Assembly (NCBI GenBank): GCA_015227615.1
Contig: JAALGZ010000006.1
Span: 1 to 64,000 of the forward strand
Direction: 5' to 3'
DNA from: Labyrinthula sp. Ha
Taxonomy: Eukaryota; Sar; Bigyra; Labyrinthulida; Labyrinthulaceae
Length of the DNA stretch: 64,000 bases
Made by a program: the position numbers and the translations under genes
Notes under the pieces: model-generated
Seen by the model: only the letters and a program-made list of their open reading frames with translations
Told to the model about the DNA's origin: nothing
The model's database searches: none
In this document: one piece after another, positions 1 through 64,000 of the stretch
Layout: each line of letters starts with the position of its first letter
Position numbering within the stretch: position 1 is the first letter of the stretch

Positions 1-3000
1 AGTCTTCTGCAAGATGTTTTGGATGTGGGAAGAAAGGGCATTACCGCTCTGAGTGTCCGGAAAAGAATTCGAAGAAAGGAAAAGAATCTGGAGAAAAACC
101 TAGAAAAAATCAAAGAGAAGAAGCTTGGATGTGTGCAGCGAAGCTGAATGAGAAGCGCATTAGTTTCATTTTGGATTCTGGCGCTACACAACATGTGTGT
201 GGTGAGGGTGAACTTTTCTCAAACAAGGTTAGAATTCCTGAGCGGCAGATTTCTACTGCTAGCGGCGAGATTTGCACGGACAAAGCTGGTGATGTTAAAC
301 TTACGTTAGAAAATGGAAAATCAGTCTCTCTTTCTGGAGCACTTTATTGGCCAGGAGCACCTAGGTTGCTTTCTGTTGCTGCTTTGACAGCAAAAGGTGT
401 TGATGTGTCGTTTTCAAAGGATGTTGCAACGATCATGTCCAAGGGTAAGGTTGTTTACAAAGCTAAACGATGTGCAGATGGACTGTTCAGAGTGCATTTT
501 TTGCCAAAGGAAAAAGCAATGGTTTCGCTTGAAGTTTGGCACAACCGACTAAACCACTGCAGTGAGGATCGATTGGTTAGAAGTGTCTCTAGTCTTGTCA
601 AGAAGGATGCGAAGCTTGGCTCCAGATCTACTTGTGTTGGATGCATGAAGGGGAAATTACATCGTGTAAGGATTCCCAAAGTTAGCAAGTTTCCCACAGA
701 GAGGAAATTGCTGGAACTTTTAGTTGCAGACACAGTTGGACCTTACGACATGTCGATTGATCGCAAGAGTAGAGCTTTAGTTGTCACTGATGCTAGGTCG
801 CAATTTCAGTGGAGTTTTCCTTTTGGTAAGAAAAGTGAAGTAGTTGCGCTGATGGTTGCTCACTTGAGTCAATTAGACAGAGTGTTTCCAGGCCAGGTTC
901 AATTTTTAAGAACAGACAATGGAACGGAGTTTTGCAATGAAGGTCTTGATGGTTTTTTGAGTAAAAAAGGAATCAAACACCAGGTAACAGTTGCGTACGA
1001 ACATGAACAGAATGGTCGTGCAGAGAACTCTAATCGTATTCTGTTGGAAAACACAAGAAGTTTGATTAAACAGGCAGGTCTTAGTAGAGGTTTTTGGTCA
1101 TTTGCAATGAAATGTGCAACCCATGCTTACAATTTTACGAAACTTTCGCGAGAGGACATTTCTCCTTGGGAGCTTTTGTACGGCGTCAAACCGCCTTTGG
1201 AAAAGCTTAGAATCTTTGGAGTCGTTGGTTTTGCTCACGTACATCGCGAAAACAGGCGTAAGTTAGATGACACTGCAACAAAGGTAATGTTCCTAGGCTA
1301 CGGTGAAAATTTCGATGGGTACATTGTCAGAGATGTTACAAGCGGAAGAATTTTTGCTACAAGAAGTTTCTTCTGTGATGAACAAAAGTTTTTGGATTCC
1401 AAGAGTACGTTGCTTGGTGCAACGGGGGAGCAGGAAGAGTCTTTAAGTGAATTCTTTGCCCCAAGAAGAACTTTGGAAGAGGCCGAAACTTTTGATGACG
1501 ATGTAAGTGAGTTTAGTGTTCAACAGTCACTAAACAGACCACAAGCTCCTGTGGTCAGTAACCCGGAGCACGAAGTTGAACCTGAGACAGCAGAACTTTA
1601 CGACACGCCACTGTCAGAAGAGTCTGAGGATGTTTTCTCAGAGCCTGTTGAAGAAAACGATGAAGGAAGTGAAACTTCTGACTCACCAATTGCAAGTCGA
1701 CTTCGTTCAAGTGTTAGAGTTCCAGAGCGTTTTAAAGAAACGCTGACTTCACTTAGACCAGGAAACCAACCTGGATCATCACAGGCACTGCTTGCGATCC
1801 CATCTGTCATTGCTCAAGCTAAGCTCCAAGGAAATTTGAAGAAGGGTTTCAAGTCGTACAAAGAAGCTTTAGCATCTAATGATGAGTGGGAAAAGTCCTA
1901 CTTAGATGAGATTTCAAAACTTGAGAAGCAGGGTGAGCTGAAAATTGTACCAAGAAGAAAAGAAATGAGATGCATTCCTTTTAGAGAAGTTCTTACAGAA
2001 AAGATTGACAATATTTCTGGAGCTGTGAAGCGCAAAGTTAGGTTAGCAGCTAGAGGTGATCTTCAGTTTGATCGACCAGAAAATTGTTACAGCCCAGCAG
2101 CTGGTGCGCTAGAGCTTCGCTTGTTCATTTGTTTGGCAAAAGGTTTTGGGTGGTACGTTAAGCAAGGTGATTGTCCAAGTGCTTACTTGAATGGTAGAAT
2201 GGATGAACCAGTTTACTTGCTACTTCCCAATGGTCACCCTAGAAAAACTAAAGCTAATGACATGGTCTATGAATGTTGGGCTAGCTTGTATGGCTTAGCC
2301 ATTGCTGGACAAGTTTGGTACTGGAAATTTGTTGATGTTGTTAAACATTTTGGTTTGAAACCATCTGCGAGATGTCCTTCTTTGTTTTCTTGTGAGAAGG
2401 ATGGTGCTTCTTTGTGGTTAGTACTCTACGTTGATGATTTTTTGATTGGATCAAAGGATTTGCGTTTGATGGCGCTTTGTGAAGTTTTCTTGTTGGAGAA
2501 ATTCAAAGTGAAATGCACTAGTGAAGTAAACAAGTTTGTTGGACTTCAATTAATGCGAGGAAAGTCAGGCGTTGCGATTCATCAGGATGAAAAAATCCAT
2601 GACATGGGTACAAGGTACAGAATCACTAAGTTTCCAAGTAAACCGATGATTGAGAATCTAAAGTGGGATGAGAAATCAGTTGCTTTAGATGACATCAAAC
2701 CTCTTCAAAAGTTGTTTGGTGAGCTCAATTATCTGAGTACAATGTCAAGACCAGACATCAGTTACGCTGTTAATCGAATTGCTAGAAGACTTCATGATGG
2801 TACAAAGGAAGTGTACAGAAGAGCAAAGTCAATTCTTGCGTACCTTTGTGGTACAAGTGACTTGGGCTTGGTCATGAAGCGTTTTTCAGGTAGCTCAAAG
2901 CTAGAGCTTTTCTGTGATGCTAGTTTTGCAGACGACAAACTCGAGAAATTTAGAAGTACTGGAGGTTTTTTAATCTTTCTTAATGGTGGGTTGATTCATT

Positions 3001-3811
3001 GGAAATCAAAGAAAATTAAGATGGTTTGTACTTCTACAGCACAAAGTGAGTACTTGTCACTTTACGCAGGTGCGAAAGAAGTCATGTTTGTTGCAAGATT
3101 GCTTGAGGATTTCTTTGGAATGAAGACTTGGCCGATTAATGTTTACGTTGACAATCAAGCGGTTCTTAATGTAATTGATCGCGCAGCACCAAGTGACATG
3201 AACAAGCACATGGCAACAAAGTACTATGCACTTCAACAGTGGACTCAAGAAGGATTGTTGGAACTTGAGTATGTGGCTTCGAAGTTAAACTTGTCAGATA
3301 TTATGACAAAAGTAAGTGGAGACTTCGTCCCTATGAGGAATAAACTTCTTCATCCACGGGGGAGTGTTGGAAATTAACAACTTCGTTAATTTCAGAAAAG
3401 ATAGATTTTCATTTTGTGCATATTTTGGGTAACGTCCCGGTTGGTTCATTTGGACGTTTTGTTACTTCTTATTCAGAACTTCTTCCCGGTGAGAAGTTGA
3501 CGTTGAAATTGTTTAGAAAGAGTTTCCCTGTGCCCGGTCGCCATGTTGGCTTTAACTCCTCGGTAGAACTTCTTCCCAGCCAGTTTGTGTAGGAAGTTAA
3601 GTTCTTGAGAGTCTGAGTTGTAACAGGTAGCAGAATAACTTCTGTGATTTCCTGTGTTTACAGTTAGGGTTTGTGAAACTGGTTACTCCGTCTGGTAGGT
3701 TCCCAGCTGTGAAAGGATCTGACGGAGGCGTCACTTCAGCCGTGATTAGTTCGATACAGTTTTTAGTTTTTAATGGTTAATTAAGAAAAAAAAGAGCTTT
3801 CCGTTAAACAG
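1..3811 (+). mobile_element. Ty1/copia LTR retrotransposon, 5' end outside window
   Basis: Old virus-like element of the Ty1/copia (Pseudoviridae) family. Parts in order: a Gag CCHC zinc knuckle at about 18-62 (CFGCGKKGHYRSEC), an aspartic protease with DSGA near 175-186, a GAG-pre-integrase H/C zinc region near 530-650, an integrase core with DNGTEF near 915, a reverse transcriptase with YVDD near 2430, an RNase H beginning FCDAS near 2910, then a 3' LTR. The order protease-integrase-RT-RNase H defines copia. Gag and Pol share one reading frame that is already open at base 1, so the 5' LTR and most of Gag lie upstream of the window. The visible part looks whole, with no breaks seen. It is richer in G+C than its surroundings. 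Age cannot be judged because only one LTR is present. Confidence 0.95.
3365..3811 (+). repeat. 3' LTR of the copia element (inferred ends)
   Basis: The LTR is placed from TGTTGGAAATTAAC, directly after a G-rich polypurine tract (GGGGGAG at 3357-3363), to a terminal TTAACA-type end at 3811. The ends are TGTT...AACA, as expected for copia LTRs. The partner LTR is not in the window, so the right boundary is an inference. Confidence 0.6.
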
Positions 3812-4595
3812 TTCTTCTTGGAACCATGTCAAAGCAACCAACCAAGCGTACGATACAATTCTATAGGGCAACAAATAAAAAGAAATAGTTATCAAATTAA
3901 AAATTGTATCAGCCTAAGGGTCAAGCAATCTACGCGATGTGCTTAATATCACATTAACTACATCCCTGTACCCTATTATTTAAGGCTTCTCCAGTCTTAA
4001 CTTAGTCATAGCAAATTCTAACGGACGCAGACTTAGCATACCAAAGGCTTTAACTAAGTAGATACTTGTATTTCTTTTAAATAGAAATAATTATAGCTAA
4101 GATGATAACTATTTTGTAGATATAGCACAGGTAATATGTACAAGTTATATGAAGCCTCAGTCCAAGTAAATTTAGGCTACATTATCGCAATTGAAAAGAT
4201 AAGGAACATAGTATAACAACTGTAAAGCCTAAGTGCATCACAAAATCAATGCATCTGAAGTTAACTCAGTTATTTTTTCTATGTTAATTATATTTATATC
4301 ATCAACTAAAGGGCAAAGATAAAAAATATTGCTGTCGTTCATCTATTGATGTGAGTATCCTGATGTCTAGTTTCCAGCGTAGTAAAATCATCTTCCACAT
4401 AAAAAATATTCCTTAGTACTTAGAAAAGCAATTTTCTTTTAAATAGTCTTTCAAGAAATTAATTGCAAGAACAGTATTACCAAATATTTGTTCATTTAAC
4501 GGCCTCCAAATGCTGAAACCAAAATAATTGCCACTTGGCCAAATTGGTATCTTGGGCCATATGGCCAATTTGGAAAGAATCATAGAGAAATCAAA
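3812..4595. other. Intergenic, no gene seen
   Basis: AT-rich spacer between the copia LTR and the P5A-ATPase gene. Only short open stretches without protein-like character are present. The last 60 bases hold a palindrome cluster, listed separately. Confidence 0.6.
4539..4573. promoter_or_regulatory. Palindrome cluster upstream of P5A-ATPase
   Basis: CCAAATTGG (4539-4547) and its reverse complement CCAATTTGG (4565-4573) flank a perfect 12-bp palindrome, GGCCATATGGCC (4555-4566). The cluster ends 22 bp before the ATG. It is a candidate binding site for a dimeric factor or a transcript hairpin; function is inferred from position only. Confidence 0.4.
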
Positions 4596-7500
4596 ATGGA
4601 GATTGCAAGAACAACTGGATGCACGAATATAGCTCATGTTAGTCTGCATTCAAAGCCATCTATTCGGAAGCAGGCAATCACAGGATTCTTCATTCTATTA
4701 TATGCTCTTACACTACCATATGCGTACTCAACAGCTGGAAACCCATATCAACGAGCATTAGATCAATATAAGCAAAAGTTTGATGAATTAAATAGTTTTG
4801 ATGAAGCGGATGAACTAGAAATATCTTTTGATGAACCCTCTTTTTCTGAAGAAGATCCAGTTGAAGATTCTGTTGAACAGAATTCAAATTCTACTAAAGG
4901 AGAAGAAAGAGAAGTCAGTCTACCTAACCCATTTCTTCCCGATGCGCTTCCACTTTTTCTTCTTTTACTTGCAGCTGGAGTTCATGGATTGTTTCATTTA
5001 CTTTGTCATTGGCTTGTTTGGTTTAATTTAAAAGCATACTATGTAAAAGATACAAAAATTGAAAAAGGAAAATATGTCTTTGTTAATCCGTTTCCACATC
5101 GAGGATCTCCAAAGATCGTGAAGATTGAAAGCAATGAGGAAGGTTTATATTTTGCTTTTCAAAGACAGAGTTTTCAAATTAAAAGTGATATGAAAGGATT
5201 AAAAATTGAAAATTTTCAAGTTGCTGGAAATGTGGATCCGCTAAGTTTAGATCAAGAAGAAATATTAAAACAAAAAGCAAAAACATTTGAACTTGGAAAA
5301 AAAAATGGCTTTATTCAACCTCTCACGCCTGAAATTAATCATCCAGCTTCTTATTATTTTGAATACTTGAAGAAATATTCAAAGGATGAGAATCATAATC
5401 TACATAAAAGAAGAGATAATGAAGAAGCCCCAAATTCATTAAAACTAGAGGAAAAATCACTACAAACGCTTATTCAACTACAGCTTTTGACTCCGTTGGC
5501 TATTTTTCAGATGTTTTCTTCTTCTTTGTGGTTATTAGATGAATATTGGAGTCAAGCTGTGTTTTCTATAGTCATGGTTTTTGTTATGGAATCTACAACT
5601 GCTTTTCAACAACATCGAATGAGAAAAACTTTAAGAAATCTCGCTCCTAAACCTTTTACAGTGCTGAAACAAATTCCAGGAACATCAAAATTCACACCGG
5701 TTCAGACAGATAAGCTTTCACCTGGAGATATAATTGAATTGTCAAGTCAACGGATTAACCAAGTAATCAAGAAAGGAAGAAAAAGTGGAGTTGTTCCATG
5801 CGACTGCCTAATTCTTTCTGGATCTGCTGTTGTAAACGAATCTTCTCTAACTGGAGAATCTGTGCCTCAAATGAAAGATGCACTTGCCGATTCATCAAAT
5901 GGGAACCTTGAAATTGACTCTACGCATCGGATTAACACGCTGTTTTCTGGTACTACCTTAATTACAGCCTCTGAATCATGTCTCTGTGTAGTGTTAAGAG
6001 TTGGCTTTAGTTCTTCTCAAGGACAGCTGTTACAACTCATAGAGTTTTCTCAATCAGGCTCTTCAAACACATTTAGTACACAAGAAGGTAGAGAAACAGG
6101 TTTAGCACTTGTTATTCTGTCTGTTTTTGCTCTTGTTGCTTCATCTTATGTGTTTTACAAGAACTCCACCGATCCAAAATCTAGATTAACTACTCATGAA
6201 CTATTGCTAAAGTGTGTGATTATCATAACAAGTGTAGTACCTCAAACTCTTCCTGTGCAAATGACTGCTGCTATTAATTATGCACTGCTGTCTTTACAAA
6301 AATCTGGTATTTTTTGCACAGAACCATTTAGATTACCAACTAGTGGAAAAATATCTCATTGTTTATTCGACAAAACTGGAACGTTAACTAGTGATGATAT
6401 GGTTCCCGTTGGTGTTGTAATGAAGCTAGATTCCAAAGAGTTGCATTTGGAGCAGGTGAAAGACGCGGATTCGAATTGTAAGATAGTAATAGCGAGTTGT
6501 CACAGCCTAATTGAGGTGGATAATAAGGTTATTGGAGATTCTATGGAACTCGCTGCTTTGAAAGGAATTCAGTGGCAGTATAACTCAAGGTCTCAGATTG
6601 GAACTCCAGTTGAGGTAGATAAAGTAAAGCAGATCAAGATTCTTCATAGAAACCATTTTAGCTCAAAGTTGCAGAGAATGTCTGTTATTTGTAGAGTAAA
6701 GCGCAAATCAGGAGAAGATGAGATTTCGGTTGTAGTTAAAGGAAGTCCAGAAGCTGTTCAAAATTTATTGCGTTTTGTTCCAGAGAACTATCAATCCACA
6801 TATAAGCGACTAGCGAAAAGAGGAATGCGTATTTTAGCGCTTGCTATGAGAAATGGTTCTCAATCTGATTTGCAGAAGCCAAGAGTTGAAGTCGAAAGTG
6901 GGCTTGACTTTTGTGGATTTATTGCGTTCAAGTGTCCTACAAGAGCCGATACTGCCATGGTTATTAATTCCCTAACAAACTCAGGGCATCAAGTCGCGAT
7001 GATTACAGGTGATGCGCCTTTAACAGCTCTGCATGTTGCTCGAGAGTGTTTAATTATTCAACCTAAATCTCCTGCATTAATGCTGGAAAGTGATGATAAA
7101 GATTTATTCTGGGCTTTAGTTACAGAGACAGATGTTGATGAAAGGAAGTTTGATTTCAACTCTGATGTTGAAGGTTGTGGATTAGGAGATCTTGTTTCTA
7201 AAGGTTTTAATTTGGTCTTAACAGAGAAATTGCTCTTAAAGGCAGAAGAAATTTCAAAAGGAAAAGTTTGGAGTGGCGTTGAGTTCGTGAGGGTATTTAG
7301 TAGAATGTCACCAGAGGGAAAAGCTAAAGTGATTCGTAATATTCAAAGCGTGACTGATGAATACAACATATTCATGTGTGGTGATGGAGGAAATGATGTC
7401 GGAGCTCTGAAACAAGCTGACGTTGGTCTAGCATTGTTAGGTGGTTATGGTCAAGCAAATACAAATGTCGATGGGGAAACAACTACTGAGAATTTGACAG

Positions 7501-8909
7501 AGACTGAATTAAATGAAAGAGAACGAATAGAGAAAATAAAGCAAAGAAAATATACTCGAGAGAAGAAAGCAGAGTTCGCAAAAGAGAGAAAGAAGCTTAC
7601 TTCTCAACAACAAACCAGAATTCAAGAAAAGCTTCAACTAATCCAAGCAACAAAAGGAACTTTGACCATGAGTGATCAATTTTCTGCAGCCAAAGCAGTG
7701 ACTATGGAAATGAAAAATGAACTGGTCCAAATTCAAAAAAAGTTAGATGGGAAATACAACGTTTACTTGAAAGGTGAGAAGAAGGATGACCCGCTTGAAG
7801 CAAGTATGCCTGAAGAAGTTGCTATGGTGAGACCTGGAGATGCTTCTATAGCTGCACCTTTTACCTCACGAATTCCAAGTATTCGATCTGTGATCCACAT
7901 GATCCGTCAAGGCAGATGTACATTATTGTCTTCATTGCAACAGCAACAAACTATGATGCTCGAATGTATTATTTCTGCTTACACTTTAGCTGCTCTCAGT
8001 CTTCAAGGATCTAGACAATCAGAAAGGCAGATGATCGCTTCATCCTGGTTCATTCTGGGGGCTGTTGGATCTTTTAGTTATGCAACTCCATTGGAAAAGA
8101 TGAGTGACATTAAACCTCTGAAATCATTGTTTCATCCAGCTATTTTTCTTTCTATTATAGCTCAAGCAGTTATTCACCTTCTTTGTATTTCTTTGGCAGT
8201 GTCGATGTCTAAGGAGAAGATGGGTGAAGATCTGTTGCAAGAAGTAATAGATTTTAACAATAAAGCTCAAGTTGAGCTAGATAGAGAGCTGGAAGCTATG
8301 GATGAAGAAAGTTATGATCCAGTTGGTCAGTTTATGGCTATGTGGCAACGACCTTTCAAGGCTAATTTACTCAATACTGTTTGTTTCTTAGTTCAAACTG
8401 CACAAACCATGAGCGTATATTTCACTAACTACAAAGGACAACCTTGGATGAAAGGTTTGTTGGAAAATCATGGACTGTTCTTATCTATTTTTGTTTCTGT
8501 TGGAGCCGTGGCAATCTGTGCTTGGGAAATGTTTCCAATGTTAAACAGTATTTTGCAGCTAGAACCTTTCCCTGATGATGAGTTTAGATGGACAGTTGTT
8601 GGATTAGTGTGTGCATCAATTCTAGGAACATTTGTTGTTGATCGAATAATTCTTGCGATCTTTGCACCAGAGATTTTTCACGCTATGCTTAAGAGTGCAA
8701 GAGAAACTACATTCAAAGATGTTAAACCTATTTTTGTGTTTTTGGGTAAAGCTGTTTTATTTTTGGGTCTTTTCGCAACTGGAAATCCGATCTTCTGGAT
8801 TGGTGGATACTATCTCTACAAGAAACGACAACAGATGGTAGAAAAAGCTGAAGAAGATGCAGTATTCTATTTAGAAGAACAGCGACTAGAAGATAAAAAG
8901 AAGAAATAA
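4596..8909 (+). CDS. P5A-type ATPase (Spf1/ATP13A1 family)
   Basis: A P-type ATPase of the P5A class. Family members sit in the ER membrane and remove mis-inserted transmembrane helices (established for Spf1/ATP13A1). The 1437-residue protein has hydrophobic segments near residues 28-45 and 110-135, a TGES actuator motif at 419-422, the phosphorylation motif DKTGT at 592-596, KGSPE nucleotide-binding residues from 715 and GDGGNDVG from 929. The P5A signature FCTEPFRLPTSGK lies just before DKTGT; the M4 motif reads PQTLP where most P5A proteins have PPELP. About 100 charged residues (roughly 950-1050) are inserted after GDGGND, before the conserved GDASIAAPFTS, and help make it longer than the usual ~1200 residues. 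The start is the first ATG of the frame and precedes a typical P5A N-terminus. One exon, no introns. Confidence 0.95.
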   Translation: MEIARTTGCTNIAHVSLHSKPSIRKQAITGFFILLYALTLPYAYSTAGNPYQRALDQYKQKFDELNSFDEADELEISFDEPSFSEEDPVEDSVEQNSNSTKGEEREVSLPNPFLPDALPLFLLLLAAGVHGLFHLLCHWLVWFNLKAYYVKDTKIEKGKYVFVNPFPHRGSPKIVKIESNEEGLYFAFQRQSFQIKSDMKGLKIENFQVAGNVDPLSLDQEEILKQKAKTFELGKKNGFIQPLTPEINHPASYYFEYLKKYSKDENHNLHKRRDNEEAPNSLKLEEKSLQTLIQLQLLTPLAIFQMFSSSLWLLDEYWSQAVFSIVMVFVMESTTAFQQHRMRKTLRNLAPKPFTVLKQIPGTSKFTPVQTDKLSPGDIIELSSQRINQVIKKGRKSGVVPCDCLILSGSAVVNESSLTGESVPQMKDALADSSNGNLEIDSTHRINTLFSGTTLITASESCLCVVLRVGFSSSQGQLLQLIEFSQSGSSNTFSTQEGRETGLALVILSVFALVASSYVFYKNSTDPKSRLTTHELLLKCVIIITSVVPQTLPVQMTAAINYALLSLQKSGIFCTEPFRLPTSGKISHCLFDKTGTLTSDDMVPVGVVMKLDSKELHLEQVKDADSNCKIVIASCHSLIEVDNKVIGDSMELAALKGIQWQYNSRSQIGTPVEVDKVKQIKILHRNHFSSKLQRMSVICRVKRKSGEDEISVVVKGSPEAVQNLLRFVPENYQSTYKRLAKRGMRILALAMRNGSQSDLQKPRVEVESGLDFCGFIAFKCPTRADTAMVINSLTNSGHQVAMITGDAPLTALHVARECLIIQPKSPALMLESDDKDLFWALVTETDVDERKFDFNSDVEGCGLGDLVSKGFNLVLTEKLLLKAEEISKGKVWSGVEFVRVFSRMSPEGKAKVIRNIQSVTDEYNIFMCGDGGNDVGALKQADVGLALLGGYGQANTNVDGETTTENLTETELNERERIEKIKQRKYTREKKAEFAKERKKLTSQQQTRIQEKLQLIQATKGTLTMSDQFSAAKAVTMEMKNELVQIQKKLDGKYNVYLKGEKKDDPLEASMPEEVAMVRPGDASIAAPFTSRIPSIRSVIHMIRQGRCTLLSSLQQQQTMMLECIISAYTLAALSLQGSRQSERQMIASSWFILGAVGSFSYATPLEKMSDIKPLKSLFHPAIFLSIIAQAVIHLLCISLAVSMSKEKMGEDLLQEVIDFNNKAQVELDRELEAMDEESYDPVGQFMAMWQRPFKANLLNTVCFLVQTAQTMSVYFTNYKGQPWMKGLLENHGLFLSIFVSVGAVAICAWEMFPMLNSILQLEPFPDDEFRWTVVGLVCASILGTFVVDRIILAIFAPEIFHAMLKSARETTFKDVKPIFVFLGKAVLFLGLFATGNPIFWIGGYYLYKKRQQMVEKAEEDAVFYLEEQRLEDKKKK

Positions 8910-9540
8910 TTAGTTTAGGGAAGATAGTAAACTTAGAACCTTATTCATTATGCAACTGTTTCCATTTAGCTACCTCTATATTTTGTTTACTAGTATTTCA
9001 TTTTGTACTAGAATTAATTAACCAGCGTGATATTTCTTGTTTACAAACTTTCTCAAAGAGAATATTTCGATGGCGTAACAAGAAGCAACTGAAAATCCAT
9101 AGAGTTTGAATGAGCGTTTGAGAAGTTCTCCACATGTTTGGACTCTTCAAATTACGTATATTCAGTAGAAACTTAATCTTTTATTTTCTTAGCTTTATTT
9201 CTCAACAACAAAAATATACTTCCCAAAACCAATGCAAAATCAACCTTTGTTTCACTTTGTATGAAGATATCCAATGTTGATTGTGTACTAAATGTTGAAC
9301 CTAGGATATCCTTTAAGGATAAATCGATGTTGCAGGAGACGTTTTCTCATACAGATATTTCTTACCGGCACTAACTTTACTAAGGTTGTCAAACTATTAA
9401 AATTCGTTTTAAAGTCTATATTATTCGCTGGTTTTATTCATGAGTACCTCAAGATTGAAAATAATTCTGGAACTATAAAAATGTCCTTAATCTTGCAACA
9501 GCTACTAAAACCAAATTCTCAAGACTATTGTTAGAACAAA
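8910..9540. other. Intergenic, no gene seen
   Basis: AT-rich 3' flank of the P5A-ATPase. A short plus-strand open stretch at 9292-9534 shows no domain or family resemblance. Confidence 0.5.
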
Positions 9541-9813
9541 TTATTTTTCTCTATTAGTAGAACTTTTCAAAAGTGCTTGAATAATTTCAGTGAATAGTAT
9601 TCCAGTAGCTATATATTTTCCATACTCTGGAAAAATATCTCCATTTATTCTAGAAGCAAGTGGATTAAAAATTTCATCACGAATAAAACTGCCCAAAGCT
9701 TGTGCTATAAAAGAAGCTGCCAAAGATATAAAATTAGTTCCTTCAGATAAATCAGCTTTTTTATGGTGAAACAGACCCCCCACTTTTGAATAAATATCAA
9801 GTAAATCATCCAA
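9541..9813 (-). pseudogene. MscL-like small membrane protein fragment
   Basis: A 90-codon open stretch with protein-like composition but no ATG: it opens just after a TGA and contains no internal methionine. Two hydrophobic segments (about residues 27-55 and 65-82) resemble the helix pattern of the large-conductance mechanosensitive channel MscL. The first has the form NFISLAASFIAQALGSFI followed by RDEIFNPLASRI, comparable to the M1 helix and its 'DIIMPP' end. The second starts YGKYIATGILF, comparable to the M2 start 'YGxFI'. Lacking a start codon, it is most likely a decayed or 5'-broken gene. The MscL assignment is a by-eye resemblance only. It could instead be an unrelated small hydrophobic protein. 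Confidence 0.3.
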
Positions 9814-12800
9814 TTTTATGTTTCAGTAAGATGGAAAACTTTAGTTTTAGACTAAAATTCTCTTAGACACGAACAACTAAACTCTTCTCCACAGTTATCC
9901 AAGAATAGAATCCAAGCATAAGTTAAAATAAACTCATTGGTGAAACTTTTCAAGCTAAATTATCCACAATATGCGTTATGTTGCAGCTTGCAATGTATTT
10001 CAGACAAAGCCTGAACAGAGGGATTCAAATTGTTACAGAAAAAACTAATCATATTATTCTTCGCCATTTGAAAATTTTCATAAGTTCCAGAAACAAGATG
10101 TAATATTCCTACTTCTATTGCTCCAGTTCTTCATTTCTAATTTTTCTAAAAAATGGTTTTAAATATATCCCTAGAGAAGTAGTTAATGCGTTCCTTGGAA
10201 ACCTTGTGTTGCCAAAATTAAGGATTAGAAGAAGAAAACTAAATCAAGCTACTCATGGCTAAAGTGATGCCTCTGTCCCATAAGTTCACATGTGAGAACC
10301 CACCAAACAAAGTAACTGTTTTCAGAAATCCTAACTGCAATCAAAGGTATCTGAAGAATTCAATCTGCCACCTATCTTGGACTCTTGAGCATCTAGAGGA
10401 GTACAGTCTATAAAATATAGAAAGGAAGAGGTTTTAGTGAAACTGTACGCTGAGATGCCAATCAGGAAGGAGAAAGCACAAACTACACAATAATTACTCC
10501 TAGCTGAAGGTCTCCACAAGAATTAATTTAGACCCCCAAATGAGCCAAGTCAGGCAATGCCCATAACGTTCACAAAACAAAATACGGTAAATACAAAAAA
10601 ATAAGACATAGCATAATTTCGAAGAATCTGCTTCTGGTACGTCATTATAATAAAATTTAACTAGAAATTAAGTCTATTAATAGCTTGTTTATTTTGATTT
10701 GTTAAGTTAAATGCAATATTATAAACTTCGTTTCAATTCAAAAAAAGATGATGAAAAGAAGAAAATATGTTTAGACCTAAGAACCTAGAAACCCCAAAGA
10801 ATACACTGTCCGTTTCATAATCAAAGCCCGATTTCCCTTAAATGTTTTCAAGAACTCATCACCTTTAGCTTTTCTTTCTAGGAGTTTTTTTTCATATTGA
10901 AGAGTGCATTTGGATCCATGTTCCACTTTCTAATCTTCATCATATCTATTAGAAGAGCATGTTGACTCCTTCAACAGTAATTTAGTATTTTGCTAGAGGT
11001 TTGGAAGTATCCTAGTCAATTTCTAAAATATTTTTTTTCTAAAACAAGAGCTGCAAAAATATATATAAATTATTTACCTCTTGTACATAAACTTCTTCTT
11101 AAAGTTCCCTTCCAATTTACTACCACCCATAAATGAAAATTGTGGCTCTATCCAAGAATATAGTTCAACATATCTCTGTCTTAGCAAGAGTTAAAGGGTA
11201 AAATAAATTAACTCTAAGTTTCTGAAGAATATCTCTATTGTTCTGATATAAATAGGTTAAGAATGTTTTTCAAATGTTTCCATCACCTATAATACAATGA
11301 CATTGATATCAACCATCTAAAGAATGAAGATTGATAAAACATAAAAGATGTAAATAAACTAAAAATAAGAAGGTCGTCGAGTACCGTCAAATATATTTTC
11401 CCGCACTTTCAGTGAATATTTTCTTAGAAATGTAATCACCATATTTCGTATATTTGTTAGTACTAAACCAGAGAGAGAATATGTTTACTATGACAATTTC
11501 ATAGAATGACGTTGTGATAGTCTTTCAAAAAGCTTTGATATCTATTTTGCTATAAACCCATAAATCAAGAAACTAAGGTATAAATAAACATAAAAAACTC
11601 TTGTTTTCTTCAGCATTTGTTCCTTTCACTTTATCTAAAAGAAGAGGGCAACAGTAAGTGTAGTAGACCCCAAAAAATACAGAAACAAAGAGTATTGAAA
11701 TACTCTACTTATTTAAATGAAATATCTTCGTAGTACGTTAGCTAGAGATAAATTCAGCGCTTTTCAAACAGCCAAGAATTAGTTTTCACCAACAGAAAGG
11801 GTATAATGCAGGTAAATAACTATAGGACATCGTCTTGAAAATGTCTGAATTTCTACTACATAGAGGTAAGACAACCATTCATCAATACTATAATGCTTGA
11901 AAATGAAAAATTTTTATCCTAAGTTCGTTAGTTTGTGATTAATTTCTATCACCTTTAAAAAAAATACACTCTTCAGGCTTGCAGTACGCTAAGGACATTT
12001 TGGGAACCTCGTGGTTTCCCTTATTTAGATATTTTTAAAATGATATGTATTGTCTAAAGATTCTGAAAAGAAGCCGATCTTATTATGTTTTAGAAATTAA
12101 AAGGAAAAACATCTCCTATGAGTCGTTCAATTAAATGCTTCTTTCTCAAAATTAGATATTCAGTTAGTGTGCTTAATGGTTAAATAGATCAGATTCCACC
12201 GGTTAACTAGGTCCAATGATAATCAAACAGCTCTTTCAAACTATGTCCTGTTTATTACAATATTACAAGTACAAATAGAACACCTGCAATACTCACGAGT
12301 CGGTGACGTATAATGAGTTCATATGTAAAATGAGACCACTGATCAGAAGTTTATTTGCGCAATTGAAAAAATGAGTTAAGATTAAGAACAGTATTATTCA
12401 CTGAATATGATGACAAACTTGAATAGGCATCAACGTACCTGACATTCTCCTCTTTGTTTTCCCTAAAAATAACCCGAATCAAACAGGGCTATTAAAATAT
12501 TTTGGCATGCTTCCTTTCTCCATGCTGCTAAGGAATGCATCTTTTGTTATATCTCATCCTTATTTCCTACTTTTCTACCACAATAACAGTTTATGCAAAA
12601 CAAACTGCAAATTGATCAAAGTCTGTACTCTATTGGCTAGAATTGACCAATGAAATAGTTAAAAATTCTGATGTTGGTATGCCACAAATATATGCTAAAC
12701 CACAACGCAGAATTACCGCAGCAAATAAATGACTGAATTTGAGCAATCGCGGAAACCGTCGAGACTCATTTCCCGGGAAGTCTTCCCGATTCCCAACCGG

Positions 12801-12999
12801 GGTCCCGGTTGAGCAAAAAGAAAGGCAAGAATTCTAGTTTATTCTCAAACTCTATTTATACGTCAAATTAAGATAAACAACTTTATTAAAACTGATTTAA
12901 AGAAATAATCTAAAAGATGAGTTAATAGACCTGCATTTCATAAGAAAAAACTGCATTTTTTTCAAACAGAGAACATCCTTGTACTGAAATTTCCTCTTA
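9814..12999. other. Long intergenic stretch
   Basis: About 3.2 kb of AT-rich DNA with stops in all frames and no recognisable gene, tRNA or repeat array. The one compositional oddity is a GC-rich inverted-repeat cluster at 12770-12810, listed separately. Confidence 0.5.
12770..12810. repeat. GC-rich inverted-repeat cluster
   Basis: Within very AT-rich DNA lie TTCCCGGGAA (12770-12779, perfect palindrome), GGGAAG/CTTCCC arms around a single base, and AACCGGG/CCCGGTT arms (12795-12810) around two bases. It sits about 190 bp beyond the 3' end of the first surface-protein gene. A similar GC-rich palindrome occurs inside the kinesin gene at 38914-38940. Confidence 0.5.
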
Positions 13000-13776
13000 T
13001 CAAATTTCCAACCAATTTCCTTCACTTTCAACTTCAAAAACTTTGGTTTCTAAATAATGTTTCTTTATTAAATCATGAACAAATCTTTTAACTTTTTTCC
13101 TTCTTCTCAACCCTATCAAATATCTACAGACACCAATCACTGCAACAAGAAAACTAATTCCAAAAAATAACCAGCTTAGGAAAGTAATACCAGCTTCTGT
13201 GAAAAACCATTCAGCCTCTTGCTCAGATACCTCTGAACTCGATGGACTTTGTGTTTCTAACACATCATCTTCAAATTTAATAGGTGATTTCGATGGAGAT
13301 CTACTTGGTTCATAGGTTTCTATATTAGAAGATATATTGACTTCATTTTCATACACTTCAAACTCCAAAATCTCTGGAATTCCAGATGCGGAAAAAATGA
13401 CAAAAGTTACTTCTTCCACTGTAACTTGTTCAAAATTAACAAACTCTCCTACTCCAGTACCTGAAGTGAATACCAAAAGTCCAGTTAGGTTTGCAAGAAC
13501 CCAGTCTTGTATTGTTCCTTCTGATCCGGGTGTTTCAATTATCCTAAATGAAGAAATTGTTTGAGGATTTTCTATCCAGTTGATAGAAACAAAACTTTCA
13601 ATGATTAAAGGAGACCAAAATGAAGTTAAATTCCCATCAAGCACGTTGTTAAAGGCTGTTCCATTGGCTTGAGAAGATCCAGTTGCCCGAGCTCCGTTCA
13701 ATAGACTTAAATTGACTTCATTACTGGATAGAAGAGAAAAAAGAAGAAACTGAAGAGTAAGTAAATGAAGAATCAT
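13000..13776 (-). CDS. Type I membrane protein, discoidin-like ectodomain (copy A)
   Basis: A 258-residue protein of a four-member local family (A-D). Residues 1-18 form a signal peptide. Residues 20-145 look like an F5/8C (discoidin)/galactose-binding-like beta-sandwich: NEVNLSLLNGA, FWSP, SFRIIETPGSEGTIQDW and FEVYENE are shared with the other copies. A short Ser/Pro linker (155-185, PSRSPSKSP) follows, then one transmembrane helix (about 197-221) with a basic stop-transfer stretch and a short cytoplasmic tail. The likely place is the cell surface, with the ectodomain outside. Unlike copies B and D it has almost no Pro/Thr repeat stalk and lacks the tyrosine-containing tail motif. It ends in TGA. 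The F5/8C assignment is from pattern; ligand unknown. Confidence 0.8.
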   Translation of the reverse strand: MILHLLTLQFLLFSLLSSNEVNLSLLNGARATGSSQANGTAFNNVLDGNLTSFWSPLIIESFVSINWIENPQTISSFRIIETPGSEGTIQDWVLANLTGLLVFTSGTGVGEFVNFEQVTVEEVTFVIFSASGIPEILEFEVYENEVNISSNIETYEPSRSPSKSPIKFEDDVLETQSPSSSEVSEQEAEWFFTEAGITFLSWLFFGISFLVAVIGVCRYLIGLRRRKKVKRFVHDLIKKHYLETKVFEVESEGNWLEI

Positions 13777-16700
13777 TTCTGTTTGATTCTGAGGAGAAAG
13801 TGTGAATTACTTATCTTTGATTTACTTCTTATGAACATGTAGTCCTCTCAGCAGATATCTCACTAATTTGTTCTGATTACATAAATAGAAATACATTCTT
13901 ATATTAATTTTTTGGTGCAACTTAATTAATTCTTAACAAAATCTTTCATTCATGATTAAATAACACATATTTTGAAACAGATACCTGTCGTCTTAATAAA
14001 AAACTGGGAAACAAAAACTGTCTGAGAAGACTTCAGTATATTTTATTAAATTGTATATATCTTGATATATTCTCGTTGAAAAAGTTTTCTTTCGAGTTCT
14101 TGTCTTGAAATTTTCGATTTTCTTTAACTCTAGTTTCCTTTGCTTGTAGCTTTGGCGCCTATAGTAGTTAAAGATGCAATAAGTTTGGCAGATGATTTTG
14201 ATGCAAGTAAATTAACCTAAGTTGTGTACCATAACAAGTTTTAAGTAGATGAATTTTTACGATGAGATATTAACGCAGGAAATGATTTTCATTCCCACGC
14301 AACTTAGAAACAAAATTATAATAATCTCCAAAGCGATAGAAGATTTCTCTAAAATATTCTGAGCTCGTTGAACTCTGAATCTTTGCCTAGCACTATTCTC
14401 TAGATTGAATACTGTAAGGTGTTCTGAATAAAGATTATATATAAAGTTACTAAACGTAGTTAAGCTAAGAATTTATATATAATATAGGTTCTCTAATATG
14501 TATTTTAAACTTTTAAAGTAATAAATTGCATTTTCACCATACCAACAGTGATAATAAACTAAAAGAAATAGAATGAATACTCTATGTTTTTCTATAGTCT
14601 CGTCTCTTCTTTCAAGATTTCTCGAAGTATAATTTTTTTCGATGTTCTCCCAGTTTGTTTCCAGAGAATAACCAATACGTTGTATGATAGTTGGTCATTG
14701 TCATTTGTCAATAGATACATATTCGACTGGTAATTGACATTAAATATAACTTTTCTGAAATATATACAGAGAGCACGTATTATATTCTACAAATGCGACG
14801 AATATTCTGGATAATACACGAATATAATTCTGTTTACATATAATGTGAATATCTGTATTAGCTTTTATTTTGTAGAATTGATTGCATAGGGTATATCTAT
14901 TATTTATATTTATGGAAAACTGGATATAGTTATGGAATATACATATTTATATAAGACATTAATAGTTGTTAATTTAATGGAACCTCAAAGTTTTATACTT
15001 CCTTCTATTCAATTTCCCTGAACTCTAACAAAAGAAAAGGTGAAAAAATATAACCATTAGATGCAAGAATCATTATTCATCCAGTTAAAAATAGATGAAA
15101 AGAATGCATCATCGCCGAGTTCATTTTACATATGAGGTTATTTTCTCTATAATACTTAAGAACATACACCATCTAGCTGCACCCACTACTTGGAAGGCCA
15201 AAGTACAATCCAAAAAAATAGTATTGTTCTGGAAAGACATGTGAAATGAGTAAACGGATGTTTGGTATCCTAAAGTACTCAAACTCAAGCGCAAATAATA
15301 ATTGGGCAGCACCCTGAAAGAAACAATAACCTTGGTTTAATAGCATGAAGGGTTAAGGAACCCTTGTTATAAACAATCTCAGCTCCTGGGTAAGCTAGGT
15401 TGAAGAGTAAATAACGCTCACTCTTCAATTACTGTTTATGTAGATCTGATATTCTGGAACCCTTTTAAGTTTGAAACCAACAAGCAGTGATAAAGCATAA
15501 AATAGCTTTAATTTTAAGTTGTTCAAGACTTTGATTCTAAGGGTTACTTACTACCATATTCTTCTAAAAGTACTAATACTAGCAGAAGCAAGAAAATTTT
15601 CCATGGATCTCGATTATAATAGAATATTGTATAGCTCTTCTTCTATTATACCAAAGTATATATTGCAAACTTTATCTAAGAAGTTCCAAATATATAGAAT
15701 TTCGCGGCGGTTTATAGTATAGAATGTAAGAGGTACGGCGTGCAACAAAGAATTTTTAAAGAATAGATATTCTAATGGAAGTAAACTACTGGTTCTATCC
15801 ACCGTCTCCAACCCAAATCTTCTAACCAGTTCACGAAACATGTAAAACTTAGGTGATTGGCCGAAAAGCTAGGCCTTGCTGGATGAGGAGTAAGTTCAAT
15901 GCTGTAATAGCCTATATGATGTAATAAGCTTGGAGCTAAAGAGGCCATATATTCTTATAAGGAATTAATAGCATCTATTTTGGGAAATATTCTAGGCTAG
16001 AGGAGCACATTTGTAGCCTATGTTGCTATAAAAAAAACTCATACTAAAATAAAATTAAAACAATTAAGAGAGCCAGCATCCATGGTTAGTGTATACTGAG
16101 CTTAAAATCTTTCACAATGTCAACAAATTAGTTAGTAATTTCACCGGGAGAAATAGGCGAGTTCTTACCTCTCAAAGCCTTATGCTTGCGTTGTATAATG
16201 ATTTTTGTGGATATCAATAATTATTTTACTCTCTTCTTAAGATTAATGGAATAGTTCTTATATAACAAAAATAGATTTGCCTTCTTTTCATAACATATTT
16301 TAACATAATAATAAATTATCAGAATCTGGATACTCAATAGTTATGAATGTAGATATTAATAACCATCAAATTCACTATTGATGTTGGTCGCTAGTATCAG
16401 ATTACTCGGATATCTCATACGCCTGACTATTTGGAAATTATATTAACAAAAACTGCTGCCGACAGATTGAAGCATGGTATACTGGTATTAGCAATGACCA
16501 CCTATTTTTCTAGAAATATTTGTGTTTCTAGCACCGATAAATAGATAATAATTGTTTGCACTTTAGATAGTACATGCATTCTAAATGAATTTTGAAAGCT
16601 TTTTTCTAGGCCCAGTTCCTTATTTTCATCACCCTTAATCTTTCTTAATTTCATTCATTTCTAGCATTAACCTATTTTAGGACTTGTCTTTAATAACAGC

Positions 16701-18924
16701 GTGTTAATTTCTTATTTTATAGATACTAGATCAAGGATAGCTTCAAGGCATATAGAAAAATCAACACCTATGCAAAAGGTGTAGCGGTAACTATACTAAT
16801 AAAGACTATTTCTCCTGCTTTATTCTTTTCATTCCTCTTATATATCACCAAGAAACAAAATAATATATGATCAAACGCTATTTAATCCGAAACAATAAAG
16901 AATTCTGTCACTGAAGCCTAAATAATTCCCATCTGTCAAACCTTTGTATAGGTATATTCAGAATCAATGCATTGGATTGAATTCGTCCTGAAGAATATCA
17001 TCACTAAATTGTGATTTTACTCAGCACTAACTTACTTTTAATTCTAATATAGTATCTACAGAGAAGGAATTGCTAATAGCCGCCATTAGTTTATATGAAC
17101 CACGTGTAAATAATGCTTTATCTAGGTAACCAATCATGAAGATCTTCCAATTGTACCTACATGTATCAATTAGAGGAGAATGATATCTTGAAGGTACTAT
17201 TTAACCTGTAAGTATTGATCGCATCAAGAGTTTATCTTAAGAATCTACTACTTGAAAATGATATATGAAAAAGAACTTTAAGTGAATTTTGCATTAATTA
17301 TTTTTTGGCTGCACGAGGCTGCTATTTTCTCTAATATAGGTGCTACTCTTCATAAGACTTGAGTAAAAATTGATTTTTATTCCGTTTTATTTCACTGAAA
17401 TATAGCCCAATGAGATTTTTTTCCTCATCAAGGACACAAAGCATGTGTAAATATAGATTAAAAAATTAAGTAGTAAGAGAGTATCAAAAACAAAGTTTAG
17501 GCTTTAACATCGTCCTATTTAACTAAATATCACAACTATATTAAGCATGTCATATACGAAAATTGCTCCACTTACTCTTCCTCAAGAATTTCATGATGAA
17601 AAACCATTGAAAATGTTCTGAATGTTTTGTCCTCCATGAATCTAGCCCAGTCTCTATATCGGGTAACATTTAATCTTGGTTTGATATGAACATAACATTA
17701 CGGCCCAAAAGATTTTTCAACTTTCAAAGTTATAGTTGTAGCGTATTTTAGCATGCTATTATAATTACAATAAAATAAAGTTTTCTCGTTATAGGTACTA
17801 ATACTCCCTCCAAAGCGATCCGAGAGGTCTTTATGTTGAAACATGGGGAACTGGGTGCAAAGAAGCCCGAAATATTTATAAAGGGAGGATGTGTTGTCTG
17901 CATATTGACGGATAAAAATCTAAGAATGAACAGCTGCAACCCAAACCATTTCGAAACATATCACAAAAAGTACATTAACGATACTGCTTCTATCCGCTGC
18001 CAGTGATCTGTTGAAGTCTAACTGTCATATAATGAATGTTAAGATCAGTTCTCGAGCAGTTCTGCAGCTTCAAATACTCTATTATTAATATATATAAAAT
18101 ATAGTCAAAACTTGGCCCTTTGTTATAGAAAGTTTTATTTTAGTTAATTTACCCTATACAATTCTCTTGGCGCAATATTTAAGTGAGAAGTCCGAAATTA
18201 TCTCTGTAGATATAAATACAAAATATCGTTACCAGATAGAAAAATGTAATAAGTCCAATAGTTTATCTGAACTATTCATGACCCACTTTTACATTTTGAT
18301 ACTTTATGCGGCGTTCTATTATAATTTTAAAAGTCTCTTAAGAAATATTATTGATCTCTTGATGAATTGGTCAGATTTTTTCTCGATTCTTGCTCTCTTG
18401 TTAGAATCTAATCGCTCAAAATAAAAAATGTAGAAAATCCAGCACTATGGATCTGATGGTAATAAAACAAGTTAGCCTCTCTAATTATAATTTAAAGTTA
18501 AGATTCCCATGACCATAAAGAGTGTTAAACAAACTGTTTCTACGTGACTCCTTAAGATAAGAAAAAATGAGGTGGAGAATCCATAGGTAAAAAAGCTTAC
18601 TATGTTCTTCATTTAAGTATTAATCATAGTTTTTAATACTGTTGTTACAGATATTTAATGAGTACCAGCTGAATTAGGTGTCCTTGGGCTCCACATATAT
18701 AAAGATGAGCTTGATGATTTTGCAATGATACTGAAAGAAATATTGCTACAAAGGAAATGAAATAAACGGTACTACAACTGCAAAAAATCTATGCGAAACA
18801 CAACCCATCATCTACTTTAGAAATATTGTGCTGGGCGTTGGAACAGTTTCAGATTACTGTTAAAAACGAAGGATATTGAACTAATACGTTACTAAAAAAG
18901 ATTTTAGCTTCAACATGAGGGAAA
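13777..18924. other. Long intergenic stretch
   Basis: Apart from the copy A upstream region at its left end, about 5 kb of AT-rich DNA without a supportable gene. Short open stretches at 15121-15312, 15519-15841, 17748-17939 and 18167-18424 have no recognisable motif. No tRNA-like cloverleaf or tandem repeat was seen. Confidence 0.5.
13818..13875 (-). promoter_or_regulatory. Conserved upstream box of surface-protein family (copy A)
   Basis: Read on the plus strand, TTTACTTCT then CTCTCAGCAGATATCT and TTCTGATTA. The same ordered blocks lie at similar distance upstream of copies B, C and D. A second shared block, TTAAATAACACA, is at about 13956-13966. Promoter function is inferred from conservation. 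Confidence 0.5.
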
Positions 18925-19345
18925 GTAGGGCTAGGAGGTGGTGCAACAGGGACAAATTTAGGTCGAATGGGAAACTAGTACAGAGGATCATACACTGCTC
19001 TGTATAAGGAATACCTTGGAGGACAAAAGCAAATAGATGAGGATTTTGCACATATGGGATTCATAGGACAAAACTTTGAAAATTATGATACCAAGAGTAC
19101 AGAGCATATAGAGGTCATTATAGATATGGCAAAGTGCGCTTGAACAAAGTTGTAGAAGAGTTAATGCTGGGTGTCTATAGAAACTGATGAATCATTTTAT
19201 TAAAGATATCCTGTGTGGAGAAAGAGAATACAGATAAGTTCTCGTAGACGGATGCATATAGTGTAGCAAGGAAACAAGTATATAGATTTCTTGTGAGTGA
19301 AATAATAGCATCAGGAGGAAGATTGATTGAGATATGGATGCCATC
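18925..19345 (+). pseudogene. Decayed coding relic, possibly DUF6824-type domain
   Basis: The stretch has a more coding-like composition than its surroundings but is broken by several stops and frame changes. One frame near 18930-19140 reads GGGATGTNLGRMGN and then a run ending HIEVIIDMAKCA. From 19205 another frame reads DILCGERE, and the adjacent frame then gives ARKQVYRFLVSEIIASGG followed by RLIE. The order 'D(V/I)LCGRG ... K..V...IV..I...GGRFL' is typical of DUF6824 proteins of stramenopile-type protists. The match is by eye, short and discontinuous, so it is tentative. Confidence 0.27.
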
Positions 19346-19690
19346 TTAAGGTTTATGACTATATTGGATCCTTAATATAAATGTAAGAAAAGATAGTAAA
19401 GAAAAATATAGTTCACCTCTATCTAATCTCAAAGATAGAAAGTAACTTTTAAAGGGAAATGAACTTCTATAGATGACTTATATAGGATGAAGATGTCTAG
19501 CAAAGAAGCTATATAGAGTACCATGGGGGTTACGTTAATGAATGGAATAGATTTCTTAATATTTTGAGAGAATAAACATCTACACTGTCAGAAGAAAGAT
19601 CCCTTTTCGTACTTGGACCTTAAAAACTGCAACTATGACCAATAACTACATCAAAACTACTTGAACACACAAATGAACCAAGAAAATGCT
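19346..19690. other. Intergenic, 3' flank of copy B
   Basis: No gene seen. It may contain further decayed remains of the relic to its left, but no frame is convincing. Confidence 0.4.
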
Positions 19691-20689
19691 TTAAAAGTCA
19701 ACTGAATATTTTCTAGTATTTCTTGAATCATAAGATCCCAACGCTGAGGAATATGGTTTAGAAAAATTTGCATATTCCAGCTCAGTATCTGGTCCAGCTG
19801 AAGAGGTTAATAAATAATGTTTTCTTATAACCTCTTCCCTTTCCTTTCTTAATCTTTTTCTTTTACTTCTACCTTTAAAATATCTAGTTATCCCACTCAC
19901 CGCAATAATTGTGCTACATCCCAAAAAACCTAGACTGAAGAAAAACACAGTCAGCTCTGTAAGAAATCCATCTTTCTCTTGTAACGCTTCATCTGACGCA
20001 GTTGGACTTCTTTTTTCTCCAAATACTGTTGGAGATTGACTTGGTGAATCTGATGGAGATTCAGTTGGTATAAATGTAGGAGAAAATGTCGGATTAAAGC
20101 TTGGTTGCATGGTTGGCGAAGATGAAGGTTTTCCTGTAGGACTTGAAGTAGGAGAAGCGGATGGACTTATAGTTGGTGAGACAGAAGGTCCAGTCGTAGG
20201 TGTAAAAGACGGAGATGTAGTTGGTAACTCTGTAGGTGAGTTTGTAGATGTACTCATTTGGTTTTCATAAGTTTCAAATTCTGCAATCTGTGGAACTCCA
20301 CTAGCCGATAGAATATAGAAACTGATTTTTTCTAGAATAATAGAGTCGAAATTAATAAAGTCACCAACTTCTGTACCTGTGGTTATAGTTACACCCTCAT
20401 CGTGATCTTCAAGTAACCAGTTTTGAATAGTGCCTTCGGTTCCTGATGATTCGAGGATCCGTATCGACGAGACGGTTTGAGCATTTCCCCTCCATTTCAC
20501 AGCAATTCTCCCGGTATTCTCTGTTGGTGACCAAAAAGTGTTTAGATCATCATCACAAACGTCATTAAAAGCCGTATCGGTTGCTTTTGTTGAACCATCT
20601 GCATCTGCACCTTCAATTAAGCTCAAATTGATTTCATTTCCAGTGACTTTACGCGTTATTATGAGTAGCACGATTGATACACACTTCAT
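19691..20689 (-). CDS. Type I membrane protein, discoidin-like with Pro/Thr stalk (copy B)
   Basis: A 332-residue protein. Residues 1-17 form a signal peptide. The discoidin-like domain spans about 18-143 (FWSPTENTGRIAVKWRGNAQ, GTIQNW, AEFETYE). A stalk of SPT/PS repeats (about 150-221, e.g. SPTISPSASPTSSPTGKPSS) matches the Pro/Thr/Ser stalks of secreted and surface proteins in stramenopiles and is probably O-glycosylated (inference). One transmembrane helix (246-270) is followed by a strongly basic stretch (GRSKRKRLRKER) and a cytoplasmic tail holding EYANFSKPYSS and DSRNTRKY. The ectodomain is clearly closer to copy D than to copy A. The likely role is a surface adhesin or receptor; no catalytic motif is visible. 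Confidence 0.85.
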   Translation of the reverse strand: MKCVSIVLLIITRKVTGNEINLSLIEGADADGSTKATDTAFNDVCDDDLNTFWSPTENTGRIAVKWRGNAQTVSSIRILESSGTEGTIQNWLLEDHDEGVTITTGTEVGDFINFDSIILEKISFYILSASGVPQIAEFETYENQMSTSTNSPTELPTTSPSFTPTTGPSVSPTISPSASPTSSPTGKPSSSPTMQPSFNPTFSPTFIPTESPSDSPSQSPTVFGEKRSPTASDEALQEKDGFLTELTVFFFSLGFLGCSTIIAVSGITRYFKGRSKRKRLRKEREEVIRKHYLLTSSAGPDTELEYANFSKPYSSALGSYDSRNTRKYSVDF

Positions 20690-20737
20690 TATGTTTATTT
20701 AGATATAAAGAGGAAAAAATAAATGAAACATTCATAT

Positions 20738-20795
20738 TTTATTTACTTCTCGGGATTCAGCAGTGCTCCCAGTAGAAATCTTTCTGATTTGCTGG
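20738..20795 (-). promoter_or_regulatory. Conserved upstream box of surface-protein family (copy B)
   Basis: Plus-strand reading: ATTTACTTCT, then CAGCAGTGCTCCCAGTAGA, then ATCTTTCTGATTTG, about 50-105 bp from the ATG. ATTAAATAACACAAGAT at about 20875-20891 is the second block shared with copies A and C. Confidence 0.55.
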
Positions 20796-20799
20796 AATA

Positions 20800-21624
20800 T
20801 TTACAATAGTTAAACATTTCATTATTCATTAATATGTGATATTTAATATATATCTGTTTTATTTTATATTTGAATATTAAATAACACAAGATAAAGGGAT
20901 TTTGAATGACTTACCAATATATATATATATGAAAGAGAAATCAAGTTCTCGGCCGGTTCGGTTTTCGTATATATTCTATATATGAATTAACAAATTTAAT
21001 ATAATAGTTTATATATTTGAAAGATGATATGAATTTATGAAGATTAATATCTTGTCTATAGTTTGAAGTATTTTTCATGAGAATGCTCACCTGAAAGTCT
21101 GGAAGTTTATATTTGTGGATATAACACTGAATTTGTAGATGCTTCTAAGAGAATAGATAACATAATGGAATAAATAAATTTGTAAGGATAAATATTGTAT
21201 TAGACTGAATAATTTCTTTTAGGTCATATTTTATTCATGGTCAAAAAATTAATTTTAAAGAATTTGATGAGAAAAATAAAATTGATTTTACTTTGGATAA
21301 CTTTCTATAAGGAACAGTATTTGTTTCAAGTATTTCGAGTAATTCAAATAAAAAAACAATATATGCAAAAAGAAACAAAGCTCCTTTCGAAAATTTTTTG
21401 CTAAGCCCAGGGAGTCCCATTAGTTGTCTTTTTTATTTGCAATGGGTACAAACTATTTCTATCAATTATTCATTTCCACTTTATCATTTATTGACCCTCT
21501 AGCTTTTTTAAGCAGGAAAATAAGAAAAGTAAGTAAATAAATATTTACTTTTTCTCTGGCGGGGATTTTTTAAAAAGTACTCATTGTATAAAACAAAGTA
21601 GAGTAATATTAAAAAGTTATACAT
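20800..21624. other. Intergenic between copies B and C
   Basis: AT-rich spacer with the far end of the copy B upstream region and a short AT dinucleotide run (20916-20930). No gene seen. Confidence 0.5.
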
Positions 21625-22489
21625 TTATACTGGATATTGTATAACTTGTTTTGAATTATCAGATTCACTTATTGAAGAATATAATTCTGAAAAACTATCA
21701 TAATCTATTTCAATTTGAGATTCTGGAAAAGGTGTAGATATATAACGTGTTTTTACAACTGCTTTTCTTAATCTTTCAAACCTTTTTCTTCTTCTCACAC
21801 CTTTTAAATATTGAATTACACTAACTATTGCAAAAATACAACTAAATACAAGAAAACACATACTAATAAAAACACTTCCATCTCAGAAAGAAACTCTTCT
21901 TGCTTCAAAAAAGTTGGTTGTTTTCTTTCATCAAAATCAACAGGAAGAATATTTGGTGAATATGTTGGAGATTGCGATAAAGTAGGTTGTAAAGTAGGTA
22001 ATCCAGTTGGTTCAAAACTTGGTATAAAAATTGTAGGGGGAGTTGTAGATGTTTCTTTTATATGTCCATATACTTCAAATTCAGCAACCTTTGGTATGTT
22101 AGTAGATGATAAAATAAAAAACTAACTCTTTCAAGTGTAATAGGATTAAAAGTAATAATTTCATCAACTCCATTTCCAGAAGTTATTATTATACCTTCAA
22201 TAATATCTACAAGTCCCTAATCTTGAATTGTACCTCTTGATTCGGTTGTTTCAACTATTCTGAAGGAGGAAATTGTTTGAGCTGCACCTTTCCAAGTAAT
22301 TGAAACAAAACTAGTGGTGTCTAAAGGAAACCAATAAATTCTTAGATTTTCATCACGTAAATTATTAAATTATGTTCCATTCGCTTGAGTTGAGGCTTCT
22401 GCAGCAGCAATGCTAATAAGACTTAAGTTGACTTCATTACACGTCGCAAAAGCAAAATATATATCTAGAAATATTAATACTTTCTGCAT
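21625..22489 (-). pseudogene. Dead copy C of the discoidin-like surface protein family
   Basis: A full-length relative of copies A, B and D. It keeps the start region (ATG at 22489, signal-like MQKVLIFLDIYFAFA, then NEVNLSLIS), the discoidin-like domain, a short PT/PS stalk (FIPSFEPTGLPTLQPTLSQ), the transmembrane segment and the tail (IDYDSFSELYSS, SKQVIQYPV). It carries TAA at 22370-22372 where relatives have the second position of 'TAFNN', and TAG at 22217-22219 in place of the Trp of 'TIQDW'. There are frame changes near 22120 and within the membrane segment near 21860. The last 78 codons are still open, and the family's upstream box is retained, so inactivation looks fairly recent. Sequencing error cannot account easily for four separate lesions. 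Confidence 0.85.
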
Positions 22490-22537
22490 TTTTTAAGTTT
22501 GATATAAAACAGTGAAATAATTTGGAATATTTATATT

Positions 22538-22595
22538 GGTTTTGCTTATTCGGAAAGAGCAAATCTCCCAGCATATCTTTGTCTGATTTGTATGG
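22538..22595 (-). promoter_or_regulatory. Conserved upstream box of surface-protein family (copy C)
   Basis: Plus-strand reading: TTTGCTTATT, then AATCTCCCAGCATATCTTTG and TCTGATTTG. TATTTAACACAAGAT near 22677-22691 matches the second block of copy B. Retained although the gene is dead. Confidence 0.5.
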
Positions 22596-22599
22596 ATTA

Positions 22600-25500
22600 C
22601 GTTATTGTATGAACTTTATCTATTCCCATTTATGTGTATTTTACTATATTACATGTGAAGCAATCACTATAATTGTTATTTAACACAAGATGAGTGAAAC
22701 CAAGAAGCTATTACATACTTCGAGACGCAAAACCAATACTAGACCAAGACAAGTAATTCTTGGTTCAGAACGCCCTTCCCGTTTAAATTCCTCCTTTTAC
22801 AAGATATTATTATATACCCTCTTTGATAAACATATTCTTATTTCTATGTCTCTAATTCAGTTCTCTCTAGAGGAAACAAATACAGAGCAATATCAAAATC
22901 CTAGCCCAAAGATCCCAAGATTTTATTTTTCATACTAGATAGGAAATACTGGAATGAGGTCAGGGCTTGTTATATTACATGTTCAATTCACAAGACGGAG
23001 CACTTTGAATATATCCTTGCCACTATCTATTCTGAAAAAAACGCGAAGATTTTGAGGATGAAGCAGCGGTAAAAACTGTGCACTTTTTAATGGATCACTT
23101 GCAAGTGGTTTAATACGATTTTTTATTTTGAAGTAAAATCGTAACTTGGTCCAAAGTAATTATTACGCCTTCACAGGTTGGTTATTTTTCTCCTTTGAGA
23201 CATCTCATTCCATCTATCAAGCCAACGATAGGGACGTTGCTTATTTTTTTGAAAGGGGTTTGTCCCCCATTATAGCGAATATGCTTTTGAAAATAGTAGA
23301 AATGAGATTAATTTAACATATGAGGCTGGGTCCAGGACATATTAGCACGAAAAAATCATCGAAAAGTGACAGGTGTCTTGTGTAACACCTTGGTAACATA
23401 CTAGTAAGACACTCTGTTTAGCCTTGAATTTCTAGATGTCTTCCATCCTATGGTGAACAGTTTGAGCTTGCTACTCACATAAAATCAAATTAAAACTCAA
23501 AATACGTTCCATAAGCTGATATCCTTCACATTTCCCTCTATTTAAGATGACTAAAGCAATGCTCTAAACTCAAATATGATGTTTTCCTGCTTCGATCTTA
23601 GGAGATTCGCTGAGGCAGTATCAAGTTGAGGTATTGAAGAATTGTAGTACTAGCTTGTATAGAAACAATGAAATAATTATGGCTGATCCTAACAAGATTT
23701 GAAATACCGATAGTTGGAAAAATCATATAATGGTTTGAGTTTAGAATGCTTATATTGGTCTAGCGGGTTTTCTTCCAATAATGTTGTCTCAAACTAGTCG
23801 CGGGAACTACGGAGGATATAATCAGAATCTCCTATGGTCTCGAGACTAAAGACTAAGATTCGGCTTCTCAATTTCAAATCCAGTTAAACTATTTATACTT
23901 CATACCGGCAACACTGACCAGAGAAAATTCTATTTTTCGAGTTAAGTTAAATATACCTAGAAAACTTTACTGCAATGCTATAGAAAGGATTCTATGTAAC
24001 TAGAAGTTCATCTATAACCATGTAAGAAAAAGTGAAACTGTCTCAACACTGTTTGAAATTATATTTCCTTTTGTGGACAATATTACTAATATTGGGTTAG
24101 CAGTTAGGGTGCTCTTTGCTAATATTCGAGACATATTAAGAGTTGAAATAGTATAATCAGCGCATAATTCTCTATGTAAGCGTACTTTGATACTTTTTTC
24201 TATGCTAATACTCGCCATTTAGCTGATCATCGATGCTCGATTTCAGATACCTTTCATCGGTTTTAGGTCATGACAATACTTATTGTCCAAGACATTGGAT
24301 CGTGTCCTTTTGTATATCCATTGATCTAAAAAAAAGAATTGGTGCCTATATCAGGCACGAGAAACCCTTTCTAGAGATCTGATAAATTTCTGATTCTAGG
24401 AAGTTATTTGTTCCTATAGTGTTCCTAATCGTGATATCTTCTGATTTAATTTTAGATCCTTAGCTGTTTTCTGCTTATTATGCCAATATTAAATTTCAAG
24501 GTCCTTTATATCTTTGATCCAAATAATTTTTTGTATCCAAAGACTGTGTGTAGATTTAGAATCTGTGGTACGTTTTGGTAGATTTTAAATTTAAGGTTTC
24601 TGGCTTTTGCTATGATATACTTCGGGCTATTTGCCAGACATAGGTACCTCTACATTCTTGGTTTATTTTTTCTAAACTCAAGGATCATCTCTGACTGTCG
24701 GGATCAAGTTTTGCAAGCGTAAAGTACAGTTTGCCGTTATTATCATTAGATATAGAGTTTGTGATAGATGAGCTCGGACTCTTATCTCTTTTCAAACTCA
24801 GCTTCTCTTATTTGGCTGACAACCTTACTACGTTATTTCATTTTGTAGTTCTAAATACCTACAGTGGGCCAGGATGACACAGCAAATGCTCTTGCTCTTG
24901 TCTCTAGATTCCCCAAATGTAGTACATATTAACATTACTTTGTATGTGATTCAATTCTCAGTATAACCTTCTGACATCTTTTTCAGCGAGGCAAATAAAG
25001 TTAGTATAACCATGAAAGTATTAATACGAATCACTTCCTACAAGAATTAGCAATCGGTTGATTATTTCTGGTAACAGCTCATTTAGGTATCTGTAAAAAG
25101 CAAGTTCCACAAGAGCATATCGATATTTTTTTCTAAGATAAAATACGTTTTTCTTGTTATTTCAACGCTCTTGGGTAAAGGGTTTATCCCATTTTTTTCT
25201 AGAAAAACTACAGATTTTTTACTTATTTATCTTGTTTGGTTCTCTTGTCTTTTTGCAGCTGTAGTAACATGCTCTGATTCTATCATTTTGGTATCTCTCA
25301 CTTACCTATTACGGTTCTTGATCTCACCATTGCTTATGATTTTTATGAGAAATAATTAAACCAACAAGTGTTGTACTCTTATATGATAGGCGGGATAATA
25401 AAAGAAAAGGGCGATGAAAGGTACATGTGAGATGCTAGGACAACCCTCTGCCTAATTTATCCTTGTTAATATTTTATGCGAATCATTTTAAGCCTTTTCA

Positions 25501-28500
25501 GACTTACATGCGATTTCATAGTTAGGGGCTGACGATAAAGAGAGATTCTGTTTTACAAGAAATAGCATCAAATATTAAACAAATATTAAATGGCAAATCA
25601 ATATTGGAATGGTTTCTTGATCTAGTCAGAAATTAAAATTATATTTTATATTTTCATACTCCATTTCTATTTTTTTAAGCTGTGATAAGTATTCAATTTT
25701 ATGCAGTTCCATAATGGTGTAATTGGGTCCTTGGCAAGCATAATTTAATTCAGTTCTCAATTAGGTAAACACGGTTGCAGTGAGTGTCATACTTTATGTA
25801 TATATATTTGAAATAGGCCGTGGTTTATTATCCGTTGACAATATGAGCCAGACTAATAGATATTACTTCCTAATTTAATTTCTTAGTATTAACTTAAAGA
25901 TTGGTACTTACCTCACTTTGAGTTGCATTATTTTGCTGTATGTAGCTTGTAACATAGGAACCCACCGCTTTATTCGGTGTTCGAATTCAAAACTACGAAA
26001 GGTCATCTCTTTCATTAGAATTACCCAGTTAAATTCAATCTTACATAACCAAACAATATGTAAAAACTATGCCTTATCTATAAATAAATTATTCATTGGT
26101 AAATTATGTGGAGTTGATTGGATTCAAGTGAATTTTCTATTGTGGTATCTCAGTACTATTCTATTAAAGTTTCTGTAACTCATTCGACTTTTATGGAATG
26201 TCAAGGGGGTTGTCTTGATGGCTTTAATTAAATCGCATTAAAAAACATGACCTTTTTTTATTCATTTTGGATCTAATAGATATTTTCAGTATAGTTTCTG
26301 TCGATTTCAATCAAGATACACTCCGCAATCATTCTCATGAAAGGTAATACTTTTTCCTAATTAATTTTTAACCTTAAGTTCATTGCTTATTGTGCCTGTG
26401 TAAATTTGAGAGAACCAGTTTTATTAAAATACCCGTATTATGTTCCAATCATTAGTTCCAGGAGCAGAGAACCTTCGCTTCTCAACCATGTTAGAAACTG
26501 GACTCCTGGTGTTATTTAGGTTCTTAAGGATGGTTTAGATATGACTTCAAGAAATAATTCAAAATGAAATTATGTTTTATATCAGTTTGACAAATACAAA
26601 GTGTATTAAATTAAACTAAGCTAAAACTATATATTTTACTGTTGTTAAGCTCTTTTAATACCTTTCCCATAATAGTTGAGCAAATGTGCTCATATATACC
26701 TATCTTTCACGATGATGACATGGTATTGCTTCTTCAATCAGGTATATTAACCTTATTTTCTGAGATAAATCTCGCTTGAAATATAAAGAAAAGAACATAT
26801 GAGAATATATGTTTTCCAAGCTGTGAATATATATATGTATTGCCTTCTCTTAGTTTAGGTTATGTAAATACATAACTTTTATCTAGCTTTAGCAGAGTTT
26901 CATAATAAAACTATACAACAAATATTGCTATAAAAATATTCAGGCTAATTACGTCTACAAATAATCTGGAATATCCGATATCTAAAGAATTTAATTTCTC
27001 GAGGTTCCAGAAATTCGTCCTTTTTCTTATTATTACCCATTATTTTCGGTAAGGATCTTCTAGAGGTTATTTAAAAATATAAAGAGGTGAATTCTATAAA
27101 GATTAAAATTATTATGAAACCCTATGTTTTAGTTAAACAAATATATCTCTAAACAGTATTCATATTCAAGAAAGTATTAAGTTTGTAACCGAGAAACAAA
27201 ACAAGACAATACGAGACCAAATAAAGTCTCGTAAATTTTGAAAATAGCATGGAAATACATAGAATCTCTGGAGAGAATCGAGAACGGGATTCTTACACCT
27301 AAACTAGAATCGAGAGAACCAAGAAAAAATATATTGAAATTCAATTTCGACATCCTTAGTTCAGAGATATATAAAAGGAATAAAAAATTGTGGTGCAAGA
27401 GTATTTTTGCGCCACAATATTATGGCTCAATAGTCATAAATGTATTGTTTTGACAAATTTAAATCATACAGAAACTTGTAAACTGGTTAAGTTTAACTTA
27501 GAGATAGCAATTGATGGGATGGAAGTAAAGGAATAGATACTTGAATACTTGTTAAAATACCTTACCTAGAAGTCCTCATACTTTATACTCACGTGTTGAA
27601 AAATAAAAGTCATAGCTCTAGATTTCTGAATTTCATATATTGCCTTTTCGACAAAACTCTGTTACCTTGACAAATTTAAGACAATGCTTAAGTTTTCTTT
27701 TGTGTAAAAAGAAAATTTTTGATTTTCAACCATTTCATTAAAACATCATCCGCAGCTTATACGCAGATGATTCCTGCTATTAGCTTTTTTTATCTGTTTG
27801 GGTACATAATCAGAAATATTTTGAATCTAGTCTCTTTTCAGTGTCTAAGACTAGAAAGAAGAAATAGCATAAATCTAAAAAATATTTATTCTTATTTCTC
27901 ATATAGAAGCAATCAAGTTATTCTTCTGTTGCCTATTTTGAATATTTTGCAGCTTTTAAGGTAAAAAAATATCATATATATCATTTTGAACTGATAATTT
28001 CTACTGCCAAAGCAGTGCTGATTTTACAAACTAATGCTGAAAATGAAACTTATTGAGATATATAGTGGTAAATAATTTAATAATTTACCTAACTTAAAAG
28101 TTATCAGTAGGAAAAAAATTTATATATTCTGCATAAAGTTTTGTTAATCTCGTTTTCAATAGTCTAATATACCCAGATTAGTTCGTGAATTTTCACTCTG
28201 TATTAAGAAAGTTAATAAGTATCATATGTATAACTAATAAATATATTATAACTATTTTATTATGTAAAAAGCTTTGCCTTTATATTATGAAATTGAATTT
28301 TTGTTTCCTTTGCTCAAAGAGTTATCATTAGGAAGAGAAGGCCTCACTTTGTCAAAGCAATCTGAATCAAAATGTAGAAAATGAGTTTCACATTAGGTGA
28401 TATTTTAGTAAAATTTAAATTTATTTTATTTATTTCCTACTCTAGTAGATGAATCCTTTTCTTTATTTCTTATTTTCTTTTTTAGTTTTTTATACCTGTA

Positions 28501-28615
28501 GAAAAGTAATATTAATAAAAACCTCATAAAACTACTTAGTTTTTCGCATACAGTTTTCTCTAATCCGGTAAGATGAGGAATAAATCGAAAAACAATATAA
28601 AAAAATATCCTTTTA
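22600..28615. other. Long intergenic stretch
   Basis: About 6 kb of AT-rich DNA with no supportable gene. Open stretches at 22690-22938, 24012-24218, 25171-25359, 25918-26178, 27177-27453, 27719-27964 and 28426-28692 lack motifs and show the hydrophobic, low-complexity look of chance AT-rich frames. A strong hairpin at 27388-27417 is listed separately. Confidence 0.5.
27388..27417. repeat. Stem-loop with 11-bp arms
   Basis: TTGTGGTGCAA and TTGCGCCACAA form an 11-bp stem (one G:T-type mismatch) around an 8-base loop, GAGTATTT. It stands alone in AT-rich intergenic DNA. It could be the end of a small RNA or a cruciform; no gene next to it supports a terminator role. Confidence 0.4.
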
Positions 28616-29641
28616 TTATATTTGATATCCTCTAACTTGTCTTGAATTATATGAGTCACCCATTGACACATAAGGCCAATAAGAGTTGTCATATTCTACT
28701 CCAGCAAAAGGAGAGCGACCAACTAATATATCTGGTCTCCTTGATATTAACTCTGTTCTTCTCTCAAGTATTATTTTTCTTAATCGTCTTTTTCTACTTC
28801 CAATCAAATACTTTGTTATTCCAACAAATGCAGTAATTGTAGCACATCCCAGAAAAAACAAACAGAGAAAAAAAACATCCGTCTCTGTAAAAAAACCATC
28901 AACCGCTTGAATAGGTTCCTCTGAACTAGATGGACTTCTTGTTTGTTCAATATCAGTTGGAGATCTACTTGGTGATGCAGATGGAGATTGACTTGGTTGA
29001 AAACTTGGAAAAAAAGTTGGTCTTGAAGTTGGATTATAAGTTGGTTTTGAAGTTGGATTATGAGTTGGTAGAAATGAAGGGTTTGATGTAGGATGTACAG
29101 TTGGTATAGAAGAAGGAGTTCTTGATGGAGAGTTGCTTGGTTGAAATGTAGGTCTTTCAGATGGTTCCTCACTAGGATGGAATGTAGGTAAGCTTGTTGG
29201 ATTAAACACTTGTTGCTCATAAACTTCAAATTCAGCAACTTGTGGAATTCCAGTAGCTGAAAGAACATAAAAACTAACTTTTTCAAGTGTAATTGAGTCA
29301 AAGTTTATAAAATATCCAACTCCTGTACCTGTAATTAATGCATAATCTTCATCATGATCCTCAACTAACCAATCTTGAATTGTTCCTTCTGTTCCAGGAA
29401 CTTCAATTATTCGTACACAAGAAATAGTTTGTGCATTTCCTCTCCATTTGACTCCAATTCTACCTGTTTTTTCAACTGGTGACCAATATGAGAATAAATC
29501 TTCATCACGAACTCTATTATAAGATGTTCCATCTGCTTTATCTGAACCATCTGCTCCAGCACTGCTAATCGTACTCAAATTGATTCCAGTGGAGAATATA
29601 TTGGGTAGTAAGAGAAAGAAGTGTATTGGTAGATATTTCAT
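28616..29641 (-). CDS. Type I membrane protein, discoidin-like with Pro/Thr stalk (copy D)
   Basis: A 341-residue protein. Signal peptide 1-18; discoidin-like domain about 19-143 (YWSPVEKTGRIGVKWRGNAQ, GTIQDW, AEFEVYE). The longest stalk of the family spans about 147-229, with repeats such as NPTSKPTYNPTSRPTF. A transmembrane helix lies at about 255-280, followed by basic GSRKRRLRK. The cytoplasmic tail has VEYDNSYWPY and SYNSRQVRGYQI, aligning with the tails of B and C. Two of its other frames are open by chance over the stalk because of the repetitive codons; they are not genes. The stalk differs in length between B and D by repeat number, typical of fast-evolving surface proteins. Ligand and partners unknown. 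Confidence 0.85.
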   Translation of the reverse strand: MKYLPIHFFLLLPNIFSTGINLSTISSAGADGSDKADGTSYNRVRDEDLFSYWSPVEKTGRIGVKWRGNAQTISCVRIIEVPGTEGTIQDWLVEDHDEDYALITGTGVGYFINFDSITLEKVSFYVLSATGIPQVAEFEVYEQQVFNPTSLPTFHPSEEPSERPTFQPSNSPSRTPSSIPTVHPTSNPSFLPTHNPTSKPTYNPTSRPTFFPSFQPSQSPSASPSRSPTDIEQTRSPSSSEEPIQAVDGFFTETDVFFLCLFFLGCATITAFVGITKYLIGSRKRRLRKIILERRTELISRRPDILVGRSPFAGVEYDNSYWPYVSMGDSYNSRQVRGYQI

Positions 29642-29694
29642 GTTGTATTTTTTTCATATAAGAAAAAATAAAGAATTTAGAATATTCATATTTG

Positions 29695-29752
29695 TTTTAC
29701 TTCTGTTTTTTCAGTAGATTTCTCAGTAGATAACTTACTTTTTTATTTCTTT
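29695..29752 (-). promoter_or_regulatory. Conserved upstream box of surface-protein family (copy D)
   Basis: Plus-strand reading: TTTTACTTCTG, then TTCAGTAGATTTCTCAGTAG followed by an AT-rich run, the same order as upstream of copies A-C, about 55-110 bp from the ATG. The match is weaker than between B and C. Confidence 0.45.
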
Positions 29753-31938
29753 AAATCTATACGAAATTCTATTCTTCTATAATACTTTCCAATTTATGTG
29801 TATATTAATAAACTTAGTACAATATAAATAGTTATTTAATTAAAGAACTTTATTTCAACGAAAGGAGTTGAAAGCTGGTCGTTTAAGAATATATATGAAT
29901 ATAGTAATTCAAGTGTATTGCAGGAAAACCTCCTGGATTTGAGCGTTGATTTACTTATATGTAGAATTTGGAAATATATTTCTTTTTGATAGATAATGGA
30001 ATATGGATGATAAAGTTGAAAGGAGTTTCATGTAGATTGGAAACCAAGCATTGGAAGAACATATATGAAGTTTTATGCGCTCATCAGTGTAACCAATACT
30101 TTATTTCCCTATAGATGTCGTAATATTGCATAAATTCATTTTATCGAGGAAAATGTGGTTTGACTATATAGTCGAGGTGAATTTGAGACCTTCGCTTTAA
30201 GGATAATATCCCATTCAGAATAAAGATGTTCTACTTTTAAACTATATCAACTTAAATGAACTGCTAAAACAAGTACAAAGATTTCAATGTGTAGTTATGT
30301 TGGAGTTTTATATTGACAAGTGATGACAAGAAGAAAATGAATAAAACAAAGAAATAGTAGCTGTTCAAGTTATTTCAAAACTATGAAATGTTTATTATTC
30401 TGATACAATCTAAGAAGAAAAGGTTTAGATTTTGATTATTTGAAGCTGAAAATAAATTATTTTTGAGAAAATTAATTTCAATTCCAACTTAAAGAAGAAA
30501 AAAGAAATCGGAAACCTTTAAGAAGTGCACATTTCTAGATCAAGTTTAGCAACAATAGTAAAAAAGTTTATCATCTAGTATTGAACAAAGATAAGTGAAA
30601 ATTTTTCTCAAATATACTTGATCAACAAATATAGGAAAATAATGTTTTATTATTTTGTAAATTTCTTTGGGCAAACTTGATATTTGAAAGAAATATTCTA
30701 CTCGCTTATTTTCCCTCATAAACTCGAAACAGTTTCTGCTTGCCGAGAATGCTAATTTAAAATAGATGTCGATTGAATTTTATAAAAAATTTTTAGTGCA
30801 GCTCAAGTTGGATACTCACTTCATGTGTTATACTTGGTAAAAGATAGATTGTTTATATAAGTTCATACCAAGCTAAAATCGCGCTTGTAGCAAAGAATAA
30901 GTGAAGTTTCTTCGAATGGATTAAGTTGATATCTTTAACTAGAGAGTACTCACTTTATATTAAGAATCTAGATAGAATTTAAATTTGTGTTGAGTTTTAA
31001 ACATTTGTTACTGAAAAAAAAGAGACCAAAGATTGTTTTGAATTATAACTGAAATTTTCAGAAATATAAAGTAGTCTTGCATTGAATGTTTTATTCAGAA
31101 TTTGAAAAGAATTTGCTGATTTGGTTCATCAAAATTACACAGAATGAATACAAAGTTTGTACAGGGTATGAATTACTCATACTTCTTTTTTGTCGTAGTT
31201 CTTGCTCATATATATCAAGCAGAGTAAAATAAAACATCTTAAAATCCTTAACACATAATAACCTTATTTGATATTGTTTAGCACCATAGCGCAAAATATT
31301 TGGAAATTATCCAATTGTCTTCCTTTTTCTAACTAAGTGAGTGAAATAATACTCGCAGTTTATACTTATTTCAATCTTGCACCTAAACAGAATATAGAAA
31401 TCATTTTTTTCAAGCTTTTTCTTTGTGTTAACTCAATCTATCAGAAATAAATGATTTTTTCTTAGCCTATAGTATTATTTATTTAATAAAGAAAAAAGTC
31501 AAACTCTTCTCCTTGAACGATGCAGAAAACTAGAAATGAGAAACTTAAGAAAGTAATCATTTTGAAAAAACTTATGAACAATTATCAGATACCCAAATGA
31601 ATGCAACCTTGATAATCTTAGGTTATAAACGTGAATTGAGTTTTCACTTCACTGAAATATTTTCGAGTGATAGTGCTTAAAAGAATCTGTTGCAAAATAT
31701 TACACTCTTTTTCAGAAGTTTATTCAATTGTGTTGAAAAATATGTAAGGATTAATAAAAACTAAACTGGTTAATTAAAAAAAACTTCTACATTTACAAAA
31801 CTTTTAGGACATTTATTACTTATTCAAAATACTTCAAGCTAAATCTAGATTTAGAGATATAATAAAATTATATCAAAAGCTTGAAAGCACTTGAATCTAA
31901 GTCTATTACTGGTTCTCTTACTATCACTAGTCAATAAC
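29753..31938. other. Intergenic, no gene seen
   Basis: About 2.2 kb of AT-rich DNA between copy D and the leucine-rich relic. No supportable gene, RNA or repeat. Confidence 0.5.
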
Positions 31939-32943
31939 CTAAATAATTTGTAATAATCCAGAATTTTTCAATATATATTTCTTTGGTAAAATATTTTTTA
32001 ATCTATACATTCTATTATTAATAATCGATTTTTCTTTAACATCTCCCCCAAATAAAGAAAATGTTGCTGGATAATATATTCCTTCATAACTTTCTTGTAA
32101 AAATCTAAAAAACAACAGTTTTCCTGTAATTTCTGAAATACCTAAATCAACTATTCCATCAAAACCAAGTTCAAGTTTTGAAAGTGCTTTACATAAAAAA
32201 TAACTTACAGCATTTGGAAGTTCTTTTACAGATTTTGTAAATTTAAATGTTCTTAATGTGTTGAATAGAAAAGCACTGATAGATTTTGTAGAATAGATAT
32301 CAAAATGTGTGAATCAAATTCTAAAGGACTTAAAGAAAGTTTTTCAAGAGAGAGTAAGTTTTTTAATAGAGAAGATTTCTATAAAACTGGTAAAAGCATT
32401 GGATTTGTTGATATTTTGAGTATTGCAATATTATGCTTTGTATTATATAAATAAGAACATAAACTCTTACTTGATAAAACTTCACCATAGACAACAAACT
32501 CAAGTTTTTTTATACCTTTAATTTGATTCAAATATTTGAGTATTTCTTCTATTATTTCTTGTTTTATATTTGAAAGTTGAAAATGTATCTTTTTCAAATT
32601 GGAAACCACTCCTAAAATACTTTTTAACAATTCTAAGAAACATGGCAGATTTAGTAGAATATCCTTTAAATAAAGTGAATGTAATGAAATAGTTCCAATT
32701 TATTTTTTCAAAACTTTGAAACCCTGTCTAGAAATCGGTTTTTTGTATTTCTATTCTTTTTACAAGTTGTACTTTTGGTTCTGGAGATCTTAATAAATTT
32801 TGCTGGTTTGTTCTTACTGTGTAAGAAGAACGTTTTGAGCATATTACGACTTTTATATAATGACCTGATAAATACTGCTCATATATTAAACTCTTTTCTG
32901 ACATTTTTAATGAAAGGGAATCCAAATCAGTCATTTTACACAA
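31939..32943 (-). pseudogene. Leucine-rich-repeat-like protein, decayed
   Basis: Three successive open stretches on the minus strand look like pieces of one protein of about 330 residues. From the ATG at 32943, the first (71 codons) contains YLSGHYIKVVICSKRSS. The second carries leucine-rich units such as LHSLYLKDILLNLPCFLELL and IKGIKKLEFVVYG, and the third contains LRTFKFTKSVKELP and ALSKLELGFDGIVDLGI, ending in TAG at 31939-31941. Breaks are a frame change near 32710, a TAG at 32379-32381 with the same frame continuing after it, and a frame change near 32270. The irregular LxxLxL spacing resembles LRR or F-box/LRR proteins. The gene was divergent to the aminopeptidase with a short shared upstream region. 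Confidence 0.55.
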
Positions 32944-32987
32944 ACAAGGTTAAGCTTTGTTTTTTTCATTGTATATTTCGATAATTT

Positions 32988-33003
32988 CCGATAATCTTAT
33001 CGG
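32988..33003. promoter_or_regulatory. Palindrome upstream of Xaa-Pro aminopeptidase
   Basis: CCGATAA and TTATCGG form a 7-bp inverted repeat around two bases, 67 bp before the chosen ATG, preceded by a partial direct copy (TCGATAATTT). A candidate protein-binding site by position. Confidence 0.35.
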
Positions 33004-33070
33004 AATAGATATTTTTCTTATGTTTCTTCCGTTAAAAAAGTCAACACAAAACATTAAGAATCTTTCAAAA

Positions 33071-34987
33071 ATGGTGAACTCTTCTCCTGCGCCAATAGAA
33101 CTACTGAAACCACTGCTCGTGGCGAAAAAATTGGATGGGCTTATTATTCCGACAGCAGACGCACATCAGAGTGAGTATGTCTCTCATGCAGACGAGAGAA
33201 GGGCTTGGATCTCCGGCTTTACTGGTTCTAATGGAACTGCGTTGGTTTTACAGGAAGAAGCTGGTGTTAAAGGATACCTCTGGACAGATGGCAGATATTT
33301 TACCCAAGCAGAGAAGGAGTTAAACTCAAGCTTCTGGACCTTAATGAAGATGGCAACGAAAGGAGTCCCTACTCTAAGCGAATTTCTAATTCAGAAGAAT
33401 GTTGACAAAGAGACTAGAAGGACAAAGAATAAGAAGCAAAAGCTAGAAAATAATCTCAGAGTTGGAGTTGATCCAAAATATTTCTCTGTTGGTCAGTATC
33501 AACAGCTGGAAGAAAAGTTTCCTGGTTTGGTGTCTTGCAGTGATGTGGTTGATGAGATAGTGGAGTTTCAGGAATTTGCCGGCCAAAAGGAAGGTGATGC
33601 TCAATGGATTCAATTCTTATCAGCTGCTGAGGCTGGACAATCAGTATCTGATAAAATATCTTGCGTAAAGAACAGAGTCTTTAAAGAAACAGAGGGAGTG
33701 TATGTTGTCACTGATCTGAGTCAATTTGTCTGGTTATTTAATCTGCGAGGACACATGTTTTTCACCACTTCACCATTTGTATTTGGATATGCTATTATTA
33801 CAAAAGCAGAAACCTTCGTGTTCTGTAATTTTAACACAACCCTTAAAGGTGAAAATCACCTTGTCAAGGAAGAAAATCTGAGCACCTTTGAGTATGCCGA
33901 GTTTGTGCCTAAGCTAAGGGAACTTGTAAAAGGATTAACTGATGAAGAAAAAGTTTTTGTTACGAAGCAGTGTAATTTTGAGGTGTATTCAACAATTGAA
34001 AAAGAGATAGGTTCCAAGGAGAGGATCCAGTTCCTGTTTAGTCCTGTTGCTGAATTGAAGGCAGTAAAAAATGAAGTGGAGATAAAGAGTATGATTGATG
34101 CCCACGTAGAAGATGCAGTTGCACTCGTGCAGTTCCTTCATTGGATTGAGACGGAAATTAACGCAGGTAGTGACATTGATGAGGTTCAAGCTGCCGATAA
34201 GTTATTAGAGTTTAGGCAAGAAGGACCAAATTTTGATACAATTAGTTTCGATACAATAAGTTCTTATGAGAGCAATGGAGCCATTATTCACTATAACCCG
34301 AGAAACTCACCCGATCTAGTGAAGAAAATAGGAAAGGAAAGTCTTTATTTACTGGACTCTGGTGGACAATATTTTCCAGGTGGTACCACGGATATAACTC
34401 GAACGATGATTTTATCGAGCAAGCCAAACGAAGATGAACCAGGATTTAAAGAAATGAGCAAGATGTTTTCTCTTGTGCTTGAAGGTCATGCCCAATTGGC
34501 AATCGCAGAATTCCCTGAAGAGACACAAGGTTTCAAATTGGATATTTTTGCTAGATCTCCTCTCTGGAGACATGGAAAAGATTTCAAACACGGAACAGGT
34601 CACGGTGTAGGTGCATGGAATAATGTGCACGAAAGTCCACCAGGTATATCTCCGGTAGTGTATTTGCCTGAGGTTAATAAGCTTAAACCAGGGATGATTC
34701 TATCCAACGAACCAGGGTATTATGAAGTTGGTCAATACGGCATACGTATTGAAAATCTAGTGCTTGTCAAGGCCATTGAAGGAAGAGAAGGGTTTTGCAA
34801 ATTTGATACAATAAGCTTGGTACCAATTGACTTGAAATTGGTCGACAAAGAATATCTAAGTGAGAGTTCTATCAAATGGTTGAACGAATACCATGAGATC
34901 TGTAATAAAGTTGTTGGTAATAGGTTAAAAGAATTGAACAAGATAGAAGCAATGAAATGGCTGGCTGTAAACTGTAGACAGATATAA
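33071..34987 (+). CDS. Xaa-Pro aminopeptidase (M24B, XPNPEP1/aminopeptidase P type)
   Basis: Removes the N-terminal residue from peptides whose second residue is proline; usually cytosolic, two Mn ions per active site. The 638-residue product is close to human XPNPEP1 (623). It has two N-terminal creatinase-like domains (about 10-170 and 180-335) and a C-terminal pita-bread domain. Expected metal ligands are all present: D429 (LLDSGGQY), D441 (TTDITRT), H511 (GTGHGVG), E547 (SNEPGYY) and E561 (RIENLV). The frame is open further upstream with ATGs at 32957 and 33020. I chose 33071 because the family N-terminus (pro-rich, then LLKPLLVAKKLDGLIIPTAD) begins there. A start at 33020 would add a basic MFLPLKKSTQNIKNLSK leader that might target mitochondria. 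Single exon. Confidence 0.93.
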   Translation: MVNSSPAPIELLKPLLVAKKLDGLIIPTADAHQSEYVSHADERRAWISGFTGSNGTALVLQEEAGVKGYLWTDGRYFTQAEKELNSSFWTLMKMATKGVPTLSEFLIQKNVDKETRRTKNKKQKLENNLRVGVDPKYFSVGQYQQLEEKFPGLVSCSDVVDEIVEFQEFAGQKEGDAQWIQFLSAAEAGQSVSDKISCVKNRVFKETEGVYVVTDLSQFVWLFNLRGHMFFTTSPFVFGYAIITKAETFVFCNFNTTLKGENHLVKEENLSTFEYAEFVPKLRELVKGLTDEEKVFVTKQCNFEVYSTIEKEIGSKERIQFLFSPVAELKAVKNEVEIKSMIDAHVEDAVALVQFLHWIETEINAGSDIDEVQAADKLLEFRQEGPNFDTISFDTISSYESNGAIIHYNPRNSPDLVKKIGKESLYLLDSGGQYFPGGTTDITRTMILSSKPNEDEPGFKEMSKMFSLVLEGHAQLAIAEFPEETQGFKLDIFARSPLWRHGKDFKHGTGHGVGAWNNVHESPPGISPVVYLPEVNKLKPGMILSNEPGYYEVGQYGIRIENLVLVKAIEGREGFCKFDTISLVPIDLKLVDKEYLSESSIKWLNEYHEICNKVVGNRLKELNKIEAMKWLAVNCRQI

Positions 34988-37900
34988 GAGTATTTATTTA
35001 AGACTTTTTTCAATTCCTCTACGTAGAATACAGCGCTTGAATCAATTGAGGCAATCTAGGTTACGTGTTTTTTTCTTGGTGGAAAACCTTTGATAAGAAC
35101 TTGCTTTTCTTCTGCTTGATCACGGTACAAATGTAATCAAACCTCCCTCTAGCAAACATAATTTTTTTAAGAACAATACCTTTCTTATACGAGAACATCA
35201 TTAATCTGCACTGAGATCTTTATGGAAATCGCCCTTTGTCTAAGAGGCAACTGTAAAGTTTTCTGCAGATGAGTTCAAGAAAACAAAATAAGTTTGCTGT
35301 TATGCATTCTGAGCACCCATTATGCCTAACTTTTCCCTCTTCTTTTAATTTTTCTTTTTTTTGAAAGGTTGTTTCCAGTTCAAGCCTTGCATCTTTATTT
35401 TAACATTTCCAGGATCTCCATCAGTATAAACTCCAAACATATTTTGATTCTGCATTAAGAAAATATTAAACTGCAAACTGTTCGAAACAAAGACAGTTAA
35501 ACCTTTAGAATGCAATTGAAAACTATCTAGAAGATAAAATAATTAAATTATAACTTAGTGAAATATTTCGGTTGGAAGAATAGTAGAATATAAGTCAAAT
35601 ATCTGTACAGGCAGAAAGTACTCAGATTGCATCTTCAACAACAAAATTTGACTCTATTTCGTTCTTTTTAAATGCAGAATAGGATATATGAACATATGCT
35701 TGTTGCAGATTATCCATGTATACAAATTGTGTGCGTGAAACAAACTTAGAGTACTTTGATTTAACTTCACCATTGTGAACATTACTTTATAATATCAATT
35801 TCTTTATTGTTTTAGGGACTTTTTTAATTCAAAATCAACTTCTTCTAGATTCTCAATAGTAAGAACTTATGGACACAATTTAGAACATAAATCATTTAAT
35901 TAACATAACTCGTGTAAAATTTTAGATAGTGCTTGATTGACTCTATTGCGCAAGTCTTCTTGGTTATTTTTTTTGAGAACTTTTCGAATGAGTTCCAATG
36001 AAAAAGATTGAAGAAGATCTTGCAGTAGATTCTATCCTGTATGAGTAAAAGTTCAATTCTGAAGAATTTCGACACTAGATTGAGAAGTGTAAAGAAGTAT
36101 AGAAAATAACCAGAAAACAAGAATAAAAAAACAGCGTTAAAGCTATTTTGACTGAAATAGTCAAAAACTATTTTTTTACGTCATAATAATATTTGTCAAA
36201 GAGTATTCCAAGTAAAGCGAAATTTATATTTCTTTTCGTTCAATATATGTGCACTTAGGTCAACTTCAAACTTAAGTTGAAACTTGGAGCGATAATTTGT
36301 GTTGGATTCAGAGGAATAGTTGATCTCATGCATTTATCAAATTAGAGCCCCGGAGAACTTCTCATAGTTGATGATTTTCATCATTTAACATCTCCAAGGA
36401 AAAATTTCTACACTTGCTTAGTTGCTCCATCACAGAATATTAGTAATTCATGAGCTCTTTAAAAACTTTTTGCATTTCTTTCTGGATATCAAGTATGATG
36501 ATGGTAATAAAGAGTAAGGAAAGCTAGATAAGCTAAGCTAGGATGAAAAATGCTTTCTTTCTTCACTGACTCCAATTCCTCTTGCTCATCTTCATTATAT
36601 TCATCACCACTAATATAATATTTAGTATAGACCACACAAAAAAATGAGGGTAATTGATTAAGAGCTATATATATATTAAGTTTGTTACTTCTTCAAGAAA
36701 AATTCCGATGGGGCTGCATATAAATTCTGATTCACGAGAAATATTTTTTTTTAGATGATAACTCCAAATGCAATATTTTTCGGTAATATTCTTATTGTTG
36801 CTATGAAAAAAATTAAGCTCGATAAATTGTTTATTAATCTAAGGTAAATCTAAAATAATAACAACTCAAGATTATTCATTTCCTGAAAAAAGTTAGAAAT
36901 AACTTTAAGTCTTAACTCTGCCAATCCAGAAGATCATGAATTGAGGTTTTTCATCTTTTCAAGACCTCGTAATACTCATAAGAGTTGCAAAAAATAAATA
37001 ATTAGTACTGTGCGTAATTCTGTGCAGTCTTAATGAAAACTTAAGTTAATTCCATTTAGCAGAAGAATAGCATTAGCAGATAGTAAGTCAAAATTTATAA
37101 TGTAGTAAGAAATAATTGATTATTTCTAGAGGAAGAAATTTTCAGGTATTTCCGATAAGAAATCAATAATTTCTTATTCGCTTAATTAGGCTAAACTAAA
37201 TACCATTACACAAAGAAGAAACTTACTCAAGTGTTGTGCAACTTTTTTCAGCTTTTGTTTTGCTAGATAAGTAGTGTACCTTCCTTTTTTTCTTTAGATT
37301 CACCACATAAAAATGCGAATTTTTCATAATTACTTCTTTAAAATTATTAGAATGTTTTCTTACTTTACCCTCTCGAAGAAATTTCACGTGATCCTTTTTG
37401 CTCATAGTACCTTGTTAGTAAAGACTCGAAATATATTTTGAAATGACTCATGCCAACGCTTATTTGAATAGAGACTTTATTTAAATTGGTTTCCAGGAAA
37501 GCAACCTCAGTAAGAAAAGTTGTTCATGTAACTTACTCGGATTTCGTCCGCGGTATATTGTTTATTGAATTGTTCATCTGTAAGAATGTGATAGAGTTAC
37601 AACTAGGTAGCGGATTTGATAAAAATTATCAATAAATATTTCATAATTCTTTGAACTCTGATTATAAAAATACAAAAAATTTTTGTTTTCTCATGAACGG
37701 ATTCTAATTATATTCTGAATATCAAAAGATTATCAATATTCAATCAATATAGTTGGGGAACTCTTAGCGTCAATCAATAAAAGAAACATAGAGAAATATT
37801 ATCGATAAATTAACAATAAATTAAATCCAATCCCAATTAGTAAATCTAGGTTTGATTTAGCGACTTTTTTCAATACCCTGATATCCATTATACCCAATCG

Positions 37901-38026
37901 AATTGAAAATTTACCCAAAATCTGCGCAGATGGGGAGAAACCATAATTCTGGCCGCTTGGCCCACAAGTGTCATTAAACAGAAATACGAAAACGCCATGT
38001 TGAATTCACAAAATTGAACAAACTGG
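34988..38026. other. Intergenic, no gene seen
   Basis: About 3 kb of AT-rich spacer. Open stretches at 35896-36120 and 37223-37405 (minus) have no family character. The right end holds the kinesin promoter region with CCCAAAAT at 37914-37921, a core also found upstream of neighbouring genes. Confidence 0.5.
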
Positions 38027-38033
38027 TATAAAA
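38027..38033 (+). promoter_or_regulatory. TATA-like box of kinesin gene
   Basis: TATAAAA lies 59 bp before the kinesin ATG, a plausible core-promoter position. In AT-rich DNA such a match can arise by chance. Confidence 0.35.
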
Positions 38034-38091
38034 TCTGAATCTAACATACAATAACTTCAAGAAGAGGAAGAAAAGCCGAATTTGAATCACA

Positions 38092-39957
38092 ATGAACAAG
38101 AAACTTTCCAATTTTTCATGCTCATCATCACTTTCAGCTCATAACCAAGGCAAACCAAAACAAATTCAAGTTTGTGTTAGATTTAGGCCTGTTGAGAACC
38201 CCAAAAATTATCAAACACAAAATTTCTTCTTTAGCGAGAGTAAAAAAACAGTTCGATATTTAAGCTCATCTTCTCCTTCCTCTCCTAGTCAACATCCTTC
38301 ATCTTCTCTTAACAAAGAATTTACAGATTACAGATTTGACGAAGTGTTTGATCAAGAAGCAGATCAAAAGGAAATTTATGAAAAAACAACCAAATCTTTA
38401 CTTTTGGATGTTCTTCAAGGTGTAAATTGTACAGTCTTAGCTTATGGACAAACTGGATCTGGTAAAACATTTACTATGTTGGGTAATCAAGAAGAAGGAA
38501 TTATTCCAAGAGTTGCAAAGGATTTATTTTTTCTTTTAAAAGGAAAAAAAGTCGAGAATCAAATAAATAAATTTGAAGTTTCGATTTCCGCCATTGAAAT
38601 ATATTTGGAAAATATTCGTGATTTATTTTTGGATGAAGAAAATTCGTTGAAACTTCGTCAAGATAAGAGTCATCATTTTTTTGTTGAAAATTGTATTGAA
38701 CAAACGGTTCACGATTCTGAGACCTTATTAAAATTTATTAAATCTGCATCTTTTAGAAGAATTTCTGCATCTACTCTAATGAATAAAGAAAGTTCTCGAT
38801 CTCACGCTGTTTTTACTATTTACATAAAAATTTACAATTCTCAAAATATTTCACGTAGATCTAAATTAGTCTTGGTTGATCTTGCTGGAAGTGAAGTAAA
38901 TAAAAAGACAATTCCGGGCATGCCCGGATCTACATCCGGGGATAGGTACAAACTTTTGAACCAAAGTAAAATGATAAACAAATCTCTAAGCGCTTTGGGA
39001 AACGTTGTTAAAGCTTTGTCTGAGAAGAAAGCTCATGTTCCTTATAGAGATTCCAAGCTTACTCGTTTGCTTCGTGATTCCATTGGAGGAACATCTAAAA
39101 CACGATTTATTTTAACTTGTTCAAATGAAGAAAGAAATGTAAGTGAAACTTTGAGTACTTTAAGATTTGGAAGAAGAGCAAAATCTGTTGAAAATAGAGT
39201 TATGGTTGAAAAATTTCCAGATCTTTCATATGGACATTCTTTAAATAGATTTGTTTCTTCAAAAGAACAAGAACGAATTATTCAAACTTTAAGAAAAAAC
39301 AATATGGAATTACTAGAAGAAAACAAAAGATTAAAAAATGAAATTGTTGAATTGAAATCCGGCAAAGAGGAAGTTATGAGTAGTGGAAGTGAAAGCATAG
39401 AGAGTCTGGAGACAAGAAAATATAAACCAAAATTTGGCTTTATGAAGAAGGAGGAACCAGATGTTGTTGAAACAACACTTTGGAGACCAAGAAGAAAATC
39501 TGTGAGCTCAACAGAGAAAATTAAGAGTTTAACAAAAGCAAGGAATGTGTTAAATGGCTTTAAAGGAAAGAAAAAAGAGAAAACGTTTGACGGAATAATG
39601 GTTGATATGACTAAGAAACTTATTGATGTTAAACTTGAGCTATCCAGAAAACAAGAAGAATTGACTTTTGCTAATAGAATGCTGGAAAAGAAATCTCAAA
39701 AATACTTCAAAATGGGAATTCTAACAAACTCTTCTTCAACGGTCAACACAAAGGAATTTATGGAAGTTATTAAACGGAAGGATTTAGATATTGTACGTTT
39801 GAAGAAAAATGTTCGTGAACTTGAAGAAAATGTGTGCACTTTACAGAATGAGTTGATAGAAAAGCGTATTGAAATAACTCAAGTTGGGTTGAAATTAGAG
39901 GAAAGAGAAGCTCGTGTAAAATATTTAGAGGATGAGCTTCAAGCTTCCATGAACTAA
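38092..39957 (+). CDS. Kinesin motor protein, N-terminal motor, kinesin-1-like
   Basis: A microtubule motor of 621 residues. The motor domain spans about 24-385: IQVCVRFRP at 25-33, P-loop GQTGSGKT 119-126, switch I NKESSRSH, switch II DLAGSE from 263, and HVPYRDSKLTRLLRDSIGG. The neck-proximal LSTLRFGRRAKSVENRV resembles kinesin-1 heavy chains. The C-terminal half has predicted coiled coils (about 392-425 and 510-620) separated by a basic stretch, but no recognisable cargo domain. It is shorter than a typical kinesin-1 (about 900-1000), so the assignment to a subfamily is tentative. Loop L11, after switch II, has about ten extra residues (IPGMPGSTSGD) encoded by GC-rich palindromic DNA. Its stop codon overlaps that of the convergent histone-fold gene. 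Confidence 0.93.
   Translation: MNKKLSNFSCSSSLSAHNQGKPKQIQVCVRFRPVENPKNYQTQNFFFSESKKTVRYLSSSSPSSPSQHPSSSLNKEFTDYRFDEVFDQEADQKEIYEKTTKSLLLDVLQGVNCTVLAYGQTGSGKTFTMLGNQEEGIIPRVAKDLFFLLKGKKVENQINKFEVSISAIEIYLENIRDLFLDEENSLKLRQDKSHHFFVENCIEQTVHDSETLLKFIKSASFRRISASTLMNKESSRSHAVFTIYIKIYNSQNISRRSKLVLVDLAGSEVNKKTIPGMPGSTSGDRYKLLNQSKMINKSLSALGNVVKALSEKKAHVPYRDSKLTRLLRDSIGGTSKTRFILTCSNEERNVSETLSTLRFGRRAKSVENRVMVEKFPDLSYGHSLNRFVSSKEQERIIQTLRKNNMELLEENKRLKNEIVELKSGKEEVMSSGSESIESLETRKYKPKFGFMKKEEPDVVETTLWRPRRKSVSSTEKIKSLTKARNVLNGFKGKKKEKTFDGIMVDMTKKLIDVKLELSRKQEELTFANRMLEKKSQKYFKMGILTNSSSTVNTKEFMEVIKRKDLDIVRLKKNVRELEENVCTLQNELIEKRIEITQVGLKLEEREARVKYLEDELQASMN
38914..38940. repeat. GC-rich palindrome inside the kinesin gene
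   Basis: CCGGGCATGCCCGG (38914-38927) is a perfect 14-bp palindrome. It overlaps a second inverted repeat, CCCGGAT/ATCCGGG (38923-38940) with a 4-base loop. The segment is far more GC-rich than the gene around it and encodes the extra residues in loop L11, keeping the frame. It looks like a small in-frame palindromic insert. Confidence 0.6.
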
Positions 39958-40420
39958 TTGTTTAAATTTAATAGTCTGTCTTGTTCTTGAGCCAGTTTTT
40001 GAAGTTCTTCTGCTGTTAGTTTTCCAAGCTTTTTCTTCTTCTTGGGTTTTTCAAAAGGGACAACTGTTGACTTTGCACTTTGATCAATTAAAGGAAATAA
40101 GAACTCCAACTCTTGATCCAATAAAGCCTGCATAACTGTTCCCTTTGTAACCCTTGTTATTTCGCCTAAACATAACCACCTAACCCAAACATTTTACTCT
40201 TGGATCCTTGGTCTTTCTTCTCTGCTTCTAAATTGGCGTTACTCTGCAGGCCTATGAGGTGCACCAATTCACTAGCATATCGAGTAAGTAGATCAACAAC
40301 AGCAGCAGAAATGTTGATATCCAATTCTCCTTCATCTTTTTCTTTCAGTTTATTTTTAATTAACGTATAAATAACATTTTTTACCCATTTCTTTGACACC
40401 TGAAGTTTTTCACTCTCCAT
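39954..40420 (-). CDS. Histone-fold protein, POLE3/Dr1/NF-YB class, one intron
   Basis: Two exons: 40198-40420 and 39954-40165, joined across a 32-nt intron, give 144 residues. Without splicing the frame stops after the first exon and the third histone-fold helix would be missing. Three helices are visible: about 9-25 (SKKWVKNVIYTLIKNKL), 36-66 (NISAAVVDLLTRYASELVHL) and 79-100 (RVTKGTVMQALLDQELEFLF). A lysine-rich stretch (KPKKKKKLGK) and an acidic/Gln tail follow. The pattern fits POLE3/Dpb4, Dr1 (NC2-beta) and NF-YB, histone-fold subunits of DNA polymerase epsilon, chromatin remodellers or transcription factors; which one cannot be told. It shares a 103-bp divergent promoter region with the UROD gene and overlaps the kinesin stop codon by four bases. 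Confidence 0.8.
40166..40197 (-). other. 32-nt spliceosomal intron in histone-fold gene
   Basis: On the minus strand it begins GTAAAATGTT and ends ATGTTTAG, is 32 nt long and lies in phase 1. Removing it restores one frame from SKS through EITRVTKGTV to the stop. Length and phase equal those of the CELF intron at 50233-50264. Confidence 0.8.
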
Positions 40421-40430
40421 ACGAGAATTA

Positions 40431-40443
40431 TTTTGGGCAATTG
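40431..40443. promoter_or_regulatory. 13-bp motif in histone-fold/UROD divergent promoter
   Basis: TTTTGGGCAATTG lies 10 bp upstream of the histone-fold ATG, within the 103-bp spacer to UROD. The exact reverse complement occurs in the XRCC3-like/eIF4A spacer at 42424-42436. The core CCCAAAAT is also upstream of the kinesin (37914) and CELF (49707) genes. Confidence 0.5.
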
Positions 40444-40523
40444 AAAGATTAAAAAAATCAAACTCAAAACAAAATCCAAAGAGTCTACAAATACGAATCA
40501 AACAAACAAATTGAACCGATAAA

Positions 40524-41669
40524 ATGGAAAAAAATGAAGTTGTTGGGAAGAGATTGAAACAACGAGTGAGTCTGGAAGATTTTCCAGAAACAAAAAACAC
40601 TTTGTTGCTTGACGCAGCACTTGGTAAACCAAATCTTCCACGAGCTCCTGTTTGGATGATGCGACAGGCTGGACGTTCTCTTCCCGAATACATTGAGATC
40701 TCAAGCAAAAGTGATTTTTTCAGTATGTGCAGAGATCCGGAAGTAGCAAGCACCATTTCCTTGCAGCCTCTCGAAAGATTTGATATGCTTGATGCGGTCA
40801 TTGTTTTCTCGGACATACTGGTAATCCCACAAGCTATGGGAATGATCGTCGAAATGCATCCTGGAATTGGTCCAGTTTTTCCTAATCCGATTGATTCTCC
40901 TGATGATATTAAAAAATTAAACTTCAATCCCAATATTGAAGCGAAGCTTGGATACATTTTTGATGCTGTTAATCTCTGCAGACAAAAGATAAATGGACGT
41001 GTTCCACTAATTGGTTTTGCAGGAGCTCCTCTGAGTCTTGCTTTGTATATGATCGAAGGGGGATCTTCCAAGACTCATGCGAAATCTAAAACCTTCATCT
41101 ACAAGTATCCAGAAGCTTTGAAGACCTTATTGGATGCAATAACTGAGATCTTGATTAAGTACTTGGTTGGTAAAGTCTTAGCTGGTGCACAGTTGTTGCA
41201 AGTTTTTGAAAGCCATGCTAGAACCTTCACTCCATCTATTTTACGTGAGTATAGCAACCCATACTTAAAGAGAATTGCAACAGCTGTTAAATCTGAGTTA
41301 AAGAAGCAGGGCTTGAGTGTACCAATGACCGTATTTTCTCTCGGTGCTCATGGTGACGGCTTGATTGAGGATCTAGATGAAAGTGATTACGATGTCGTAG
41401 GAGTTCACTGGAGCCTTGATGCCTCAGAGGCAAAGAAAAGGATAAAGAACAAAAGTATCCAAGGCAACTTAGATCCCTGCATTTTGTTTTCAGGCCGCGA
41501 TGTTATAAGGAAAGAAGTGAGAGAAATGCTTGAAGGTTTTCAAGTTGCGACGAACACCAAGTACATTGGAAATCTAGGGCATGGAATGATGCCAACTCAC
41601 GTGCCAGAACAAACTATAGAATTCATAAAAGCAGTTCAGGAAATCTCAGGAGAACTTAGAGCTAGATAA
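40524..41669 (+). CDS. Uroporphyrinogen decarboxylase
   Basis: Converts uroporphyrinogen III to coproporphyrinogen III, the fifth step of haem (and chlorophyll) synthesis. The 381-residue protein covers the whole URO-D barrel. Substrate-binding arginines are in MMRQAGR (R47, R51), the catalytic aspartate in VFSDIL (D97), the tyrosine in LALYMIEGG, and the conserved histidine in NLGHGMMP (H353). The N-terminus before the domain is only about 25 residues (MEKNEVVGKRLKQRVSLEDF), with no obvious signal or plastid transit peptide, so a cytosolic location is likely. Single exon. It is divergent from the histone-fold gene (103 bp) and convergent with the XRCC3-like gene (28 bp). Confidence 0.96.
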   Translation: MEKNEVVGKRLKQRVSLEDFPETKNTLLLDAALGKPNLPRAPVWMMRQAGRSLPEYIEISSKSDFFSMCRDPEVASTISLQPLERFDMLDAVIVFSDILVIPQAMGMIVEMHPGIGPVFPNPIDSPDDIKKLNFNPNIEAKLGYIFDAVNLCRQKINGRVPLIGFAGAPLSLALYMIEGGSSKTHAKSKTFIYKYPEALKTLLDAITEILIKYLVGKVLAGAQLLQVFESHARTFTPSILREYSNPYLKRIATAVKSELKKQGLSVPMTVFSLGAHGDGLIEDLDESDYDVVGVHWSLDASEAKKRIKNKSIQGNLDPCILFSGRDVIRKEVREMLEGFQVATNTKYIGNLGHGMMPTHVPEQTIEFIKAVQEISGELRAR

Positions 41670-41697
41670 TTTTGCCCTTGTTCAAACTAAACTTTGT

Positions 41698-42396
41698 TCA
41701 TTCGATTCCTTTTGCCGTAACTTTAAAAGGGCCTACATCTTGTTTCGCATACAAAGGACTCCAGTCAATCCACATGTTCTTCTTCTCCACTTTTATCCTC
41801 GATGTTATGCAGCTGCTCCAAGTTTTCCCTAACGCGGGTACAAGTGCTGCATCCTCAGTGCGAAAACTGCTCCTAACTTCATTTACGACTACGAAGCTTG
41901 TTTTAAACCTGCTTTCAATCCTTTTCATCTCTCTAGCTGTCTTAAGCATCCAAACAGTTCTTTCAACAAACTCATTTTTCCCAAACTCGCTTAGCCCAAA
42001 CAGTTGTGCAACCGAATCAACCGCAACGAGGTTTAAATGTATCTCTTGTAACAAGACGGGGAGCTTCAGGACGAGTAAATCCCAAAATTCCTCCACCTCA
42101 GCCACCCTTATCATCAATATTTTATCCATTTCTTTCATCTTTCCTGTATTCATTGCCATTTCCTCTAATCTTTGTGACACGTCACTGTTGGTGTAGACTA
42201 ACAAAGATGGCGTGTTGTTTAGTATCATGCTCAACAAGATCTGTGTTTTTCCGCTTCCAGCCCTTCCATAGATCTCAGTTATACCTCTTCCTGGAAACCC
42301 AAATTTAAGTTTTTCGTCTAAGTTCGGACATCCTATTTTAATATGTTCTTCTTCTTTTATTCTTTTTGTTAACGTTTTTGTCAGAAACTGGCTCAT
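41698..42396 (-). CDS. RecA/RAD51-family protein, XRCC3-like
   Basis: A 232-residue ATPase core of the RAD51 paralogue group, which supports homologous recombination by loading or stabilising RAD51. Visible motifs are Walker A GRAGSGKT (44-51), Walker B LNLVAVDS (121-128), VVVNEVRSSF (169-178) and PALGKTWSSCITSRI (187-201). The last resembles the 'P.LG..W...V..R' strand of XRCC3 and RAD51. The protein is shorter than human XRCC3 (346) and lacks the N-terminal helix-hairpin domain of RAD51; XRCC2 and some protist paralogues are similarly small. XRCC3 is the best guess; RAD51C/D-type is possible. Its start lies 213 bp from the divergent eIF4A start, and its TGA stop is 28 bp from the UROD stop. 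Confidence 0.75.
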   Translation of the reverse strand: MSQFLTKTLTKRIKEEEHIKIGCPNLDEKLKFGFPGRGITEIYGRAGSGKTQILLSMILNNTPSLLVYTNSDVSQRLEEMAMNTGKMKEMDKILMIRVAEVEEFWDLLVLKLPVLLQEIHLNLVAVDSVAQLFGLSEFGKNEFVERTVWMLKTAREMKRIESRFKTSFVVVNEVRSSFRTEDAALVPALGKTWSSCITSRIKVEKKNMWIDWSPLYAKQDVGPFKVTAKGIE

Positions 42397-42423
42397 AAAG
42401 AAACGGTTATATTTTCATACCAC

Positions 42424-42436
42424 CAATTGCCCAAAA
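42424..42436. promoter_or_regulatory. 13-bp motif in XRCC3-like/eIF4A divergent promoter
   Basis: CAATTGCCCAAAA lies 27 bp upstream of the XRCC3-like ATG and 173 bp upstream of the eIF4A ATG. It is the exact reverse complement of the motif at 40431-40443. Confidence 0.5.
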
Positions 42437-42609
42437 TTAAGTTGAAAAGAAACGACAAAATCCACAAAGAACAAGAATTTAATCTTACAAAGAAATAACA
42501 CAGTATATACAATTTTTCGATATCAAATGCACATAAATCGAATTTATTGCTGATATTATTTCAATCAAACCATATTTTTGTGAAGAATACTAATTTTTTA
42601 GCTCGTACT

Positions 42610-43878
42610 ATGCCTGAAGATCCCCAACCACAAGAAAATCAAGAGAATGTAGATCAGGGTCAAAATGCCCAAACTGACGCGCCTTCAGCAGATAAATTGG
42701 TATCCACTATTGAAGATGGAATGACTATTGAATCTAACTGGACAGAATCTGTAGAAAGGTTTGACGAACTTCCCTTAAGTGAAGAGCTGCTTCATGGAAT
42801 TTTCGCTTATGGTTTTGAAAAACCTTCTGCTATTCAAAAAAGGGCTATTAAGCCTATCCTAATGGGTAGAGATACCATTGCTCAAGCTCAATCTGGTACC
42901 GGAAAAACGGGAACCTTCGCTATCAGTGCACTTCAAACCGTTGACCCAGCAATCGATTCGTGTCAGTGTCTAATTTTATCGCCCACAAGAGAGTTAGCGC
43001 AGCAGACGACTAACGTAGTGACGTCATTAGCAGAGTTTATGAATGTTAAGATCCACGCCTGTGTAGGTGGAACAGCTGTTAGACAGGACATCTCAATTTT
43101 GCAAGCAGGGGTACAGATTGTCGTTGGAACTCCAGGAAGAGTTCATGACATGATTTCTCGTGGAGCTCTAGATATGAGTAAAGGTAAGCTGTTTGTACTA
43201 GATGAAGCTGATGAAATGCTTTCTAGAGGATTCACAGCACAAATTCAGGATGTGTTTAAATATTTGGAAGAAAATATGCAAGTTGCTTTGTTTAGTGCTA
43301 CTCTGCCGCAAGAAGTTTTGGAAGTTAGCACAAAGTTTATGAGAAATCCAATCAGAATTTTGGTGAAAAAGGATGAGCTTACGTTGGACGGTATTAAGCA
43401 GTTTTTCATTGCCTGTGAGAAAGAAGAATACAAGTTTGGCGTTTTGAAAGATCTATACCAGACATTGACTATTACACAAAGTATCATTTACTGCAACACC
43501 AGAAGGAAAGTGGACTGGTTGACCCAAGCTATGATGGAAGAGGATTACACTGTAAGCAGTATGCATGGAGATATGGAACAGAAAGACCGTGAATTAGTAA
43601 TGAAGGAGTTCAGAAGTGGAAGTAGTAGAGTATTGATAACTACCGATCTGCTAGCAAGAGGAATTGATGTACAACAAGTCAGTTTGGTTATTAACTATGA
43701 TTTGCCAACCAATAGAGAAAACTATATTCATAGAATTGGTAGAAGTGGAAGATTCGGAAGAAAGGGAGTTGCAATCAATTTTGCCGTGGAGAATGACCTC
43801 AGGTATTTGCAGGATATCCAAAAGTTCTATGAAACTAAAATCGAAGAAATGCCAGAAAATGTAGCTGATTTGGTATAA
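42610..43878 (+). CDS. Eukaryotic initiation factor 4A (DEAD-box RNA helicase)
   Basis: An ATP-dependent RNA helicase that unwinds 5' leaders for ribosome scanning. The 422-residue product has [15 protein letters not shown], which matches the eIF4A N-terminus, then a Q motif ([12 protein letters not shown]), motif I AQSGTGKT (93-100), [16 protein letters not shown] (198-201), SAT (229-231), DLLARGID and [13 protein letters not shown] (from 374). It ends in the family's short tail ([11 protein letters not shown]). It fits eIF4A1/2 better than eIF4A3 by the N-terminal signature. The frame has an earlier ATG at 42547, but MPEDPQ at 42610 is taken as the start because the extra leader has no family counterpart. 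Single exon. Divergent from the XRCC3-like gene. Confidence 0.96.
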
Positions 43879-45062
43879 TAGTTGTGTTTACTTAAGATCT
43901 AAGTAGAAGCACCATTTAGCTGTTTCTCGCATCCTCCATCCTATACGAAATTTTCTACAAAGCAGGTACCCCGGAAAAAAGTGACATTCAACGTAAGATT
44001 ATTAAGTGCATTAATAAACGAGAAAAACGGTGATAAAGCTAATAGAAAAACTAAAGCTGTTAAAACAGGAGCGAGAGAAAAGCATACCCTGTTTAATATG
44101 AGGGTAATATGCAAGGAGAAAGTGAAGCTTCGTAGTTAGGTATCTATGTTGAGAGTGAAGTATGTTGCTTTGGTAAAAGAAGAAATGAAGCTTTGTCGTT
44201 TGGTATTTTTTATGGATGTTGTTTTTATTTTCTGATATTGGGTACCTATTAAAGAAGTTCTTTAGTTAATATTTAAGGTGGGAGTAAGGTGCTACATCTT
44301 CAAATCCGCCTGTGCGTTTATCTTAGGGGCCGAGCTTGGCCCACCGCTCACTAAGGAAGCTTCCTGTCCCGTGATCCTACTGTCACTAAACTAAACTGGG
44401 TAATGTATTTTCGGGACACTATTGGCATGATCAGGATAATTTTCCCTTTGCACTCATTTATCGCATTTAACCTCCCAAAATAGTGATTTCCCAAAAATTT
44501 GCAAATAATCTGAATTGAAATTGATAAATCGCGCAAGAAATCATGAAAGAAATTGAAATATTGCAAAGCGTTGCATATAAAACTCCAATTAAAAAAATAA
44601 TTGTTCCAAGTACCTTTGCTGACTTTATCGAGATAGCCTGCCCAAGTTATATACTTCTCTTGATATAATTCCTCATATTATACAAGATAATTGTCGTGTA
44701 GGAAGAGATCCAACTAAGATACCCCTCACTAGCCATCCAAGAAGCGGATGAATCCAGAAGCTACTTCAAGTGTACATGGGAAATATACACTAGGTTGAGA
44801 AAATATATCTTGAGGCAGGTTCTTGAGTTGCAGAAGTTTTTCTTGTTCACTTCTCTTATTGATAGATGTGGATGGGGAAATTGTGGGGCGTGGTTTCTAG
44901 ATAGGAGATTACTTGTTGTATAGATAGCTTGTTCTTCCAGGTGGTGGTGGGTGAATGGGGTCAGGGTTTGTACTGCTCCAGTGGTATGTCAAAATGTTCT
45001 GGATTTGGGCTCAGGTCTATGGCTGCAGTGGGATTATGTAGGAAAAGGTGTCTCTAAAACTT
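43879..45062. other. Intergenic, with a small GC-rich hairpin region
   Basis: No protein gene seen. Between about 44326 and 44418 there are GGGCC/GGCCC arms, a GGAAGCTTCC palindrome (44355-44364) and TGTCCCG/CGGGACA arms enclosing it on one side. This could be a structured RNA or chance; no known RNA family was recognised. Confidence 0.4.
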
Positions 45063-45530
45063 TTAAAGGATTCTGTGAGCTCCATATCTGTTTCGGTGGC
45101 TGGGCATGCTTCTAGTCAACTCTTCTGTTTTTGTATTTTTAGAGTTAATTATGGTTTTAATGCCTAAAATTCTATCTTCATCAATTACTTTTTCTGCTTC
45201 ATTCTTCGTGTTTTTGTTGAAATATATTGCTAAAATATTGATTTTCCTTTTTTTTGTGCCTTTAAGCTTTGAAGTATCTATTAAGAACCAGTTTAGTTTA
45301 GAGAATATGGCTCTTTGAAGGTATTCCACTCCTTTGCTGCCAGCTTCCTGCATTGCAAGGACGTTTGTATTGACAGCTATGGCATATTCCTCGATAGACC
45401 TGAGCTTATGAGGTGTGAGACGGTCAACGTTCACTGAGATAATTGAAATTGCTCTGAAATCTTGTGCTTGGTTGACTATTGACTGTCTTTCGTCTACCTG
45501 AGTATTGCCGTTACTCTTAACGGTTCCTTT
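45063..45530 (-). mobile_element. LINE-type AP endonuclease (EEP) fragment
   Basis: An open minus-strand stretch with the N-terminal half of an endonuclease/exonuclease/phosphatase domain: ISIISVNVDRLTPHKLRSIE contains the metal-site Asn, NTNVLAMQEAG the catalytic Glu, and EDRILGIKTII a typical central strand. Such endonucleases open the second protein of non-LTR retrotransposons (LINEs). The reading frame is open about 100 bases upstream of its first ATG (45434) and stops before the C-terminal catalytic residues. No reverse transcriptase is seen nearby, so this is probably a truncated relic. A host EEP enzyme fragment is the alternative. Confidence 0.45.
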
Positions 45531-48500
45531 GTTTCAGAAGTTCTTTAAAGATCATAAGTACCATAAAAAGGTCAATACGCTAACCTTAAGTGTGTTTTTA
45601 GAGTTTAGGTGAAAAAATTTATTGGACTTTGCCATTAGCGCTTATGACTAGGACTTACATTCAATTCAACATGTCCTTCAAGTATTATTGGTACATATAA
45701 GCCTCCTAAAAGTAATATCACTCAACCGAGAGCCAACTCACAATTCGCAAATTTAGAAACTATTCGTCCTCAGAAAAGCAAACAGAAACCAGTTAATTAG
45801 TGGAAGCCCATTCCTGTAAGGGTGTGTTCATACTTTGTGTGTGCAAAAACATTTATTAAAGCTTGTGAACTGTTGGATGCTAATATCAATTTAGAAAAAC
45901 TGAGTAGGAAACCGAGACAGCCACAAGTACTGATTTGAAACTGTTCTACCTATACTGGTATGTCTTCTATCATTTCTTGCTAAAACAGTGCTCTTGTTGT
46001 GGTTCTCTTTGATGTCTATTGGTGTTCACCAGTAACTGATATTGATTGAATAACCAGGGGGCGTATTACTATTTCAGCACATATGCGACTAATATGTACA
46101 GGAAGCGACAAAGAAAAAATAAAAATATAGAAGATTTTGCATCTACATTATACTTAGATTGGTTTTGGATCAATTCTTTATCTTTCTCTTTTTTTGCTGA
46201 CCTCTCAAGTATTTTTATTTGAAAATTATGTTTACTCCCATTCAATTGAACCAATTTTTCATCCTATTTACCGAACTTAATCTAGAAGTAATCTTCGTCA
46301 TCACACCTCCATCATGATGTTTCATTATGGCTCAGTTTTTAATTCCTTAAACATTGGGGTCTTGTACATTATTGAATATCTTAGATTTCATCACCTTAAA
46401 CCTCGTACTGGCAATAAAACGAGACCCAGAGCTCAAACCTCTGAAATGTTAACCCATGTTGAACTTCTTGTCTTTCTCGTAACTCCTCATTCGCGGCTGG
46501 AAAAGGTGTTGTAGCCGATTTGTTTCTCAGAACTACCCATAGACTTGGTAATTTATCAAAGAGGCGTAAAAGAATTGCAGTTTTCAGTATAGATTGATAA
46601 TATGTTTCTTCATGTCACAGATAATGCAAGCACAGTTGAACCTAGCCGAGAAAGTATTTACCAATGACTCAGATTCAACCATTTATTCCATAATTGAACA
46701 GTATCTACGTATGACGTTCTGAAGCTAGCTCTTAATAGTTTGACACATTACCATCAATCATTTTCTATGAGTTGACTGCCTGATAGGCCTCACCACGAGT
46801 CAACCTGATTGATTTATTAATATTCTACCACTACGCGCAGGTATCGCACCTTGGAACGCTTTTTTGAATGAAAACCATCTGTAGTCAAAGTTCATGGAAA
46901 TGATGGAATAGCAGTATTCATGACTGCTTGACATTCTCCAAAGCCTCGGGTGAAGAGGTGCTGCAAACAACAAATTAAGATCGCACCGGGAGAAGCACAA
47001 AATTAGGATATGAAACCAACTGCTTTCTTTTTCAATTATAATTCCTTTACTAGAGCTAATGACAATACAGTAATCTGTCTAAGTCATATTTGCATAGCAT
47101 CTCTTTAGATATGTTCGACTTAAGTTTCTTTTCATATTCTAACTTGACTCCACATATTAGTTCTGTTTTTTCATTTTTAAGCATCCAGACCAATCTTTTA
47201 CACATAGCTACCCCCTAAATGGCACTAACCATCTCTTTATATAGGATAATCTAAAATTTTTAAGGTAGGATTATCTTCTAGCGTGCCTCCTTCTCTTGGT
47301 GAGATCATGCTAATAACATCATTCTTATTTGATCCATGGCTCTAATCCTTCTGAGTTGCAATAAATCACTACGTTAACGTGGCATGTAATCTAAGTTTTG
47401 GACATCTTTATGACACATCGCGTTATATGTTTTAATTTTAACTGTTCCATAAAATTCGGTAGTTCGCTGAATTCTTCATATCCCGAATTCTCAAGTGTAA
47501 GTTATTTTGGAACTGGAAGCTTTTCCCACTTACTACTAATTTCTTAGAAGGTTGTAATATATTTCAGGTAATTTGCGACTCAAGATGAATAAAGGCACCA
47601 TTCATAAGTAATAACGACGAGCTATCCTGGTTCTAATCCTGATGGTCAAACTAAACTCATGAAGTGCATTTCAAGTAAATACACTGTTCCTTATTACCCT
47701 CAGCAGTATTTGACTGCAACCACCAAAGACAATATCAAGAATAAATTTTGTTAATCAAGAAAACGTTGCAGTAATTACTTAGAAAATATATATGAAACTA
47801 TGTGTGGTTTGAAACATAAAAACTTTGATGAAGCTTATTCTTGTTCTGCTCTCTCAGGAAAAGATTACAGAAATCTTCTAAATCTGATCAATGGATGCCA
47901 AGAAAAGAGTTTTCACTCCACAACAAGTATTTGGGTTAACCCAAATTGTTTTCGACATTTAATATTGTCTCTAGTGGAGAATTCTTTGACGTGAATTAAG
48001 CTGTTTTCAGCATTTTATATTCTCATTCAATGGCACACAGTCTGTACTAGACACTGTTTGTCCCAAATTAAGTTTAGAACTTAACTTAGTTGCACAATGA
48101 AAAAAGTCGTGCTGGTAAGGGACGTGAAGGAGCATCGACAGGTGTGGCTTCAAGGAGAACACTTGAGAATAGAAAAAAAGAGTGCGGAATTATAGCGACG
48201 AAGAAGGAAAACGAAAGATCTTGAGAAGAAAGTAACCTGAGAGGTAAATGGGCGCAGAATTATCACTATGGAAAGAAGGGATAGCTCATCATAGTCTTAT
48301 CATGAAGTACGTTATACCTAGGGTATCTCTTGCTTCGGTCTGAACATAATTTAGAGTTGAGCCCATGAACTCTAAGAGAGTTTCTAAATAGCTTAGACCC
48401 ACAGAGCCAAGGGAAACAAGACTCATTTCTCGTTCCGTCTGTTATTGTTAGGTTCTTCGTTCAATTGTACTCCCTTGAAAAGACATGCTAAAGCTTTAAG

Positions 48501-49829
48501 TAACAAAAAATTTTTTGAGAACCACATATGCGCAGGTGTTGTAGGCAACATTTTCTTTGTGACCTCTTCATACTTATACCAGGAGCATTTTTTTTTCTTT
48601 CCTAATTCAGCAAAGGGAAGTTGATGTATTGACCAACTACATACCCATTGATCTGATACTGCTATCGAACCATAAACTTCATCTCAGTTTACAGATAGTG
48701 AGAAAATATGTATCAAATGTGCGCACAAATAAGTTTTCTGCTCATTATTCAACTTGCTAAGCTCTAGTACAAAAAAAGCAATGGTATGGGTTTTGGAGAT
48801 GTTGTTTTAAATGGTTTCGCATAGAAATTATTTTTGAAATAAACTTTAAGTAAAGTATATTCTTTCGATTAAACTGAGACCAAGCGTTATATTTATGTAG
48901 TAGTTTCCGGTTTTGTTAAAACTGACATACCTACTTCTATCAATATGTGAAAGAACGGGAGAGAATACATAAAAAATAATATAATTAGGAAATAGCACCA
49001 GGTTTGACGATATGTTTTACCATTGCACTTTTGTATTAACTAAGTTGTTCAGTTCTCTTGCTGTTCAACAATAACTCTTTTCTCTATTTGCTTGAGGTGA
49101 GCAAATAATAGGAATATCTGAAATCTTCTGCTATATAGTCCAAAAGAGCCATATTTTTTTCATTGCTTAGTTAAATGAAACTTTTTTTTTGAAAATTTCA
49201 AGCACTAGCTCCTCATATTAGAAGTTATTCTGACATATTATTAAAAAAGTAAAACAAAGTTAACAACACGGGTTTAAAGGCTAGACCAAAATTTGGTGGA
49301 AAAATACATTAAAAACTACATGTACTCTTCTTTCCCTCAATCATATTATTGTGTTTTGTTAGTCCTTAGTTTAAGCTTCTTCCTGTTACTCCAACATCTT
49401 ATTCAGCATCAATCCCTCATGGTGACTATTTTTTACCAAACACTTGGACTCTATATTTCCCATAAATCTATCCAAGCTAGTATAAAAAAAACATCTTAAC
49501 AAAGCTTATCTAAAACAGTTAATTCTTTTTTATATTTTCTTTATAAAATTTAATCTGAAATCTTTTTTAAGAAGTTTCTTTTTTTTTTATTTTATTTTGT
49601 GTACACAAAATCTCTTTCGTGATCATTTTTTTAAACGCACATAATACTAAACAAATTCAGTGCAGTTTCAATTTGACTAAATTGCGCCATTTAAGTACAT
49701 TAACAGCCCAAAATTTAGCCAGAGTTAGCTACGTAATTTAAGAATTATATACGTTGAAAAAACACTCCTCTTAACCGTTTAAGAAAGAAGAAAATCAACA
49801 AAAAAGAAGAAAAGAAGGGAAATAAAGTA
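45531..49829. other. Long intergenic stretch
   Basis: About 4.3 kb without a supportable gene. Open stretches at 46069-46254, 46314-46514, 46800-47000, 47800-47994 and 49293-49499 have no recognisable motif. The right end includes GCCCAAAATTT (49706-49716), sharing the CCCAAAAT core with other promoters in the window. Confidence 0.5.
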
Positions 49830-50881
49830 ATGTCTTCGTCTGTTATAGGCGAACCAACACCAGAAGAGGAACCATACGTTGGTCGATCAGAAGTTTCCCG
49901 GCACAAGACGCGTTCTAGAAGTTTATCACCTCATAAGACAGACTCAGAAGAAGTAGAGTCACGGCAACTTTCGCAAGAGGCGGTAAATGAGGAAAATTTT
50001 GAGCAAAAGCTAAACCTTCCGGTGAGACTATTTGTTGGTCAGGTGCCGGAGACCTTTTTGGATTCGGACATTTACAACTTGTTTGCTGCAGAGAAAATTA
50101 CCGTGTTGGACATTTCAATCATTAGGGATAAAAATACCGGAAGACATCGACATTGCTCGTTCGTCACGGTTGGCAGCAGAAAAGAAGCAGATCTTGCTGT
50201 TAAAACGTTCCACAACAAGCGCTACTTGAAAGGTATGCTGTTTTCTTTGTGTTATATTTTTTAGCTATGTCAAATCCTATGCAGGTCAAAGAAGCAAATG
50301 CACCAAAATCATCACCAAATCGAACGCAAAACTCCATCCAAACGACTGTCAACCAACTCTCTCCTCCACTAAATCATTCCTTTGCTCCTCAAAATCAGTT
50401 TGGAGCTTACTTTTATCCAAATCTCACAAACTACTATTTCAGTAATCAGACCCAACGAATACCAAATGTACCAAATTTATATTCTACAAATGCGGTGCCA
50501 GCGAAAAAAAGCTACATAGAAGGGCCAAATGGAGCGAACTTATTCATTAATAATCTTCCCGAGAACTTTGGTGATAACGAGCTGAAAACTTTATTTGAGA
50601 AGCAAGGTAATATTTTAAGCTGGAAAGTATTTGTGGATCGACACACCAAGAAAAGCAAAGGGTTTGGATTTGTTAGCTTTTCAACTGGCTTAGAAGCACA
50701 TAATGCAATAAAAAATATGAATGGATTTATAATTCAAGGCAGGAAGTTAGTGGTAGAACCAAAAAGAGTCAAGCAATTTTCTTATGGTAGTTTAAATTAT
50801 TTTCCGTGGCAAGGTCTAACCCCTTCCCTAGGACAGCACGATGAAGCCCGAAACATATTTAATGATGGGTATAGGTATTAA
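49830..50881 (+). CDS. CELF/Bruno-like RNA-binding protein, one intron
   Basis: Two exons, 49830-50232 and 50265-50881, give 339 residues. RRM1 (about 65-144) has RNP2 LFVGQV and RNP1 RHCSFVTV. Across the splice junction it reads HNKRYLKAMSNPMQVKEA, like the 'LHNKKTLPGMNNPIQVKPA' end of CELF RRM1. The second RRM (about 220-302) begins GPNGANLFINNLPENFGDNE with RNP1 KGFGFVSF, the hallmark of CELF RRM3. The usual middle RRM is missing, replaced by an Asn/Gln/Pro-rich linker (145-218). The N-terminus is Ser/Arg-rich. CELF proteins regulate splicing, translation and mRNA decay through GU-rich sites. It converges on the PH-filamin gene with 89 bp between stops. Confidence 0.9.
50233..50264 (+). 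other. 32-nt spliceosomal intron in CELF-like gene
   Basis: It begins GTATGCTG, has a T-rich body and ends ATTTTTTAG; 32 nt, phase 1. Splicing joins the RRM1 end in frame; read through, the frame stops inside the intron. The homology of the joined region to CELF RRM1 supports it. Confidence 0.9.
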
Positions 50882-50970
50882 ACAGAAACACGAACATGTA
50901 CCATAATGCAGCAAAAAGTTGTTTCCCTGTACACAAGTTAGCGCATAGCAGCAGAAAACACTCCTTATCG

Positions 50971-53478
50971 TTATTCAAAGCCGAGCTTTTTTCTCACCTC
51001 TATCAGTTTTTCCTTGTTTCCAAATCTCCAGGTATTGAGAAGAACATTTACTCTACTCTTTTTAGTATTGTAGAGACCAACAAACATACCTTTTCCAAGT
51101 ACCTCCACACAAACTTTAATCAGCATGGTAACAAACCAGTCAAACTCAGATACCTCACCTTCACTTTCTTTATCAAGTCTTTCAAACAGTGCAACCAACT
51201 GAGATTTAGAGATAAAGGTTGGTACTATATCATACATTGCCCACATGTCCATAAACGTGATACTTGAACTCACATCTCTAGTGAACGTCTTTAACAGTAA
51301 ATCAATAGTTGGTTTATACTTTTGATCATAGAACAAACTGATAAGCTCCTTCAACTCGTCCTGAGATAGGTTCGACGGTTTTGGAGTAGTTGCATCAACT
51401 TGAGACCTCGTTAGTGAACTAAATGAGGATATACTGGAGAGGGAAGACACTGAAGATTCCCTACGTTCCCTCTCCCTATTAGGAGTTTCTGTATATGGGG
51501 TTCCTAATAAAACACTGCTCTCCTGTGGTTGAGTGGGATAGAACGGTCTTGTAGGATCAGTGTACCCTAAGTCTGGTTGGTTATTAGAGCCGAGTAATCT
51601 TAGAGGCAGAAATGAGTCAGTATCTTCTTGCATAGGTTGGTATTCTGCTCTTGATACTGAAACGACTTCCTCACGAGCTGGAATCTCAATCTCGGGTTGC
51701 GGTTGTGTTTGCTGTGGCACGGTGGCAGGGGCAGCTTGAGGAATAGCCTGAGGCACATAGCCAAAGGCGGCTTGTCCAGGGGCAGAGGACGGCAGCGGTT
51801 GCTGTAAGAGAATATTTGGTCTAAAGGGTGATCCAACGATGCTTCTGTAAAACGAGGGCTGGTTCAGTTTATCATCTATCTCAACTGATATTTCCAACTC
51901 GCCCGACTCCTCGGTTCGAACCGTGTAATCGTATTCTACTAAAAGACTCCCATCATCCATAACCTTAACAAAACCCCAACCTCCTCCATTCCCTCTAGCT
52001 TCTCCCACAAGCTCAATTCCACCTTTAACCATGATTTGCAGCCCTAGATCCTGCTGATCGACATCACGGCCATTTACTTTCTCGTCAAATTGGTTTTTCA
52101 GATCAATGATGAAACTGTTCCGCTGTGTTTGTGCCAGTACCAAACCAACTCCTCGAGCTAAACATCTAGGTGCACAAACCCCTCCTGCATCAACAATTAA
52201 TCTAAATGGACTTCCATATATATCAGCTCCATCAAGACTCACAGTCAACTCGTACTCACCTTTTCTAGTAGGGACAAATTGCACTTTAAATTTGTCATTA
52301 CCAAGTTCCTCAACCTCTAAATCATAATGGAGATCCTTAGTTTCAACTACTACGCTAATATCTTCAACTTCTAGTGTTTCTTTTAGCAAATCCTCTATGT
52401 AGAAAATGCATTTTTCACCAGCTTTGCCACTTAAAAGACCAGGACCATATGCTCGAATCATCTGCGCACGCTCAAATTTTTCTTCAGAAACAGTTTCTTT
52501 TTCCTTGTCCTCATCATCAGATTTATCATCATCATCTTTTTCTTTCTTTTTCCCTTTTTTCAAGTCTATACCTTGTTGAATAAGTTTCTTATGCTCTTGT
52601 ACACAATCATTCGTTCGGGTTTCGATATATCGCAGAGTCTTCAACCAGTAATCTTTTTCACTTTGTGATATCGTGCAAAGCAACCAACGCCGACCATATA
52701 TCGTATTGACCTTCTCAGGTTTATCCTCAGAAACTTTAACTTTTTTTAAACTCTTAGTTTGAATAAAGAAAACGAACTCATTCAAAATATTTCTGTTTCT
52801 ATGAGTTCTTCTACTTTTTACTTCCCCAGAAGAAGCAAATAAAAGGTTTATCCTCTTTCCAACACGGTCTGCTTTCCTTCGTCGTGAATCTGCATCAGCA
52901 GCCCGAGGATTTGGATAATAATATAAACCATGAGGATCATCAAGCCATATTTTAAAAAATCGTTTCTTCCATGCCGTTCTTTTAACACCTTTTTTATACA
53001 TAAATCCACTTTTTATTAAGAATTCATCTGGTTTGAATGTTACTTTAGGTTTGCTTCCAGGTTTTGGAAACTTTGCTAAAATTCTCTTTCGGACTTTTCT
53101 AGAATTTTCTTCATTTTCTTCATCTTCATTTTCTTCAGTTTTTTGAAGTTTATATTGAGATATAAAATCTTCCATTTCTTCTAAGGAATCTTGCATCTCG
53201 TCTAACCTACGTTGTGTTTCTCTTGATATACCATGTTTTGGGAGAGAGTGCATGTGAAGATCCTGTAAAGAATGAGGTGTAAATCTTCTATGTCTTCTTG
53301 GAGTTTTCTGCCACTCTTCTGGAAAAGGATGTTCATCCTTCTTAGACTTGAAGGAGGTGAATTTATGGGATTTTGGTGTTTTCTTTGATTTTATTGGTTT
53401 CCTACGAGCTGGTGGCGCATCTGAAGAATTACTACTGGCGTAAGAGGCCGAATAATTGCGATTGAAACGAGACGGCAT
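50971..53478 (-). CDS. PH-domain, filamin-repeat protein
   Basis: An 835-residue cytoplasmic scaffold-like protein. A basic N-terminus (1-70) and a short coiled coil (86-130, acidic) precede a PH domain (about 153-287), with SGFMYKKGVKRTAWKKRFFK at its start, a charged insert, and the C-terminal Trp helix SEKDYWLKTL. After an acidic/Lys stretch (305-335) come two filamin/ABP280-type immunoglobulin repeats (about 343-430 and 435-556), the first with AYGPGLLSG and GSPFRLIV, the second ending GSPFRP. A Pro/Gln-rich linker (557-690) leads to a C-terminal helical region (690-835). That region contains an EF-hand-like segment (LFERLDKESEGEVSEFDWF). Filamin repeats bind actin-linked or membrane proteins and PH domains bind phosphoinositides, so a membrane-cytoskeleton linker is likely (inference). 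I know no named protein with exactly this order. Single exon. Confidence 0.8.
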   Translation of the reverse strand: MPSRFNRNYSASYASSNSSDAPPARRKPIKSKKTPKSHKFTSFKSKKDEHPFPEEWQKTPRRHRRFTPHSLQDLHMHSLPKHGISRETQRRLDEMQDSLEEMEDFISQYKLQKTEENEDEENEENSRKVRKRILAKFPKPGSKPKVTFKPDEFLIKSGFMYKKGVKRTAWKKRFFKIWLDDPHGLYYYPNPRAADADSRRRKADRVGKRINLLFASSGEVKSRRTHRNRNILNEFVFFIQTKSLKKVKVSEDKPEKVNTIYGRRWLLCTISQSEKDYWLKTLRYIETRTNDCVQEHKKLIQQGIDLKKGKKKEKDDDDKSDDEDKEKETVSEEKFERAQMIRAYGPGLLSGKAGEKCIFYIEDLLKETLEVEDISVVVETKDLHYDLEVEELGNDKFKVQFVPTRKGEYELTVSLDGADIYGSPFRLIVDAGGVCAPRCLARGVGLVLAQTQRNSFIIDLKNQFDEKVNGRDVDQQDLGLQIMVKGGIELVGEARGNGGGWGFVKVMDDGSLLVEYDYTVRTEESGELEISVEIDDKLNQPSFYRSIVGSPFRPNILLQQPLPSSAPGQAAFGYVPQAIPQAAPATVPQQTQPQPEIEIPAREEVVSVSRAEYQPMQEDTDSFLPLRLLGSNNQPDLGYTDPTRPFYPTQPQESSVLLGTPYTETPNRERERRESSVSSLSSISSFSSLTRSQVDATTPKPSNLSQDELKELISLFYDQKYKPTIDLLLKTFTRDVSSSITFMDMWAMYDIVPTFISKSQLVALFERLDKESEGEVSEFDWFVTMLIKVCVEVLGKGMFVGLYNTKKSRVNVLLNTWRFGNKEKLIEVRKKLGFE

Positions 53479-54649
53479 TGGGCTGGAATAAATTCTTTCT
53501 GCCTTGTTTGAATTTTGTGACTAATTTTCTTTCCCAAATATATGGTAATGCTGTATTGATTTTGTTTTGTTGAAGTTGTAAAGTAATCGTTACCAAACTT
53601 AATTACGTGAAAAGAGGCTTGGCTTTAACCTGGTTATCTTATGTCAAGCAAAGGTCTTGACACTTCCCAAAACAATTATCTAATATTCTTTTACCTAATC
53701 TACAATATTTCACTTCCTTCTTGTTTATCTACGAGATGTTCTTTCCTCCCAAGACGAGACCGGCTCATCCCTAAAGTTAACACAATTATCAGGATTTTCT
53801 GTAATATACTACGTTTCGACAGCATATGTGCTACATAGGTGCAAAAATTATGTGCCCATTTGGCCTTACCAAACTAGTAGTAATCAGAGAAAACATAGAA
53901 AGCAAGTTTAGCTTAAGAACTAGTAAACATAAATATTACGAAAATCCTCAAATTTTTTAATCCTGATATAATGCTAGTAATTATGAAGACACAAACAAGA
54001 AAGAAAAAACCAAACAATTATCACATCAAAGATATTTTGATATTTCTTGAATAGTTCAGAAGCACTTTGCACCGACCTTTCAGCATTTGTACTCCTCGAG
54101 TGACGCTGTCCAAATTCACTAGTACCCATGTTACCTAGTTCAAGAAATAAGAGTAGTCCAAAAGTTTTTAAATATAGTCTTTTATTTTATTTTCATGATT
54201 CCAAACGTATTATAAGTTTCCTCAAGTACTCTATTAAGATACTTGGTCAATCTTATCATCTGCGCGTTGATAATGGATCAGCAAACTCATTATATTCAAC
54301 TAAGTAATCATACGAGAGTAATTGGATAATTTGAAGTTTGGTTGTGATGACTTATATAATATATGTTCTTAATACTGGCAGGGCTCTTTTCAGGACTAAT
54401 TATTTTTTACTGAGATATTAATAATTGCTGGATTGGCTACGTGCATACTGAGTTTGTGGTGTGGATTTTAGGATTAAAGTGTTTTACCCTTAGGTGCTCA
54501 TACATTTTTGCAGTTACATGAGAATATCTTACATATGAGTTAGATAATAAGGGATTCTAAATAATCTCCGGGATGAGTACTTTGTTGCTGTAGCATTGTA
54601 ATCGCTTAAAAAGCCTATTGCTTATTTTTTTTACAATTGGTTTTGGTAC
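53479..54649. other. Intergenic, no gene seen
   Basis: AT-rich spacer between the PH-filamin promoter and the Ty3/gypsy element. A 65-codon open stretch at 53641-53838 has no family character. The last four bases, GTAC (54646-54649), are the likely target-site duplication of the retroelement. Confidence 0.5.
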
Positions 54650-54855
54650 TAGTAGTATTATATGTATACTAATAATACTACGTTATGTAAAATAGGCTAC
54701 TTTTGGACGTTGAAATAGTCCTGTTAGATTGAAATATATTAAGCGTTAATACAATCAATTACGAATACAAACGAACGACACATAAGAGTTATAAAATATA
54801 TAAAAAGGATTAACTGGCCAGAGAAAAGTTATTCAACACCGTGGAATAACGACTA
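54650..54855 (+). repeat. 5' LTR of the Ty3/gypsy element
   Basis: 206 bp, matching 61503-61708 except at two positions. The ends are TAGT...ACTA (a 4-bp inverted repeat) rather than the usual TG...CA. A TATAAAATATATAAAAAGG stretch inside may serve as promoter. Directly after the LTR lies a 12-bp palindrome, TTGAAGCTTCAA, where the primer-binding site is expected. Confidence 0.95.
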
Positions 54856-54879
54856 TTGAAGCTTCAAGTCGTGACAAGT

Positions 54880-55870
54880 GGATTCACCCGATAAAACAAC
54901 TTCTTACGAACTAGGACCTGACAATAAGCCGCGGACGTATTACTTTGAGGACGGAGTTAAGAAGTATATTTTACCAGAAGTTATGACACCTACCTCCGAT
55001 AAGACAGCGAAGAAAACAGCCAGTACTCCTGATGCAATCAATGCTGAGCTAGTCGAAGCACTACGTAGACTTGGATCTTCATCTATTCGCCCCCCTATAT
55101 TGGAAATCCTTACTACTCTTGATCGTGAACCGCTATTGAACTTCATCATCAGATTCAAGCGCGCTCGTCAGAAGGACCCTTCACTTGAAATATCTGAGTG
55201 GCTAGGAGGTACAATTTTGTACAAGATTCAGTCACATGAGATAGATTTAGATAACACTGGTGAGGTCCTCAAGCATCTGGAGTAAATTGAGAAAATGAGA
55301 GCCGAGAGCTTATTTGCCCACAGCATCGGATGTCTTTCAAGTGAACTCAAGTGGCCCACGAAAACTGAAAGTGGTACCGAATCTATTAGAAAATTTATTA
55401 TACAAGCGAAGGAGATACTTGGACCAGAAAGAAGCCTTAACCCTCAATCTCACAAGGCTGTCATCAAGAATATAGTTAAGAAGCTACCTGGTTACTTTCA
55501 GATAAATGATACGAATTATTTGGATCTTTTTCCGAAAGTATCAACTTTAGATGATTTCGCGCAGAGCCTGGAGTTATTGGCACCTATTGAGGATGTAGAG
55601 ATAAGAAAGAGAAGAAACGGCAGTGCACTTACTTTACACACTGCAAACCTCTCAGCTAACCTTGATCACACGCCATCACCATCACCCACGAGCCAGAACC
55701 TTACACTAATATCCGAGAACCCGGTAGAGAGAGTTATTTTAGCCCTAAACAGACTGGAAACGAAGCTCGACAATATTAGCAGATGTCTTAATTGTGGAGC
55801 AGCAGATCATTTTATAGCTAATTGGCCGGAACAGAGACAAGTGGGATCGATGTCTACACCGCAGAGATAA
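54880..55870 (+). mobile_element. Gag region of the Ty3/gypsy element
   Basis: Part of the fossil element. No sequence motif is recognisable until the end, where a cysteine/histidine knuckle-like segment (CLNCGAADHF) precedes the protease. Assignment is from position and this motif. Confidence 0.7.
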
Positions 55871-55979
55871 TCCTACACGCAAGCTAGTAGCCAGAATACT
55901 AATCCACGTTCAACGAGAAGGCAACCCAACAGGAAAACGATGGCGCAAAGTAAGATGCCGGTCATGCAGCTGAGAGCTG

Positions 55980-58300
55980 ATCCAGTGGAGTTTCTGGAAC
56001 TGATGGATGGTCCGAACTGGGTTAAGATTAAAGGTATTCTAGACAGTGGAGCAGCCAAGACGATAGAAAACGTCAGACACCACAAGAGGTTTTGCTGCAT
56101 GCTTCATCCGGTACAATCTAACCTTAGTGTTCAGCTAGCGAAATATGAGCCCATTCCCATTGCTCTTATTGGAGATGCGGAGATAAGAGTGAAAATCGAT
56201 GGTGATGAGCCGGTTTATCTTGGAAGGGTTCGGATATTCATGCTTGATGATGAGAGTAGTTTTTCGGAACTTTATATTGGAAAAGAAACTTTATTTGATG
56301 TAGGTGCGCTTCCAAAGCACTCACTGAGGAAGATGCCAAGCTGGCAGAGGAATTTACTTGCACCGTACTCAATGGCGAGAAGGGATAACCATCCAAGGCA
56401 ACGTATAAATTGAAATATAGGCACCAAAGGAAATGAGAACCCTGCGAAAATGCCCCTTTTAAGAAATTCTATCTCATTCCCTACAGAAGATATAAAATTT
56501 AACTTGAAGCACATGGATATATCGAAGTTTTACGATGCCGATTCTGATTTAATACAATCCATCTTGAAGGGTAATATTTACTACTCGAAAAAACAGAAGG
56601 AAAAGCTGGCCCTTAACACTTCAGATATAAACTTCGTTACAAAGGAAATAGATTTCACATCCTCTGGCGATACGGTACCAATGGATGAAGCTGCTAGCAT
56701 CTTACAGCTACCATCAGATGCACCGGTGCAGCTTAGTAGCCCGTATTCAGGAATGATGAGAGAGGACCTCCCCAGTATAACATATTTTGGAGGGGATGGT
56801 CCTAACCTTGAAGTCAGAGAGGAACAGGAACAGATGAAGAGTTATCTCGAGAAGCGGCTGAAGGAGTCGGAGCTGATCACGGAAACGGAACGCAAAATGG
56901 TACTGGACACCTGCCTTACTCACATATCTTCCTTTGGAGTGCATCAAGGAACTGGTAAAGTTAGTCGTCTCACTCCTGTACCTTGTCACCTGGTACCTAA
57001 CACACTGCCAGGGATATTTGTGAAGCCTAGGCCCATTGGTCAGAAAGAAGAGATATGGCTCAAGAATATGATCGACGAGTTGATTGAAGCCAAGATCCTG
57101 AAGCGTGTATCGGATCCTGTCTACTCGGTTCCGATACACATCGTGCCAAAGAAGTCGGATGATCCTGCAAAGCAATTCAGGTTAGTAGTGGACATGAGAA
57201 GAATTAACGACTTCACTATACGGACTTCTTTGAACCTTCCTTTTCTGGAACAGCAATTGTGGAGAACAAGCAGGGCAAGATATTTCGCCTGTTTAGATGT
57301 GATGTCTGGTTTTGACTACTTACCCATAGAAGAGGAATCCAAGAAATTCTTTAACATGGCCACACCTTGGGGTGCTAGTTACGAATTCCAGGGAACAGTT
57401 CAGGGCTGGAAGAATAGCCCCCTTTATTTTCAGAATCGTGTTTTTAGAGAAGTTTTAGAACCACTGGGATACATGAACCAGATAGACTTTCTTGTGGCAT
57501 GATTCAATGGGTTGATGACGTCTTGTTATATGCCAAGAACCTTTCAGATTTGAATAAGATGTTAGCCGAAGTCTTAAGTTCTTTCGAAAAAGGAGCAGTC
57601 CGATTGAGTGTCAAGAAATGCATCATAGTGGCCAAGAGGATAAAATATTGTGGTAGGTGGTTAGAAGGTGGTACATATTCCTTTGAAAATAGTTATTACA
57701 AGTCGATACTAAAGATGTCCAGACCAGTATTTCAACATGAACTGGCGTCTGTGCTTTACGTTTGCAACTGGCTGTGCAGTACAATACATAATTTGGCAAA
57801 GTTAAGAGACAAGTTTTCAAAAGCGGTGAAGCTGGGAATCAAGCAGACGAAATTGAAGCGCTTGAAGATCCCGATTGGATGGACAGAGGAGCTGAACGAT
57901 AACTGGGAGAAATTCAAGGAAGAAATATCGAGAGCCATGAAGAGGAACCTGTACCACTATAACCCTGAGCTGAGGCTTAACATCTTTACGGATGCTTCAG
58001 ATGGATATTGGTCAGGATTTTTAATGCAGACTGAAGTTAGGGAGGACAGCAAGCCAATAATTTACCGAAAACATTTACCTGTTATTTTACTTAGTGGATC
58101 ATTCATGGGAGGTCAGATCAAGTGGCATATTTCACAGAAGGAGATTTACCCGATACTTATTTTATTGAAACGAGCTGACTACATGATCCTTGGGCATCCG
58201 ACACCGGTCAAAGCTTACACTGATCACCGTAACCTTATTTACCTCATTAGACCGAATTGGAATGAAAAGCGGTCATACATTTCACGGATGAGTCGCTGGG
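55980..58300 (+). mobile_element. Protease, reverse transcriptase and RNase H of the Ty3/gypsy element
   Basis: Part of the fossil element. The protease is marked by ILDSGAAKT. The RT has FRLVVDMRRINDFT, ACLDVMSGF and a QWVDDVLLYAKN active-site block. RNase H begins FTDASDGYWSGF and includes TDHRNL. All are standard Ty3/gypsy signatures in the standard order. Confidence 0.9.
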
Positions 58301-58599
58301 CGTTGATTTTCTAGGACAATAATATTATTTTTGAACACATCAGAGGTGAAGACAATATATTAGCGGATATCATCTCGAGATGGGGAAACCCAGAATCTGT
58401 AAGGGGCGATGAGAAACTGATCCTTCGTTCCATGGAGGTTATATCATTGAACGCAATGAGATTGAATAAAAGAAGAGCAGAGAACAATGCAGCTCTCAAG
58501 ACATATTTAGAAAAGATGGATGTGGAAAGATTGAGCATTATGAATCCCTTTTATTCAGGTAAATGGAAGAGGCTGACAGAAGCTGAAATATTTAAGGAA

Positions 58600-59640
58600 C
58601 CGAAGAAGAGTGAACCAGATCTTAGCGTACTTAAGAGGAACGGACCGCTCATTGTTATTCCTGAGAGTCTGAGTCACAACATTATTGTCCACAATCACAT
58701 TTACATGGGACATCCTTCTCTTTCTAGCGAGCTTAAAGAATTGAAAAGGAGGTATGGAATTAAGCTGCCAGGTGGTTTTGACTTGGAAAAGATATTGAAA
58801 GAGCTACACAGAAGATGCATTCATTGTGTTAGAATCCCTGCCCTAATACACACACCTTATCATGAGACGCCATTAGGGGATAAGCGAGGTGCCATTCTTC
58901 GGGCAGATTTCCTCCACATTAATGCAAAGGGTTATGTTTTGGTTCTCATGGACGACGCTACAAGGAAATTTTCTTTAAGATATTACAAGAAATGCACAGC
59001 AAGGGTGGTACTGCTTTCTATATTAGAGTGGCATTCTTGACTGGAGTTGAGACCTTCATTTTTATTAATTACCGACAAGGGATTTCATTTTGCTAATATT
59101 ATTTTACAGGAGATGGAACAGTGGCTAAGGTACAGCCACTCCTATGCTGTCTCATACGCTCCCTGGACTAATGGAGGAATAGAAGGCTCTAATGTTCGCA
59201 TCTTGAGAATCCTCAGATCGGTGGCAAGCGAGCTGCATTTGTCTAGTGGATCGTGGCCAGAGGTTTTACCTTATGTTCAGACGGTGATAAATATGTCGAG
59301 AACAAGAAGAAACATGGACATGACGCCTAAAGAATTATATTTAGGACTTAGTCAAGAGGAGCAAAATAATGATGAAGATTTTCTCATCCAGCGTCATTTA
59401 TTTATTAACCCAGATGGTACAAGCAAAATAATGGGAGCAAGAAACCCGTCTAATATAGTTACCACAGCGAGAGAGATCAACAAGTCTATTGAGGATAAAC
59501 AATCAGCAGTCTATTCTTTTGTAGCTACTTTAAGGAAAAAAAAGAATGATCGATACAATGAGAGATTTTCCAGAAAAGTAATCCAGTACAATCTCGGAGA
59601 CTGGGTTATGGTAAGTAGCGCTAATACACACTGAGCGATG
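58600..59640 (+). mobile_element. Integrase of the Ty3/gypsy element
   Basis: Part of the fossil element. An H-H-C-C zinc region (HNHIYMGHPS ... RRCIHCVR) is followed by the catalytic core, with ADFLHINAKGYVLVLMDDA, ITDKGFHF and YAPWTNGGIEGSN. Confidence 0.85.
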
Positions 59641-59819
59641 CTGAAACACAAATTGAAATGGCAGGGACCATTCCTTATAGTAAGAACTACATCAGCGAAT
59701 GTCTATCTGGCTCGTAGTTTACTAGGAGACGAGAAGGTAGTACACGTCTCCAGATTGTGGTGGTACTAAGGTCCAAGCTACAGGCCAACTCCAGAAGTTA
59801 TATCTCACTTTAGACAAGA

Positions 59820-61485
59820 TTATGGAGTGTTAGAAGTCGACGAGATCAAGGATATTGAGTTAACGTCGGAAGGCTATTTTTTATTAGTTTCATGGCTTGG
59901 ATTTGAACGACATGAAGATAGTTGGGAACCTTTAGAGATACTAGCTATTGATGTAAAAGACACGGTAGAAAACTTTCTGCTACTGGATGGAGATTATAAG
60001 AAACCGCTAAGGGATGCAGCAATGGAGGTCGCGAAGTCAACCTGGAAAGAGGATGAGGTTATTCTAAGATTAGATGCAGTAGAATTCCTGGCTGAAACCC
60101 CATCATTGAGCCAGAAGTGGCTTCCAGTTGAGAAAGATATCCTACGTCAGTGCATCCAGGTATTTGGAGTCGGAAATTATTCGAAAATACACTCTGGAAA
60201 CTATTTGCCTTACAAGACGACACAGCAGCTATATACCCAGACACAACGATTATTGGGTAAGCAGAGCATCATGGAGTATTCAACACTTCGCTTAGATAGC
60301 TGGAGAGTAGCTAAAGACAACTTCAAACGCTACGGAGTTCCATACCATGTGGAAAGAAGCAAGATCATTAGCCGAGTTGAATCGCTGACCCGAAGATTTT
60401 TTAATTTGTTTAGGTACACGAAGAATAAACCGAAGTTAAGGATTGAGGAGATATTTTATTTTAGATGTGAGGATCAACCTGAACTTAGAAAGGATAAGTT
60501 GTTATTTCTACGATCAGTTAGGGATGGTAAAGATCTTGCACGTTTTCGACCAATTATTAACTTTAGTGATGTAGCGAAGGAATTATTTAGATTAGAAGCT
60601 ATGGTCAAATCAGATGAAGAATCAGAAGTGTTATTCAAACGTTTTTCGAAGCATTGCTCTGTAGATGTAGAAGAGTGGCAGTATCAAGTTTTCTGCGATC
60701 CTTTGTTTTTGGTCCCGGTGGAATACAAGTTTGAGGATCAAAAGTGTGAAGTTAAATGGGACAAGGAAGAGAACCAGATTATTTTCAAGTTTAAATCAAG
60801 GTCTTGGATGACGCCGTTTTTTAGCTATGGAAGTTTACCTATTTATGCTGAACTTTCTAATGAAACAGATTTTTTCGACATTTTGAGAATTAATGACTGT
60901 TATTTCGAAGCAGTAGTTATTGATCCACCTTGGAAACTGGCGAACAACCTTCCTGTGAGAGGCCCGAGTTTAGACTATGAACAAATGGAGTTTGATGAAA
61001 TACCTTTCGATAGAATTTTGAAGACTGTTATTAATGGATTTGCTTTTATATGGTCCATACAAGCCTACGAACAGAGATTGAGACAATACTTACATGACAA
61101 AGGGTATTCCGTTGCTGAGACAATCTCATGGGTCAAGACTAGTAGTAGTGGGAATCTTTTGCCATCTATTGAACCTTTTATGAGTCTAGCAAAAGAAACG
61201 TGTTTCATGATTCCTATTGATGAGACGTCAGCTAAACAAGTTCGTTCTCATTTTGGTTTGGACGTTATTTTCGCTGAAAGGAGAGAACAATCTCGGAAAC
61301 CTCTGGATATTCATGAAGTATTGGAGGATGTTTTTTCTATGGAAGCCAGATTTTTAGAAGTTTTTGGTCGTGTTTGGAATTCAAGACCGCGTTGGGCGAC
61401 AGTTGGTAATGAATTAGATGAGAAACTTGCTTTGAGCAATCATGGTGCTTCAAGGATATCTCAATTTAAGAAGTTTTCTTTGTAA
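59820..61485 (+). mobile_element. Chromodomain, Myb/SANT-like and MT-A70 methyltransferase part
   Basis: C-terminal cargo of the fossil element. Three domains can be read: a chromodomain (about 59830-59980: YFLLVSWLGFERHEDSWEPL), a Myb/SANT-like helix-turn-helix (about 60100-60270: KWLPVEKDILRQCIQVFGVG), and an MT-A70 domain (about 60870-61440). The last has DPPW at 60922-60933, FAFIWSIQAYEQRL, ETISWVKTSSSG, DVIFAERREQSRKP and LEVFGRVWNSRPRWATVGNE. The latter blocks match the METTL3/ciliate MTA1 style ('AE.R..S.KP...' and 'ELFGR..N..P.W...GNQ'). MT-A70 enzymes methylate adenine N6 in RNA or DNA. A role in marking element DNA or RNA is inference. About 600 bases between the Myb-like and MT-A70 domains encode nothing I recognise. 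Confidence 0.85.
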
Positions 61486-61502
61486 TAACATCTTGGGAGC
61501 AA

Positions 61503-61708
61503 TAGTAGTATTATATGTATACTAATAATACTACGTTATGTAAGATAGGTTACTTTTGGACGTTGAAATAGTCCTGTTAGATTGAAATATATTAAGCGTT
61601 AATACAATCAATTACGAATACAAACGAACGACACATAAGAGTTATAAAATATATAAAAAGGATTAACTGGCCAGAGAAAAGTTATTCAACACCGTGGAAT
61701 AACGACTA
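61503..61708 (+). repeat. 3' LTR of the Ty3/gypsy element
   Basis: 206 bp, two differences from the 5' LTR, both near the left end. Followed directly by GTAC (61709-61712), repeating the four bases before the 5' LTR. A modest purine run (TTGGGAGCAA) precedes it. Confidence 0.95.
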
Positions 61709-64000
61709 GTACATACTTAATTTTTAATCAAATGGTAATTATACTAAGAGCTTTATCTTTACTAAAATATTAGTCAATATCTGTTTTGGCAGCTATAAAC
61801 TCTGCAAAACGCCTAGTATGTAATTGTATCCGGTTAATACTCCCCTATATTACCAGTTTTGTATATTTTCAGCTGAATCTGCTATTACACACGATTTGTA
61901 ACCAAAAAAGAAATTTCCTTACAGGTATAATATTTTAACTGTGTAAAAAATGGATCAAAATGGTTCTACAAGAAGCACGACCGATTGCTATACTTACAAT
62001 TTTTATGATCACGTAGAGAGTATCTGCCCTCTCAAAAAGATGTCTATGTGAAGTCGAAGTACTTTTGGTTATAAGATTAACTACCACGATGAACAAATCA
62101 AGTTTTTTATAGTTATTATGCATTATAGTCAGGGTTAAATATTTGGAATATTTGAATTAATAGCTTTAGCTCCTAAAAACACTCTCTGAATTCCATTTCT
62201 ATTCTTCCGCTTAAGAGATGTGTATATTTATAGTCAAAGTGTTGGTAAACCCAGATACAGTTTCTTATATGTTGTGGAAGAGAGTTATGATCATAATCAT
62301 TACTATCGGCTCCTAACAATTAGGGAAAACGCTTCTTATTTTAAGAAATTTTTCAGATTAAGTTATCCTTATTACGAGTATGTATGAAAATAAATTAGCT
62401 GGTTTTACGCAACTAATTAATATGAATATTAATATATTTCATTGTATTTCATTTTAGTCAAACAACATCATATTTTTCGTTTGCTTTTATTTCATTTTTC
62501 ACAGCTGTAGTTAGAATAGATGCAATCTTCCTAGTTACACACTTTATGTTAGAATGGCTTTCGTCCCCTTTCCTTCTTGTTGACTATTGACTATTATGAA
62601 ATGGTACTCATTGTTGTTTGGTTTATATTTTTAGTGGTTTTGTTAAAAGCTTAAGAAAATACAGTTCGTTGAAACTCCTATTCTCTATTTCCGGTACTCT
62701 TAGATACAAAACGATACTTCTTCATGCGAAAATGGTAATGAGCATCAAAATGCTTATTTCTCGCTGTGCAATATCCATCTATCATCCTGTTATGGGTTCC
62801 TTGGCTATATACTTTTATTTCTGCTTCATACTTTAAATCGGGTTCCTCGAGTATCAATGTGCTTCACTTTCTATATGTAGCCACTACTGCAAGTTTAACA
62901 TATCCAGATTCCTTGTCATTTTAGCGAAAATTTTCTATTTCCTCCATTTAGAGGTACTAGAATCACTATTCAACAAAACGTATTTACCCCTCGCTGATTC
63001 ATTTATTTTATAGTTACAAAACTATTATCAGCATAAATTCGTAGCTTCTTTCTCGCTGCACCCACCTCAAGGAGACATGATCCTCCTAATAAGGAGGAAA
63101 AACCTAGTGTGTTCTTTGGTTTTTGCAAGAATGAACTTCTCGGCTTAGTTAGGTATCGTAAAAGATAAATAAATGTAAACAGTTTCTAGATTCTAAGAGT
63201 AGTGGTAAAGTCGCTGATTGTTCCAAGTATATGGTGGTAGCATTTTCTAATGCTTTGAACTCAATGTTCTGATCTAAACGTGAATGTGGCATAAAGATCG
63301 AGATGCCCATATTCTACTTTGATATAAGTGAAATTATTCGTTGATAACTTAGGGGATAATTGTTTGGGCTCCTGTAAATATTTATATTAGATTCCAGTAA
63401 CTTTATATCCGAGATAGTTGTACCTTTCTGATTTGAAATGAAAATCAAATATTTGAGCCAAAAGTCTACATTATTCCCTAGCACTATTTCCTTGGCTCCA
63501 GATAATGTGTCCCGGCTGGTTGAAATTAGTATTTCTTCTACATACATCTTCGTAACTCCTGTCCTATTTGAGAGTAACATTTATCTCGGTTATGAGATGG
63601 GTTGATCATCAGGCAATAAATACTTGAATATGGTTATAGTTAAACCTAAAACTACTTGCAATTTCTGAAACACTGTTATTCCCTACCTTGGTTTCGTTTA
63701 TTTTGCTGCCAACATTAAAATATTTTAGGTTTCGGCTTCATCTTCTGGTTAGGTAATTTTTTTTGCTATTTTCGAAACTATTTTCCTCTTAAGTAAGGCC
63801 TAAAAGATCCACCTTTATTATTTTTAAATTGCTGCTCTTGTAGTGATGGTATTTATTTCCATACATGACACAACGTTTATTTTCAGTCAGAGAAAAATTT
63901 CTGCGAAAATCGTATCCACAACAACTGAAACACTTCAAACTAATTTTATTTCTCGTTTAAAATTTTTTCTTTGCCTAAGTCCTATCATGTTCTGTTGCTC
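61709..64000. other. Intergenic, no gene seen
   Basis: About 2.3 kb of AT-rich DNA to the window end. Open stretches at 61935-62123, 62618-62836 and 63314-63580 lack convincing motifs; the last has a faint YVxxILI resemblance to copia reverse transcriptase that I do not trust. Confidence 0.5.

Follow-up and report, generated by a model that had tools for sequence, protein, structure and literature searches.

Anatomy of the Element in the Window

The window (the whole stretch of DNA that was analysed, 64,000 nucleotides of a contig from Labyrinthula sp. Ha) contains a Ty3/gypsy-type LTR element at 54650–61708. The matching LTRs that the original prediction had placed around the element were found, with 206 nt each and 99% identity, and GTAC (4 bp) is duplicated immediately outside them. 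The features of the element are:

54646–54649: target-site duplication GTAC, left (direct reading and TSD scan)
54650–54855, forward strand: 5' LTR, 206 nt (99% identity with the 3' LTR)
54878–55870, forward strand: gag-like region, two open pieces in one frame (assigned by position; no Pfam gag match)
55940–56413, forward strand: aspartic protease piece (GILDSGAAKT motif in the translation; no Pfam protease match)
56450–57502, forward strand: reverse transcriptase, first part (RVT_1, 48.0 bits)
57499–58314, forward strand: end of reverse transcriptase and RNase H, in another frame (RT_RNaseH, 54.3 bits)
58432–59634, forward strand: integrase region, two open pieces (rve weak, E 0.26; second piece without Pfam match)
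59770–61485, forward strand: open 3' frame with chromodomain, P1-like module, helical linker and MT-A70
59833–59952, forward strand: chromodomain (Pfam Chromo below cut-off; 21 of 21 tails match; predicted fold)
60103–60339, forward strand: P1/AMTP1-like Myb (homeobox-like) DNA-binding module (phmmer match to Tetrahymena P1; genome search with P1)
60562–60696, forward strand: long helix at the place of the MTA1 N-terminal p1/p2-binding helix (AlphaFold helix 246–290; structural alignments to MTA1)
60904–61413, forward strand: MT-A70 domain (DPPW at residues 366–369, 60922–60933)
61503–61708, forward strand: 3' LTR (99% identity with the 5' LTR)
61709–61712: target-site duplication GTAC, right (direct reading and TSD scan)

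Upstream of the tail, the gag-pol of this copy contains seven in-frame stops and one frame change, and a stop separates the integrase from the tail. The tail itself lies in a frame that stays open from 59770 on, and the start at 59827 is a GTG picked by the ORF lister. Special preservation of the tail in this decaying copy was considered and rejected: there are seven stops upstream and none in the open tail, and we claim no significance for this. The standard gypsy integrase of the original prediction is borne out by eight other copies (rve E 2e-5 to 5e-10, with three of these copies above the curated cut-off), whereas in the window copy the Pfam match is weak. An Rfam scan of the window gave no match at gathering thresholds.

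A P1-Like Module and an MT-A70 Domain in One Tail

The 552-residue frame at 59827–61485 contains an MT-A70 domain at residues 360–529 (Pfam, 74.4 bits, E 1.4e-20; cut-off 23.9). The MT-A70 domain with DPPW that had been predicted for the tail is thus present, and with this strong match the alternative outcome, that no MT-A70 profile would match, fails. In the same tail, Pfam Chromo (residues 3–42, 21.6 bits) and Myb (residues 96–135, 18.8 bits) both score below their own cut-offs. Across 21 element tails, window included, MT-A70 matches all 21, Chromo matches all 21 at E 0.05 or better, and Myb matches eight. The Myb part of the window copy matches residues 20–98 of Tetrahymena P1 (phmmer, E 3.4e-11), and a P1 query against the genome also picks out window 60106–60339. 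The AlphaFold model of the tail shows a unit of three strands plus a helix where the chromodomain is expected, and a helical unit where the Myb part is expected. As Chromo is found in every tail, the Myb part matches P1 and the model contains both units, we uphold these two calls despite their low scores.

The predicted Myb/SANT-like module is indeed a Myb-type DNA-binding part, but it is not a generic one. We replaced the generic Myb identity by a P1-like one on the basis of the P1 matches in the tail and in L022, the genome search and an alignment. A P1 match lies upstream of MT-A70 in at least 17 of the 21 elements; L012, L018, L019 and L025 are without one among those listed. The RKN...INTG stretch that follows the Myb part in P1 is seen in L022 and again when five elements are aligned with the two P1-like proteins of the host, and is absent from the match of the window copy.

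The tail model aligns structurally to MTA1 from model residue 250, 253 or 266, with a structural Z of 22.1 to MTA1 and 21.1 to METTL3. Among solved MT-A70 proteins, MTA1 is the closest by sequence, ahead of METTL3, in all three element branches tested. The original prediction had named both mRNA and DNA as possible N6 targets; since the methyltransferase of the tail most resembles MTA1/AMT1, the DNA type, we prefer DNA to RNA as its target. By sequence comparison, the tail is a P1/AMTP1-like DNA-binding part fused to an MTA1/AMT1-like catalytic part, behind the integrase, and both parts resemble subunits of one complex, the ciliate DNA 6mA writer MTA1c.

Copy Number and Linkage

Merging four genome searches, with the best 150 places scored in each, yielded at least 261 places with MT-A70, spread over 86 contigs and including host AMT1 and decayed ones; all counts are lower bounds. 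At the scored RNase H places (the best 150 of 379 candidates), MT-A70 lies 1.5–6 kb downstream on the same strand in 103 and upstream in three, and at the 150 scored P1 places it lies 0.3–2.5 kb downstream in 124 and upstream in one. P1 or RNase H precedes MT-A70 at no fewer than 163 of the 261 places among the matches listed, and among the 98 without listed linkage, at least L018 and L019 prove to be elements on reading. None of the eleven RNase H places with the best scores has an MT-A70 among the matches listed, so this genome seems to contain ordinary gypsy elements as well.

Twenty elements were fetched out of the 150 scored MT-A70 places, picked for long frames and hence not a random sample. 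In all 20, a single frame, up to 2,660 codons long, encodes RT, integrase, chromodomain and MT-A70, and the segment order is RT/RNase H, integrase, MT-A70 throughout, which answers the original suggestion to look in the genome for other gypsy elements with the same tail. In eight representatives, Pfam confirmed the domain order RT, RNase H, integrase; their Pfam tables contain a DDE integrase (rve) and PF05063, and no tyrosine recombinase. An LTR pair was found in 18 of the 20 fetched elements (L012 and L022 are cut by the stretch end; L019 and L023 have none within the stretch). Together with the window, this gives 19 LTR pairs, of which eight have an exact 4-bp TSD at the aligner borders (window, L009, L010, L013, L016, L020, L024 and L028); the remaining pairs have a TSD with shifted borders only, or none. 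The elements have the marks of the chromovirus type of Ty3/gypsy: the LTR pair, the TSD, the RT-RNase H-integrase order and the chromodomain after the integrase.

The window alone might also be read as an artefact, or as an adjoining host MT-A70 gene caught between two LTRs, and the stop between integrase and tail, which only the window copy has, would fit this. We consider such a reading barely credible. In the other copies the domain lies inside a continuous pol frame, mostly between LTRs; MT-A70 recurs throughout the genome, downstream and almost never upstream of RNase H; and host AMT1 sits elsewhere (see below). The continuous frames and the linkage counts refute a chance neighbour, the outcome that had been named as fatal to the original prediction. 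Its central claim, that a gypsy element captured an adenine methyltransferase and a DNA-binding module, is supported by the continuous pol frames and the separate host AMT1. The window element is almost certainly a broken copy from a large, old Ty3/gypsy-type group with a chromodomain, whose pol ends in a single-chain tail that is P1-like and MTA1/AMT1-like.

Two side observations concern gene order and frame in the fetched elements. In seven of the 20 (L009, L010, L011, L021, L022, L023 and L028) a protease motif, DSGA, lies between the P1 module and MT-A70, downstream of the integrase, and no copy of the motif turns up ahead of RT in these seven. Seven other elements have the motif upstream of RT, and six have it nowhere (in L014, one of these, Pfam places a protease upstream). 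The best matches to a model of the displaced segment (pLDDT 66) are retropepsins, all at E above 1e-3, among them HTLV-1 protease (1.2e-3) and FIV protease 3fiv_A (2.5e-3, TM 0.68 by target length). A protease between P1 and MT-A70, as this model suggests, would be an unusual gene order. In L013, L015, L018, L019 and L025, gag and pol share a frame that is interrupted by one TAG stop, each time with GA as the next two bases; in L009 the single gag/pol stop is TGA. The TAG-GA at the gag/pol border looks like a candidate for programmed readthrough.

Separate Host AMT1 and P1-Like Genes

A search of the genome with a piece of MTA1 returned one outlier, C91:220758, with 58% identity and 232.7 bits, versus 141.5 bits for the best element. 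This place, of which the surrounding 3.5 kb were read, is an open stretch of 327 codons with an MTA1 match of 3.7e-73, and no P1 or RNase H place lies upstream among the matches listed. It is, as judged from these matches, the putative host AMT1, a gene separate from the elements. The P1 search likewise had two outliers, C1:1284467 (99.0 bits) and C100:136003 (97.8 bits), with the next place at 70.9 bits. These have frames of 384 and 227 codons, and no MT-A70 lies downstream among the matches listed. The two host P1/AMTP1-like genes (L043 1336–2490 and L044 1192–1875) are 46% identical over the aligned part. A plant query, which we take to be METTL14-type, found no host METTL14 among 150 scored places; its best match was AMT1 at 34%, and a gene split by introns could escape this search.

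Conservation and Evolution of the Methyltransferase

Core catalytic residues are kept in most of the 32 element loci compared. The motif reads DPPW in 19 loci, DPAW in seven, DPPY in three, and NPPW, DLPF and DAPW in one each. The equivalents of D209, R357 and N360 are each kept in 31 loci and that of S332 in 26, and only 14 of the 32 loci match MTA1 at all six checked positions. The window copy keeps DPPW and the equivalents of D209, S332, R357, N360, N370 and E371. The seven loci with alanine at the third place of the motif form a DPAW branch (L002, L003, L005, L006, L007, L009 and L021), and close pairs within this branch have low dN/dS.

Pairwise distances between MT domains correlate with those of RT (r 0.88) and IN (r 0.84), as RT and IN do with each other (r 0.88), and none of 2,000 permutations was as high. 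As MT distances track those of RT and IN, the methyltransferase was largely carried with the element and not regained in each family. The MT domains of the 20 fetched elements share a mean identity of only 32%, which indicates that the association is old. In 20 close pairs the dN/dS of the MT domain is 0.05–0.46 (some pairs have very low dS, and sequences are shared between pairs, which are hence non-independent), and a 21st pair is saturated. The one pair that could be measured for three domains gave 0.07 for MT, 0.06 for RT and 0.05 for IN. Purifying selection acts on the MT domain in these close pairs.

The original prediction had proposed placing the domain in an MT-A70 tree, and the result depends on one reference. 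Without P0014, the elements occupy one side of a branch (69/89); with P0014, this grouping is broken, with three changes. The reference rows are two plant METTL14-type, two AMT1 and one far row, P0014, and support in the tree is weak. The candidate reading is that the element group likely captured its methyltransferase once. In a database of 5.8 billion proteins, three queries found three matches (all EukProt), ten (eight EukProt, two plant) and three (two EukProt and P0014, a protein of 268 aa); as the searches work by shared words, distant relatives escape them. Over the query, P0001 and P0004 do not differ from the present genome, and the other EukProt matches are assumed to be from the same organism. 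Among 140 pattern matches in viral contigs there was no relative.

Relation to Known Systems

The comparisons in this section follow excerpts of the cited papers. Methyltransferases of retrotransposons are already known in cytosine and Dam-like forms. KnitGypsy-Dnmt3 and the Symbiodinium retrotransposons (de Mendoza 2018, PMC5890265) likewise carry a eukaryotic DNA methyltransferase in element proteins, with evidence of purifying selection, and KnitGypsy, itself a Gypsy element, likewise has its enzyme in pol. Their enzyme is a C5-cytosine DNMT, whereas the present elements carry an N6-adenine-type MT-A70 closest to AMT1, plus a P1-like subunit. DIRS1-like elements (PMC3266345) also have a putative N6-adenine methyltransferase in pol (Dam-like N6A according to PMC5890265), but they combine a tyrosine recombinase with a bacterial-type Dam-like domain, whereas the present elements have LTRs, a DDE-type integrase and MT-A70. 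Orchid Ty3/Gypsy elements with an AlkB-type m6A RNA demethylase domain (PMC9289625) are a further case of Gypsy gaining an enzyme of adenine methylation; there it is an RNA m6A eraser in an additional ORF, and here it is writer-type and in pol. With Tetrahymena MTA1c (MTA1/AMT1, MTA9, p1 and p2; PMC9852454, PMC9174199) the tail shares the DPPW MT-A70, the N-terminal helix and the homeobox-like (Myb) module of P1. Unlike MTA1c, which consists of four separate host proteins, the tail, known from sequence, has two in one chain, on a mobile element with chromodomain and integrase.

In the open-licence PMC literature we found no retrotransposon with an MT-A70/AMT1 writer; within that literature, the eukaryotic 6mA-writer type and its DNA-binding partner are what is new here. 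MT-A70 families are described as relatively static after LECA (survey PMC12695648, in excerpt), whereas at least 261 MT-A70 places occur in this one genome, including many divergent AMT1-like copies that sit on mobile elements.

Role of the Tail

The likeliest role of the tail would be to place 6mA on the element's own double-stranded DNA. The tail would be made within Gag-Pol and travel alongside the integrase, and the chromodomain and P1 module would hold it on chromatin or on fresh double-stranded cDNA. There, the MT-A70 domain would write 6mA at adenines (ApT in known relatives), perhaps aided by host p2 and MTA9/AMT7. Fresh cDNA is unmethylated, so an element-borne writer could set the first marks; host AMT1 would keep them after replication, and the marked insertion would resemble permissive, transcribed chromatin. 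In excerpts of the sources, MTA1c methylates dsDNA, whereas its activity on RNA and ssDNA is weak or absent (PMC9174199), AMT1 prefers ApT, with binding to hemimethylated sites suggested, and in AMT1 species the mark is associated with regions permissive for transcription (both PMC12695648). We regard this mechanism as a whole as evenly balanced between right and wrong, and the combination of the element's identity with marking of its own DNA as, by a small margin of confidence, the best overall explanation. More tentatively, and rather doubtfully, a self-contained P1-MTA1 writer may seed first marks on its own cDNA and insertions that host AMT1 maintains. The activating mark of the host would then protect the element heritably from silencing, and would have done so throughout the diversification of the group.

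Several observations speak against marking of the element's own DNA. According to the excerpted text of PMC9174199, MTA1c requires all four subunits for robust activity, and PMC12695648, likewise in excerpt, reports that TEs are not enriched in 6mA in the AMT1 species surveyed. Fewer than half of the loci keep all six MTA1 positions, and a whole branch has DPAW. The ApT content of the LTRs shows no enrichment and no special pattern (17 elements, Wilcoxon p 0.58), and the elements are not firmly united as a single clade in the MT tree. The main rival, which we consider unlikely, is that the tail serves chiefly for targeting: chromodomain and P1 would tether the integrase to a type of chromatin (for instance 6mA-rich or H3K4me3 regions), with catalysis secondary. 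The position of the tail directly behind the integrase, the chromodomain in all 21 tails and the altered catalytic motifs of some branches agree with this. Chromodomain-directed integration is moreover a known phenomenon, reportedly the subject of work by Gao in 2008, to go by its title. However, the near-universal D209, R357 and N360 and the purifying selection on the MT domain in the measured branches argue against it, and a pure tether is disfavoured because it would not need a methyl-donor pocket.

It is improbable that the enzyme instead puts m6A on element RNA in the manner of METTL3, aiding export, translation or packaging. METTL3 does share the MT-A70 fold and is a close second in structural Z, but the sequence is nearer to MTA1 in the three tested branches, the fused partner resembles the DNA-binding P1, and the RNA activity reported for MTA1c in the excerpted source is weak or nil. 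Slightly less probable still is a methyltransferase that works against the host by flooding or diverting its 6mA system, for example by competing with MTA1c for p2 or MTA9, with catalysis lost in some branches. Such a role would suit a host with AMT1 and P1-like genes and the DPAW loci, yet DPPW is kept at 19 of the 32 loci. As elements with and apparently also without the writer occur in one genome, the question of whether 6mA protects or activates eukaryotic mobile DNA becomes testable.

Other Open Frames in the Window

The window also contains, at 3–3377, a pol frame of more than 1,100 codons that runs past the window start and is presumably Ty1/copia-type, as named from its translation. 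Three related proteins with similar N-terminal parts are encoded at 13000–13776, 19691–20689 and 28616–29641. The latter two have long PTxSPS-like repeats, a faint pointer to the host lineage, as such repeats are frequent in stramenopiles.
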